From the NCBI GenBank assembly GCA_014380005.1, contig JACMKT010000171.1, positions 1 to 46,887 of the forward strand: a DNA stretch of 46,887 bases. Direction: 5' to 3'. This stretch comes from Rhodospirillales bacterium (lineage in GTDB: Bacteria; Pseudomonadota; Alphaproteobacteria; Rhodospirillales; Magnetospirillaceae). Positions 1-46,887 of the stretch are shown here, in pieces. A program made the position numbers and the translations under genes. Every line of letters starts with the position of its first letter. Within the stretch, counting starts at the first letter, position 1. The notes beneath the pieces are model-generated. The model made no database searches, had not been told where the DNA came from, and saw nothing but the letters and a program-made list of their open reading frames with translations.

Positions 1-187
1 CGGAATTCCGGGGAGCCTATGTGGGGATACGCTGCAGGTTTCACCACCAAGGGCACCAAGAACACCAAGACGACATGCCAGAGCGCACCGGCCCTGCCAC
101 CCGGCAGATAGCTTCGTGCCCTTAGTGCCCTTGGTGGTAAATCTTACGGTGACAGCCCCGCGCGATGGCCCCACTAATCCGCGAAGA
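1..187. repeat. Dispersed intergenic repeat, copy 1
   Basis: This stretch recurs at 21926-22112 with no indel and four substitutions (positions 19, 85, 173 and 182), after which the two copies diverge. It runs into the left edge of the window, so the element may begin further left. Inside it ACCACCAAGGGCAC (43-56) is matched by its reverse complement at 125-138, and the stem extends to 17 of 18 pairs, so the transcript can fold into a long hairpin. It starts with the palindrome CGGAATTCCG. It contains no ORF of note. It looks like a MITE- or REP/BIME-like element rather than a gene. Confidence 0.85.
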
Positions 188-208
188 ACCCCTTAATTGC
201 CTATCCGC

Positions 209-271
209 ATGAACAGCAGCGGGCGCAAACGGGTTCCAAAGCGGGAACCGGGTAGGCGAGCGGCTGTTCAT
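209..271. repeat. Nested hairpin upstream of the ABC exporter
   Basis: ATGAACAGC (209-217) pairs with GCTGTTCAT (263-271), and inside it GGTTCC (232-237) pairs with GGAACC (244-249). The structure lies between the dispersed repeat and the ABC exporter gene. It could be a terminator of a gene to the left, a REP-type element or a leader structure. There is no T run, so termination is not favoured. Confidence 0.5.
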
Positions 272-396
272 CCTGTCAACGTCGGCGGCAGTCACGAAAG
301 GCGAACCAGACGCCTGCTGTGACCTTGATCCTTCCCTTCAGCCCGGCTTAACCCTGCCCGTCCATAGTGCCGCCTCCCAGTGCTCGGAAGGCCGCC

Positions 397-2178
397 ATGG
401 ACCATGCTTCCACCCAAGTGACGGCGGGGATTGCCCGCCTCTACCGCACCCTTTGGGCCAATGCCGAGGGCAAACGCCGCGTGCTGGTCGGCTTCCTGGT
501 GTTGCTGTTCATGGCCCAGGCGGTGCGCCTCGCCATCCCCTATTTCTTCGGCTTGGCGGTGAACGATTTGCAGCAATCGGGCGCCCAGGATGTGGCCGGC
601 GCGGCCCGTCACGTGGCCCTGGCTTTCGGCGCGGTGGTGCTGGGCTGGCTGCTGCACGGGCCGGGCCGGGTCATGGAACGCTTCCTGGCGGTCACCGTGC
701 GCGAGCGGTTCGCCGATGCCCTGTACGCCAAGGCCGCCAGCCTGCCCTTGGCTTGGCATGAAGCCCGCCACACCGGCGAGATTGCCACCCGCATGACCAA
801 GGCGGTGGCGGCGCTGTTCGGCTTTTCCCAGCATCAATTCGTCTATCTGCAAAACGCCGTCAGCCTGATCGGCCCGCTGGCCGCCATCGCCATGATTTCC
901 TGGGCGACCGGCACGGCGGCGGTGCTGGGCTATGCCTTCATCTTCATCCTGCTGCTGCGCTTTGACCGCATCATGATCAGCCTGATCCGCACTGAAAACG
1001 CCGCCGAGCGCCACTGGCAATCGGCCCTGCTGGACGGGCTTGCCAACATTGCCACCGTGCTGAGCCTGCGCATCCCCGGCCCCATCCGCCGCACCATCGC
1101 CGCCCGCTATGCCCAGGTGTCCGAACCCCTGCGCCGCAACATCGTGGTCAACGAGGGCAAGTGGTGCGTCATCGATTTGCTCAACAACGCCATCCGTACC
1201 GGGCTGGTGGTGCTGTATGCGTGGCTGGCGTGGCGTCAGGGCGGCGTCATCCTGTTGGGCACGGCGGTGATGGTGCACCAATATTCCCAGCAAATGGGCA
1301 ATGTGGTGGGGTCCATGGCTGGCCATTGGAGCGATCTGGTCCGCTTCGCCACCGATATCGGCGGCGCCGACGACGTGCTGAACGCCCCGTCCCGCCCCAC
1401 GCCCACCGCCCCCGCCGTGCTGAAGAACTGGCGCCATATCAGCGTGGAGCAGGTCACCTTCGACCATGGCCGCCGCGACCGCCCCACCTTGGATTCCATC
1501 GGGCTGAGCATCCGCCGGGGCGAGCGCATTGCCTTGGTGGGCGAAAGCGGCGCGGGCAAAAGCACGCTGCTGAAGGTGCTGGCCGGGCTGTACCACCCGG
1601 CCAAAGCCCGCATCGAGGTGGACGGAATCGCCTGTCTGGGCCTGAGCGATCTGGCCGCCATCTCCACCCTAGTGGCGCAAGAAGCCGAGATTTTCCATGC
1701 CTCGCTGGGCTTCAACCTGACCCTGGGCCGCGACGTGTCCATGGAGGCAATTCAGTACGCCTGCACCCTGGCCGGCTTCGACACCGTGCTGGACAATCTG
1801 CCCCTGGGCTTCGACACCCCCATCGGCGAACGCGGCCTGGACCTTTCGGGCGGCCAGAAACAACGCCTTGCCCTGGCGCGCGGGCTGCTGGCGGCCAGGG
1901 ACTCGTCCCTGCTGCTGTTCGACGAACCCACCTCGGCCCTGGACCCCATGACCGAAGCCCGCGTCACCACGGCCATCCTGGAACAACACCCCCACGCCGC
2001 CATCATCGCCAGCATCCACCGCCTGCATCTGCTGCCCCGCTTCGACCGCGTGGTGCTGATGGCCGACGGCAAAGTGGTGGATGACGGGCCGCTGGAAAAG
2101 CTGCTGGAACGCCAGAAGGGCCTGCGCGACATGTGGGAAAAGACGCCGCTGCCGGCTGAGCGTGAGGCGGCGGGGTAG
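397..2178 (+). CDS. ABC exporter, fused membrane and ATPase domains
   Basis: A half-size ABC exporter of about 593 residues. The N-terminal half (roughly residues 25-310) is a hydrophobic type IV exporter transmembrane domain; the C-terminal half carries Walker A GESGAGKST, the signature LSGGQKQRLALARG, Walker B LLLFDEPTSALD and the H-loop His in ASIHRLH. Such proteins work as homo- or heterodimers in the inner membrane and export lipids, drugs or peptides; the substrate here cannot be told. The ATG at 397 follows GGAAGG at good spacing; a GTG at 367 in the same frame lacks this. The gene stands alone upstream of the tetR-RND operon. Confidence 0.85.
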   Translation: MDHASTQVTAGIARLYRTLWANAEGKRRVLVGFLVLLFMAQAVRLAIPYFFGLAVNDLQQSGAQDVAGAARHVALAFGAVVLGWLLHGPGRVMERFLAVTVRERFADALYAKAASLPLAWHEARHTGEIATRMTKAVAALFGFSQHQFVYLQNAVSLIGPLAAIAMISWATGTAAVLGYAFIFILLLRFDRIMISLIRTENAAERHWQSALLDGLANIATVLSLRIPGPIRRTIAARYAQVSEPLRRNIVVNEGKWCVIDLLNNAIRTGLVVLYAWLAWRQGGVILLGTAVMVHQYSQQMGNVVGSMAGHWSDLVRFATDIGGADDVLNAPSRPTPTAPAVLKNWRHISVEQVTFDHGRRDRPTLDSIGLSIRRGERIALVGESGAGKSTLLKVLAGLYHPAKARIEVDGIACLGLSDLAAISTLVAQEAEIFHASLGFNLTLGRDVSMEAIQYACTLAGFDTVLDNLPLGFDTPIGERGLDLSGGQKQRLALARGLLAARDSSLLLFDEPTSALDPMTEARVTTAILEQHPHAAIIASIHRLHLLPRFDRVVLMADGKVVDDGPLEKLLERQKGLRDMWEKTPLPAEREAAG

Positions 2179-2240
2179 TCTTCCGCGCAACCCTCCCCCT
2201 CATAATCGCGACTCGTAATTCGCGTCCTCAGGTGCCATAT

Positions 2241-2278
2241 ACCGTCTGGCCGGTACAGTACCGTCCGGTCGGTACAGT
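2241..2278. promoter_or_regulatory. Tandem palindromic operator upstream of tetR
   Basis: Two 19-bp direct repeats (2241-2259 and 2260-2278, 17 of 19 identical), each with an ACCG...CGGT dyad. The junction makes a perfect 13-bp palindrome CGGTACAGTACCG (2251-2263). It ends 16 bp before the TetR start codon. This is the layout expected for autoregulation of a TetR-controlled efflux operon, with room for two dimers. Binding is inferred, not shown. Confidence 0.7.
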
Positions 2279-2294
2279 GAACTCCTGAGGCCCC

Positions 2295-2849
2295 ATGTCC
2301 AGTCCCACCACCCGCGACAAAATCATCGACGCGGCCATGGCAATCGTCCGTGTACAGGGCGTTGCCAAGCTGACCTTGGACGAGGCTGCCAAAGGCGCCG
2401 GGCTGTCCAAGGGCGGCGTGCTTTATCATTTCAAAAGCAAAGACGACCTCATCAAGGGAATGGTTGAGCGCCTTATCAACCAATGCGACAGGTTGCAGCT
2501 TGCCTATTACGATAAAGAGCCGGAAGGCCCCTATCGCTGGGTGCGGGCGGTGGTGCAGACCACCTTCGACCCCAATGGACCAGCCGGTGACAAGGTCAGC
2601 GGCGCGTTGCTGGCGGCCATCACGGTCAATCCCGGACTGGTTGCCCCCATCCAAGCCAAATACGACGAATGGATCGAGCGTATCCATGCCGACAGCCCCA
2701 ATCCCATGCTGGCCGGTCTGGTCTGCATGGCCATGGACGGTTACAGCTTCGAACGGATCATGGGGCTGGAGCTGTGCGACGAAGAGAAACAAATGAAGAT
2801 GAAACAGTTCATCTTGGACTTGCTGAAGGCGGAACCGACCCATGAATAA
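2295..2849 (+). CDS. TetR/AcrR-family transcriptional regulator
   Basis: 184 residues. The first 55 or so residues form the TetR DNA-binding domain (TRDKIIDAAMAIVRVQGV, then LTLDEAAKGAGLSKGGVLYH, then FKSKDDLI), and the rest is the ligand-binding helical domain. It probably represses itself and the downstream RND pump through the operator at 2241-2278. Its stop codon overlaps the start of the adaptor gene by 8 bp, so the three genes form one operon. The inducer is unknown. The ATG used follows a CTCCTGAGG leader. Confidence 0.9.
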   Translation: MSSPTTRDKIIDAAMAIVRVQGVAKLTLDEAAKGAGLSKGGVLYHFKSKDDLIKGMVERLINQCDRLQLAYYDKEPEGPYRWVRAVVQTTFDPNGPAGDKVSGALLAAITVNPGLVAPIQAKYDEWIERIHADSPNPMLAGLVCMAMDGYSFERIMGLELCDEEKQMKMKQFILDLLKAEPTHE

Positions 2850-3951
2850 GAAGCGCATGTTCATCATGTTGGCCGTCAGCGCCGTCATCTTCGGCGGCGT
2901 GTTTGGCTTCGTTCAGTTCAAGAACGCCATGATCAAAAATTACTTCGCCACCATGAAGCCACCCGCCGTTTCGGTCACCGTTCAGCCGGCCCATGCCGAG
3001 CAATGGCAGCAGACCGTGCCGGCAGTGGGCACCTTGCAGGCGGTCAATGGCGTGGATATCGCCGCCTCGGTGTCCGGGCTGGTCAAGGAAATCGCCTTCC
3101 AATCGGGCCAACCCATCCGCAAGGGGCAGTTGCTGGTGCGGCTGGACAGCGACGTGGAGCAGACCGATTTGCGCTCGGCCCAGGCCGATGCCGATCTGGC
3201 CCGCCTGTCGGCCAACCGCCAGCGCACCCTGCTGAAAAGCGAGACCGTCAGCCAATCCGCCCTGGACAAGGCCGAAGCCGAGCTGAAGGTCAAGGAAGCC
3301 AGGGTCGCCGGCATCCGCGCCACCATGGAGAAGAAGGCGGTGTTCGCGCCCTTCGACGGTGTGCTGGGCGTGCGCAAGGTTGATTTGGGCCAATACGTCC
3401 AGCCCGGCTTCGCCATCGTCAACCTGCAAGACCTTACTACCATGCTGGTGAACTTCACCGTGTCGCAGAAGGACCTTGCCGCCTTGCAGACCGGCGCCGT
3501 CATCAACATGACCACCGATGCGTGGCCGGGCCGGGTGTTCACCGGTACCATCGCCGCGGTGGAACCCCGCGTGGACGACAAGACCGGCATGATCGGCGTC
3601 CAGGGCCGCTTCCCCAACCCGGACGGCGCCCTGCGTCCCGGCATGTTCGCCAAGATCGAGGTGGTGCGTGCCGCCATCGCCCAGGTGGTGACCGTGCCGG
3701 TATCGGCGGTGGCCTACAACCTTCACGGCGATAGCGTCTTCCTGATCAAGGACGGCGCCGAGGGTGCCAAGGAAGCCCTGCGCGCCTTCGTCCAGTTGGG
3801 TGACCGCCGCGAGGGCAAGGTGGCCGTGCTCAAGGGGGTGACCGCCGGTGACTTGGTGGTGACCTCGGGCCAAGTGAAGCTGGAGAACGGCATCCCGGTG
3901 AACATCCGTTCCGACGATCCGTTGGCCGCCAAATCGGCTCAGGCCCAGTAA
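2842..3951 (+). CDS. RND efflux periplasmic adaptor (membrane fusion protein)
   Basis: 369 residues, HlyD/AcrA type. Residues about 5-27 are an N-terminal membrane anchor without a lipobox cysteine. The barrel-sandwich halves are recognisable around GTLQAVNGVDIAASVSG and VFAPFDGVLGVRKVDLGQYV, separated by an alanine-rich helical hairpin (about residues 105-155), and followed by a beta-barrel domain. It links the RND pump to an outer-membrane channel. It overlaps tetR by 8 bp and is followed 11 bp later by the pump. No TolC-like gene lies nearby, so the channel must be encoded elsewhere. Confidence 0.92.
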   Translation: MNKKRMFIMLAVSAVIFGGVFGFVQFKNAMIKNYFATMKPPAVSVTVQPAHAEQWQQTVPAVGTLQAVNGVDIAASVSGLVKEIAFQSGQPIRKGQLLVRLDSDVEQTDLRSAQADADLARLSANRQRTLLKSETVSQSALDKAEAELKVKEARVAGIRATMEKKAVFAPFDGVLGVRKVDLGQYVQPGFAIVNLQDLTTMLVNFTVSQKDLAALQTGAVINMTTDAWPGRVFTGTIAAVEPRVDDKTGMIGVQGRFPNPDGALRPGMFAKIEVVRAAIAQVVTVPVSAVAYNLHGDSVFLIKDGAEGAKEALRAFVQLGDRREGKVAVLKGVTAGDLVVTSGQVKLENGIPVNIRSDDPLAAKSAQAQ

Positions 3952-3962
3952 GGGGACCCGGC

Positions 3963-6900
3963 ATGTTCGACATCTTTATCAAGCGTCCGGTGCTGGCGAG
4001 CGTGGTCAGCCTGCTGATCCTGTTCATCGGCCTGCGCGCCTTCATGATGCTGCCGGTGCGGCAATATCCCGAGATGAAGAACACGGTGATCACCATCACC
4101 ACCACCTTCCCGGGCGCCGATGCCGATTTGATCCAGGGCTTCATCACCCAGCCCATCCAGAAGGCGGTGGCGACGTCGTCGGGGCTGAATTACCTGACCT
4201 CGCGCTCGCTGCAAGGCATGAGCGAGATCAAGGCCCATGTGCGCCTGAACGAAGACCCCGATGCCGCCATGACCGAGGTCATGAGCAAGGTCAACGAAGT
4301 GCGCTCGGTGCTGCCGCGCGGCATCAACGACCCGCTGATCAAGAAGGAAACCGGCCAAACCTTCGCCTCGGCCTATCTGGCGTTTTCGTCGGATCGGCTC
4401 AGCCAGCAGCAGATCACCGATTACGTCACCCGCGTGGTCCAGCCCAAATTGGCCGCCGTGCCCGGCGTCGCCAATCCCGAACTGTTCGGCGGCCAGAAAT
4501 TCTCCATGCGGGTGTGGCTCGACCCGGAAAAGCTTGCCCAATACGGCATGAGCGCCGAGGACGTGCGCGTCGCCCTGACCACCAACAATTACAGCTCCGC
4601 CGCCGGCTCCACCAAGGGCTCGTACGACGTGGTCACCACCCAGGCCGACACCGATCTGAAATCGGTGGAGGAATTCCGCTCCCTGGTGATCAAGCATGCG
4701 GGCACCCAACTGATCCGCCTGGGCGACATCGCCGAGGTCAAGCTGGGCGCCGAAAACGACGATATGAGCGTGTTCGCCAGCGGCAAACGCGCCATCTTCG
4801 TGGGCATCTACACCACCCCGGAAGCCAACCCGCTGGATGTGGTCAAAGAAGTGCGTGAGGTCGCACTGCCGGCCCTGAAGACACAATTGCCGCCGGGCCT
4901 GACCGCCATCGTCGCCTATGATTCCACCGTGTTCATCGACGCCGCCATCGACGAGGTCATCAAGACCATCCTTGAGGCGGCGGTCATCGTCATGGTGGTG
5001 ATCTATCTGTTCATGGGCAGTTTGCGGTCGGTGGCGATCCCGGTCATCACCGTGCCGCTGTCGCTGATCGGCGTCGGCCTGTTCCTGCTGGCCCTGGGGT
5101 TCTCCATCAATCTGCTGACCCTGCTGGCCATGGTGCTGGCCATCGGTCTGGTGGTGGATGACGCCATCGTGGTGGTGGAAAACGTCCACCGCCATATCGA
5201 AGAAGGCCTGAGCCCGTTCCAAGCCGCCATCGTGGGGACACGAGAAATCGCCGGGCCGGTCATTTCCATGACCATCACCCTGGCCGCCGTCTACGCCCCC
5301 ATCGCCTTCATGGGCGGCCTGACCGGTGCGTTGTTCAAGGAATTCGCCCTGACCCTGGCGGGCTCGGTGATCATTTCGGGCATTGTCGCTTTGACCCTAT
5401 CGCCCATGATGTCGTCGCTGATCCTCAAGCACGACACCGACAAGAAGGGCCTCGCCGCCCGCATCGATGCCACTTTCGACAAGGTGCGTGCCCGCTATGA
5501 ACGCTGGCTGAGCGCGTCCCTGAAGGACCGCCCCACCACCTTGATGTTCGCCGCCATCGTGCTGATCAGCCTGCCCTTCCTGTTCATGGCGGTGCCCACC
5601 GAATTGGCGCCCGAGGAAGATCAGGGCGTGGTGTTCACCGCCTTCAACGGCCCGGCCTCGGCCAATACCGAGTTCATGGAGGTGTTCAGCCATGAAATCG
5701 ACCAGAAGCTGCGCGGCAAATTCCCCGAGATCCAGGACACCTTCCTGATCAACGGCGTCGGCGCCATGAGCAACGGCTTCGGCGGCGCCGTGCTGAAGCC
5801 GTGGTCCGAGCGCAAGCGCCAAGCCAAGGCCCTGACCGCCGAATTCCAGCAGGAATTGAACTCGGTCTCGGGCGTGAAAGCATCCCTGTTCCCGCCGCCG
5901 GCCCTGCCCGGTGTGGACGGTTTGCCGGTGCAGTTCGTCATCAGCGCCATCACCGATTACCGCCAACTTCAGGAGGTCCAGGCGGAAATCCTGAGCCGCG
6001 CCCAGAAATCGGGCATGTTCGCCTTCATCGACGGCGATCTGAAGTTCGAAAGCCCGCAGACCAAGCTGGACATCGACCGCGACAAAGCCGCCGCCTACGG
6101 CATCACCATGCAGCAGATCGGCGATTCCCTGGCGACCATGACCGGCGGCAATTACGTCAACCTTGTCAATTTGCAAGGCCGCTCCTATCAGGTCATCCCC
6201 CAGGTGCCGCGCGAATACCGCCTGGACCCGCGCCAGTTGGGCCGCTTCCACCTGCGTGGTTCCGACGGCACGCCCATCCCGCTATCGTCCCTGGTGACCC
6301 TGGGCCATGCGGTGCAGCCGGTGTCGCTGAACCAGTTCAACCAGTTGAACTCGGTGACCATCCAGGCCTTCCCCATGCCGGGCGTCACCTTGGGCCAAGC
6401 CCTGGGCTTCATGGAGGACACCGCCAAGCAGGTGCTGCCCCAGGGCTACAGCTATGATTTCTCGGGCCAGTCGCGCCAGTATATGCAGGAAGGCAACGCC
6501 CTGTTGCTGACCTTCGTGTTCGCCCTGGTCATCATCTTCCTGGTGCTGGCCGCCCAGTTCGAAAGCTTCCGCGACCCGCTGGTCATCATGGTCTCGGTGC
6601 CGCTGTCCATCTGCGGCGCCCTGATCCCGCTGGCCCTGGGCGTCGCCACCATGAACATCTACACCCAGGTGGGCTTGGTCACCCTGATCGGCCTGATCAC
6701 CAAGCACGGCATCCTGATCTGCGAAGTGGCGCGCGAGCGTCAGGAGCAAGAGGGCATGAGCCGCATGGAAGCCGTCAAGGTGGCCGCCGGGCTTCGCCTG
6801 CGTCCCATCCTGATGACCACCGCGGCCATGGTCGCCGGCCTGATCCCGTTGCTCATGGCCAGCGGCGCCGGTGCCGCCAGCCGCTTCTCCATCGCCGTGG

Positions 6901-7055
6901 TCATCGTCGCCGGCATGTCCATCGGCACCCTGTTTACCCTGTTCGTACTGCCGGTGATCTACACCCTGCTGGCCTCGGACCGGCGCAAGCCGACGCGGGA
7001 GGAGAAGGACGCCAAAGCCCACCACGCCTATGAGCCGGCGGAGGTGGCGGAGTAG
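3963..7055 (+). CDS. RND-family multidrug efflux permease (HAE1 type)
   Basis: 1030 residues, full length for AcrB/MexF-like pumps. It starts MFDIFIKRPVLASVVSLL, the usual first transmembrane helix. The proton-relay residues are present: the paired Asp in GLVVDDAIVVVEN (near residue 400) and the Lys in ITKHGILIC (near 913). Large periplasmic loops follow TM1 and TM7. It acts as a trimer that uses the proton gradient to expel hydrophobic compounds. An AGGGGACC leader precedes the ATG. It is the last gene of the tetR operon; a long palindrome follows. Confidence 0.93.
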   Translation: MFDIFIKRPVLASVVSLLILFIGLRAFMMLPVRQYPEMKNTVITITTTFPGADADLIQGFITQPIQKAVATSSGLNYLTSRSLQGMSEIKAHVRLNEDPDAAMTEVMSKVNEVRSVLPRGINDPLIKKETGQTFASAYLAFSSDRLSQQQITDYVTRVVQPKLAAVPGVANPELFGGQKFSMRVWLDPEKLAQYGMSAEDVRVALTTNNYSSAAGSTKGSYDVVTTQADTDLKSVEEFRSLVIKHAGTQLIRLGDIAEVKLGAENDDMSVFASGKRAIFVGIYTTPEANPLDVVKEVREVALPALKTQLPPGLTAIVAYDSTVFIDAAIDEVIKTILEAAVIVMVVIYLFMGSLRSVAIPVITVPLSLIGVGLFLLALGFSINLLTLLAMVLAIGLVVDDAIVVVENVHRHIEEGLSPFQAAIVGTREIAGPVISMTITLAAVYAPIAFMGGLTGALFKEFALTLAGSVIISGIVALTLSPMMSSLILKHDTDKKGLAARIDATFDKVRARYERWLSASLKDRPTTLMFAAIVLISLPFLFMAVPTELAPEEDQGVVFTAFNGPASANTEFMEVFSHEIDQKLRGKFPEIQDTFLINGVGAMSNGFGGAVLKPWSERKRQAKALTAEFQQELNSVSGVKASLFPPPALPGVDGLPVQFVISAITDYRQLQEVQAEILSRAQKSGMFAFIDGDLKFESPQTKLDIDRDKAAAYGITMQQIGDSLATMTGGNYVNLVNLQGRSYQVIPQVPREYRLDPRQLGRFHLRGSDGTPIPLSSLVTLGHAVQPVSLNQFNQLNSVTIQAFPMPGVTLGQALGFMEDTAKQVLPQGYSYDFSGQSRQYMQEGNALLLTFVFALVIIFLVLAAQFESFRDPLVIMVSVPLSICGALIPLALGVATMNIYTQVGLVTLIGLITKHGILICEVARERQEQEGMSRMEAVKVAAGLRLRPILMTTAAMVAGLIPLLMASGAGAASRFSIAVVIVAGMSIGTLFTLFVLPVIYTLLASDRRKPTREEKDAKAHHAYEPAEVAE

Positions 7056-7073
7056 CGTTATTTCGCCAGAGCT

Positions 7074-7178
7074 GTCATTTCGAACGAGCCGAAGGCGAGG
7101 AGAAATCTTGTGTCAACCCGGACGGTTTTTCCGTTGACCCAAGATTTCTCACGCCCGCTTCGCGGGGTTCGAAATGAC
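7074..7178. repeat. Long imperfect palindrome, MITE/REP-like
   Basis: Outer arms GTCATTTCGAAC (7074-7085) and its exact reverse complement (7167-7178); inner arms 7100-7117 and 7133-7150 match at 17 of 18 positions; the centre ACGG-TTTTT-CCGT closes the fold. The whole unit of about 105 bp could form one long hairpin just after the RND pump stop codon. Similar TTTCGAAC...GAGAAATCTT palindromes are scattered in many bacterial genomes. It may also end transcription of the pump operon. Confidence 0.75.
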
Positions 7179-7294
7179 ACACCGGGAGTTGGGATGTCGC
7201 GCTAAGCTATTGATAAACAACAGAACTAACACCGCATTCGTCAACCGCCATTGACGCGCATCCGGGCTAGCCCCGCGCACTCATGCGCCGCTTT

Positions 7295-7319
7295 GGAACC
7301 AACCCGTCACGCCAGCGTC
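7295..7319 (+). promoter_or_regulatory. Possible EcfG-type promoter
   Basis: GGAAC (7295-7299), 16 bases, then CGTC (7316-7319), close to the alphaproteobacterial general stress consensus GGAAC-N16/17-(C)GTT but with one mismatch at -10. It lies about 30 bp before the start of the small secreted protein. The 15 bases GCCGCTTTGGAACCA (7287-7301) recur exactly at 8823-8837 in front of another gene, which supports a shared control site. Confidence 0.35.
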
Positions 7320-7349
7320 TTCCTTTCGAGCAAGCAAGGAGGCCTTTCG

Positions 7350-7613
7350 ATGACAACCCGAGTTGTCGTGTCGCTGGCGCTCGTCCTCTCCATGGCGGCG
7401 CCACTGTCTTCCGCCTTCGCACAAGCCGAACACGCCCAGCGCATCGCCGTGGAAGTCACCACCAGACGCGCCCAGGTGCGGGCCGCCCTGTGCGAACAGC
7501 AACGTAACGCAACCACCACCCAAGGAGAGCGTCAGGCGTTGCGCCTGCCCACTTCGCCGCCGGTGGGCACGGGCGGGCCGGTGCCCATCCCCATTTGCCC
7601 TGGCCGGCAATAA
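7350..7613 (+). CDS. Small secreted protein, unknown function
   Basis: 87 residues. A clear Sec signal peptide (MTTRVVVSLALVLSMAAPLSSAFA region, cleavage likely before QAEH) is followed by about 62 residues that include one Cys in ALCEQQR and another in the C-terminal PIPICPGRQ, and a Pro/Gly-rich tail. No family was recognised. The start is set by AAGGAGG 7 bp upstream of the ATG; an in-frame upstream start at 7251 would bury the signal peptide. A possible stress promoter precedes it. Confidence 0.55.
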   Translation: MTTRVVVSLALVLSMAAPLSSAFAQAEHAQRIAVEVTTRRAQVRAALCEQQRNATTTQGERQALRLPTSPPVGTGGPVPIPICPGRQ

Positions 7614-7703
7614 GCGACCGCCTCCCCCAATGCGCGCTCGTCCGCCACTGGGGAAGCGGGGTATAGGGCAGTCTCTTCCTCCGCCGCCAACGGGAGGAAG
7701 TCC

Positions 7704-7756
7704 AGGAGGGTGGGACGCCGGGCTCCCTGTCGCCAACAGCCGGCCCCCACCCTCCT
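7704..7756. terminator. Hairpin between convergent genes
   Basis: AGGAGGGTGGG (7704-7714) and its exact reverse complement (7746-7756) enclose a loop that contains a second small stem (GCCGG 7717-7721 with CCGGC 7740-7744). It sits between the stop codons of the small secreted protein and the RTX-type protein, so it may stop transcription from both sides. No T run follows, so the role is inferred. Confidence 0.45.
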
Positions 7757-7778
7757 TCGTCCCCCCGATTGGGGGATC

Positions 7779-8723
7779 TCACGCGAACCAGTGGCTCGCT
7801 TCCACGACGGTTGCGGCATGGACGCCCAACAGCAAAACGCCCTCGCTGTTCGGGTCGGTAACCGCCGCACTGCCTTCGATGATCCAGGTTCCCTGTTGGG
7901 TGTCGTGCAGCACCAAAGCCGGCGAGACGCTGTCGTGACCGAACACCAAGCGGTCGCCTTCGGCGGCGTTGAAATCGGTGATGACCTCTTTGCCCTGGCC
8001 AACCACGAAACGGTCGGCACCGCGCCCGCCCACCAGATCGTCGTCGCCCGCCCCGCCGGCCAGCACGTCGGCGCCGTTGCCGCCATTCATGATGTCGTTG
8101 CCATGGCCGCCGATCACGCGGTCATTGCCGTTGCCGCCAGACATGGTAATGCCCTGATCGCCCTGGGCCGCGAAGGTCTGCAGGGGCTGGAACTGCAATT
8201 CCGCCAAGGCCACCGGCAGGGTGGGTTCGTACCCGGCAGAGGCTCCGACGCTGTCCCCGTGCAGTTCGATCTGGCGGAAATCCAGAGGGAACAGATCAAC
8301 GGCGTTGGCAAGGCCGGACAGGCTGTAGGTCTGGTCGAACGCGATGGAGCCGTCTGCCGTGGTGGGGACCGGTTCCAAGGCCAATAATTGGGGGCCGATG
8401 CTGCGGGCAGTTTCCTGTAATTCGATAAAGCCGTCACCGTCCGTGTCGGTGCCGGGCGTCGATGAATCCAGCGGGGCACCGGCACCCGACAGGCCGTGAA
8501 TGTGCATGGCATGGGGCTGATTGGCCTCCAGGCCGGTGGCGTCCACCTGCACCCGCAATTCATCGCCCGAGACGCTGACCTGCACTTGCCCGGTGACGCC
8601 GGAATTGTTCAGGGCGTTCAGCGGGGCGCTGAAATTCAGCGGTTCGGCAATCAGCAGATCGTTGCCGTTGCCGCCGTCCAGCGCGTCAATGCCGTTACCC
8701 ATCGCAATATTCGAATTAGCCAT
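7779..8723 (-). CDS. Secreted CHRD-like protein with RTX calcium-binding repeats
   Basis: 314 residues. A short GGNGNDLLI motif near the N-terminus is followed by a CHRD-like domain (about residues 25-190: SVSGDELRVQVDATGL and MHIHGL are typical) and then a block of glycine/aspartate nonapeptides (GGNGND, GGHGND, GGNGAD, GGAGDD, GGRGAD) that fold into a calcium-binding beta roll. The C-terminal part resembles an RTX/type I secretion end. There is no Sec signal, consistent with type I secretion, but no T1SS genes are nearby. The start at 8723 has an AGAGG about 10 bp upstream; a longer in-frame version to 8858 is less convincing. Confidence 0.75.
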   Translation of the reverse strand: MANSNIAMGNGIDALDGGNGNDLLIAEPLNFSAPLNALNNSGVTGQVQVSVSGDELRVQVDATGLEANQPHAMHIHGLSGAGAPLDSSTPGTDTDGDGFIELQETARSIGPQLLALEPVPTTADGSIAFDQTYSLSGLANAVDLFPLDFRQIELHGDSVGASAGYEPTLPVALAELQFQPLQTFAAQGDQGITMSGGNGNDRVIGGHGNDIMNGGNGADVLAGGAGDDDLVGGRGADRFVVGQGKEVITDFNAAEGDRLVFGHDSVSPALVLHDTQQGTWIIEGSAAVTDPNSEGVLLLGVHAATVVEASHWFA

Positions 8724-8830
8724 GGTGTTTAGACCTCTGGTTCTTTCTACCCGCCCTCCAACACCACTGAGCATGATTGGTTCTCCAACGGGGTGGGCAT
8801 ATCCGCGCGCGCGTGCCGCCCTGCCGCTTT

Positions 8831-8855
8831 GGAACCACGACCTTCGCCTGGGTTT
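8831..8855 (+). promoter_or_regulatory. Possible EcfG-type promoter
   Basis: GGAAC (8831-8835), 16 bases, then GTTT (8852-8855), which fits the general stress promoter pattern of alphaproteobacteria. It shares 15 exact bases (8823-8837) with the site at 7287-7301. It lies about 75 bp before the nucleotidyltransferase gene. Confidence 0.35.
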
Positions 8856-8927
8856 CACCGTTCGGCCTCCCCACGCCGGTCTTATTTCGCCATGCCCGGC
8901 CAGCCCCTAGATGCAGGGGGAGGAACA

Positions 8928-9725
8928 ATGGCAGGACGCCCACCCATGAAAGTCATCATCCTTGCCGCCGGCCAGGGCCGCCGCCTTTTGCCGTGGACCC
9001 ACGACCTTCCCAAATGCCTGCTGCCCTTTGCCGGACGCCCGCTGATCGGCTGGCAATTGGAGGCCCTGGCAGTCAATCAGGTTGACGAGGTCGTGGTGGT
9101 GACCGGTTTCGCCGCCCACACGGTCGAGCACGAGGTGGCGCGGCTGACACCCAAGGGCCTGCGGGTCAGCACCTTGTTCAATCCGTTCTTCAGCGTGGCC
9201 GACAACATCGCCAGTTGCTGGACCGCACGGGACCACCTGCATGGCGACGTAACCATCATCAACGGCGATACTCTGTTCGAGCCCGCCTTGCTGGCCCGCG
9301 TCCAGGCCGAGGCCGCCTCGCCCATTACCGTCACCATCGACACCAAGGCCAGCTATGACGCCGACGACATGAAGGTGCAATTGCGCGACGGCAAGGTGGC
9401 GCGCATCGGCAAGACCCTGGTGCCCGAGGCCACCGACGCGGAATCCATCGGCATGGTCCTGCTGCGCGGCATGGGCGGGCCGCTTTTCGCCTCGGCCGTG
9501 GACACCATCATGCGCCAGCCGGGGGGGGTCTCACGCTGGTTCCTGTCGGCCATCGACGACCTTGCCATACAGGGCGTGGTCGGCGCCGTCTCCATCGCCG
9601 GCATGGGCTGGACCGAGGTGGATTACCCCGGCGATCTGGGCCGGGCCGAGATGCTGACACGGGGCTGGATGCATGACGAACGGCGGCAAGCGGCGGCGCG
9701 CACGTCCTATCCCTTGGCCCAGTGA
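8928..9725 (+). CDS. Sugar/polyol-phosphate nucleotidyltransferase
   Basis: 265 residues with a Rossmann-like GT-A nucleotidyltransferase fold. The NTP-binding loop is VIILAAGQGRRL, followed by LPKCLLPFAGRPLI with the conserved Lys, and metal-binding acids in IINGDTLF and near WTEVDYPGDLGRAE. The closest families by eye are inositol-1-phosphate or phosphocholine cytidylyltransferases. It probably makes a CDP-activated head group used by the CDP-alcohol phosphotransferase at 10650. GGGGGAGG precedes the ATG at 8928; MKVIIL at 8946 is the alternative start. Its 3' end overlaps the convergent gene by 19 bp. Confidence 0.8.
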   Translation: MAGRPPMKVIILAAGQGRRLLPWTHDLPKCLLPFAGRPLIGWQLEALAVNQVDEVVVVTGFAAHTVEHEVARLTPKGLRVSTLFNPFFSVADNIASCWTARDHLHGDVTIINGDTLFEPALLARVQAEAASPITVTIDTKASYDADDMKVQLRDGKVARIGKTLVPEATDAESIGMVLLRGMGGPLFASAVDTIMRQPGGVSRWFLSAIDDLAIQGVVGAVSIAGMGWTEVDYPGDLGRAEMLTRGWMHDERRQAAARTSYPLAQ

Positions 9726-10495
9726 ACGCCGCGCCGGCTGAAAGCGGTTTCCACCAGGATCAGGTCCTCCATCTTGTCGATATCCATGGCGGCTTCGGGC
9801 GCCGACATTTCCACCACCGCCAGATGGGCGCCGACCCGCCGCGACAGGCGCTTGGCGGCGCCGTCCAGGGTCAGCAGGCCCATGGACCACAGCAGCAGCG
9901 AACCGAAGCCCAGATTGCCGATCATGGCGGCAGGATCAGTGCGGTCGGCATCCATCTTGGTCCAATACCGCACCGCCGCCCGCGCCCGAGGCCCCGACAG
10001 CAGGAACAGGTTACAGCCGGTCACCCGTGCCCGGCGGAAGGTCATATAGGCACGCTTGGCCTCGGGATAGGCCTCACGCACCACCTCGCGCCGGACCACC
10101 GCCACGGCGCCGTCGGCCTCGCCCGGCACCTTGTCCAGGAACTCGGCGATCATCTCGGGCGTCAATAGGGGGTTGTCGACGGTGGTGATCAGCAAGGGTG
10201 GCGGCACCGCATCCAGCACGGCGTCGATGGTGGCGCCGATGGTGGGAAAGGCTGCCACCGGCACCACCTTTTCCCGCGCCATCAACGGCACCGAATCCCC
10301 CAGCGACCGCCAATCGGCAGCCACCAGGATGCGGTCGATATGGGGACTGGCACGCAAGGCCTCCACCACCCACTCGCCCATGGGCCGCCCCGCCACCGGG
10401 ATGGCCGCCTTATGGGGCACGTCGAAGGCATTCGCCAGCGGATCGCCACCGGTGCGCGGTCCGGCCAATACCAGCGCGGTGAGCCTACCATTCAT
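9707..10495 (-). CDS. MobA-like NTP transferase family protein
   Basis: 262 residues. The N-terminus (LTALVLAGPRTGGDPLA, then HKAAIPVAGRPMGEWVVEAL) is a MobA/GT-A nucleotidyltransferase loop with the expected Arg and Lys, and TTVDNPLL resembles the metal-binding motif although the usual GD is replaced by VDN. A MobA-like role in molybdopterin is possible, but the setting between a cytidylyltransferase and a CDP-alcohol phosphotransferase argues for a lipid or sugar head-group function. The ATG at 10495 has AAAGGCGGG upstream. It is transcribed away from the phosphotransferase gene. Confidence 0.65.
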   Translation of the reverse strand: MNGRLTALVLAGPRTGGDPLANAFDVPHKAAIPVAGRPMGEWVVEALRASPHIDRILVAADWRSLGDSVPLMAREKVVPVAAFPTIGATIDAVLDAVPPPLLITTVDNPLLTPEMIAEFLDKVPGEADGAVAVVRREVVREAYPEAKRAYMTFRRARVTGCNLFLLSGPRARAAVRYWTKMDADRTDPAAMIGNLGFGSLLLWSMGLLTLDGAAKRLSRRVGAHLAVVEMSAPEAAMDIDKMEDLILVETAFSRRGVHWAKG

Positions 10496-10555
10496 CACCA
10501 GCCCGCCTTTCACACCTGCCCGCGCTTGGTTGACAACGGTCAGCGCGCACTCTGG

Positions 10556-10581
10556 TTCCGTCAATGCGCCGGTTGACGGAA
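10556..10581. promoter_or_regulatory. Inverted repeat in a divergent promoter region
   Basis: TTCCGTCAA (10556-10564) and TTGACGGAA (10573-10581) are exact reverse complements with an 8-base spacer, in the 154-bp gap between the divergent genes starting at 10495 and 10650. A regulator site serving both genes is plausible; no regulator gene is adjacent. Confidence 0.5.
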
Positions 10582-10649
10582 AAGCACCCCGGCGCAGTAC
10601 TCCCCCTGCACCATCGCGCGGCCCCCCGGCGCGGATGTATGCCTAGGGC

Positions 10650-11789
10650 ATGCCCGAGTACCAGCTCCGCCGCCTTGCCGCCCGTTGGATCGGTTGGACC
10701 CCGGTGCGCATCTGGGGAATGGTTCCGGTCGAGCGCCTGCGCCGGTCCCTGGCCCGCGCCGGAGTATGGGATTCCGGCCCATGGACCGGCCAAGCGCCGG
10801 TGGAGCCCGGCGCCGTTCTGCTGCTGCTGGGCGATCACGTCTATGACGATTCCCTGGTTGACGCCCTGGCCCATTCGCCCGACACCGCCTTGGTGCGCGG
10901 CGACGGACGCACGGTGGCGGTCAACGTGCCACGCCAGCGCGCCGACGAGGTCGCCCAGGCCATGGCGGCGGGAGAGGAACCACCCGCCGACCTGACTCGC
11001 CGCAAGGGCTCGGAACTGGTGGATGCCGCCGTGCTGCGGCAGCGCGGGCGCTCCGTCCCCCTGGTCATGCCGGTCAGCGCCGAGTTGCGCACCGCCGTGG
11101 AGGACCGCCTGTTCATGGCCGCCTGCCCCGGCATCACCGATGCCATCAGCAAATACATCTGGCCCCTGCCCGCCCAATGGATCACCCGTGCCTGCGTCAG
11201 CTTGGGCCTGTCGGCCAATGCAGTAACCCTTGTCACCCTGGCATTGACGATCATCGCCGCCGCCTTGTTCCACGCCGGCTGGCTGTGGGCCGGGCTGGCG
11301 GTGGCGTTGGCCATGGCGCTGCTGGACAGCGTGGACGGCGCCTTGGCGCGGGTGACGCTCAGCACCTCGCAATTGGGCGGCGCCTTGGACCATGCCATCG
11401 ACTTCGCCCATCCACCCCTGTGGTGGTGGGCGTGGTGGGTGGGCTGCGGCGGCGGGGATGGCGGGGGCGGCGGGGATGGCGGGGCGCTGGTGGTCATGGT
11501 GGCCGGCTGGGTGTTCCTGCGCGCCGAGGAAATGCTGTTCCGCTGGCGCTTCCATGTGGACCTGCATCTATGGCGGCGCTTCGACAGCCTGTTCCGGCTG
11601 GTCACCGCCCGGCGCAACGTGATCCTGACCATCCTGACTGTGGGCCTCGCCTTCGGTCACCCCTTGGCGGGATTTCGGGTGGCGGCAGCATGGATGCTGC
11701 TCTGCCTGACGATCCACGCCATCCGCATCCTCCAGGCCGCCCGGCTGGTGCAAAAGGGCGGTGTGCCGGGCTCCTGGCTGGAAGACTAA
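10650..11789 (+). CDS. CDP-alcohol phosphotransferase with degenerate N-terminal nucleotidyltransferase domain
   Basis: 379 residues. The CDP-alcohol phosphotransferase motif D-x2-DG-x2-AR-x8-G-x3-D-x3-D is complete (D226, D229, G230, A233, R234, G243, D247, D251), in a membrane domain (about residues 165-370). The first 160 residues resemble the nucleotidyltransferase half of fused inositol-phosphate cytidylyltransferase/phosphotransferase enzymes (LLLLGDHVYDD, then GRSVPLVMPV) but lack the NTP-binding GxGxR loop, so that activity is probably lost. The transferase should move a phospho-alcohol from a CDP carrier. An 18-bp unit is perfectly duplicated at 11448-11483, giving a Gly/Asp stretch (residues 267-278) between membrane helices. 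The start codon has only a weak leader. Confidence 0.8.
   Translation: MPEYQLRRLAARWIGWTPVRIWGMVPVERLRRSLARAGVWDSGPWTGQAPVEPGAVLLLLGDHVYDDSLVDALAHSPDTALVRGDGRTVAVNVPRQRADEVAQAMAAGEEPPADLTRRKGSELVDAAVLRQRGRSVPLVMPVSAELRTAVEDRLFMAACPGITDAISKYIWPLPAQWITRACVSLGLSANAVTLVTLALTIIAAALFHAGWLWAGLAVALAMALLDSVDGALARVTLSTSQLGGALDHAIDFAHPPLWWWAWWVGCGGGDGGGGGDGGALVVMVAGWVFLRAEEMLFRWRFHVDLHLWRRFDSLFRLVTARRNVILTILTVGLAFGHPLAGFRVAAAWMLLCLTIHAIRILQAARLVQKGGVPGSWLED
11448..11483 (+). repeat. Perfect 18-bp tandem duplication inside the phosphotransferase gene
   Basis: Positions 11448-11465 and 11466-11483 are identical 18-bp units and keep the reading frame. They encode two copies of a Gly-Gly-Asp-Gly-Gly-Gly type unit in a loop just after the active-site helix pair. 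It looks like a recent slippage event and could vary in copy number among strains. Confidence 0.85.
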
Positions 11790-11831
11790 CCACCTACGCC
11801 CAGATGCGCGGCGCGACCCGGCGGGAGTACC

Positions 11832-12929
11832 GTGCCGGTCATGACCGCACCCCATATCGCCCTGCTGCTGCATTCTCCCGAAGGCGGTGGCGCCCAGCGG
11901 CGCATGCTGGATTTGTCCGGTGCCTTGGTGGACCAAGGCTTCGCCGTCTCGCTGGTGCTGATCGAGGCCGAGGGCGCGCTGAAGCGCCAGATCCCCGAAT
12001 CAGTCCAAGTTGACATCCTGCATTCCCGGCTGACCCGCCTGTCATGGATGCGCACCAACCGCCAGCGCCAAAGCATGGCCGCCATTCCGGCTTTGGCGGC
12101 GTGGCTGCGGCACAAACAGCCGGACATCCTGATGGCCGGCACCGGCAACGTCCATCTGGCCGCCATTTCCGCCCATGCCATGGCTGGGGCGCCCTGCCCG
12201 CTGGTATTGCGAGCCCATGCGCTGCCCCCCAAGAATTGGGGGCAGCCCTACGCCCGCGCCCAGGCGGTGGCGGTGCCGTCCGACGATCTGGCGGCTGTAA
12301 TTCGCGCCCTTTCCCCCGCCGCCCATGTGGCGGTCCTGCCCAATCCGGTGGTGGGCGCCGATTTCCCCAGCCGCATGGCCGCCCCGGTGCCCCATCCCTG
12401 GCTAGCCGACGGGCAGCCGGTAATCATGGGCTGCGGAAGGCTGGAACCCGACAAGGATTTCCCCACCCTGATCCGCGCCTGCGCGCGGCTGGGCATCCGC
12501 CTGATCATCCTGGGCGAAGGGAGCGAGCGGGCACGGCTGTGCTCCCTGGCCGAGGCCTTGCGGGTGCCGTTGGAACTGCCCGGCTTCGTGGCCGATCCGC
12601 TGCCCTGGATGGCCCACGCCACCATCTTCGCCCTCAGTTCCGCCTGGGAAAGCATGCCCGCCGCCTTGGTGGAGGCCATGGCCTGCGGCTGCCCCGCCAT
12701 TGCCACGCGCTGCCCTGGCGGCACCGCGGACATTCTGGATGGGTTGGGACCGCTGGTGCCGGTGGGCGACGACCGCCGGCTGGCCGAGGCTTTGGCCCAT
12801 GTGCTGGCCCACCCGCCGCCCCGCGCCGCCCTGATCCGCCGCGCCCAGACCTATTCGGTCGCCGCCGCCGCCAAAGCCTATGGCAATCTGTTCATGGGCT
12901 TGAAAGCGGGCGCGAGCGTGCCCACGTAA
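11832..12929 (+). CDS. GT4-family glycosyltransferase
   Basis: 365 residues, GT-B fold. The N-terminal domain starts HIALLLHSPEGGGAQRRMLDL, the acceptor-side glycine loop of the family; the C-terminal domain holds GRLEPDKDFPTLIRA and the E-x7-E donor site in AWESMPAALVEAMACGCP. It adds a sugar from a nucleotide sugar to a lipid or glycan. It follows the CDP-alcohol phosphotransferase by 42 bp in the same direction, so the two probably act on one lipid-linked product. The start is GTG 11832 (GGGAG 4 bp upstream) or ATG 11841. Confidence 0.85.
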   Translation: MPVMTAPHIALLLHSPEGGGAQRRMLDLSGALVDQGFAVSLVLIEAEGALKRQIPESVQVDILHSRLTRLSWMRTNRQRQSMAAIPALAAWLRHKQPDILMAGTGNVHLAAISAHAMAGAPCPLVLRAHALPPKNWGQPYARAQAVAVPSDDLAAVIRALSPAAHVAVLPNPVVGADFPSRMAAPVPHPWLADGQPVIMGCGRLEPDKDFPTLIRACARLGIRLIILGEGSERARLCSLAEALRVPLELPGFVADPLPWMAHATIFALSSAWESMPAALVEAMACGCPAIATRCPGGTADILDGLGPLVPVGDDRRLAEALAHVLAHPPPRAALIRRAQTYSVAAAAKAYGNLFMGLKAGASVPT

Positions 12930-12959
12930 AGAATCCGAGACGGATTTTAATCGCCATGG

Positions 12960-13439
12960 TCACTTCAAGCCCTCTCCCTGCCGGGAGGGGGCTTTTTGTT
13001 GCATGCGATTATGGCCCAAGCCGCAATATTCCCCGCATTGCAGAATCAACGGGCCGGTGACCTCGACCATGCGCACCTGACCGGGCACCAAGCTGTATTC
13101 CCGGCCCTGGACCACCACGCTGTGAACCGTATCCACCGCCGCCACATGCAGACGGTAGGTCTCGCCCGCTTGCAGGTCCAGCGCCGGCCAGAACTGGAAG
13201 CGCCGGGCGATCACCGGCACGTCACTGCCGGGCGGCGGCTGCACCACGGGCATGCCGTCGCGCTCGCCGATCTGATGGGTGGCGGCGTAGGTCTCGGCGC
13301 CTAGGATGAATTGGTCGGGGGATTGGGCATAGGAATCCGTGGGGGCGCTGTCGGTCATGCGCCACACCGGCCATGCGGCCAACAGGACCAAGGATGCGGC
13401 AAGCAAGGCCGTGGCGCCCCAGCGATCGGCGTTAACCAT
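12960..13439 (-). CDS. CuA-containing heme-copper oxidoreductase subunit II
   Basis: 159 residues. One N-terminal membrane helix (about residues 9-26) anchors a periplasmic cupredoxin domain. All CuA ligands are present: H106, C135, E137 (carbonyl), C139, H143 and M146 in CGEYCGLGHNRM. It receives electrons from cytochrome c and passes them to subunit I, whose stop codon it overlaps by 8 bp. The protein ends only 13 residues after the last ligand, and most of that tail is encoded by the terminator hairpin of the opposite operon. The short size matches ba3-like subunit II rather than the aa3 type. Confidence 0.85.
   Translation of the reverse strand: MVNADRWGATALLAASLVLLAAWPVWRMTDSAPTDSYAQSPDQFILGAETYAATHQIGERDGMPVVQPPPGSDVPVIARRFQFWPALDLQAGETYRLHVAAVDTVHSVVVQGREYSLVPGQVRMVEVTGPLILQCGEYCGLGHNRMQQKAPSRQGEGLK
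12969..12997 (+). terminator. Intrinsic terminator of the glycosyltransferase operon
   Basis: A 10-bp stem (12969-12978 with 12983-12992, one G-T pair), loop TGCC, then TTTTT (12993-12997). It ends the rightward operon but lies within the last codons of the leftward CuA subunit gene, so it is read as protein on the other strand. Confidence 0.9.
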
Positions 13440-14766
13440 GGGTGCTCTCCCGCTTGATCAACCGGCCCAGCACTTGGACGACGAAGATCACCCCGCCCAG
13501 CACGGCAATGGCGCCGCCCAAGCCCACCACCCCCATGGACACCAGCTTGAAGGCAGAATCCAGGCCTTGCTCGGCCCCGGCGGTCTTGCGCGCCACCCCA
13601 GCCAAACCAGCCAGATAAAACCCCAGGGCGTGCAGCAATTGGCCGAAGCCGTAAAGATGGAACTGCGCCCGCACCCAGCCGCCGGTTCCCCGCCGCAGCA
13701 AGGGCAGCAGCACCACATGGATCAGGCCCATGAGCGCCAGATTCACGCCGCCAATGACGGCGTGATAATGGGACGGCGTGCGGGTATCGGCCACGCCCAG
13801 GGCAAAGCCGGCGGCACCGCCCAGGGCGAACACCGCCAGGGACAGCACCAGGGCCAGCACGCCCGGCGAGCGCCAATCCATGCCGTGGCGCAGCAAACGC
13901 CACGCCAGCCCGGCGCCCATGACCAAGGGCGGCAAGGGCAAGCCGTACCACAGCATCTGGGTGAAAGCCTGACGATGGGCGAGGCCCAACACGTCCAGGC
14001 GCACATAGACCAGCGGCGCCGCCACGGCGAACAGGGTCAAAGCGGCGAAGGCGGCCTTGGCGGTCAAGGTCGGCAAGGCCCCCTGGCCCAAGGCGCGCTG
14101 GGCCAGCACCTGCCAGCCCAGCATGAGCATCATGGTGTTGACCACTTGCAGCACATGGCCGCCGCCCCAGAACAGGCGTTCGTTCAAATGGTCAATGTCG
14201 GTGCCGGCGGGAATGGCGATGGCGGCCAACACGAAGCACAGCAGCGCCGACAGCAGCGCCACCGCCATGCATTGAATGGCGAAACCGGCCACGCCCGCCC
14301 CCCGCTGCAACAGGGTGCGCAATGCCGCCAAACCCACACCGGCGCCCAGCAAGGCCAGACCCAGATAATAAAGCGGGTGGACCAGCACCGGGACATAGTT
14401 GTTCAGGGATGCCTCGCCGCTGCCGGACAAGGTGGGCACCAGCAGCAAGGCACTGCCGGCCACCGCCAGCCCCAGCCCAATGAACCCGGCGGCGCGCGTT
14501 CCGGTTGGCGCGGCCAGGACCGTGAGCGCCCCCAGCATGGCCAGCAACCAGATTTGGAACGAGAACACCACATGGGTGACCAGCCCCTTGTGGAAGAAGT
14601 CCGGCCCCCAGGGCAGCCAATTCTGAGCCCCCGGCGCCCGCGACAACGCCAGCAGCAGGGCCAGCGCGCCGGCCACCGCCAAGGCCCCCAAGGCCAACAG
14701 CAGCCACCCGCGCAACTCGGTGCGGGCAGGCCTGTCCAGCGCGGCATTGTCCCAGGCAATCTTCAT
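13432..14766 (-). CDS. Noncanonical heme-copper oxidoreductase subunit I
   Basis: 444 residues, about twelve membrane helices, PF00115-like. Heme ligands are recognisable: H65 in VTHVVFSFQIW (low-spin heme) and H333/H335 in SHYHAVIGG. The CuB-side His is H204 in FWGGGHVLQVVN, but the Tyr four residues on, cross-linked in oxidases, is Val. The HH pair expected in the next conserved loop is absent; only H264 in LGLAHRQAF is near. Such losses fit NO-reductase-like or other non-oxidase members better than an O2 reductase. The ATG at 14766 follows AAAGGGGA; a longer frame to 14874 has no such leader. It forms an operon with the CuA subunit. Confidence 0.75.
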   Translation of the reverse strand: MKIAWDNAALDRPARTELRGWLLLALGALAVAGALALLLALSRAPGAQNWLPWGPDFFHKGLVTHVVFSFQIWLLAMLGALTVLAAPTGTRAAGFIGLGLAVAGSALLLVPTLSGSGEASLNNYVPVLVHPLYYLGLALLGAGVGLAALRTLLQRGAGVAGFAIQCMAVALLSALLCFVLAAIAIPAGTDIDHLNERLFWGGGHVLQVVNTMMLMLGWQVLAQRALGQGALPTLTAKAAFAALTLFAVAAPLVYVRLDVLGLAHRQAFTQMLWYGLPLPPLVMGAGLAWRLLRHGMDWRSPGVLALVLSLAVFALGGAAGFALGVADTRTPSHYHAVIGGVNLALMGLIHVVLLPLLRRGTGGWVRAQFHLYGFGQLLHALGFYLAGLAGVARKTAGAEQGLDSAFKLVSMGVVGLGGAIAVLGGVIFVVQVLGRLIKRESTHG

Positions 14767-14778
14767 GGGGGTCCCCTT

Positions 14779-14812
14779 TCTCAACCAAATGGGCCCTCTC
14801 TCAACCAAATGG
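14779..14812. promoter_or_regulatory. Spaced direct repeat upstream of the heme-copper operon
   Basis: TCTCAACCAAATGG occurs at 14779-14792 and again at 14799-14812, 20 bp apart, directly before the ribosome binding site of subunit I. Two sites at two helical turns suggest a regulator binding pair, but it could be a chance duplication in the leader. It does not match FNR or NnrR sites. Confidence 0.4.
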
Positions 14813-15107
14813 AACTGCGCCAAGGCAAACACCAGTCTTCGACTTCCGGCCAGTTCATCCCCGCCACCCGGCACATTGACGATGCCGCGCCTCCATGTCT
14901 GACTTCACCATGGGTTGTTGACCCGACTTGTTCCAAGGTGCGGGCGTTCCCATACTCCTATTTGACATGTCCAAGGAGTCATGGCCTAATTTTGAAAGTT
15001 TCGCCAAGTATGGGACTAATACTTTAATATAGGCACAACCCTACGTATGGGTGCCGCAAATCTTCGCTGCAATGCAACAAGAAGAAACTTGCCGCCGGGA
15101 GGACTCA
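14813..15107. other. AT-richer divergent promoter region
   Basis: Between the heme-copper operon (leftward) and livG (rightward). No gene seen. It contains TTGACA (14962-14967), TAATTT and TAATAT-like hexamers, and an 8-bp inverted repeat CCCATACT (14949-14956) / AGTATGGG (15007-15014) around them, so a regulated promoter of the liv operon is likely here. Exact -35/-10 pairing is uncertain because the best pairs have 19-bp spacers. Confidence 0.45.
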
Positions 15108-15864
15108 ATGGGAGACGACTTTATCGTCGAGACCCGCAACCTTACGAAAGAGTTCAAGGGTTTCGTCGCCGTTTCCGACGTCAACTTAAAGGTGCGCAGA
15201 AATACGATTCACGCACTAATTGGACCCAATGGCGCCGGCAAGACCACGTGCTTCAACCTCATCACCAAATTCCTGCCGCCGTCCCGCGGCCACATCCTGT
15301 TCAACGGGCGCGACATCACCCATGCCAAACCGGCGGCCATCGCCCGCCAAGGCATGGTGCGCAGCTTCCAGATTTCGGCGGTGTTCGGCCATCTGACCGC
15401 GCTTGAAAACGTGCGCGTGGCCTTGCAGCGCAAGCTGGGCACCTCGTTCCAATTCTGGAAATCCGACAATTCTCTGGCTGAGCTGGACTCCCGCGCCCTG
15501 GAATTGCTGGAAGCCGTGGGCGTCGCCCAGTGGCGCGACAATGCGGCGGGCGAGCTGTCCTATGGCCGCAAGCGCGCCCTGGAAATCGCCACCACCCTGG
15601 CGCTGGACCCCGAGATGCTGCTGCTGGACGAACCCATGGCCGGCATGGGCACGGAAGACGTGGCCCGCACCGCCGAACTGATCCGGCGCGTCGCCAAGGA
15701 CCGCACCGTGCTGATGGTGGAACATAATCTGTCGGTGGTGGCCGATCTGTCGGACACCATCACCGTGCTGAAGCTGGGCAAGATCCTGGCGGAAGGCCCC
15801 TATTCGGAAATCACCAAGAACCCGGAAGTGGTCGAGGCGTACATGGGACACGGAGTGGGCAGCC

Positions 15865-15872
<8 letters not shown>
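15108..15872 (+). CDS. Branched-chain-type ABC transporter ATPase, LivG-like
   Basis: 254 residues. Walker A GPNGAGKTT, the LivG-typical QGMVRSFQI region, a signature in the variant form LSYGRKRALEIA, Walker B MLLLDEPMAGM and the His in LMVEHNL are all present. It is one of two ATPases that power the permease made by the genes at 17908 and 18799. The start at 15108 follows GGGAGGA; a frame opening at 15051 lacks a leader. Its end overlaps the second ATPase gene by 8 bp. Confidence 0.92.
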
Positions 15873-16575
<703 letters not shown>

Positions 16576-16627
16576 TTAGGAAAAGGCGACGCATAAGTCC
16601 CGTCCAATAAACTGAGGAGGATTCACC

Positions 16628-17842
16628 ATGCTCAAGAAGGCTTTGATTGGAGCCGTTGCCGCCCTGGCCTTATCCGCCGGCAGCGCGCACGCTCAGTTCA
16701 GCGACAATAAGGTGAAAATCGGCGTGCTGACCGATCTGTCGGGCACCTATTCCGATCTGGCCGGCCAGGGCTCGGTGGTAGCGGCGCAGATGGCCATCGA
16801 AGATTTCGGCGGCAAGCTGAACGGCATGCCCATCGAACTGGTCTCCGCCGATCACCAGAACAAGGCCGATATCGCCTCTTCCATCGCGCGGAAATGGTAC
16901 GACACCGAACAGGTGGATTCCATTTTCGATCTGGTGACCACCGCCGCCGCCGTGGCGGTGCGCGAAGTGTCCCGTGAAAAGGGCCGCATCGACATGAATT
17001 CCGGCGCCGGTTCCACGGTGCTGACCAATGACAAATGCTCGGCTACCGGTTTCCACTGGACCTATGACGTCTATGCCATGGCGGTGGGCACCGGCAATGC
17101 GGTGGTCAAGCAGGGCGGCGATACGTGGTTCTTCCTGACCGCCGATTACGCCTTCGGCCATGACCTCGAGGCCCAGACCGCCCGCGTGGTCAAGGCCAAT
17201 GGCGGCACGGTCAAGGGTGCCGTGCGCCATCCCTTCCCCAATTCCGACTTCTCGTCCTTCCTGCTGCAAGCCCAGGGCTCGGGCGCCAAGATCATCGGCC
17301 TTGCCAATGCCGGCGCCGACACCATCAACGCCATCAAGCAGGCCAAGGAATTCGGCATCACCCAGGGCGGCCAATCCCTGGCCGGTCTGCTGGTGTTCAT
17401 TTCCGACGTGAACTCGCTGGGCCTGGAAACCGCCCAGGGCATGATGCTGACCACCGGCTATTACTGGGACAAGGATGACGGCACCCGCGCCTTCGCCGCC
17501 AAGTGGAGCGAACGCATGAAGGGCCGCAAGCCCACCATGGTTCATGCCGGCGTCTATTCCTCGGTGCTGCATTACCTGCGCTCGGTCCAAGCTTCCAAGA
17601 CCGATGACGGCGTCAAGGTAGCCGACCAGATCCGCACCCTGCCCATCAACGACTTCTTCGCCAAGAACGGCAAGGTGCGTCCCGATGGCCGCATGGTCCA
17701 CGACATGTATCTGGCCCAGGTGAAGAAGCCGTCCGAGTCCAAGGGTTCGTGGGATTACTACAACATCCTGCGCACCATCCCCGGCGACGAGGCGTTCAAG
17801 CCGCTGGCCGACAGCACTTGCCCGCTGGTCAAGAAGGGCTGA
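16628..17842 (+). CDS. ABC transporter periplasmic binding protein, branched-chain/aromatic type
   Basis: 404 residues. A Sec signal peptide (KKALIGAVAALALSAGSAHA, cleavage before QFSD) precedes a type I periplasmic binding fold starting VKIGVLTDLSGTYSDLAGQG. This LivJ-like group includes proteins for branched-chain amino acids but also aromatic acids and amides; DKCSATGFHWTYDVYAMAVG looks more like the latter branch, which is only an impression. GAGGAGG precedes the ATG. It sits between the ATPase and permease genes, and a strong hairpin follows it. Confidence 0.88.
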   Translation: MLKKALIGAVAALALSAGSAHAQFSDNKVKIGVLTDLSGTYSDLAGQGSVVAAQMAIEDFGGKLNGMPIELVSADHQNKADIASSIARKWYDTEQVDSIFDLVTTAAAVAVREVSREKGRIDMNSGAGSTVLTNDKCSATGFHWTYDVYAMAVGTGNAVVKQGGDTWFFLTADYAFGHDLEAQTARVVKANGGTVKGAVRHPFPNSDFSSFLLQAQGSGAKIIGLANAGADTINAIKQAKEFGITQGGQSLAGLLVFISDVNSLGLETAQGMMLTTGYYWDKDDGTRAFAAKWSERMKGRKPTMVHAGVYSSVLHYLRSVQASKTDDGVKVADQIRTLPINDFFAKNGKVRPDGRMVHDMYLAQVKKPSESKGSWDYYNILRTIPGDEAFKPLADSTCPLVKKG

Positions 17843-17852
17843 TCCGTGTAAC

Positions 17853-17878
17853 CCGGGGATACCGCAGGGTATCCCCGG
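17853..17878 (+). promoter_or_regulatory. Intercistronic hairpin after the binding-protein gene
   Basis: CCGGGGATACC (17853-17863) and its exact reverse complement (17868-17878) form an 11-bp stem with loop GCAG. No T run follows, so it probably protects the upstream mRNA end or causes partial stop, which would give more binding protein than permease, a common arrangement in ABC importer operons. Confidence 0.7.
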
Positions 17879-17907
17879 ACGTGCCTGAGAAGAGAGCAAG
17901 GAACCAC

Positions 17908-18795
17908 ATGACCACCGTCTTCGGCATACCGGCTGCGGCATTGTTCGGCCAGCTTTTGCTGGGCCTGATCAATGGCGCCTTCTACGCCATGCTGAGTCTG
18001 GGCCTTGCCCTGATCTTCGGCTTGCTCAACATCATCAATTTCAGCCATGGCGCCCAATATATGATGGGTGCCTTCGTGGCGTGGCTGATGCTGACCTATG
18101 TGGGCGCCGGCTATTGGGTCGCCCTGCTGGTCGCCCCCATCATCGTCGCCGCCATCGGCATCGTCATCGAGCGCACCATGCTGGCCCGGCTGTACAAGCT
18201 GGATCATTTGTACGGCCTGCTGCTGACCTTCGGCCTCGCACTCATCATCGAGGGCTTCTTCCGCCAGCTTTACGGCATCTCGGGCATGCCCTATGCGGTG
18301 CCCAAGGAACTGGCCGGCGGCTGGAACCTGGGCTTCATGTATTTGCCCATCTACCGCGGCTGGGTCGTTCTGGCCTCTGCCGTGCTGTGCCTGGGCACGT
18401 GGTTCGCCATCGAGAAGACCAAGCTGGGCGCTTACTTACGCGCCGGCACCGAGAACCCCACTTTGGTCCAGGCCATGGGCGTCAACGTGCCGCTGATGAT
18501 CACCCTGACCTACGGCTTCGGCGTGGCCCTGGCCGCCATCGCCGGTGTGCTGGCGGCGCCCATCTATTCGGTCAACCCGCTCATGGGATCGAACCTCATC
18601 ATCGTCGTCTTCGCCGTGGTGGTGATCGGCGGCATGGGCTCCATCATGGGGTCCGTGGTGACCGGCTTCGCCCTTGGCCTGCTGGAGGGCGTCACCAAGG
18701 TGGTCTACCCCGAAGCCGCCGGAACCGTCATCTTCATGGTCATGGTGGTGGTGCTGCTGATCAAACCCGCCGGTCTGTTCGGCAAGGGAGCCTGA
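17908..18795 (+). CDS. Branched-chain-type ABC transporter permease, LivH-like
   Basis: 295 residues, about eight membrane helices. GLINGAFYAMLSLGLALIFG and NIINFSHGAQYMMGAF are typical of LivH; the last part VVIGGMGSIMGSVVTGFALG contains the loop that docks the ATPase. It forms the channel with the LivM-like protein. GAGCAAGGA lies 5 bp upstream of the ATG at 17908; an upstream in-frame start at 17749 would overlap the binding-protein gene. Confidence 0.92.
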   Translation: MTTVFGIPAAALFGQLLLGLINGAFYAMLSLGLALIFGLLNIINFSHGAQYMMGAFVAWLMLTYVGAGYWVALLVAPIIVAAIGIVIERTMLARLYKLDHLYGLLLTFGLALIIEGFFRQLYGISGMPYAVPKELAGGWNLGFMYLPIYRGWVVLASAVLCLGTWFAIEKTKLGAYLRAGTENPTLVQAMGVNVPLMITLTYGFGVALAAIAGVLAAPIYSVNPLMGSNLIIVVFAVVVIGGMGSIMGSVVTGFALGLLEGVTKVVYPEAAGTVIFMVMVVVLLIKPAGLFGKGA

Positions 18796-18798
18796 ACC

Positions 18799-19782
18799 AT
18801 GGCGAATCAAGACATCGTGACCGCTCCCGCCGTCGATAACCGGATCAAGCCAACCTCGCGCCAGACGCTGTTCGTGCTGGCCTTGCTGGTGCTGGCCCTG
18901 GCGGCGCCGTTCGGCATCTATCCGGTCTTCCTGATGAAGGGGTTGTGCTTCGCCCTATTCGCCTCGGCCTTCAACCTGCTGCTGGGCTATGTGGGCCTGC
19001 TGAGCTTCGGCCATGCGGTATTCTTCGGCTGGTCGGCCTATGTCACCGCCCACGCCGCCAAGGAATGGGGCCTGACGCCCGAACTTGCCATCCTGTGCGG
19101 GGTGGCGCTATCGGCGGTCATGGGATTAGTGGTGGGCGGCCTCGCCATCCGCCGCCAAGGCATCTATTTCGCCATGATCACCCTGGCCCTGGCTCAGCTG
19201 ATGTTCTTCCTGGCGGTCCAGGCGCCGTTCACCCATGGCGAGGACGGCATCCAGGGCGTACCGCGCGGATATCTGTTCGGCCTGATCGACCTCAACAACA
19301 TGATGAACATGTATTACTTCGTGCTGGCGGTGTTCGTGGCGGCCTTGCTGTTCCTGTACCGCGTCGTCCATTCGCCCTTCGGCCAGGTGCTGAAGGCCAT
19401 CCGCGACAACGAACCCCGCGCCATTTCCCTGGGCTATCACGTGGAGCGCTACAAGCTGATCGCCTTCGTGCTGTCGGCCTGCCTAGCCGGGCTGGCTGGG
19501 TCACTGAAAAGCGTGGTGTTCCAGTTGGCGTCCCTGGCCGACGTGCACTGGCACACTTCGGGCGAGGTGGTGCTGATGACCCTGCTGGGCGGCGTCGGCA
19601 CCGTGTTCGGCCCCACCGTGGGCGCCTTCCTGGTGGTGACCATCCAGAATTACTTCTCGGAAGCCGGTTCGTGGGTGACCATCATTCAGGGCGTGATCTT
19701 CGTCGTCTGCGTGCTAGCCTTCCGCAGTGGTATGGTCGGCGTGCTGGCGCCTTGGTTGAAAAAGCGCGGGATTCAGGCCTGA
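18799..19782 (+). CDS. Branched-chain-type ABC transporter permease, LivM-like
   Basis: 327 residues, about nine membrane helices. FNLLLGYVGLLSFGHAVFFG and the ATPase-docking loop in IRDNEPRAISLGYHVERYK are LivM hallmarks; TLLGGVGTVFGPTVGA follows. It starts 3 bp after the LivH-like stop, so the pair is co-translated. Confidence 0.92.
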   Translation: MANQDIVTAPAVDNRIKPTSRQTLFVLALLVLALAAPFGIYPVFLMKGLCFALFASAFNLLLGYVGLLSFGHAVFFGWSAYVTAHAAKEWGLTPELAILCGVALSAVMGLVVGGLAIRRQGIYFAMITLALAQLMFFLAVQAPFTHGEDGIQGVPRGYLFGLIDLNNMMNMYYFVLAVFVAALLFLYRVVHSPFGQVLKAIRDNEPRAISLGYHVERYKLIAFVLSACLAGLAGSLKSVVFQLASLADVHWHTSGEVVLMTLLGGVGTVFGPTVGAFLVVTIQNYFSEAGSWVTIIQGVIFVVCVLAFRSGMVGVLAPWLKKRGIQA

Positions 19783-19795
19783 GAGGGGATCAAGC

Positions 19796-20608
19796 ATGTA
19801 CAAGGACATCCTGGTCCATCTGGACGGCGGCGACCGCGACCCTTTGCGCATTGAAGCGGCCCTGACCATCGCCAAGCGCTTCGGCGGACGCCTGACCGGC
19901 CTGTTCGCCCGCACCGAACATCAGCGCGCGGCAGCGGTCGCACGGCGGTCGTCGGACAGTTTCGAGATTGCCGCCAAGCATTCAGAGCAGCAATTTTCGG
20001 CAGCCGCCAAGGATGCCGGCGTGTCCATGCGCTGGTGGCGCCTGAGCCATGGCGAGGCCGGCCACGTGCTGCACGAAACCGTAATCTGCGCCCGCTTCCA
20101 CGATCTTATCGTCCTGGGCCAGCACCATGACGGCAAGGACGCCCCCGAGGAATTGGTGGAACACGTGGTGCTGCAAACCGGTCGCCCGGTGCTGATAATG
20201 CCGGCGGTGGGCACCTATCCCACCATGGGCACCAATGTGCTGGTGGCGTGGAATGGCGGCCGCGAATCCGCCCGCGCCCTGCACGATGCCATGCCCCTGG
20301 TGGAAGGGGCCGGCAATGTGGAAATCCTGACCGTGCGGCCCCAGTCATCAACCCAAGCCAGCGACCAATCCGTACCGCCCTTGTCCATCCACGACCATCT
20401 GTCCGCCCATGGCGTCACCGTCACCCGCGAGGTCCTGGCCGGCGAGGATATCGGCGTCATGGATTTGCTGCTATCACGCGCCTTCGATCAAGGCGCCGAT
20501 CTGCTGGTCATGGGCGCCCATGGCGGCTATCACCTGCCCTTCTTCAAGGGCGCCGGCACCCGGCATATTTTGAAGCACATGACGTTGCCGGTGCTGATGT
20601 CGCATTAA
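19796..20608 (+). CDS. Universal stress protein, tandem UspA domains
   Basis: 270 residues with two UspA-like halves. The first starts YKDILVHLDGG, the second TNVLVAWNGGRESARAL, and the C-terminal half carries the ATP-binding type motif LLVMGAHGGYHLPFFKGAGT. Such proteins respond to stress or starvation in the cytosol. It follows livM by 13 bp and is probably part of the transporter operon. Its stop codon overlaps the stop of the convergent MaoC-like gene, with no terminator between them. Confidence 0.88.
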   Translation: MYKDILVHLDGGDRDPLRIEAALTIAKRFGGRLTGLFARTEHQRAAAVARRSSDSFEIAAKHSEQQFSAAAKDAGVSMRWWRLSHGEAGHVLHETVICARFHDLIVLGQHHDGKDAPEELVEHVVLQTGRPVLIMPAVGTYPTMGTNVLVAWNGGRESARALHDAMPLVEGAGNVEILTVRPQSSTQASDQSVPPLSIHDHLSAHGVTVTREVLAGEDIGVMDLLLSRAFDQGADLLVMGAHGGYHLPFFKGAGTRHILKHMTLPVLMSH

Positions 20609-21057
20609 GCGGGATTGCGCGCCCGCACCACCAGCGTGGGAATAAACATCTGCACCGGCAGGCCGTCGGCATCCAGCGTGGTGACCCGCACTTTGACCAG
20701 ACCGAGTTCCGGCTTGGAGCGCATGGGCCGGACCTCCAGCACCTCGGTGCGCACACTCAGCACGTCGCCGGGACGGACCGGGCGGTGCCATTTCAGTTCC
20801 TCGAAGCCGGCCCCGATCAGGCCGTTGACTGGGTGGAACTCGCCCGTCACCAGCAGGCGCATGGTGGCGGCGGCGGTGTGCCAGCCGCTGGCGGCGAGGC
20901 CCTGGAAGAAACTGTCCTGGGCGGCGGCCTCGTCCAGATGGAATTCCTGCGGGTCCCATTGAGCGGCGAATTCCTTGATGTTCTCCACCGTGACCGCATA
21001 GGTCGGCGAGCCATAGATTTGACCGGGCTGAATATCTTCAAGATAGATCGTCGTCAC
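20605..21057 (-). CDS. MaoC-like hot-dog dehydratase
   Basis: 150 residues from the GTG at 21057. The hydratase signature is seen in AAQWDPQEFHLD and GLAASGWHTAA, with WHRPVRPGDVLSVRTEVLEV later, as in MaoC/(R)-enoyl-CoA hydratase proteins. It probably hydrates or binds acyl-CoA. The frame is open to 21132, but the part before 21057 is not family-like; the GTG pair at 21057-21062 lies just after AGGGGG, so the exact start is uncertain. Confidence 0.8.
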   Translation of the reverse strand: MTTIYLEDIQPGQIYGSPTYAVTVENIKEFAAQWDPQEFHLDEAAAQDSFFQGLAASGWHTAAATMRLLVTGEFHPVNGLIGAGFEELKWHRPVRPGDVLSVRTEVLEVRPMRSKPELGLVKVRVTTLDADGLPVQMFIPTLVVRARNPA

Positions 21058-21165
21058 CACGCCCCCTGTGCGCAACCGCCGCGAGTGTTGAGCCATAGCT
21101 AAGCACAACACATCTGATGTATCATCGCCCAACGAGTAATTCTAACGCCCAAGGGATAGTTTTCC

Positions 21166-21912
21166 ATGCGGAAGATGTTGATCACATTCGGGCTTCTGAT
21201 GCCGGTTTCGGCACTGGCGCAGGGCTCGTTGCTGGATATGGGCAAGAGCGTGCTGCAACAGCAGATGAACCAACCCACCGCACAATCATCGGGCACGCGC
21301 GGCCAATCCCTGTCCAATACCGACATCTCGTCCGGCCTGAAGGATGCCCTGCGCCAGGGCGCCAGCGCCGTCACCGCCCGATTGGGCCGCGCCGATGGCT
21401 TCAATGCCGATCCGCAGGTGCACATTCCCCTGCCCGATACCCTGCGCAGCGTGCAGTCGGGCCTGAAAATGGCAGGCCTGTCCGGTGCCGCCGACGAATT
21501 GGAGCTGAAGCTGAACCGCGCCGCCGAAAGTGCCGCGCCGCAAGCCAAGCAGATTTTCCTGAGCGCGCTTGACCGCATGAGCCTGGACGATGCCCGCGCC
21601 ATCCTGAACGGCCCCAAGGATTCGGCGACCCAATATTTCAAGCGCTCCATGAGCCCCGATCTGAAAACCGCCATGCGCCCGGTGGTGGACCGCAACGTGG
21701 CCGAGGCCGGGGTGGTTAAATCCTATGAGGCCATGACCGCATCGGCCAAGGGCCTGCCCATGGTGGGCGATGGCCGGGCCATGCTGACCGATCATGTGTT
21801 GGATTATGCCCTGTCCGGCATCTTCCGCTATCTTGCCGATGAGGAAGCCGCCATCCGCAGCGATCCGGCCAAACGCTCGACCGAATTGCTGCGCAAGGTT
21901 TTCGCCAATTAA
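21166..21912 (+). CDS. DUF4197 family exported protein
   Basis: 248 residues. A Sec signal peptide (about 18 residues, ending VSALAQ) precedes a helical protein with the DUF4197 pattern: IPLPDTLRSVQSGLKMAGLS, LELKLNRAAESAAPQAKQIF and a Lys/Gly-rich middle (GPKDSATQYFK). Function is unknown in this family. It is divergent from the MaoC-like gene and followed by the second copy of the dispersed repeat. Confidence 0.8.
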   Translation: MRKMLITFGLLMPVSALAQGSLLDMGKSVLQQQMNQPTAQSSGTRGQSLSNTDISSGLKDALRQGASAVTARLGRADGFNADPQVHIPLPDTLRSVQSGLKMAGLSGAADELELKLNRAAESAAPQAKQIFLSALDRMSLDDARAILNGPKDSATQYFKRSMSPDLKTAMRPVVDRNVAEAGVVKSYEAMTASAKGLPMVGDGRAMLTDHVLDYALSGIFRYLADEEAAIRSDPAKRSTELLRKVFAN

Positions 21913-21925
21913 AAAAGGTTCATCA

Positions 21926-22112
21926 CGGAATTCCGGGGAGCCTGTGTGGGGATACGCTGCAGGTTTCACCACCAAGGGCACCAAGAACACCAAGACGACA
22001 TGCCAGAGCACACCGGCCCTGCCACCCGGCAGATAGCTTCGTGCCCTTAGTGCCCTTGGTGGTAAATCTTACGGTGACAGCCCCGCGCGATGGCCCCGCT
22101 AATCCGTGAAGA
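21926..22112. repeat. Dispersed intergenic repeat, copy 2
   Basis: Same unit as 1-187, with four substitutions. Its hairpin arms are at 21968-21981 and 22050-22063. It fills almost the whole gap between the DUF4197 gene and the AsmA gene and ends about 20 bp before the AsmA ribosome binding site, so the hairpin may affect expression of the downstream gene. Confidence 0.85.
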
Positions 22113-22143
22113 CCCATTAAAAAAACGAGTAGGGAGTGACGCT

Positions 22144-24030
22144 GTGAAGAAAATCCTCATCGCATTGGGCGTGCTGGTGGTGCTCGCCATCGGCGCATTG
22201 GTGATCCTCCCCTCGCTGGTTCCCGCCGATAAGATCAAACAGGAAGTGGTAGCCCAGGTGAAATCCGCCACGGGCCGCGACCTGTCCATCGACGGCAAGG
22301 TGTCGGTGTCCGCCTTCCCATCCCTGTCGGTACAGGTGTCCAACGTGGCCCTGTCCAACCCGCCGGGCTTCCAGGGTAAGGACATGGTGCGCCTGGGCGC
22401 GCTGGATGTGCGCCTGAAGCTGCTGCCCATCCTGTCGGGCAAGGTGGAGGTGGACAGCTTCGTGCTGATCGACCCCATCATCAGCCTGGAGGTGGACCGC
22501 CACGGCAAGGCCAATTGGGTATTCGACAGCGAACCCAAGCCAAAGTCTGAAGCCAAAGAAAGCGGCGGCGGTGGCGCTGGGCTCAAGGACCTTTCCCTGG
22601 GTCAGGTGCGCATCACCAACGGCAAGCTGACCTATGTGGACGGCAAGGCCGGCACCAAGGAAGAGGTGGATGCCATCAATCTGGCGGTGGACCTCAAGAA
22701 TTTGGACAGCCCGCTGAAGGCCAAGGGCGGCCTAAAGTGGCACGGCAAGACCATCGATCTGGGCGTGGATTTGGCCCGCCCCCGTGCCCTGCTGGACGGC
22801 ACCGCCTCGCCGGCGGAGCTGTCGGTGGCGACTGAAGCGGTCAAGCTGGCCTTTAAGGGCGAGACCTCGGGCGCCGCCATCAAGGGCGATCTGGACCTTA
22901 ACGTGCCGTCCGTGCGCGGGCTGGTGCTGTGGACCACGGGCAAGCCGCTGGACATGGCCGGGTCTGGCCTGGGGCCGTTCTCGCTGACGGGCAAGCTGGC
23001 GGCGGGCGGCACCAAGGTGGGGCTGACCCAGGCCGCCATCGCCTTGGACGCCATCAAGGCCAAGGGCGACTTCACCGCCGACACGGGCAGCGCCCGCCCC
23101 AGCCTGAAGGGCAAGCTGGATGTGGAGGCGCTGGACCTCAATCCCTATCTGCCGCCGGAACAGCCGGCCAAGGCCAGCAGCACGGGCAAATCCGATTGGA
23201 GCGATGCCCCCATTGACGCTTCCGGCCTGAAGGCCGCCGATGTGGACTTCGCCTTGAGCGTGGGGTCCATCGCCGTTCACAAGATCAAGGTCGGCAAAAG
23301 CGCCCTGCATCTGGCTTTGAACAATGGCCGCCTCAACGCCGATCTGTCGCAGCTGGAACTGTATCAGGGCAGCGGCAAGGGCCGTCTGGGTCTGGACGGC
23401 AGCCAGCCCGGCATGGGCCTGGACGCCTCCTTCGACCTGAAGGGCCTCGCCGCCGAGCCCTTCCTCACCGATGCCGCCGGCTTCAACCGCCTGTCGGGCA
23501 CCGGCAATTTCGACATCCAGATTTCCGGGCGGGGCAAAAGCGAGCGCGCCTTGGTCTCCAGCCTGGACGGCAAGGGCGCAGTGACCTTCCTCAACGGCGC
23601 CATCACCGGCATCAATCTGGCCGAAATGGTGCGCAATGTGGGCACCGCCTTCACCGCCGGCGGCGGCACCCAGAAGACCGATTTCGCCGAATTGGGCGGC
23701 ACCTTCACCATCGCCAACGGCATCGTCACCAACAAGGATCTGGCCCTGAAATCCCCCCTGTTGCGGGTGGAAGGCGCCGGCACGGTGGAACTGCCGCCGC
23801 GCACGGTTCATTACCGCATCGAACCCAAAGCCGTCGCCAGCCTGGAAGGCCAAGGCGGCAAGACTGACGCGGGCGGCATCTCGGTGCCGGTGATCGTGGA
23901 AGGGCCGTGGGACAATCTGTCCTTCCGCCCCGACATGGCCGCCATGGCCAAGGGCAAGGCCAACGAGGCCATCCAAGGCGCAGTGGGCGACAAGCTGCCG
24001 ACTGGTTTACTGGGCGGCTTCGGGCGGTAG
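22144..24030 (+). CDS. AsmA family protein
   Basis: 628 residues from a GTG at 22144 preceded by AGGGAG. A single N-terminal membrane anchor (KKILIALGVLVVLAIGALVIL) is followed by a long periplasmic beta-rich region, with the AsmA N-terminal pattern (PADKIKQEVVAQVKSATGRD, then LSIDGKVSVSAFPSLSVQVSN) and the C-terminal AsmA domain near FNRLSGTGNFDIQISGRGKS. These proteins are thought to bridge lipids between inner and outer membranes. A frame opening at 22090 would start inside the dispersed repeat and is not favoured. Confidence 0.88.
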   Translation: MKKILIALGVLVVLAIGALVILPSLVPADKIKQEVVAQVKSATGRDLSIDGKVSVSAFPSLSVQVSNVALSNPPGFQGKDMVRLGALDVRLKLLPILSGKVEVDSFVLIDPIISLEVDRHGKANWVFDSEPKPKSEAKESGGGGAGLKDLSLGQVRITNGKLTYVDGKAGTKEEVDAINLAVDLKNLDSPLKAKGGLKWHGKTIDLGVDLARPRALLDGTASPAELSVATEAVKLAFKGETSGAAIKGDLDLNVPSVRGLVLWTTGKPLDMAGSGLGPFSLTGKLAAGGTKVGLTQAAIALDAIKAKGDFTADTGSARPSLKGKLDVEALDLNPYLPPEQPAKASSTGKSDWSDAPIDASGLKAADVDFALSVGSIAVHKIKVGKSALHLALNNGRLNADLSQLELYQGSGKGRLGLDGSQPGMGLDASFDLKGLAAEPFLTDAAGFNRLSGTGNFDIQISGRGKSERALVSSLDGKGAVTFLNGAITGINLAEMVRNVGTAFTAGGGTQKTDFAELGGTFTIANGIVTNKDLALKSPLLRVEGAGTVELPPRTVHYRIEPKAVASLEGQGGKTDAGGISVPVIVEGPWDNLSFRPDMAAMAKGKANEAIQGAVGDKLPTGLLGGFGR

Positions 24031-24033
24031 GGC

Positions 24034-24825
24034 TTAGCTCAACCTGTCCAGGCGCACGCGGTGGCGCTGGTCGGTCAGGCGGTGGATGCCGCCCAGGACC
24101 GCCGCCACCGCGCCCAGACCGGTGCCGCCGGCGATCAGGAACATGATGAGTATCTGATATTTAACCGCCTCCACCGGATCGACACCGCCCAAAATCTGCC
24201 CCGTCATCATCCCAGGCAAAGACACGACGCCGGTGGCGGCCATGGAGTTGATGATGGGGGTCAGAGCGGTGGACAGAGCTTGGCGCACCACCGGCATGGT
24301 GGCTTGATGGCGGGTGTCGCCTAGGGCCAGCCGGGCCTCAATGGCATTGCGGCGCAGGCTGACATTGGCGGTCAAGGTGTTCAGGCCCAGGGCGATGCCG
24401 GTCATGGTATTGCCCAGCACCATGCCCAGCAACGGAATGGCATAGCGCGGGTCGTACCAGGGATCGGGCTTCAACTGGGTGGTCAGGGCGAACAGCGTCA
24501 CCACCCCGGCGGCCAGCAGCATGCAGCCGGTGCCCAGACCATAGCCCCACAGCCCGGTCAGCCGCCGATCTTGGCGCGCCGTGATCTCGTGGCCGGCGAA
24601 CAGCACCATGACCAGGGCGACGCCCAGGGTCAGCCATAGCGAGACGGTGGCGAACAGCCAAGTCAGCACCAGCCCGACCAGCAGCAATTGCACCACCATG
24701 CGAGCCGAGGCCACCAGCAGCTTGCGCTCGATACCCAGACCCAAGGCCAGTGACAACCCGCCATTGACCAGCACCAGAATGCCGGCCAAGGCGATGTCCA
24801 GCAAATCCAGGCGGATATAGGTCAC
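24034..24825 (-). CDS. FetB/YbbM-like ABC transporter permease
   Basis: 263 residues, about seven membrane helices, UPF0014 family: ARMVVQLLLVGLVLTWLF, PLLGMVLGNTMTGIALGLN and SMAATGVVSLPGMMTGQILG. In E. coli FetAB is linked to iron export and peroxide resistance. It starts with GTG, and the bases GTGA at 24825-24822 would combine this start with the stop of fetA once the fetA frameshift is repaired, supporting the operon. Confidence 0.88.
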   Translation of the reverse strand: MTYIRLDLLDIALAGILVLVNGGLSLALGLGIERKLLVASARMVVQLLLVGLVLTWLFATVSLWLTLGVALVMVLFAGHEITARQDRRLTGLWGYGLGTGCMLLAAGVVTLFALTTQLKPDPWYDPRYAIPLLGMVLGNTMTGIALGLNTLTANVSLRRNAIEARLALGDTRHQATMPVVRQALSTALTPIINSMAATGVVSLPGMMTGQILGGVDPVEAVKYQILIMFLIAGGTGLGAVAAVLGGIHRLTDQRHRVRLDRLS

Positions 24826-25432
24826 GGCGTCACCTCACGCACACAGCCACGCTCCACCACCAGCAATCGACTCCGAGATTGCCAGTGGGCCAGCCGCGCA
24901 GCCTGATCCCTATCGTGCGACACCCACAGCAGGCCAGTCCCCCTGCCCGCCTCTCTGCCAGCAATGCCTCCACCAAGGCGGTGGCGGTATCATCCAAAGC
25001 GGCAGTGGGTTCGTCCAGCAGCAGCACGCGGGGCTGGCGTTCCAGCGCACGCAGCAAAGCCAAACGCTGGCGCTCGCCGGTGGACAAATGCGCCACCATG
25101 GCGGCGCCCATGCCCTCGGGCAGGTTCAGTCGGCGGGCCAGGGATTCGTTGGCGGGCCAATCCAGAAAATGAGCGTCCACCCGGTCGGCCCACCAGCCGG
25201 GCTCTGCCGGCACATAGCCCACCAGCGCCCGCCAAGCCGGCGCCGCCATGGACGCGCGGTCGACTTCGTCCAGGCTGACCCGGCCCTGATTGGGGTCCAG
25301 ATCGGCGATGGCCCGCAGCAACAGGCTTTTACCCGCACCGGAAGCGCCTTGCACCATGACGCACTCGCCGGCGGCAAGAGTGAAGGACGCCGGTTCCAAT
25401 CCGGGGCGGCACAGCGCCTCAATACGCAGCAT
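24822..25432 (-). pseudogene. FetA/YbbL-like ABC ATPase, frameshifted near its 3' end
   Basis: The N-terminal 160 residues or so are intact: Walker A GASGAGKS (29-36), signature LSTGERQRLALL, Walker B VLLLDEPTAALD. After LLAERRAG the frame runs into a Cys/Trp-rich tail to 24830. One extra G in the run of five at 24939-24943 would restore WVSHDRDQAARLAHWQ, with the H-loop His, and a stop at 24822-24824 that overlaps the fetB start by 4 bp. The repaired protein would be 203 residues, normal for the family. It is either a real lesion or a sequencing error. It overlaps the prenyltransferase gene by 14 bp. Confidence 0.8.
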
Positions 25433-26300
25433 AGGCCAAACCCCCGACCACCAACGCCGCCAGCACCAATTGGAAGCGCGCGGTGGCGGCCAGAATGCCG
25501 TTGAAGGCCGGCCCGCGTGGTGTGGTGGAGAAATCCCACACCAGCTTGACCGCCAAAGGCACCGCCGCCAACGCCAGCCAGTCCAGCATGGCGAAGGGCG
25601 CCACCACAAGGATTGCATAGACGGCCTTGGACCCGGCTGGCCCCAGGCGAATGGCCAAAGTGCGGCGCCCCACCAGCCGGTCGGCCTCCATGTCGCGGTA
25701 ATTGTTCGCCATCAGCACGGCGGCGGCGGGCAGGCCCATGGCGAGGCCCAGCGGCCACACCTGGGGCGGCAGCCCATGCAATTGCAGCCACACCGTGCCG
25801 GCCACCGCACCCATGCCGAAGAAGGCCAGCACAAACATTTCGCCCAAAGCGGTGTAGGAAATGGGCTTGGGGCCACCGGAATAGGCCCACCCCGCCGCCA
25901 GGGATGCCAACCCCAGCCCCACCACCGGCCAACCGCCCAGCATCGCCAAATACAGCCCCACCAAGGCGGCAGCGGCGAAACTGACCAGGGCGGCGCGGCG
26001 CACCCGTTCGGGCGTGGCCCAACCCAAAGCGGTCACCCGGGGCGGGCCCTGGCGCATGGGCTGATCGCCACCGCGCAGGGCGTCGGACACGTCGTTCCAC
26101 AGATTGGTGCCGGCCTGGATCAACACCGCCCCCAACAGGGTGGCGGCCAAGGGCAGCACATGCAGCGTATGGGACACGGAAAACGCCAGCCCCGCCCCCA
26201 CCATCACCGGTGCCACCGCGATGGTCAACGTGCGCGGGCGCACCGCCGCCAACCATAGGCGCCAGCCCGTGGGCGGTTGGTCCAGATGCGTCACGCCCAT
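25419..26300 (-). CDS. MenA-like UbiA-family prenyltransferase
   Basis: 293 residues, about nine membrane helices. The first Asp-rich motif is in GTNLWNDVSDALRGGD (N66, D70, D73, D79), followed by GPPRVTALGW, a MenA-type feature; the second is in NNYRDMEADRLVGRRTLA. Such enzymes attach a polyprenyl chain to 1,4-dihydroxy-2-naphthoate in menaquinone synthesis. No other men gene is in the window. The start at 26300 follows a G-rich leader; a longer frame would run across the divergent Sco1 gene. Confidence 0.82.
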   Translation of the reverse strand: MGVTHLDQPPTGWRLWLAAVRPRTLTIAVAPVMVGAGLAFSVSHTLHVLPLAATLLGAVLIQAGTNLWNDVSDALRGGDQPMRQGPPRVTALGWATPERVRRAALVSFAAAALVGLYLAMLGGWPVVGLGLASLAAGWAYSGGPKPISYTALGEMFVLAFFGMGAVAGTVWLQLHGLPPQVWPLGLAMGLPAAAVLMANNYRDMEADRLVGRRTLAIRLGPAGSKAVYAILVVAPFAMLDWLALAAVPLAVKLVWDFSTTPRGPAFNGILAATARFQLVLAALVVGGLAYAAY

Positions 26301-26364
26301 GCCCCCAGTTTGGAAATACACAATGCCGAGGGTATGCTGTCGCCGGTGCATTGTGGAGGCAAAG

Positions 26365-26937
26365 ATGATGTGGAAAGGCCTGCTGGCCGCAATAATGGTG
26401 GCCGTGCTGGCTGTCCCGGCGGCGTCCCAGGAGCTGACCGGGCGCTTCAAGCTGCAAGACCACGATACCCGCATGGTCACCGAGCAGAGCTATACGGGCA
26501 AAATCCGGCTGGTAACGTTCGGCTATACCTTCTGCCCTGACGTCTGCCCAACCACCCTGTCCACCATGGCCGCCGCCCTGGATTTGCTGGGCGCGGATGC
26601 CGACCAGGTGGTGCCGCTGTTCATCACCGTGGACCCCAAGCGCGACACCGCCGAGCATCTGAAGGACTACATGGCCGCTTTCGGCCCACGCTTCATCGGC
26701 CTGACCGGCACCCGGGAAATGGTCGCCGAGGCCGCCTTCCAGTACAAGGCGCGCTACCGCATCCACAAACCCGATGAGGCGGGCGTCTATTTCATCGACC
26801 ACACCGCCGGCATCTTCATCATGGACCGCCAAGGCGGCTTCGTCGCCAAACTCAGCCACACCGCCACGCCCCGCGAGGTGGTGGACGCCGTGCAGGCAAT
26901 CATCACCCCGGACAGGCGCAGCGCCGATCCGGGGTGA
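26365..26937 (+). CDS. Sco1/SenC copper chaperone
   Basis: 190 residues. A signal/anchor sequence (residues 1-21) is followed by a thioredoxin fold with the copper ligands C57 and C61 in FCPDVC and H146 in FIDHTAG. Sco proteins load or reduce the CuA site of heme-copper enzymes in the periplasm. GGAGG lies 5 bp before the first ATG. The gene converges on the PCu(A)C gene, another CuA-assembly factor, and may serve the subunit II encoded at 12960. Confidence 0.92.
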   Translation: MMWKGLLAAIMVAVLAVPAASQELTGRFKLQDHDTRMVTEQSYTGKIRLVTFGYTFCPDVCPTTLSTMAAALDLLGADADQVVPLFITVDPKRDTAEHLKDYMAAFGPRFIGLTGTREMVAEAAFQYKARYRIHKPDEAGVYFIDHTAGIFIMDRQGGFVAKLSHTATPREVVDAVQAIITPDRRSADPG

Positions 26938-26946
26938 TAACGGGAT

Positions 26947-27384
26947 TTAAGGCTTGGGCGCCATGGCGCCGATGCCCATCACCGGCAACTCCACCAGCTT
27001 CTTGCCGGCTTTGGCGAAGACCAAGGTCACCGGCACTTTATCGCCCTCGGCCAACGCCTTGGTCAGGTTGATGAACATGACGTGATCGCCGCCCGGCTTC
27101 AGGGCGACAGTCGCGCCGGCGGGCACCGCGATGGACGGGACCTGCCGCATGCGCATGATGTCGCCATCCATGATGTGGGTGTGCAGCTCCACGGTCTTGG
27201 AAATGTCGGCCTCGGCGGCGATCAGGGTGTCGTCGGCACCATTGTTCTTGATGGTCAGAAAGCCGGCCCCGGCATTGGCGATTTTGGGCGAGGCCCGCAG
27301 GAACCCGCCGCTGAGCTCCATATCGGCAGCAGCGACGGCAACGGGGATGACCGCCAAGATGGCGGCAAGCATGAGTTTTTTCAT
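26947..27384 (-). CDS. PCu(A)C copper chaperone
   Basis: 145 residues with a signal peptide (about 19 residues). The copper motif H-x10-M-x21-H-x-M is exact: H68, M79, H101 and M103. The family carries Cu(I) in the periplasm to the CuA or CuB sites, with Sco1. The gene stops 9 bp from the convergent Sco1 gene and lies 88 bp downstream of the DUF2946-like gene on the same strand, so a copper-handling operon is likely. Confidence 0.92.
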   Translation of the reverse strand: MKKLMLAAILAVIPVAVAAADMELSGGFLRASPKIANAGAGFLTIKNNGADDTLIAAEADISKTVELHTHIMDGDIMRMRQVPSIAVPAGATVALKPGGDHVMFINLTKALAEGDKVPVTLVFAKAGKKLVELPVMGIGAMAPKP

Positions 27385-27472
27385 GGATGTGATCCTATGA
27401 ACGGATTCGGACGCGCTGCCGCTTCAGGGCGCGCGGACCGCAGGAAAATTGCGATGGGATGGAAAGGAGGGA

Positions 27473-27832
27473 TCAGGCCGAGGGCGGGGCGCGCGCCTGG
27501 GCATGATGGGCGGCCTCGCCTTGAACGGCGAGCCGAGCCCTGACAGGCGCACGCACATGAACCGCGTTCCTGGCGGAAAGCGCGGCGTGCTGGGGCAGCA
27601 CCGCCCCACCGGCCAACTGCGCCACTTGGCAAACCAAGCAACAGCCGTCGCTTTTGGGCACGTCCTCGCCGGGCAGCGCGGCACGGGGTTCGCCCGGCGC
27701 GTGGCAGACATAGGTGCCAAGCAAATGGTCGAAGGTGAGCGGCGGCGCCGGATTGGTGGCCGCGAACACGAAGCCGAGCAAGGCGGCAAGCGCGGCGAAT
27801 TGGCCCAGCCAATTCCGCATCATGCCACTCAT
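27473..27832 (-). CDS. DUF2946-like small membrane/exported protein
   Basis: 119 residues. An N-terminal hydrophobic segment (NWLGQFAALAALLGFVFA) precedes a region with a Cys cluster in SDGCCLVCQVAQ and a further Cys in TYVCHAPGE, as in DUF2946 proteins often found beside copper genes. The frame is open to 27877; several ATG codons (27832, 27823, 27820) are possible starts, and the one at 27832 is preceded by GGGCGGGG. Function is unknown; the context suggests copper. Confidence 0.6.
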   Translation of the reverse strand: MSGMMRNWLGQFAALAALLGFVFAATNPAPPLTFDHLLGTYVCHAPGEPRAALPGEDVPKSDGCCLVCQVAQLAGGAVLPQHAALSARNAVHVRAPVRARLAVQGEAAHHAQARAPPSA

Positions 27833-27919
27833 CCCCGCCCAAGGCCTGCGCATCGCTTCATCCTGAAACCACGTCACGCAGGGAAGGCGAAAATGGGACG
27901 ACGGTCAACCCCTAGTAAC

Positions 27920-27946
27920 GAAAATGGCCGGGATAAGCCCGGCCAT
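27920..27946 (-). terminator. Intrinsic terminator of the bacterioferritin operon
   Basis: On the minus strand a 9-bp stem ATGGCCGGG / CCCGGCCAT (27924-27932 with 27938-27946) is followed by TTTT. It lies 17 bp after the stop codon of the heme-type bacterioferritin gene. Confidence 0.8.
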
Positions 27947-27962
27947 AACGTTAAGGGAAGCC

Positions 27963-28445
27963 TCAGCCGCCTTCGATCTCGCCCATGGCGGTCTGCAGGT
28001 AATTGGCAAGGCCCATGCTGGCGACCAGACCCTGCTGGGTCTCCAGCCAGTCCAGATGCTCTTCAACCTCTTCCAGGATTTCGCGCAATTCGTGGCGGGT
28101 CTGGAAGTCCTGCTTGGTTTCGCACAAGGCGATGGCAGCCACCAGTTCGTCGCGCTCCTGCACCACGCCTTTCAGGTCGCTGTCGAGGATTTCCTGCACG
28201 TTCTCGCCGATGCGCAGCTTGCCCAGATCCTGCAGATTGGGCAGGCCTTCCAGGAACAGGATGCGCCCGATCACCTCGTCAGCGGCCTTCATCTCGTCGA
28301 TGGAGTGCTTGTAGATGGCCTTGCCCAGATCGCGGAAGCCCCAGTTCTTCAGCATGCGGGCATGCAGGAAATACTGGTTGATGGCGGTCAGCTGGGTCTT
28401 GAGGATACCGTTCAGCGCCGCGATGACGTCTTTATCGCCCTTCAT
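27963..28445 (-). CDS. Bacterioferritin subunit, heme-binding type without ferroxidase site
   Basis: 160 residues, normal for bacterioferritin. M52, the axial heme ligand, is present in IDEMKAAD. Of the E. coli di-iron ligands only E51 and H130 remain: position 18 is Gln, 54 Ala, 94 Val and 127 Val. It should therefore bind heme but not oxidise iron by itself. It lies 14 bp downstream of the second bacterioferritin gene, which has the opposite pattern, so the two presumably form a mixed 24-subunit shell. Confidence 0.92.
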
Positions 28446-28459
28446 GTGCGTCCCCCTTC

Positions 28460-28939
28460 CTACGAAATATCGCTGGCGGCCGATTGCTGATAATTGGCAA
28501 GGCCCAGGGCGTTGATGAGGAATAGCTGCTGTTCCAGCCAGTGAGTGTGGTCGTTTTCAGTATCGGCCAGCAACTCGCGCAGCAGGTGGCGAGTCTCGTA
28601 ATCCTGGACCTGCTCACAATGGGCGATGACCTCTTTCAGATTGGCCACCACCGCCAGCTCGTAGGCGAGGTCGTTCTTCATCATGGACGGCACGTCGGTG
28701 CCGATAGCCAGGGCCGCGCGCGAGGCCACGTCGGGGACACCGTCCAGGAACAAGATGCGGCGGATCAGACGGCTGGCGTGCTCCAGCTCCTCGACGCGCT
28801 CGTGCTCAAGCCGTTCATAGAGCTTCTTGAAGCCCCAATTTTCGTACATGCGGGAGTGGACGAAATACTGATCGGCGGCGGTGAGCTCGCCGGTCAGCAG
28901 CTTGTTCAGCCGGTCGATGACGCTGGGAATGCCCTTCAT
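28460..28939 (-). CDS. Bacterioferritin subunit, ferroxidase type without heme ligand
   Basis: 159 residues. The di-iron ligands are kept: E18, E51, H54, E94 and, one position later because of a one-residue insertion, E128 and H131. The heme ligand M52 is replaced by Leu (VEELEHAS). It should oxidise Fe(II), while its partner supplies heme for iron release. Heteropolymeric bacterioferritin of two such subunits is known from Magnetospirillum. The start at 28939 follows AAAAGGG; the frame is open to 29083 but that part is not family-like. Confidence 0.92.
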
Positions 28940-29082
28940 AGCGAGCCCTTTTTGTAGGAGAAGACCCAGGAAGCGTGCCGGATGCCGGCGGCTTTCATCT
29001 CTTGTTTCAAGCTCAAAGCGCACCTCAATTGCGACGCATTCGCAATCTACCAGCGAAAACTCCCTTGGGCAACCGGCGATCA

Positions 29083-29919
29083 TTACGCCGGCAAGATGCT
29101 CACCGCCACATCCATGGGCGGCGCCAGATAGGGGGACGAGGTCACCAGCACATGGGCACCGGCGCGGGCATAATCGGCGGCATTGGCGGCGGTGACTCCA
29201 CCGGCGGCGGCAACCTTGACCAAGGGGGCCAATTGGGCGAGGCGGGCCACCACCACAGCCACGTCACTGGGCGGAAATTTCTCCAACTGGACCACATGGG
29301 CGCCGGCCAGGGCGGAGTCTTCGGCCTCCTCCACGGTGTTGACCTCGACCACCAGCTTCTTTTCCGGGCAGGCTGCCTGCAATTTCGCCAAGGTGACGGC
29401 CAAAGGCTCAGTCAGAAAAGCGCGGTGTTCGGGGAAGACCAGCACGGTTTCCGACAGGCCCAGACGATGGGGCACCGCGCCGCCCGACAATATGGCTTTG
29501 ACGGCAATGGCGCGGGTGCCGGGAAAGGCCTTGCGGGTGCACGCCACCACGATGCCGGGCCGGATAATGCGGGCGGCATCCACCATGGCACGGGCGCCGG
29601 TGGCCATGCCCGAGGCTGCCTCCACCAGGGTTTGCGCCACTTTCCACGACGCCAGCAGCGCCCCTGCCCTGCCCTCGGCCACCAGCAAGATGGCGTCGGC
29701 TTCGGCGTGGCTGCCGCTGGGCAGGACGTCGCGGACCACGGCGCCGGTGCGGGCGATCAGCCGCGCCGCTTCCTCGGTGGACGACACCACCATGGCCTTG
29801 CGGGCGCGGAACACCATGCGGCCCGGCGCGGCACCCATGCCCAAAGCGTGGGTGGTGAGGTCGCCGTAAGGCACATCCTCGGCCAGGAAGCGGTCCAGTT
29901 CCCCATCGGTGATGATCAT
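29083..29919 (-). CDS. ModD, NadC-like molybdenum-associated protein
   Basis: 278 residues, quinolinate phosphoribosyltransferase fold. The start IITDGELDRFLAEDVPYGDLT and the blocks GALLASWKVAQTLVEAASG, VACTRKAFPGTRAIAVKAIL and HRLGLSETVLVFPEHR fit ModD rather than NadC. ModD genes usually sit with molybdate transport genes, and their reaction is not settled. Here the start codon overlaps the nifQ stop (ATGA), so the two are translationally coupled. Confidence 0.85.
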   Translation of the reverse strand: MIITDGELDRFLAEDVPYGDLTTHALGMGAAPGRMVFRARKAMVVSSTEEAARLIARTGAVVRDVLPSGSHAEADAILLVAEGRAGALLASWKVAQTLVEAASGMATGARAMVDAARIIRPGIVVACTRKAFPGTRAIAVKAILSGGAVPHRLGLSETVLVFPEHRAFLTEPLAVTLAKLQAACPEKKLVVEVNTVEEAEDSALAGAHVVQLEKFPPSDVAVVVARLAQLAPLVKVAAAGGVTAANAADYARAGAHVLVTSSPYLAPPMDVAVSILPA

Positions 29920-30467
29920 TCTTCGGGACCGTAGCAGATGGGGAAATCGGTGCAGGTGTCGCAGACCGGCGATTTGCAGATGTTGATGCCTTCCATCTGG
30001 CACATCTGGCGGTAAAAGAACTTCTTCCACTTCATATCCTGGGTGTTCAGCACCGCCAATGGCGCGAAATGGCGGTTCAGCAAACCGGTCAAATCGCCGC
30101 GCTGAGCCAGCCCCAAATCCTGCCACAGATGGTCGGGCTGCAACGACCGGCGCGCCACCATGGCGGCCAGCCAAACGGGCTCGTCGGCGCCGGGGATGGT
30201 GGCGTTGTCACGCAGCAAGGCACGCAGATCGGGTTCCTCAAGGGCATCAGCGCCCGCCGAGGCCGCCCAATCCGCCAGCAGCCAATGGGCACCAGGGTAC
30301 ACGCGCGCCACCAGCCGGGCCAATTCCGGGCCGGACAGCCCCACCGCCTCGGTCAACGGGCGCGGTGCCTCGGACGCGCCTTTCGCCAGGATGCAGGCGA
30401 AAACATGGGCGTCGAACGGGTCGGACGCCGCCGCGCAGGCCATCAGCCGTTGATAGGTTTCCGACAT
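29916..30467 (-). CDS. NifQ, molybdenum donor for FeMo-cofactor
   Basis: 183 residues. The C-terminus carries the NifQ signature MKWKKFFYRQMC followed by C164-x4-C169-x2-C172-x5-C178, which holds a Mo-Fe-S cluster for FeMo-cofactor synthesis. The ATG at 30467 follows GAGG at 6 bp. It is first in an operon with modD and has a sigma-54-like promoter upstream, consistent with control by NifA, although no clear NifA site was seen. The core nif genes must lie elsewhere. Confidence 0.92.
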   Translation of the reverse strand: MSETYQRLMACAAASDPFDAHVFACILAKGASEAPRPLTEAVGLSGPELARLVARVYPGAHWLLADWAASAGADALEEPDLRALLRDNATIPGADEPVWLAAMVARRSLQPDHLWQDLGLAQRGDLTGLLNRHFAPLAVLNTQDMKWKKFFYRQMCQMEGINICKSPVCDTCTDFPICYGPEE

Positions 30468-30502
30468 TGCCAACCTCGCTTACTGCCCGACCGGCAGAGC
30501 CA

Positions 30503-30519
30503 CGCAATCTCCAGGCCAA
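30503..30519 (-). promoter_or_regulatory. Sigma-54-like promoter of nifQ
   Basis: On the minus strand TGGC, seven bases, TTGC, with the GG and GC elements at the exact -24/-12 spacing; the AC expected after TGGC is CT. It ends 36 bp before the nifQ start codon, a usual distance. A TGT-N10-ACA NifA site was looked for upstream and not found. Confidence 0.5.
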
Positions 30520-30657
30520 CCCGTTTGATTGCTTAAGAATTCATCAAAAGCAACCTTGCATACAGAAATGGCTGATTTCGGCCAAGAACGCATTGTTTCA
30601 TTCCCCCTCCTTGTTCTAAGGTCGCCCGCGAGGAATTGGGGAATTGGGATATTGGTT

Positions 30658-31860
30658 ATGTCGAACACCACAGACAGCAAGCCGGCCATCACGCGGTCGT
30701 TCGCGGCGCATCTTTTTGCGCCCATCAAAATCACCTGGCAGCAATTCATAGACCTGTTGGTGCCGTTCCGCCATTCCCCCCATATCCGCAACCACGCCGC
30801 CTCGGTGACCATCTCGCGTGTCCAATTGGTGGCGGCGCTGTTCGCCGTGCTGGTGCCCCTATGCGCGGTGCTGGACTGGTTCGTCTTCCCGTTCCCCGAA
30901 TGGGCGCAGATGACCGGCATGCGGCTGGCCTCGGGCTTGGTGTTCGTGCTGCTGGCATGGCCGTGGGAAAGCTCGAAGTCGCGCCTGCAGGCCGATGCCA
31001 TCCTGATGGCGCTGCTGCTGGTGCCGCCGACCTTCTATCTAATGTCCATCCACATCATTTCCGGGCTGCAGCTTACCGATGCCGGGCGGTTGGCAGCCAA
31101 GCTCTATGCCCTGATGCCCAACATCGTCCTGGCCGGCCTTGCCGTCTTCCCGCTGACGGCGCTGGAAGTGCTGCTGTTCTCGCTGCCCGCCTTCGCCTTC
31201 GCCATCATCGGCCATTCCATGAATGGCGAGGAACTGTCCCTGGTCCAGCACGGCCCCGAGCTATGGCTGATGGTGCTGGTCATGGGCGTGGCCATGTTCT
31301 CGGGCATGAGCCAGTTGCACTACATGGCGGCCCTGGTGAACCGCGCCATGGTGGACCCGCTGACCGGCGCCTATACCCGCCGCTCGGGCGGAGAAACCCT
31401 GGACCTGCTGTTCCGGCTGGCATCGTTGCAGAACGCGCCGCTATCGGTGGCGTTCATCGATCTGGATAAGTTCAAATCCATCAACGACACCTTCGGCCAT
31501 GACGAGGGCGACAAGGCCCTGCGCGCCCTATCGGAAAAGCTGAAGGACGGCCTGCGCAAGGGCGACGTGCTGGTGCGCTGGGGCGGCGAGGAATTCGTCG
31601 CCATCCTCAACAACACCGACGCCCCCGGCGCCAAGATCGTCATCGAGCGCCTGCGCGAAGCCGGCTTCGGCACCCGCCCCGACGGCAAGCCCATGACCGC
31701 CTCTATCGGCGTGGCCGAGCGTGGTGTGGACAATGCCAAGGACTGGCCCGAACTGATCGAAGCCGCCGATCACCGCATGTATGAAGCAAAGAAGACGGGC
31801 CGCGACCGCGCAGTGCTGCCGGGCGGCGAGATCATGGTGTTCGGTCCGCCAATCGCGTAG
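30658..31860 (+). CDS. Membrane-bound diguanylate cyclase
   Basis: 400 residues. About six membrane helices (residues 55-220) form an N-terminal sensor, followed by a GGDEF domain with active motif GGEEF (309-313) and an inhibitory I-site R300-x2-D303 five residues before it. It makes cyclic di-GMP. The ATG at 30658 is taken as the start because residues before it in the open frame are not conserved-looking; the leader is weak. The gene is divergent from nifQ. Confidence 0.85.
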   Translation: MSNTTDSKPAITRSFAAHLFAPIKITWQQFIDLLVPFRHSPHIRNHAASVTISRVQLVAALFAVLVPLCAVLDWFVFPFPEWAQMTGMRLASGLVFVLLAWPWESSKSRLQADAILMALLLVPPTFYLMSIHIISGLQLTDAGRLAAKLYALMPNIVLAGLAVFPLTALEVLLFSLPAFAFAIIGHSMNGEELSLVQHGPELWLMVLVMGVAMFSGMSQLHYMAALVNRAMVDPLTGAYTRRSGGETLDLLFRLASLQNAPLSVAFIDLDKFKSINDTFGHDEGDKALRALSEKLKDGLRKGDVLVRWGGEEFVAILNNTDAPGAKIVIERLREAGFGTRPDGKPMTASIGVAERGVDNAKDWPELIEAADHRMYEAKKTGRDRAVLPGGEIMVFGPPIA

Positions 31861-31882
31861 GCAAAGGCCCTGCACCTTCCCA

Positions 31883-31924
31883 ACCGTCATGCGCGGGCCC
31901 CACCGTCATGCGCGGCTTGACGGT
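31883..31924. repeat. 14-bp direct repeat and hairpin between convergent genes
   Basis: ACCGTCATGCGCGG occurs at 31883-31896 and 31902-31915, and the second copy forms a stem ACCGTCA / TGACGGT (31902-31908 with 31918-31924). It looks like a remnant of a common alphaproteobacterial REP-type palindrome and lies between two convergent cyclic-di-GMP genes, where it may stop transcription. Confidence 0.55.
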
Positions 31925-31951
31925 TAGAAAGGTAGCAGCGGTCACGCTGGA

Positions 31952-34639
31952 CTACTCGTAATCCTTCACGTCGCCGTTCAAAAACTGCTCGTCCAATTTG
32001 GACGGAGGCAGCGGGCGGGAGTAATAATAGCCCTGGACCATGCCGCAGCCGCAGGCGCGCAGGAAGTCCACCTGTTCGATGGTTTCCACGCCTTCGGCCA
32101 CCACGTCGATATCCAATGCCATGGCAAGACGGACGATACCTCGGGCGAGGCTGGCGGAATCATCGTTCTCGATGACGTCTTGGATGAACGACCGGTCCAT
32201 CTTCAGCACCGAGATGGGCAGCCGCTTCAAATAGCCCAGGCTGGAATAACCCACACCGAAATCGTCCAGGGCGATGCGCACGCCCATGTCCGACAACAGC
32301 TCCAACTGCGCCGCCGCGCGGTCGGGGTCGCTCATGATGGCGGTTTCGGTGATTTCCAGATCAATGGCGCCGGGGACCACGCCTTCCTCGGCCAGGATGG
32401 CGGCGACGCGGGCGGCGAAATCGGCAAGGCTCAATTGGCGGGCCGAGACATTGACCGCGATGGGGCCGGGAGTGACGCCTGCATCCGCCCACAGCTTGAC
32501 CTGACGGCAGGCTTGGCGCAGCACCCATTCGCCCATGGGCACCACCAGCCCGGTTTCCTCGGCCAGCGGGATGAAGCGTAGCGGCGAGACCATACCCTGG
32601 GCCGGATGGTGCCAGCGCACCAAGGCCTCCATGCCGGCGACACGGCCCGTGTGCAGGTAAATCTTGGGCTGGTAATAGACCTCGAATTCCTGGCGTTCCA
32701 GCGCTTGGCGCAGGGCGTTTTCCAGGGTCAGCCGTTCCACCGCCTGGGCGTTCATGCTGGCATCGAAGAAGCGATAGCCGTCGCGGCCGCCTTCCTTGAC
32801 CGTATACATGGCGGTGTCGGCGTTCTTCAGCAGGGTGCGCGCGTCCTGGCCGTCGGCGGGGAACATGGAAATGCCAATGGAACAGCCCACATGCAGGTCG
32901 TGGCCCGATATCGCAAAGGGTTCCTTGAGCAGTTCCAGCACCTTGTCGCCTAATTGAGCGATGTCCGCCGGATTGTCCCAATGGGTGGATAGGATAACGA
33001 ACTCGTCGCCGCCCAGACGGGCCACGGTGTCGGCGCGGCGTAGCGAGCCCTTCAGCCGCTGCGCCACCGCCTTCAGCAACTCATCGCCCACGTCATGGCC
33101 CAGGGAATCGTTGACCACCTTGAAGCGGTCCAGATCCAGGAACATGACCGCCACCTTCAATTCGCCACGGTCGGCGGTGGCGATGGCGTGTTCCAGGCGG
33201 TCGGTCAGCAGGGTGCGGTTGGCAAGGCCGGTCAGGGCGTCGTGATAGGCCTGGTGGCGGATGCGCAGCTCTTTCTCGTGCAGTTCCGAGATGTCGTCGA
33301 ACACGCCCACATAATGGGCCACGTCGCCATGCTCGTTCTTCACCGCATTGATGGTCAGCCATTCCAGATAGGCTTCGCCATTCTTGCGGCGGTTCCATAT
33401 CTCGCCCTGCCAACGGCCCGTGGCTGTCAGGGCCTCCCACATGGATTTGTAGAAATCGGGGGCTTGGCGTTCGGATTTCAGCAAAGCGGGCGAGCGCCCC
33501 ACCACTTCCTCCGCCGTATAGCCGGTGATGGCGCTGAAGGCCGGATTGATCCGCTGGATACGGCCCTTATCGTCGGTGACGACGATGCCTTCGCCGGTAT
33601 GCTGGAACACCGCCGCCGCCATTTGCAGCCCGGCCTCGGCCCGCTTCTTATCGGTGACGTCGTCATAGATGTGCACCACCTCGCCCGAGGGCAGGCGGAA
33701 GAAGCTGTGGTCACGCCAGCCCGAGATGCGGTCGTCCTGATAGAACGCCATGGGCAGATGCTCGGGCGTGCCGGTGGTATAGACCCGCCGCGCCGCCTCC
33801 AATAGCCCGTGCTCCACCGCGCCGGGGAAGATGGAGGTGAACGACAGCCCAACCATCTCGGACCGCGTCAAACCGTCGATGCGTTCCGCACCGGCGTTGA
33901 TCTCCAGCACCTGGAAGTCGCGGCCCAGCTTGATGGCCTTCATGACCGTCACACCGCCGCGCATGTGCTCCACCAGATCGCGGTAGCGCTGTTCGCTTAT
34001 GGTCAGGCGGCGCAGCACCGGATGGGTGACCCGGTGGAACATCAACGCCCCGAACGCCACCACCAGCAGCGCGACAACACCCGCAGCCTTCCAGGCCATG
34101 GCGAAGGGGGACTCCACCTCCTCCATGTCGATCTTGGCGACTAGGCCCATGCCGAATTCGGGCAGCGGCTGATAGGCGGCCAGCACCTGGACGCCGCGAT
34201 AATCAAGGCCGATGCCCACGCCGGTTTCGCCCGACAACGCCGCCCGCATGGGCGAAGACCAATTGGACTCCCACGGCACCGGCAGCGGGTTATCCAAATC
34301 CAGATGGCGGTGACGCAGATAAAAGACGATGGACTCGCCCTCACGCGCGGCCAGGATGAACTCGCCACTCTTGCCGAAACCAAGGAAATCCGCCTGCCCC
34401 GACACCACCTGGATCAGCGCATAGCGGCGCCAATCACCACCCGGCGGCGTGTCCAGCTTGGCTTGGCGGGCAATGGCGGACATCAGGCTGGCCTGAGCCC
34501 GCACCGCATCCACCAACCGCGCCTTTTGCCCGTCCACGAAGGTGATATAAAGAATGACACAGACTGCCGCCGCCACCAGCAGGCAAGCGCCGGTGAGTAT
34601 CCCCACCAGAATGGATATGCGTGACCGTTCGAACGTCAT
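31952..34639 (-). CDS. Sensor protein with PAS, GGDEF and EAL domains
   Basis: 895 residues. Two membrane helices (about 10-33 and 183-202) flank a periplasmic sensor region; two PAS-like domains follow (about 215-335 and 338-455), then GGDEF (543-547, intact, with I-site R534-x2-D537) and EAL (671-673 in GMEALVRWHHP, with DDFGVGYSSL later). Both the cyclase and phosphodiesterase motifs look functional, so it could make or break cyclic di-GMP depending on its signal. It is convergent with the diguanylate cyclase gene and divergent from ligA. Confidence 0.9.
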   Translation of the reverse strand: MTFERSRISILVGILTGACLLVAAAVCVILYITFVDGQKARLVDAVRAQASLMSAIARQAKLDTPPGGDWRRYALIQVVSGQADFLGFGKSGEFILAAREGESIVFYLRHRHLDLDNPLPVPWESNWSSPMRAALSGETGVGIGLDYRGVQVLAAYQPLPEFGMGLVAKIDMEEVESPFAMAWKAAGVVALLVVAFGALMFHRVTHPVLRRLTISEQRYRDLVEHMRGGVTVMKAIKLGRDFQVLEINAGAERIDGLTRSEMVGLSFTSIFPGAVEHGLLEAARRVYTTGTPEHLPMAFYQDDRISGWRDHSFFRLPSGEVVHIYDDVTDKKRAEAGLQMAAAVFQHTGEGIVVTDDKGRIQRINPAFSAITGYTAEEVVGRSPALLKSERQAPDFYKSMWEALTATGRWQGEIWNRRKNGEAYLEWLTINAVKNEHGDVAHYVGVFDDISELHEKELRIRHQAYHDALTGLANRTLLTDRLEHAIATADRGELKVAVMFLDLDRFKVVNDSLGHDVGDELLKAVAQRLKGSLRRADTVARLGGDEFVILSTHWDNPADIAQLGDKVLELLKEPFAISGHDLHVGCSIGISMFPADGQDARTLLKNADTAMYTVKEGGRDGYRFFDASMNAQAVERLTLENALRQALERQEFEVYYQPKIYLHTGRVAGMEALVRWHHPAQGMVSPLRFIPLAEETGLVVPMGEWVLRQACRQVKLWADAGVTPGPIAVNVSARQLSLADFAARVAAILAEEGVVPGAIDLEITETAIMSDPDRAAAQLELLSDMGVRIALDDFGVGYSSLGYLKRLPISVLKMDRSFIQDVIENDDSASLARGIVRLAMALDIDVVAEGVETIEQVDFLRACGCGMVQGYYYSRPLPPSKLDEQFLNGDVKDYE

Positions 34640-34672
34640 ACCGACTAATTAACATTATCCTTGGGGATATAG

Positions 34673-36793
<2,121 letters not shown>

Positions 36794-36803
36794 AACTAAG
36801 GCC

Positions 36804-38354
36804 ATGAGCGACGCTGACGATCCGCGTAACAAATTCAGACGACCGCTGGAACGGCCGACGCTGAACCTGCCCGTGCGCCGGCTGGATCAGGGTGAGCCGA
36901 CGACGCCCGTTGACGACCAGCACCCATCGGCGCCGGGTGGATTGGCGCGTCTGCTGGATGCCGTCGCCAAGATGCTGCAGCCCAAGCCGCAGCCCGAGCC
37001 CAAACCCGCCCAGCCGGTCATGCCGCCGGTGGACCCGCCGGTGTTCACCGTGCTGGTGGCGGCCATGAACGGCGACAGCCCGGACGGCGCCGCGTCCCAG
37101 GCCCTGTTCAAGCTGCTGGACACCAAGACCACCCTGAAGGTCAAGCCGCTGCCGCGCCCGTTCCAGTTGGACATGCTGGATGACCCGGCCCAGGTGGCCT
37201 CGGCGGTGACCAATACCCGCCACGCCATCGCCGCCGAAAACGCCGACCTCATGGTGTGGGGCGACGTGACCAAGGACGGCTACCGCCTGCGCCTGTCGGG
37301 CACCGCCATCCCCGACGAGGAACGCCCGGCGGCGTTCGGTCCCTCGACCCGCATGGAACTGCCGCTCAAGCTGGACGAGCCCCAGCTGAACCTGCTGTAC
37401 GCCGCCATCCTGGCCGCCGCCGAACCGGCGACCGAGGTCCAGCGCGCCGGTATCCGCCGCCTGCTGCCCTTGGCCGCCATCCCCCTGGAAGTCATGGCCG
37501 CCAAGCCGCCAGTGGCCATGACCATGCCCCAGCAGCGCACCCTGCAACTGGTGCACGGCCATGTGTGCGCCGCCTGCGCCACCGCGGTGCCGCCATCCCA
37601 ATCGCCCGAGTGGTTCCAGAAATCCATCAACGCCTATCGCGCTGCCGAAAAGCGCCTGAACCCGCGCCTGGACCCGCCCTGGGAAGCCGGGCTGATCCAC
37701 AAGCATCTGGCCGCCGTACTGACCATGCGCGGCGAGCGGGTGAAGGACCGCGCGGTGGAGTTCCTGAAGGAAGCCGTGGGCGAATGGCGCGCCGCCACCG
37801 AAAGCCTGAACCGCGCCACCATGCCCCAGGAATGGGCGGCGGTGCAGACCCGGCTGGGCACCACCCTGTACCGCCTGGATTTACTGACCGGCGACAGCGA
37901 ATTGCTGCGCGAGGCCTTGCAGGCCCTGCAAGCGTCGCAGCAGGTCTATACCCGCGCCGAAGCCCCCCAGCGCTGGGCCGAGATCATGCACACCATCGCC
38001 CAGGTGCTAGAGGTTTACGGCGACCAAATGAAAAACCCCGAGGTGCTGAAACGCGCCATCGAGGCCTGCAATTCCGTGCTGGAAGTGCGCAACCGCGACC
38101 GCACCCCGCTGGCCTGGGCCGCCACCCGCAACACCTTGGGCTCGGCCCTGTTCCTGCTGGACAAGCATGGCGGCGGCGTCACCCATCTGCTGCTGGCCCT
38201 GGACGTGCTGGAAGAAGCCCTGGAGGTCTTCAAGACCTATGGCGCCAAAGGCCCGGCCCAGGTGGCCGCGCGCAATCTGGCCCATGTGAAGAAATTGGCG
38301 GAAGACCGCAAAGCCCGCCAAATCATCGACCCGGAATGGGCGGGCCGGGAATAA
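36804..38354 (+). CDS. TPR-like repeat protein, unknown function
   Basis: 516 residues starting 10 bp after the ligA stop. The first 85 residues are Pro-rich and charged (a PKPQPEPKPAQP run), residues about 85-215 form an alpha/beta region (VLVAAMNGD, LMVWGDVTKDGYRLRLSG), and the C-terminal 280 residues are helical repeats of TPR type with the recurring pattern EWAAVQTRLGTTLYRL / RWAEIMHTIAQVLEV / AWAATRNTLGSALFLL at about 50-residue steps. No signal peptide. It may be a cytosolic scaffold; no function can be given. Confidence 0.7.
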   Translation: MSDADDPRNKFRRPLERPTLNLPVRRLDQGEPTTPVDDQHPSAPGGLARLLDAVAKMLQPKPQPEPKPAQPVMPPVDPPVFTVLVAAMNGDSPDGAASQALFKLLDTKTTLKVKPLPRPFQLDMLDDPAQVASAVTNTRHAIAAENADLMVWGDVTKDGYRLRLSGTAIPDEERPAAFGPSTRMELPLKLDEPQLNLLYAAILAAAEPATEVQRAGIRRLLPLAAIPLEVMAAKPPVAMTMPQQRTLQLVHGHVCAACATAVPPSQSPEWFQKSINAYRAAEKRLNPRLDPPWEAGLIHKHLAAVLTMRGERVKDRAVEFLKEAVGEWRAATESLNRATMPQEWAAVQTRLGTTLYRLDLLTGDSELLREALQALQASQQVYTRAEAPQRWAEIMHTIAQVLEVYGDQMKNPEVLKRAIEACNSVLEVRNRDRTPLAWAATRNTLGSALFLLDKHGGGVTHLLLALDVLEEALEVFKTYGAKGPAQVAARNLAHVKKLAEDRKARQIIDPEWAGRE

Positions 38355-38413
38355 ACCTTTAAAGACGCACCGCCGATGCCTCATTATGCTCGGCAAGCTT
38401 TTCAAGGATCATC

Positions 38414-38824
38414 ATGTCTGAAATGGATTGGAACCGGGATAAGCCCCTCAATGGCGTGAGGGGCTTGCTCGCCACCGACAAGCCGTTGACCAAGGAACTC
38501 CTGATCACCGCGTTACGCTCCGCCGGAGCGGGCCAGATCGTTGCCGGCGGCGGCCCCGACATGCTGGAAGCCATCCGCGCCTTCAATCCCGACGTCATCT
38601 TCGCCGAATTCGACATGACCCCGTTCGACGGCAACGCCTTTGTCCACCATATCCGGGCGGATTTCAAACTGACCACGCCGGCCATTCTGATGTTCCACGA
38701 AGGCGACCAGACGAAAGCTTTGCAAGGCGCCAAACAGGCCGGCCTCAACGGCGCACTGCCCATCCCGTTCACCCGCGACAGCGTGGTCAGGATGACCCAG
38801 AAGGTGCTGCGCGGACGGGGCTAA
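38414..38824 (+). CDS. Stand-alone receiver-like protein lacking the phospho-acceptor Asp
   Basis: 136 residues, one CheY-like domain. The strand that normally ends in the phosphorylated Asp reads PDVIFAEFDMTPFDG, with E65 at that place. The conserved Thr/Ser (AILMFHEGD) and Lys (ALPIPFTRD) are also missing. It therefore probably does not work by phosphorylation; Glu may imitate the active state. D67 is a less likely alternative acceptor. AAGGA lies 7 bp before the ATG. Its stop overlaps the end of convergent tamB by 4 bp. Confidence 0.75.
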   Translation: MSEMDWNRDKPLNGVRGLLATDKPLTKELLITALRSAGAGQIVAGGGPDMLEAIRAFNPDVIFAEFDMTPFDGNAFVHHIRADFKLTTPAILMFHEGDQTKALQGAKQAGLNGALPIPFTRDSVVRMTQKVLRGRG

Positions 38825-41800
38825 TAATCCTTCCGCCAATTGAACCCCACCCCGCCGCCGCTTTGCTCGCCCACCGAGCTTTCCACCGAGAAGCCGCCGC
38901 CCAGTTCCTGTTCCACCGTGACCTTGCCCAAGCCGGAAGTGCCTTGGTCCACGCGGACGAAGGTGTCGGAACCGATATATTTGCCCGCCGACAAGGTGGG
39001 GCCGGAATCCGCATTCGTTTGCGCGGGAGTGTCGGCGGAACCGATGCCCAGCACGTCCAGGCCCAGAAGGCCGCGCACCCGGCCGATGGGGTCGAAGCCG
39101 CCACCGCCGCCGGTCAGGCCTGAGGCGGCCATTTGCGCCAATTGCACCTGCTGGAAGGCGGACAGCTTGCCCGCCTCGCGGCCAAACAGCAGCCGCGCCA
39201 GCACCTCGTCCTGGGGCAAGGGCGGTTGCGAGGTGATGGCAAGCTCGGGCTGGTTGGCGGTGCCGGTAAGGTTGATGCGGGCCGTGATGTCGGGAGCGGA
39301 GGCTTCGGCCATCACGTTCAGGCTGGGGTCGATGGTGTCGCCGCCCAGGAACACCACCTCGCTATCCGGGGTCAGGCGGAACTGCTTACCCAAGGCGTCG
39401 TATTCGCCGCGCACCGCCACCAGCCGCCCGGTCAGGCTGGGCTGCGAGGCGGTCCCTGTCGCAGTCACATCGCCCTGCCACTCGCTGTCCAAGCCGCGCC
39501 CGCGCACAAAGGCGTGTTCCACCGCCACGGCGACCGCCAGGGCAATTGTCACAGGAATATCCGCCGCGTCAGGCTTGGCCGGTTTCGGCGGCGCGCCGGG
39601 CCGGTTGATTTCCACCACGTCCAGGGTGACCGGGCCACTGCCTTTCAAGCGCGCAATATCCACCTCGGCCCGCGGCACCGCCAGTTTGCCCGCCACCCGG
39701 CCCTGGCTGCCATCGCCTTCCAGCCGCAGGGTGCCGTTGATTTCCGCCTCCACGTCGTCGCGGCGCAGGGCGGTGAATCGACTGAACACCACATCCGCCC
39801 CATAGGCGCCATCCAGCCCGCCCGCCCCATGGGCCCGCACACTGCCGCGCCCGCCATCGCCGCCTTGGGCTTGGATCCGGATGCGGTCGCCGTCCAATTG
39901 GGCGCTGGCGGTCAATGCGGTGACCAGGGTGCCGTTTTCCAAATTCTCATAGCGCCCATGGGCCAAGGTGGCGCGGCCCGACAGCAGCGGCGCCGCCATG
40001 GTGCCGGCCACCGTGCCATCGGCCTGCACTTGCCCGGCGAAGACATGCCCAGCTAGGGGCAGCGCCTCGCTGATGCGCCCCGCATCGCCCGACAGGCTGA
40101 ACCGCCCCGAGACCGCTCCATCGCCCGGCAACGGCAATGACCCGCTGGCGAAGGCCTGGACCCGCTCGCCATCGCGCAACGACGCATCCACAGCGACCCG
40201 GCCCTTGCGCCAATCGGCCACCAGCTTGGTGGACAGGCGGCCCAGCCCGGCGCGGGCGGCGGCGGCCACCCCGGTCAAATCCACATGGGCGTGGGGATCG
40301 TCCAAGGTGCCATCCACGCTTGCCGTGCCGCTGATCCGGCCCACCACATCGACCATCTCCAGCGGCACTTCGTCCAGGCGGGCGCGCGCCGAGACCACCC
40401 GGCCCTGCAACCGCCCCTCCACATCCAACCGCCCCGCCCCTAGGGTCAGCACGGTGGGCGCCAGCACCACGCCGTCGCGGCCCCAGCGCACAGTGCTGGG
40501 CTGGGCCAAGCTGGCATTGCGCCCGCCCACGGCCAGCAGCACATGGTCCAACCGCGCCTGTCCGACCGGGCCATTCACTTGGACCGAACCGTCCACCTCC
40601 AGCCGGGCGCCCGCATTGTTGCCGTCCACGGTAAAGGTGAAGATGCGGCTGGAGCCTTGTGCCGTCAGCGACACGGCATCCATACTGACACCGGCGCCGC
40701 TGATGCCCGCCCCCCGCACACTCACCCGCACCGAGCCCGGGTCGAGCACCGCATCGGCCTCGACCCGCCCGGAAAGAGGGCGCCCCACCAGCCCCTCCCA
40801 GGCCTTCAATTCGGGAATGCTGCCCTTCAGCCGCCCACGTACGGCGCCCCCGGCCACCACCAGATCGCCGGTCACTTGGGATTGTCCCGAAACCAGCAGC
40901 AGATCGTCCACCCGCACCTCGCCACCCATTGCCAGCCGGGCGCGGCCAGCCAAGGGGTAACCCGCCACGGACATGTCTGCGGTTAAAACGCCCTCGGGCT
41001 TGACGGCCAGATGATTGAGATCGAAGGCCAGCACGCCATCCCCCGGCGGCACCCCGCTTACCGCCAATCCGGCCAGATGGACGATGCCGTTGGCGGCGGG
41101 ATCGGAGATACCGCTTACCCTGCCCACCGCTAAACCGCCGCCGCGCAGGGTGGGCGTGAACACCGACAGATCGGGCACCGACAGCTTGGCCCACACATGC
41201 CCCACCGGCCCCGCCGCCCACAGCCGGGCCTTGGCGCCGCGCAAGGTGGCATCGTCCAGCACCACGGCGCCGTCCTTATAACGGAAGCGCGCACGCAGGT
41301 CGGGACTATCCCCCAGCAACCGGTCAAGTACCGCGATGCCCGAGGCGAAACCGCTGGTCCGCCCCTGCACCACCCCGCGCATATGGGACAGATTGCCCGC
41401 CAATTGCCCGCGCAAGGTGGCGCCGCCTTTGAAGCGCCGGTCCAACACCGACAAATCAGGGATACGGGCGGCGACGCGCAAATTGGCGTCACGGCCCCAT
41501 TGCTCGACGATGCCCGAGCCGGTTACGGCCATCTGCCCAGCCTCCAGCCGCACATGGCCCAGGCGGATGCGCCCATTATCGGGGTCTATGTCGCCCACCA
41601 CGCTAAGGTCCGCCACCGGCACCAACGCCTTGCCGTTCCCCCAGCGCGGCGCCTGAGCCTCCAGCGTCAGCGCCACCTGCATGGCTTCCACCCGCCCGGT
41701 CAGGGCCAAAGCGTTCCAGCGGAAATTGTCGGCGCGGCCCTGGCCCACCTCCACCCGGCCCGATACCACCGGCGACGGCAGGCGCCCGGCGACGAAGCCC

Positions 41801-42456
41801 GAGCCCACCGCCTCGCCCGCCAGGGGCATGCCGGCCAAGCGCTCCCATTGGGTCAGTTGGGGAATGCGCAGATACCAGCGTAAATCCAGATAGTCGCGCC
41901 CCGCCGTGCCTGACAGCCGCACCAGCCCGCCACCGGCAGAGCGCAGATGCAGCTCCACCGCGCCGCCGCCGCCCTGCATCTGGAAAGTGCCGCCCAAATC
42001 CAGTTCCAGCCGCTGGCCCAGCACCGGCGGGTCCAGCACAATGGGGGCGGAGACTTCGTCCAGGCGCAGGGTGCCGCGAATGTCGGGCAATTCACCCGGC
42101 TGCGTCCCCGATTCCACCGGCAGCCGCCGCACCTCCACCCGTTGCGCCACGAGGCGGTCGATGTGCAAATCGCGGCGCAGCAGGCGGAACGGGTGCCATT
42201 GCAGTTCGGGCTTGGCGACCTCCAGCCATGTGCCCTGGACATCGGTCAGGCGCAGGTAATCGGCACGCATGCGGAAGGGCCAGCGCAGATGATAGCCGTC
42301 CAGTTCGAAACCGGGCAGCGCTTCCTCCAGCTTGCCCGAGACCCAGCGTTCGCCCGGCCCGGTGTGCAGGAATAAGACGAAGCCCGACAGCACGGACAGC
42401 CCCACCACCAGGAAGGCAGCCAGTCCCAGAACGATGCGTTTCAACCGCGGTGTCAT
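38821..42456 (-). CDS. TamB, inner-membrane component of the TAM complex
   Basis: 1211 residues. An N-terminal membrane helix (about residues 7-27) anchors a very long periplasmic beta-rich protein; the C-terminal DUF490/TamB domain includes DSEVVFLGGDTIDPSLNV and ends ESSVGEQSGGGVGFNWRKDY. With TamA it spans the periplasm and helps insert some outer-membrane proteins or move lipids. It starts 10 bp after tamA. GGAGG is only one base from the ATG at 42456; a TTG at 42465 is the alternative, so the exact start is uncertain. Confidence 0.9.
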   Translation of the reverse strand: MTPRLKRIVLGLAAFLVVGLSVLSGFVLFLHTGPGERWVSGKLEEALPGFELDGYHLRWPFRMRADYLRLTDVQGTWLEVAKPELQWHPFRLLRRDLHIDRLVAQRVEVRRLPVESGTQPGELPDIRGTLRLDEVSAPIVLDPPVLGQRLELDLGGTFQMQGGGGAVELHLRSAGGGLVRLSGTAGRDYLDLRWYLRIPQLTQWERLAGMPLAGEAVGSGFVAGRLPSPVVSGRVEVGQGRADNFRWNALALTGRVEAMQVALTLEAQAPRWGNGKALVPVADLSVVGDIDPDNGRIRLGHVRLEAGQMAVTGSGIVEQWGRDANLRVAARIPDLSVLDRRFKGGATLRGQLAGNLSHMRGVVQGRTSGFASGIAVLDRLLGDSPDLRARFRYKDGAVVLDDATLRGAKARLWAAGPVGHVWAKLSVPDLSVFTPTLRGGGLAVGRVSGISDPAANGIVHLAGLAVSGVPPGDGVLAFDLNHLAVKPEGVLTADMSVAGYPLAGRARLAMGGEVRVDDLLLVSGQSQVTGDLVVAGGAVRGRLKGSIPELKAWEGLVGRPLSGRVEADAVLDPGSVRVSVRGAGISGAGVSMDAVSLTAQGSSRIFTFTVDGNNAGARLEVDGSVQVNGPVGQARLDHVLLAVGGRNASLAQPSTVRWGRDGVVLAPTVLTLGAGRLDVEGRLQGRVVSARARLDEVPLEMVDVVGRISGTASVDGTLDDPHAHVDLTGVAAAARAGLGRLSTKLVADWRKGRVAVDASLRDGERVQAFASGSLPLPGDGAVSGRFSLSGDAGRISEALPLAGHVFAGQVQADGTVAGTMAAPLLSGRATLAHGRYENLENGTLVTALTASAQLDGDRIRIQAQGGDGGRGSVRAHGAGGLDGAYGADVVFSRFTALRRDDVEAEINGTLRLEGDGSQGRVAGKLAVPRAEVDIARLKGSGPVTLDVVEINRPGAPPKPAKPDAADIPVTIALAVAVAVEHAFVRGRGLDSEWQGDVTATGTASQPSLTGRLVAVRGEYDALGKQFRLTPDSEVVFLGGDTIDPSLNVMAEASAPDITARINLTGTANQPELAITSQPPLPQDEVLARLLFGREAGKLSAFQQVQLAQMAASGLTGGGGGFDPIGRVRGLLGLDVLGIGSADTPAQTNADSGPTLSAGKYIGSDTFVRVDQGTSGLGKVTVEQELGGGFSVESSVGEQSGGGVGFNWRKDY

Positions 42457-42466
42457 GCCTCCCAAT

Positions 42467-44227
42467 TTAGAACGCCTGCCCCAAACTCAAGTAGATCTGG
42501 TACGAATCATCCATGCCGGGACGAGGATTGATGGGCACCGCCACATCGGCGCGCACCGGCCCGATGGGAGTGAAGTAGCGCACGCCCAGACCGGCACCCC
42601 AACGCAGGGTTTCCATTGGGCGCGGCAGCCGGGTTTCATAGGCGTTGCCGGCCTCGACGAAGGGAACCAGCCCGATGGTGTCGGTCACCTTGACCCGCAC
42701 TTCGCCGCCGAAAGCCAAGGCCGACAGGCCGCCGGTGGGATCATTGTCGTTATCCACCGGCCCGGCCCGCTGGAAGCCGAAGGCGCGCACCGACCCGCCG
42801 CCGCCCACATAGAACCGCTTATCCGCCGGCACGTCGTCCAACCCGGTGCCGGTAATGGTGCCGAAACGGCCCCAGCCGGCCAGGATGATGCGCGGCTTGT
42901 CCAACAGCATGATGTAGTGGCTGTCATACAGTTCGAACCGGGTGAAGCCGACGGTGCCGCCCAAGGCCTCCACAAAAGGCCGCATTTGGGCGCGCAGGCG
43001 GTTGCCCTTTGTCGGGTCCAGCAGATCGTCGGTGTCGTCCTGGCGTGCCTCCAGCGGAAACGATACCAGGGTGTAATTGCGCCTACGGTCGTTGCGCTCC
43101 TCATAGGTCCGCTCCAACGCAGTGGAGGCCGCCGCCCGCCATGTGGGCGTCACCACCCATTCCATGCCCACGGCGCCGCCGACGGTGCGGGTGACATAGG
43201 CGTCGGTGCGCTGTTCCTCGGCGGTGAAAGAGGACAGCACATCCTGATCCACGCCCAACACGTCGGGCACCCGCAAGGTCACATCGGCGGCGTTGCGGAT
43301 TTGGCTGGCGGTCAGGGACGTGCGCAGCCGTTCGGCGGCCCCCAGCAGGTTGCGGTGCTCCCAATAGGCATTGGCGCCGACGCCTTCCGATGACGCCCAC
43401 GACACGCCCGTGCCCACCGAGCGCTGATCGGCCTCGCGCAGATCGAGGGTGATGGGCAATTGCCCGTCCTCCTGAGCCTGCTTGGCCGTCGCCAGCTTGA
43501 CCGACGAGAACAGCCGGCTTTCCACCAGCCGCTTGCGCATGGTCTCCATCTGGCTGACCGAGAACCGCTCGCCCGGTTCCCACGGCAAGCGGCGGCGCAC
43601 CCAGCCTTCGTCCACATGGGTCAGACCGGTGATGGCGACCGGCCCGAACCATGCCAACGGGCCGGACGACACCACCACATCCACCCGCATGGTCTGGGCG
43701 GCATGGTCCACCACCACTTGGCGGTCCTGCACCTTGGCCAGGGCATAGCCCTGCTCGGCCAAGGCGCGCAGCAAGGCCGCCTGGGCTTCCACCACCGGGG
43801 CGGCACGGGCCGGCTGGCCGATGGCGAGACCAAGATCGGATAGCGGCACCGGCTTGGGCTGGGGCGTGTTGAAGGCGGCATCCACCCGCACATTGAAGGC
43901 CTCCAGCTTGAAGGCCGCACCGGGCGCCACGGTCACGGTGACGAGTACCGGCTGGGCTTGCTCGTCCATGGCGAAGGTGGTCTGGGCGGCGTAGTAGCCC
44001 TCGGAGCGCAGCACCTCGCTGATGCGGTCCATATCGGCTTCGGCCCGGCGCTGCAGGGACAACAGGCTGGCGGGCGGTTCATCGCGCAATTGGAACAGGC
44101 GCGAGACCTCCTCGATCCGGTCACGCAAATCGTCGGCCCCCACCAATTCGACCCGGTAAGGCACGGTCTGCGCCCAGGCCGAAAGCGGTGCAAGCAGCGC
44201 CAGGAACAACCAGACCAAAAGGCGCAT
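42467..44227 (-). CDS. TamA, Omp85-family outer-membrane protein
   Basis: 586 residues. A signal peptide (residues 1-20, ending SAWA) is followed by POTRA domains (about 25-270) and a 16-strand barrel with the Omp85 landmarks FYVGGGGSVRAFGFQRAGP and the C-terminal strand QIYLSLGQAF, ending in Phe as expected for outer-membrane barrels. It partners with TamB, the next gene. The ATG at 44227 follows GGGGGAT. Confidence 0.93.
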   Translation of the reverse strand: MRLLVWLFLALLAPLSAWAQTVPYRVELVGADDLRDRIEEVSRLFQLRDEPPASLLSLQRRAEADMDRISEVLRSEGYYAAQTTFAMDEQAQPVLVTVTVAPGAAFKLEAFNVRVDAAFNTPQPKPVPLSDLGLAIGQPARAAPVVEAQAALLRALAEQGYALAKVQDRQVVVDHAAQTMRVDVVVSSGPLAWFGPVAITGLTHVDEGWVRRRLPWEPGERFSVSQMETMRKRLVESRLFSSVKLATAKQAQEDGQLPITLDLREADQRSVGTGVSWASSEGVGANAYWEHRNLLGAAERLRTSLTASQIRNAADVTLRVPDVLGVDQDVLSSFTAEEQRTDAYVTRTVGGAVGMEWVVTPTWRAAASTALERTYEERNDRRRNYTLVSFPLEARQDDTDDLLDPTKGNRLRAQMRPFVEALGGTVGFTRFELYDSHYIMLLDKPRIILAGWGRFGTITGTGLDDVPADKRFYVGGGGSVRAFGFQRAGPVDNDNDPTGGLSALAFGGEVRVKVTDTIGLVPFVEAGNAYETRLPRPMETLRWGAGLGVRYFTPIGPVRADVAVPINPRPGMDDSYQIYLSLGQAF

Positions 44228-44454
44228 ACCATCCCCCAATCCTCACAAGCGGGCGTGAGTTTAGGGATGTCCCAGCCCAGCCTGAAGCCTGCCGGACGGC
44301 CTGTGCCTAAGGGCTGGCCCCCCGATATTCCCTTGCGGACCACAACCTCCGCCCCCATGTTGGCTGCTGTCGAATTTCGGTTGGGTTTTCCCTGCGTCCG
44401 AATTGATGCCGGGCGCAATGTTGAGCCGGGCAACTCCGCAATGGAGGAAAACAA

Positions 44455-44661
44455 ATGTCCACTGGCACTGTGAAATGGTTCAACAGCACCAAAGGCTTCG
44501 GCTTCATTCAGCCCGACGATGGTTCGCCCGATGTGTTCGTCCATGTCAGCGCGGTCGAAAAAGCCGGGATGGGAAACCTCGCCGAGGGCCAGAAACTGTC
44601 CTATGTCCTGGAAAAGGGTCGCACCGGCAAGATGGCGGCTGTCAATTTGAAAGCCATCTGA
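44455..44661 (+). CDS. Cold-shock-domain protein, CspA family
   Basis: 68 residues. RNP1 (KGFGFI) and RNP2 (VFVHVS) are intact. It binds single-stranded nucleic acid as an RNA chaperone. ATGGAGGAAA gives a strong ribosome binding site. The gap of 227 bp to the divergent tamA start includes a long leader, as is common for cold-shock mRNAs whose folding changes with temperature; no clear structure was worked out. Confidence 0.95.
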
Positions 44662-44756
44662 TATAGTTCGTGTCGATAGGCGCGCCGGCCCAGGCAACTG
44701 GGCCGGTCGCGGCCATTCTGGTTGGCAGGACCAATCCTAGTTGAAAGGCCCAGTGC

Positions 44757-45032
44757 GTGGCGAAAGAAGATCTGATCGAATTTGACGGTGTCGTTGCTGA
44801 AGTGCTTCCCGACTCCCGCTTCAAGGTGACCCTGGATAGCGGCCATGACGTCATGGCCTATGCCTCTGGCCGCATGAAGAAGAACCGTATCCGCATCCTG
44901 GCGGGCGACCGTGTCACGGTCGAAATGACCCCCTACGACTTGACCAAGGGCCGGATTAACTTCCGCCACAAGGACGAGCGCGCTGGCACCGGCCCGACCG
45001 GCGTTCGCCGCCCGCCGCCGCGTCGCCGGTAA
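44757..45032 (+). CDS. Translation initiation factor IF-1 with C-terminal extension
   Basis: 91 residues from a GTG at 44757. The S1-like fold is clear ([49 protein letters not shown]). Usual IF-1 ends near residue 72; here about 17 basic and Pro-rich residues follow ([10 protein letters not shown] at the end), which may add rRNA contacts. It lies between cspA and a DEAD-box helicase, suggesting a cold-adapted translation set. Confidence 0.93.
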
Positions 45033-45045
45033 CGGACTGATTCTA

Positions 45046-45069
45046 CGCGGGCGTTGCGATACGCCCGCG
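45046..45069 (+). terminator. Hairpin after infA
   Basis: CGCGGGCGT (45046-45054) pairs with ACGCCCGCG (45061-45069) around a 6-base loop, 13 bp after the infA stop. No T run follows, so it may be a weak terminator or an mRNA end-protecting structure. Confidence 0.5.
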
Positions 45070-45190
45070 CAATCTGTTATATCCAGCTTCTACCGGGCGT
45101 TTGTCGCCCAGGGAACTCCTCCGCGATAGCACGCGGGCTGCCGCCATTTGTGCGGCTCCCATCCCGAGAGTTCCACCTCCCCCTATCCCA

Positions 45191-45236
45191 GTGGTCGCGT
45201 GCCCCACGGGCGCCCTGGAACCGGTTCCACGACCAC
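45191..45236 (+). promoter_or_regulatory. Structured leader of the DEAD-box helicase gene
   Basis: GTGGTCG (45191-45197) pairs with CGACCAC (45230-45236), and the perfect palindrome GGAACCGGTTCC (45217-45228) lies inside. The gap of 259 bp between infA and the helicase holds no gene; these folds suggest a structured 5' leader or a regulator site. Confidence 0.4.
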
Positions 45237-45291
45237 GATAGCGGCCCGACGGCCCTGGTGGCGGCGGACTCTCATTGAAAGTTCATTACGT

Positions 45292-46617
45292 ATGATTACG
45301 TTTTCCGCGCTCGGCCTAGCCGAGCCCCTGATGCGTGCCCTCGACGAAGAGGGCTACACCACCCCGACCCCCATTCAGACCGCCGCCATTCCGCATCTGC
45401 TTGAGGGCCGCGACGTGCTGGGCATCGCCCAGACCGGCACCGGCAAGACCGCCGCCTTCGCCCTGCCCATCCTGCACCGCCTGAACGCCGACCGCAAACG
45501 GGCCGCGCCCCGTTCCACCCGCGTGCTGATCCTGACCCCGACCCGCGAGCTGGCCGTCCAGATCGGCGAGGGCTTCACCGCCTATGGCCGCCATGTCAGC
45601 TTCAAGGGCACGGTGATCTTCGGCGGCGTCGGCCAGGTGCCCCAGGTCAAGGCCATGGCCAATGGCCTGGACGTGCTGGTGGCCACTCCGGGCCGTCTGA
45701 TCGATCTGATGGATCAGGGCCTACTGAACCTCAACAGCGTGGAAATGCTGGTGCTGGACGAAGCCGACCGCATGCTGGACATGGGCTTCATCCATGCCGT
45801 GCGCAAAATCACCGCCAAGCTGCCCAAGCAGCGCCAGACCCTGTTCTTCTCGGCCACCATGCCCGACACCGTGTGCACGCTGGCCAACAGCCTGCTGAAC
45901 AACCCGGTGCGCGTGGAAGTCACCCCGGTGGCCTCTACCGTGGAAAAGATCGCCCAAAGCGTCATGTTCGTCACCCGCGAGCACAAGCGCAACCTGCTGG
46001 AACATGTGCTGAAGAGCGGTGCCTGCAGCCGCGCCATCGTCTTCACCCGCACCAAACACGGCGCCAACCGCGTGGCCGAGCAGCTGAGCAAATCGGGCAT
46101 CACCGCCGACGCCATCCATGGCAATAAAAGCCAGGGCGCCCGCCAGAAGGCGCTGGCCGCCTTCCGTTCCGGCGAGGTCCGCGCGCTGGTCGCCACCGAC
46201 ATCGCCGCGCGCGGCATCGACGTTGACGGCGTCACCCACGTCATCAATTTCGAGCTGCCCAACGAGCCGGAAAGCTATGTCCACCGCATCGGCCGCACCG
46301 CGCGCGCCGGCGCCGAGGGTATCGCCGTTTCGTTCTGCGACATGGAAGAAGTGGCCTATCTGCGCGACATCGAAAAGACCATCCGCCAACCGGTGCCGGT
46401 GGATCACGACCACGAATGGCACGCCGAAGGCATCGCCCGCATCCACGCCTCAAAAGGCCCGGCCCCCAAGCCGCCGGCCCAAGGCCGTGGCAATAGCGGC
46501 GGTGGCCGTCCGCCCCAAGGCCGTGGTGCCCGTCCGGGCCAGCCGGCGGCGGCTGCCAACAAGACCCGCCGCGATGGTCAGGGCCAGCATGGTCATGGTC
46601 AGCGCGGTCGCGGCTAA
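45292..46617 (+). CDS. DEAD-box RNA helicase, RhlE-like
   Basis: 441 residues. Q motif (GYTTPTPIQ), motif I AQTGTGKT (46-53), [22 protein letters not shown], and [10 protein letters not shown] are all present. The C-terminal 60 residues are a Gly/Arg/Pro/Gln-rich low-complexity tail that typically binds RNA. It unwinds RNA during ribosome assembly or decay, often in the cold. The start at 45292 (MITFSALGL) fits the family; a frame open from 45148 adds residues with no homology pattern. Confidence 0.93.
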
Positions 46618-46634
46618 AGCTGTTTAGGTAAGGC

Positions 46635-46669
46635 AAATGCCCTTCCACCGTCGGGTGGAAGGGCATTTT
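46635..46669 (+). terminator. Strong intrinsic terminator of the helicase gene
   Basis: A perfect 15-bp stem (46635-46649 with 46654-46668), loop GTCG, and TTTT at its end, 17 bp after the helicase stop. Confidence 0.93.
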
Positions 46670-46690
46670 GTCTGCCCGCTCGCCATACGA

Positions 46691-46720
46691 TTGACACACG
46701 CATAGTGTGCATAATAATAT
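46691..46720 (+). promoter_or_regulatory. Sigma-70-like promoter with overlapping palindrome
   Basis: TTGACA (46691-46696), 18 bases, TAATAT (46715-46720). The spacer and -35 overlap carry CACAC-GCATA-GTGTG (46695-46709), a perfect dyad that could be an operator. It would drive the gene running off the right edge. Confidence 0.6.
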
Positions 46721-46859
46721 TGCCGATAAAGCAATAATTAGCCGCAGCCGCGGGCTAAATGTTGATGATGTGCGGGTCGATCAGCGAACGGAATTTGCGG
46801 CCGCTCGAACTCGCGAGATAGACCGAAAAGAAAAAGCCGAGGGAGAAGCGACTAAGGTG

Positions 46860-46887
46860 ATGGCAGACTTCACGAAAACTTTGGCCG
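46860..46887 (+). CDS. Possible start of a truncated gene
   Basis: ATG at 46860 opens a frame MADFTKTLA to the window edge, with GAGGGAGAAG about 15 bp upstream and the promoter at 46691 further up. Nine codons are too few to name a product; the beginning is compatible with a phasin-type protein, which is only a guess. Confidence 0.3.

Follow-up and report, generated by a model that had tools for sequence, protein, structure and literature searches.

A CuB-less paralogue of heme-copper oxidase subunit I: a possible maturation factor for heme-A enzymes in the place of SURF1

What can a subunit of a heme-copper oxidase do once it has kept its heme ligand positions and lost most of its copper site? 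The question is raised by a gene pair in a 46,887-nucleotide stretch of DNA from a Rhodospirillales bacterium (positions 1 to 46,887 of contig JACMKT010000171.1, assembly GCA_014380005.1), called the window here. A sequence-only reading had taken the pair for a CuA-fed NO reductase (NOR) or another non-oxidase member of the superfamily, possibly related to the newer NOR groups.

The gene pair and its fold

The coordinates and strand which that reading gave for both subunits are correct, and the window also holds two genes for copper chaperones:

13432..14766, minus strand: CuB-less paralogue of heme-copper subunit I, 444 amino acids
12960..13439, minus strand: small CuA subunit II, 159 amino acids, overlapping the 3' end of the subunit I gene
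13002..13037, minus strand: CuA motif C135-G-E137-Y-C139-G-L-G-H143-N-R-M146 of subunit II
26353..26937, plus strand: SCO1/SenC copper chaperone (PF02630, 156 bits), about 12 kb from the gene pair
26947..27384, minus strand: PCu(A)C copper chaperone (PF04314, 125 bits), adjoining the SCO gene

Subunit II retains every CuA ligand, as had been seen before (H106, C135, E137, C139, H143 and M146), which identifies it as a CuA-type subunit II; profile matches to it are weak, the CoxB model reaching 21.4 bits against a cut-off of 147.7 and PF00116 staying under threshold (12.7 versus 22 bits). Its tail past the Met146 ligand is unlike that of the relatives L035 and L036, and its last 13 codons (12960-13001, minus strand) contain, by eye, an inverted terminator-like or hairpin-like repeat. 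The SCO and PCu(A)C proteins are possible assembly factors for the CuA site of subunit II. Two neighbouring bacterioferritin-like genes (27963-29083, minus strand, named by eye) lie near the SCO/PCu(A)C pair, and the subunit genes themselves have a divergent ABC transporter set upstream and a convergent glycosyltransferase-like gene downstream, both also named by eye.

Subunit I and its family of CuB-less COX1 relatives are given the working name HCOfam. PF00115 (COX1) matches the window's subunit I with 40.8 bits (cut-off 34.8), and none of the NCBIfam models matches it. The AlphaFold2 model of subunit I, built on an alignment of 50 relatives, has a mean pLDDT of 92.9 and 12 long helices by count; in a Foldseek search with this model structures of the Thermus ba3 oxidase occupy ranks 1-10 (TMq up to 0.81), followed among solved structures by bo3, cbb3, other oxidases and one NOR. 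Thermus ba3 also provides the sole confident HMMER matches of HCOfam in the PDB, where a search with a single HCOfam sequence returned chance matches only; no HCOfam match was found in the plasmid collection searched. With both the fold and the profile of COX1, HCOfam belongs by homology to the heme-copper oxidase superfamily.

Ligand positions and the extent of the family

Ligand positions were read from an alignment of 50 HCOfam members, comprising the window and 49 of 55 loci (L039, L040, L062 and L071 were left out, and the fragments L088 and L089 stand outside it). Nine further heme-copper proteins from HCOfam-bearing genomes, with all six histidines and a Gln four residues after the first CuB histidine (H+4), are called eNOR-like because of that Gln, following the rule in the available part of PMC8756737. 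The positions in the window are:

14572..14574, minus strand: H65, helix II, ligand position of the low-spin heme, invariant (50/50)
14155..14157, minus strand: H204, the sole CuB-ligand position left, helix VI, invariant (50/50)
14146..14148, minus strand: Q207 (H+3), invariant (50/50), Gln also in the nine eNOR-like rows
14143..14145, minus strand: V208, the oxidase Tyr position (H+4), in HCOfam F39 Y8 V2 I1
14005..14010, minus strand: V253-Y254, where helix VII has lost the HH pair of CuB, by three alignments
13762..13770, minus strand: H333-Y-H335, helix X, ligand positions of the high-spin and the low-spin heme, invariant (50/50)

The sequence-only reading was thus right that the heme His positions are retained and that the Tyr four residues after H204 and the following HH pair are missing. 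V253 and Y254 align with the HH of Thermus ba3 (HMMER) and with the H273/H274 pair of the nine eNOR-like proteins (hhalign, and MAFFT across families), and position 254 is Tyr in 37 of the 50 members and His in two. H264, which had been offered as a nearby stand-in, is His in just 19 of the 50 and is ruled out as a substitute CuB ligand. Since V253/Y254 occupy the place of the HH pair and H264 is unconserved, the CuB site has lost two of its three ligands, and not one as had been supposed. Across the alignment this loss is a trait of the family and not a local defect. The two members with His-254, L084 and L086, are from Magnetococcales and are possible intermediates in ligand loss.

HCOfam shares with the B-family ba3 oxidase of Thermus thermophilus the fold, the heme positions H65, H333 and H335 and the first CuB histidine H204; unlike ba3 it has no helix-VII HH and no Tyr at H+4, and it is about 120 residues shorter. 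The eNOR-like proteins resemble it in a profile match of 99.9% probability (hhalign), in the Gln at H+3, in the CuA subunit of the window's clade and, in some genomes, in a common gene cluster, but the nine rows have six histidines and Gln at H+4 where HCOfam has four and F/Y/V/I.

Oxygen reductases have three CuB histidines and a cross-linking Tyr; HCOfam, with one CuB histidine and V208 in the Tyr slot (Tyr in 8 of 50 members), does not qualify as a B-family O2 reductase. Nor does it carry the six conserved histidines given as the superfamily signature in the accessible part of PMC3475470, only four of the six (H65, H204, H333 and H335) being invariant in the 50 members. The NOR types described in the portions of PMC3475470 and PMC8756737 at hand keep three metal-B histidines, one of which is Asp in certain types, and have E, Q, D or N in the Tyr position. 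As far as those portions go, the residue is Gln in eNOR (PMC8756737 Table A4), Asn together with three CuB histidines in sNOR and CuANOR (bNOR) (PMC8756737, PMC3475470), Asp in gNOR (PMC8756737, PMC3475470) and Glu together with three FeB histidines in cNOR/qNOR (PMC8756737). HCOfam has neither the Gln of eNOR at H+4 nor the HH pair, and its cupredoxin subunit II is a clade trait; there is no Asp, as in gNOR, at 204, 208 or 254 in the 50 members, nor at 253 in ten rows; and the 50-member tally together with the MAFFT alignment sets it apart from the residue patterns of sNOR/CuANOR (bNOR) and cNOR/qNOR. On these residues HCOfam fits none of the NOR classes compared, namely eNOR, sNOR, gNOR and cNOR/qNOR; nNOR, which Murali et al. 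2024 reportedly defines, lies outside this comparison. Of the suspected kinship to the newer NOR groups, what survives is that the nearest proteins are B-family and eNOR-like and that HCOfam stands beside eNOR in some genomes; the residues of eNOR, sNOR and gNOR are not there. COX1-family matches that adjoin CuA genes need such ligand checks before surveys class them with the oxidases or the NO reductases.

A single-sequence search (E 1e-5 or better) finds a match in 205 of the 297 genomes of the window's order, not all of them proven members. With the HCOfam profile, 56 of the 249 genomes searched in the phylum as a whole give a match, that of the window among them, and the weakest matches are eNOR-like proteins. 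Named loci come from Magnetospirillum, Telmatospirillum, Rhodospirillales MAGs and Magnetococcales, and further ones from Thioploca, Candidatus Halobeggiatoa and Candidatus Thiodiazotropha. Placement in a tree of heme-copper families, which the sequence-only reading had suggested, was carried out for 84 rows (midpoint root, long-branch warnings; the empty G000_C131 row is not in the tree), and a branch with full support separates all 66 HCOfam rows from the eNOR-like, A-type and C-type rows. HCOfam comes out as monophyletic; by profile and fold matches it is nearest to B-family/eNOR proteins, its sister group being left unsettled by the midpoint root and the long-branch warnings. Nine of the 66 rows (L100-L108) form a second, gammaproteobacterial branch with TPR repeats fused at the C-terminus (PF13432 and others in L103:1997-3913(+), TPR matches in most of the rest); this form is often an additional copy alongside the main one.

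Neighbouring genes and the relation to SURF1

A gene for ctaA, ctaB or DUF420 (ctaM) lies in the fetched flank of 38 of the 54 loci L035-L088, short contigs included. In many loci HCOfam has DUF420 (PF04238, the family of ctaM) on one side and ctaB on the other, neighbours an aa3 operon, or adjoins ctaA, which in group f53 (G305, G340, G348 and G388) comes directly after it on the same strand. The partner enzyme is aa3 in the Rhodospirillales loci and in f53, and eNOR-like in genus g4 and other gammaproteobacteria; because the partners differ, the common need looks like assembly of heme-A/heme-copper enzymes and not like one substrate. The order in g4 (L115 and L116) is eNOR, CtaB, SCO, a cytochrome b/FeS fusion, a small protein, HCOfam and the CuA subunit, and the gammaproteobacterial loci L079 and L113 have related orders. 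Within the eNOR-like clusters (L115, L116, L079, L113 and L069) the membrane cytochrome b carries fused domains of the 4Fe-4S and FlpD (hydrogenase delta) types, as determined from L069; the small protein that accompanies it has no Pfam match and adjoins the CuB-less protein in L115, L116, L079 and L113. Six of seven other carriers examined in genus g1 have a cd1 nirS-type gene on the same contig as HCOfam, no more than about 3 kb away, and in G140 two Crp-type regulator genes, the second identified by eye, stand between it and HCOfam.

The CuA gene directly follows HCOfam in just 13 of 53 loci, and we therefore regard the CuA partner as a trait of some clades only. In the other 40 loci a CuA gene is missing from the position directly downstream; a few of these loci break off at a contig end. 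The order is HCOfam-CuA-CtaB in L037 and L043, and L165 has a CuA-like gene immediately upstream.

Co-occurrence with heme A synthase and SURF1 was counted in two sets of genomes. The order set comprises 80 genomes, 44 of the 205 with a match (all at least 95% complete) and 36 of the 92 without; carrier status here comes from the single-sequence search, so that a distant HCOfam member may be missed, and 20 of the 92 non-carriers are named, the others being defined by absence from the matches. In the second set, from the rest of the phylum, carriers are 28 of the 56 genomes with a profile match, all with at least 385 bits, since weaker matches include eNOR-like proteins (the only match of G457, about 150 bits, is of this kind), and non-carriers are genomes absent from the profile matches (20 named).

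Heme A synthase (CtaA) is found in all 44 carriers of the order set and in 19 of its 36 non-carriers. SURF1 occurs there in one of the 44 carriers, as against nine of the 19 non-carriers with CtaA and none of the 17 without it; the corresponding counts in the second set are 1/28 carriers (1/27 with CtaA), 26/27 and 0/17. Pooled over CtaA-bearing genomes, SURF1 is present in 2/71 carriers versus 35/46 non-carriers (Fisher test, uncorrected for kinship), and counted by family in 3/26 versus 18/19 (Fisher test on hand-compiled tallies, likewise uncorrected). Such near mutual exclusion among CtaA genomes is the pattern expected of a SURF1-like role, a likeness of function and not of homology. HCOfam occupies the same genomic niche as SURF1 (Shy1), close to ctaA/ctaB and the genes of heme-A oxidases in CtaA genomes that rarely have both, but no sequence relation between the two is seen, and SURF1 is built of a large outer domain with two membrane segments (PMC9145763, in the part available).

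The pattern has exceptions. Ten CtaA genomes of the order (G003, G052, G053, G072, G077, G082, G089, G098, G106 and G107) have neither HCOfam nor SURF1, both occur together in G004 (in one cluster), G359 and at locus L078, and the carrier G377 (93% complete) has no detected CtaA. Seven of the nine SURF1-bearing non-carriers of the order belong to one genus; as carriers and SURF1 genomes fall in such kin blocks, independent events are far fewer than genomes. Among the four g4 non-carriers that were examined, only G118 has CtaA, and there SURF1 sits between coxC and ctaA. The search for carriers that have CtaA and lack another heme-A enzyme gave no clear case, with COX3 surveyed in the 80 genomes (a match at 1e-10 in 66) and COX1 in five plus 23, the latter mostly of group f53. 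Carriers of f53 own another long COX1, of A type by its neighbours in G305 and G340, except for G521 (74% complete). The G004 cluster (L170, G004:C21) contains coxC, coxB, coxA, DUF420, the CuB-less protein, ctaB and SURF1, with both factors in the same cluster.

Explanations of function

HCOfam has kept the heme sites and lost the CuB site; a CuA gene is often missing beside it, ctaA, ctaB, ctaM or sco lie nearby, its partners are two different heme-A enzymes, and SURF1 rarely coexists with it. The simplest account, which we infer with confidence that stands about even, is that an oxidase paralogue was turned into a factor for the maturation of heme-A enzymes and stands in for SURF1. The fuller form of this account, in which an ex-oxidase subunit inserts heme A into enzymes of its own class, serves aa3 and eNOR-type enzymes and replaces SURF1 in Rhodospirillales-type alphaproteobacteria, Magnetococcales and sulfur-oxidising gammaproteobacteria, is a tentative proposal somewhat short of an even chance.

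The ancestor would have been the catalytic subunit of a B-family-type heme-copper enzyme, which then lost its CuB site. Heme A, made by CtaB and CtaA, would be held by HCOfam (perhaps heme B or O too) in H65/H335 and H333, with H204/Q207 over the open face, and HCOfam would then hand it on to newly made subunit I of the oxidase, or alternatively tune CtaA. Loss of CuB would stop the loaded protein from reacting with O2, and its clients would be heme-A enzymes, either an aa3 oxidase or an eNOR-type enzyme. In the Magnetospirillum-type clade the attached CuA subunit II could wire HCOfam to cytochrome c or template CuA assembly. Ligand loss, conservation throughout the family, the gene neighbourhoods, the nesting of HCOfam within CtaA-bearing genomes of the order set and the near exclusion with SURF1 are observed; the heme type, the heme transfer and the CuA role in maturation are the parts of this model that we infer.

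According to the accessible portion of PMC9145763, SURF1 is a heme A-binding protein that may serve in storage and insertion of this heme, the route of heme A insertion into subunit I is described as not known, gene duplication may give rise to assembly factors, and SURF1 is missing from whole phyla, e.g. Bacillota. If HCOfam is a maturation factor, a client-like membrane protein with heme sites only, in SURF1's place, would offer a testable answer on heme A insertion. We found no proposal of an oxidase-like SURF1 substitute in the literature searched, which mostly excludes subscription journals and includes the available parts of PMC9145763 and PMC8239418.

Several observations weigh against a maturation factor. 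These are the ten CtaA genomes of the order with neither gene and the three cases with both, the carrier without detected CtaA, and the kin blocks that cut the number of independent events. The often-adjacent DUF420/CtaM could be the true SURF1 substitute. The proximity of nirS in g1 and the eNOR clusters of g4 and some gammaproteobacteria favour a nitrogen-oxide role, and a pure chaperone role leaves unexplained the CuA gene that is attached in the window's clade and upstream in L165.

Part of this evidence would suit a stand-alone heme a/b membrane protein, an explanation we consider rather unlikely. The low-spin heme would take electrons from CuA or another donor, and a small ligand (NO, O2 or H2O2) would bind at the high-spin heme, under a cap formed by His204 and Gln207; the protein would act as a scavenger, peroxidase or sensor, and the nearby assembly genes would supply its own heme A and CuA. 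Invariant heme ligand positions with the CuB pair missing speak for this, as do the complete CuA subunit in the window's clade, the membership of eNOR clusters in g4 and several gammaproteobacteria and, in G140, the nearness to nirS and the Crp-type regulator genes. There is also a candidate precedent, the 'cytochrome a1-like hemoprotein' of Magnetospirillum magnetotacticum, reportedly described by Tanimura and Fukumori 2000 as a heme-a-containing protein of two subunits encoded by mcaI-mcaII-hosA, with a heme O synthase gene adjoining and a subunit I said to be without CuB ligands; that gene order matches L037 and L043. HCOfam may be this mcaI/mcaII protein, which comes from the same bacterial group, and if so it has been purified before. 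Against a stand-alone hemoprotein are the 40 of 53 loci without a CuA gene directly downstream, the near exclusion with SURF1, which it does not predict, and the lack of any FNR/NNR-type box in the 350 bases upstream of the gene, both in the window and in seven relatives, on which NO or anoxic regulation was also rejected.

The idea that HCOfam is a NO reductase fed by CuA, with a novel active site and perhaps from yet another group derived from eNOR, is improbable, and with two CuB ligands gone and no NOR diagnostic residue it was ruled out as first choice. It draws on the closest profiles being those of ba3 and eNOR-like proteins, on the Gln at H+3 common to HCOfam and the eNOR-like rows, on the links to eNOR clusters in some genomes and to nirS in g1, and on the distribution of eNOR, which is present in 16 of the 80 same-order genomes, all 16 of them HCOfam carriers. 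But two of the three metal-B ligands are missing and H+4 is F, Y, V or I, the eNOR clusters already contain a complete eNOR, and 28 of the 44 carriers in this sample lack an eNOR match, which disfavours any role bound to NO alone; the window's genome has neither an eNOR nor a cd1 match. Gene context and co-occurrence, which point to heme-A enzyme assembly, are a further argument against it. What stands of the original interpretation is a non-oxidase member of the superfamily with, in this locus, a CuA partner.

Still less probable is a redox partner of heme A synthase that accepts or supplies electrons in the conversion of heme O to heme A. The directly adjacent ctaA in gammaproteobacteria and the presence of CtaA in all 44 same-order carriers would agree with it, but HCOfam is absent from 46 of the 117 CtaA-bearing genomes of the two sets. 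That HCOfam is merely a decaying oxidase paralogue without function is hardly credible and was ruled out, for although its catalytic ligands are lost, matches occur in the majority of the order's genomes (205/297, not all proven members), 29 columns are invariant among the 50 aligned members, and the window gene differs from its nearest relative L035, at 90% amino-acid identity, by 106 third-position and 25 second-position changes, an excess that indicates purifying selection.
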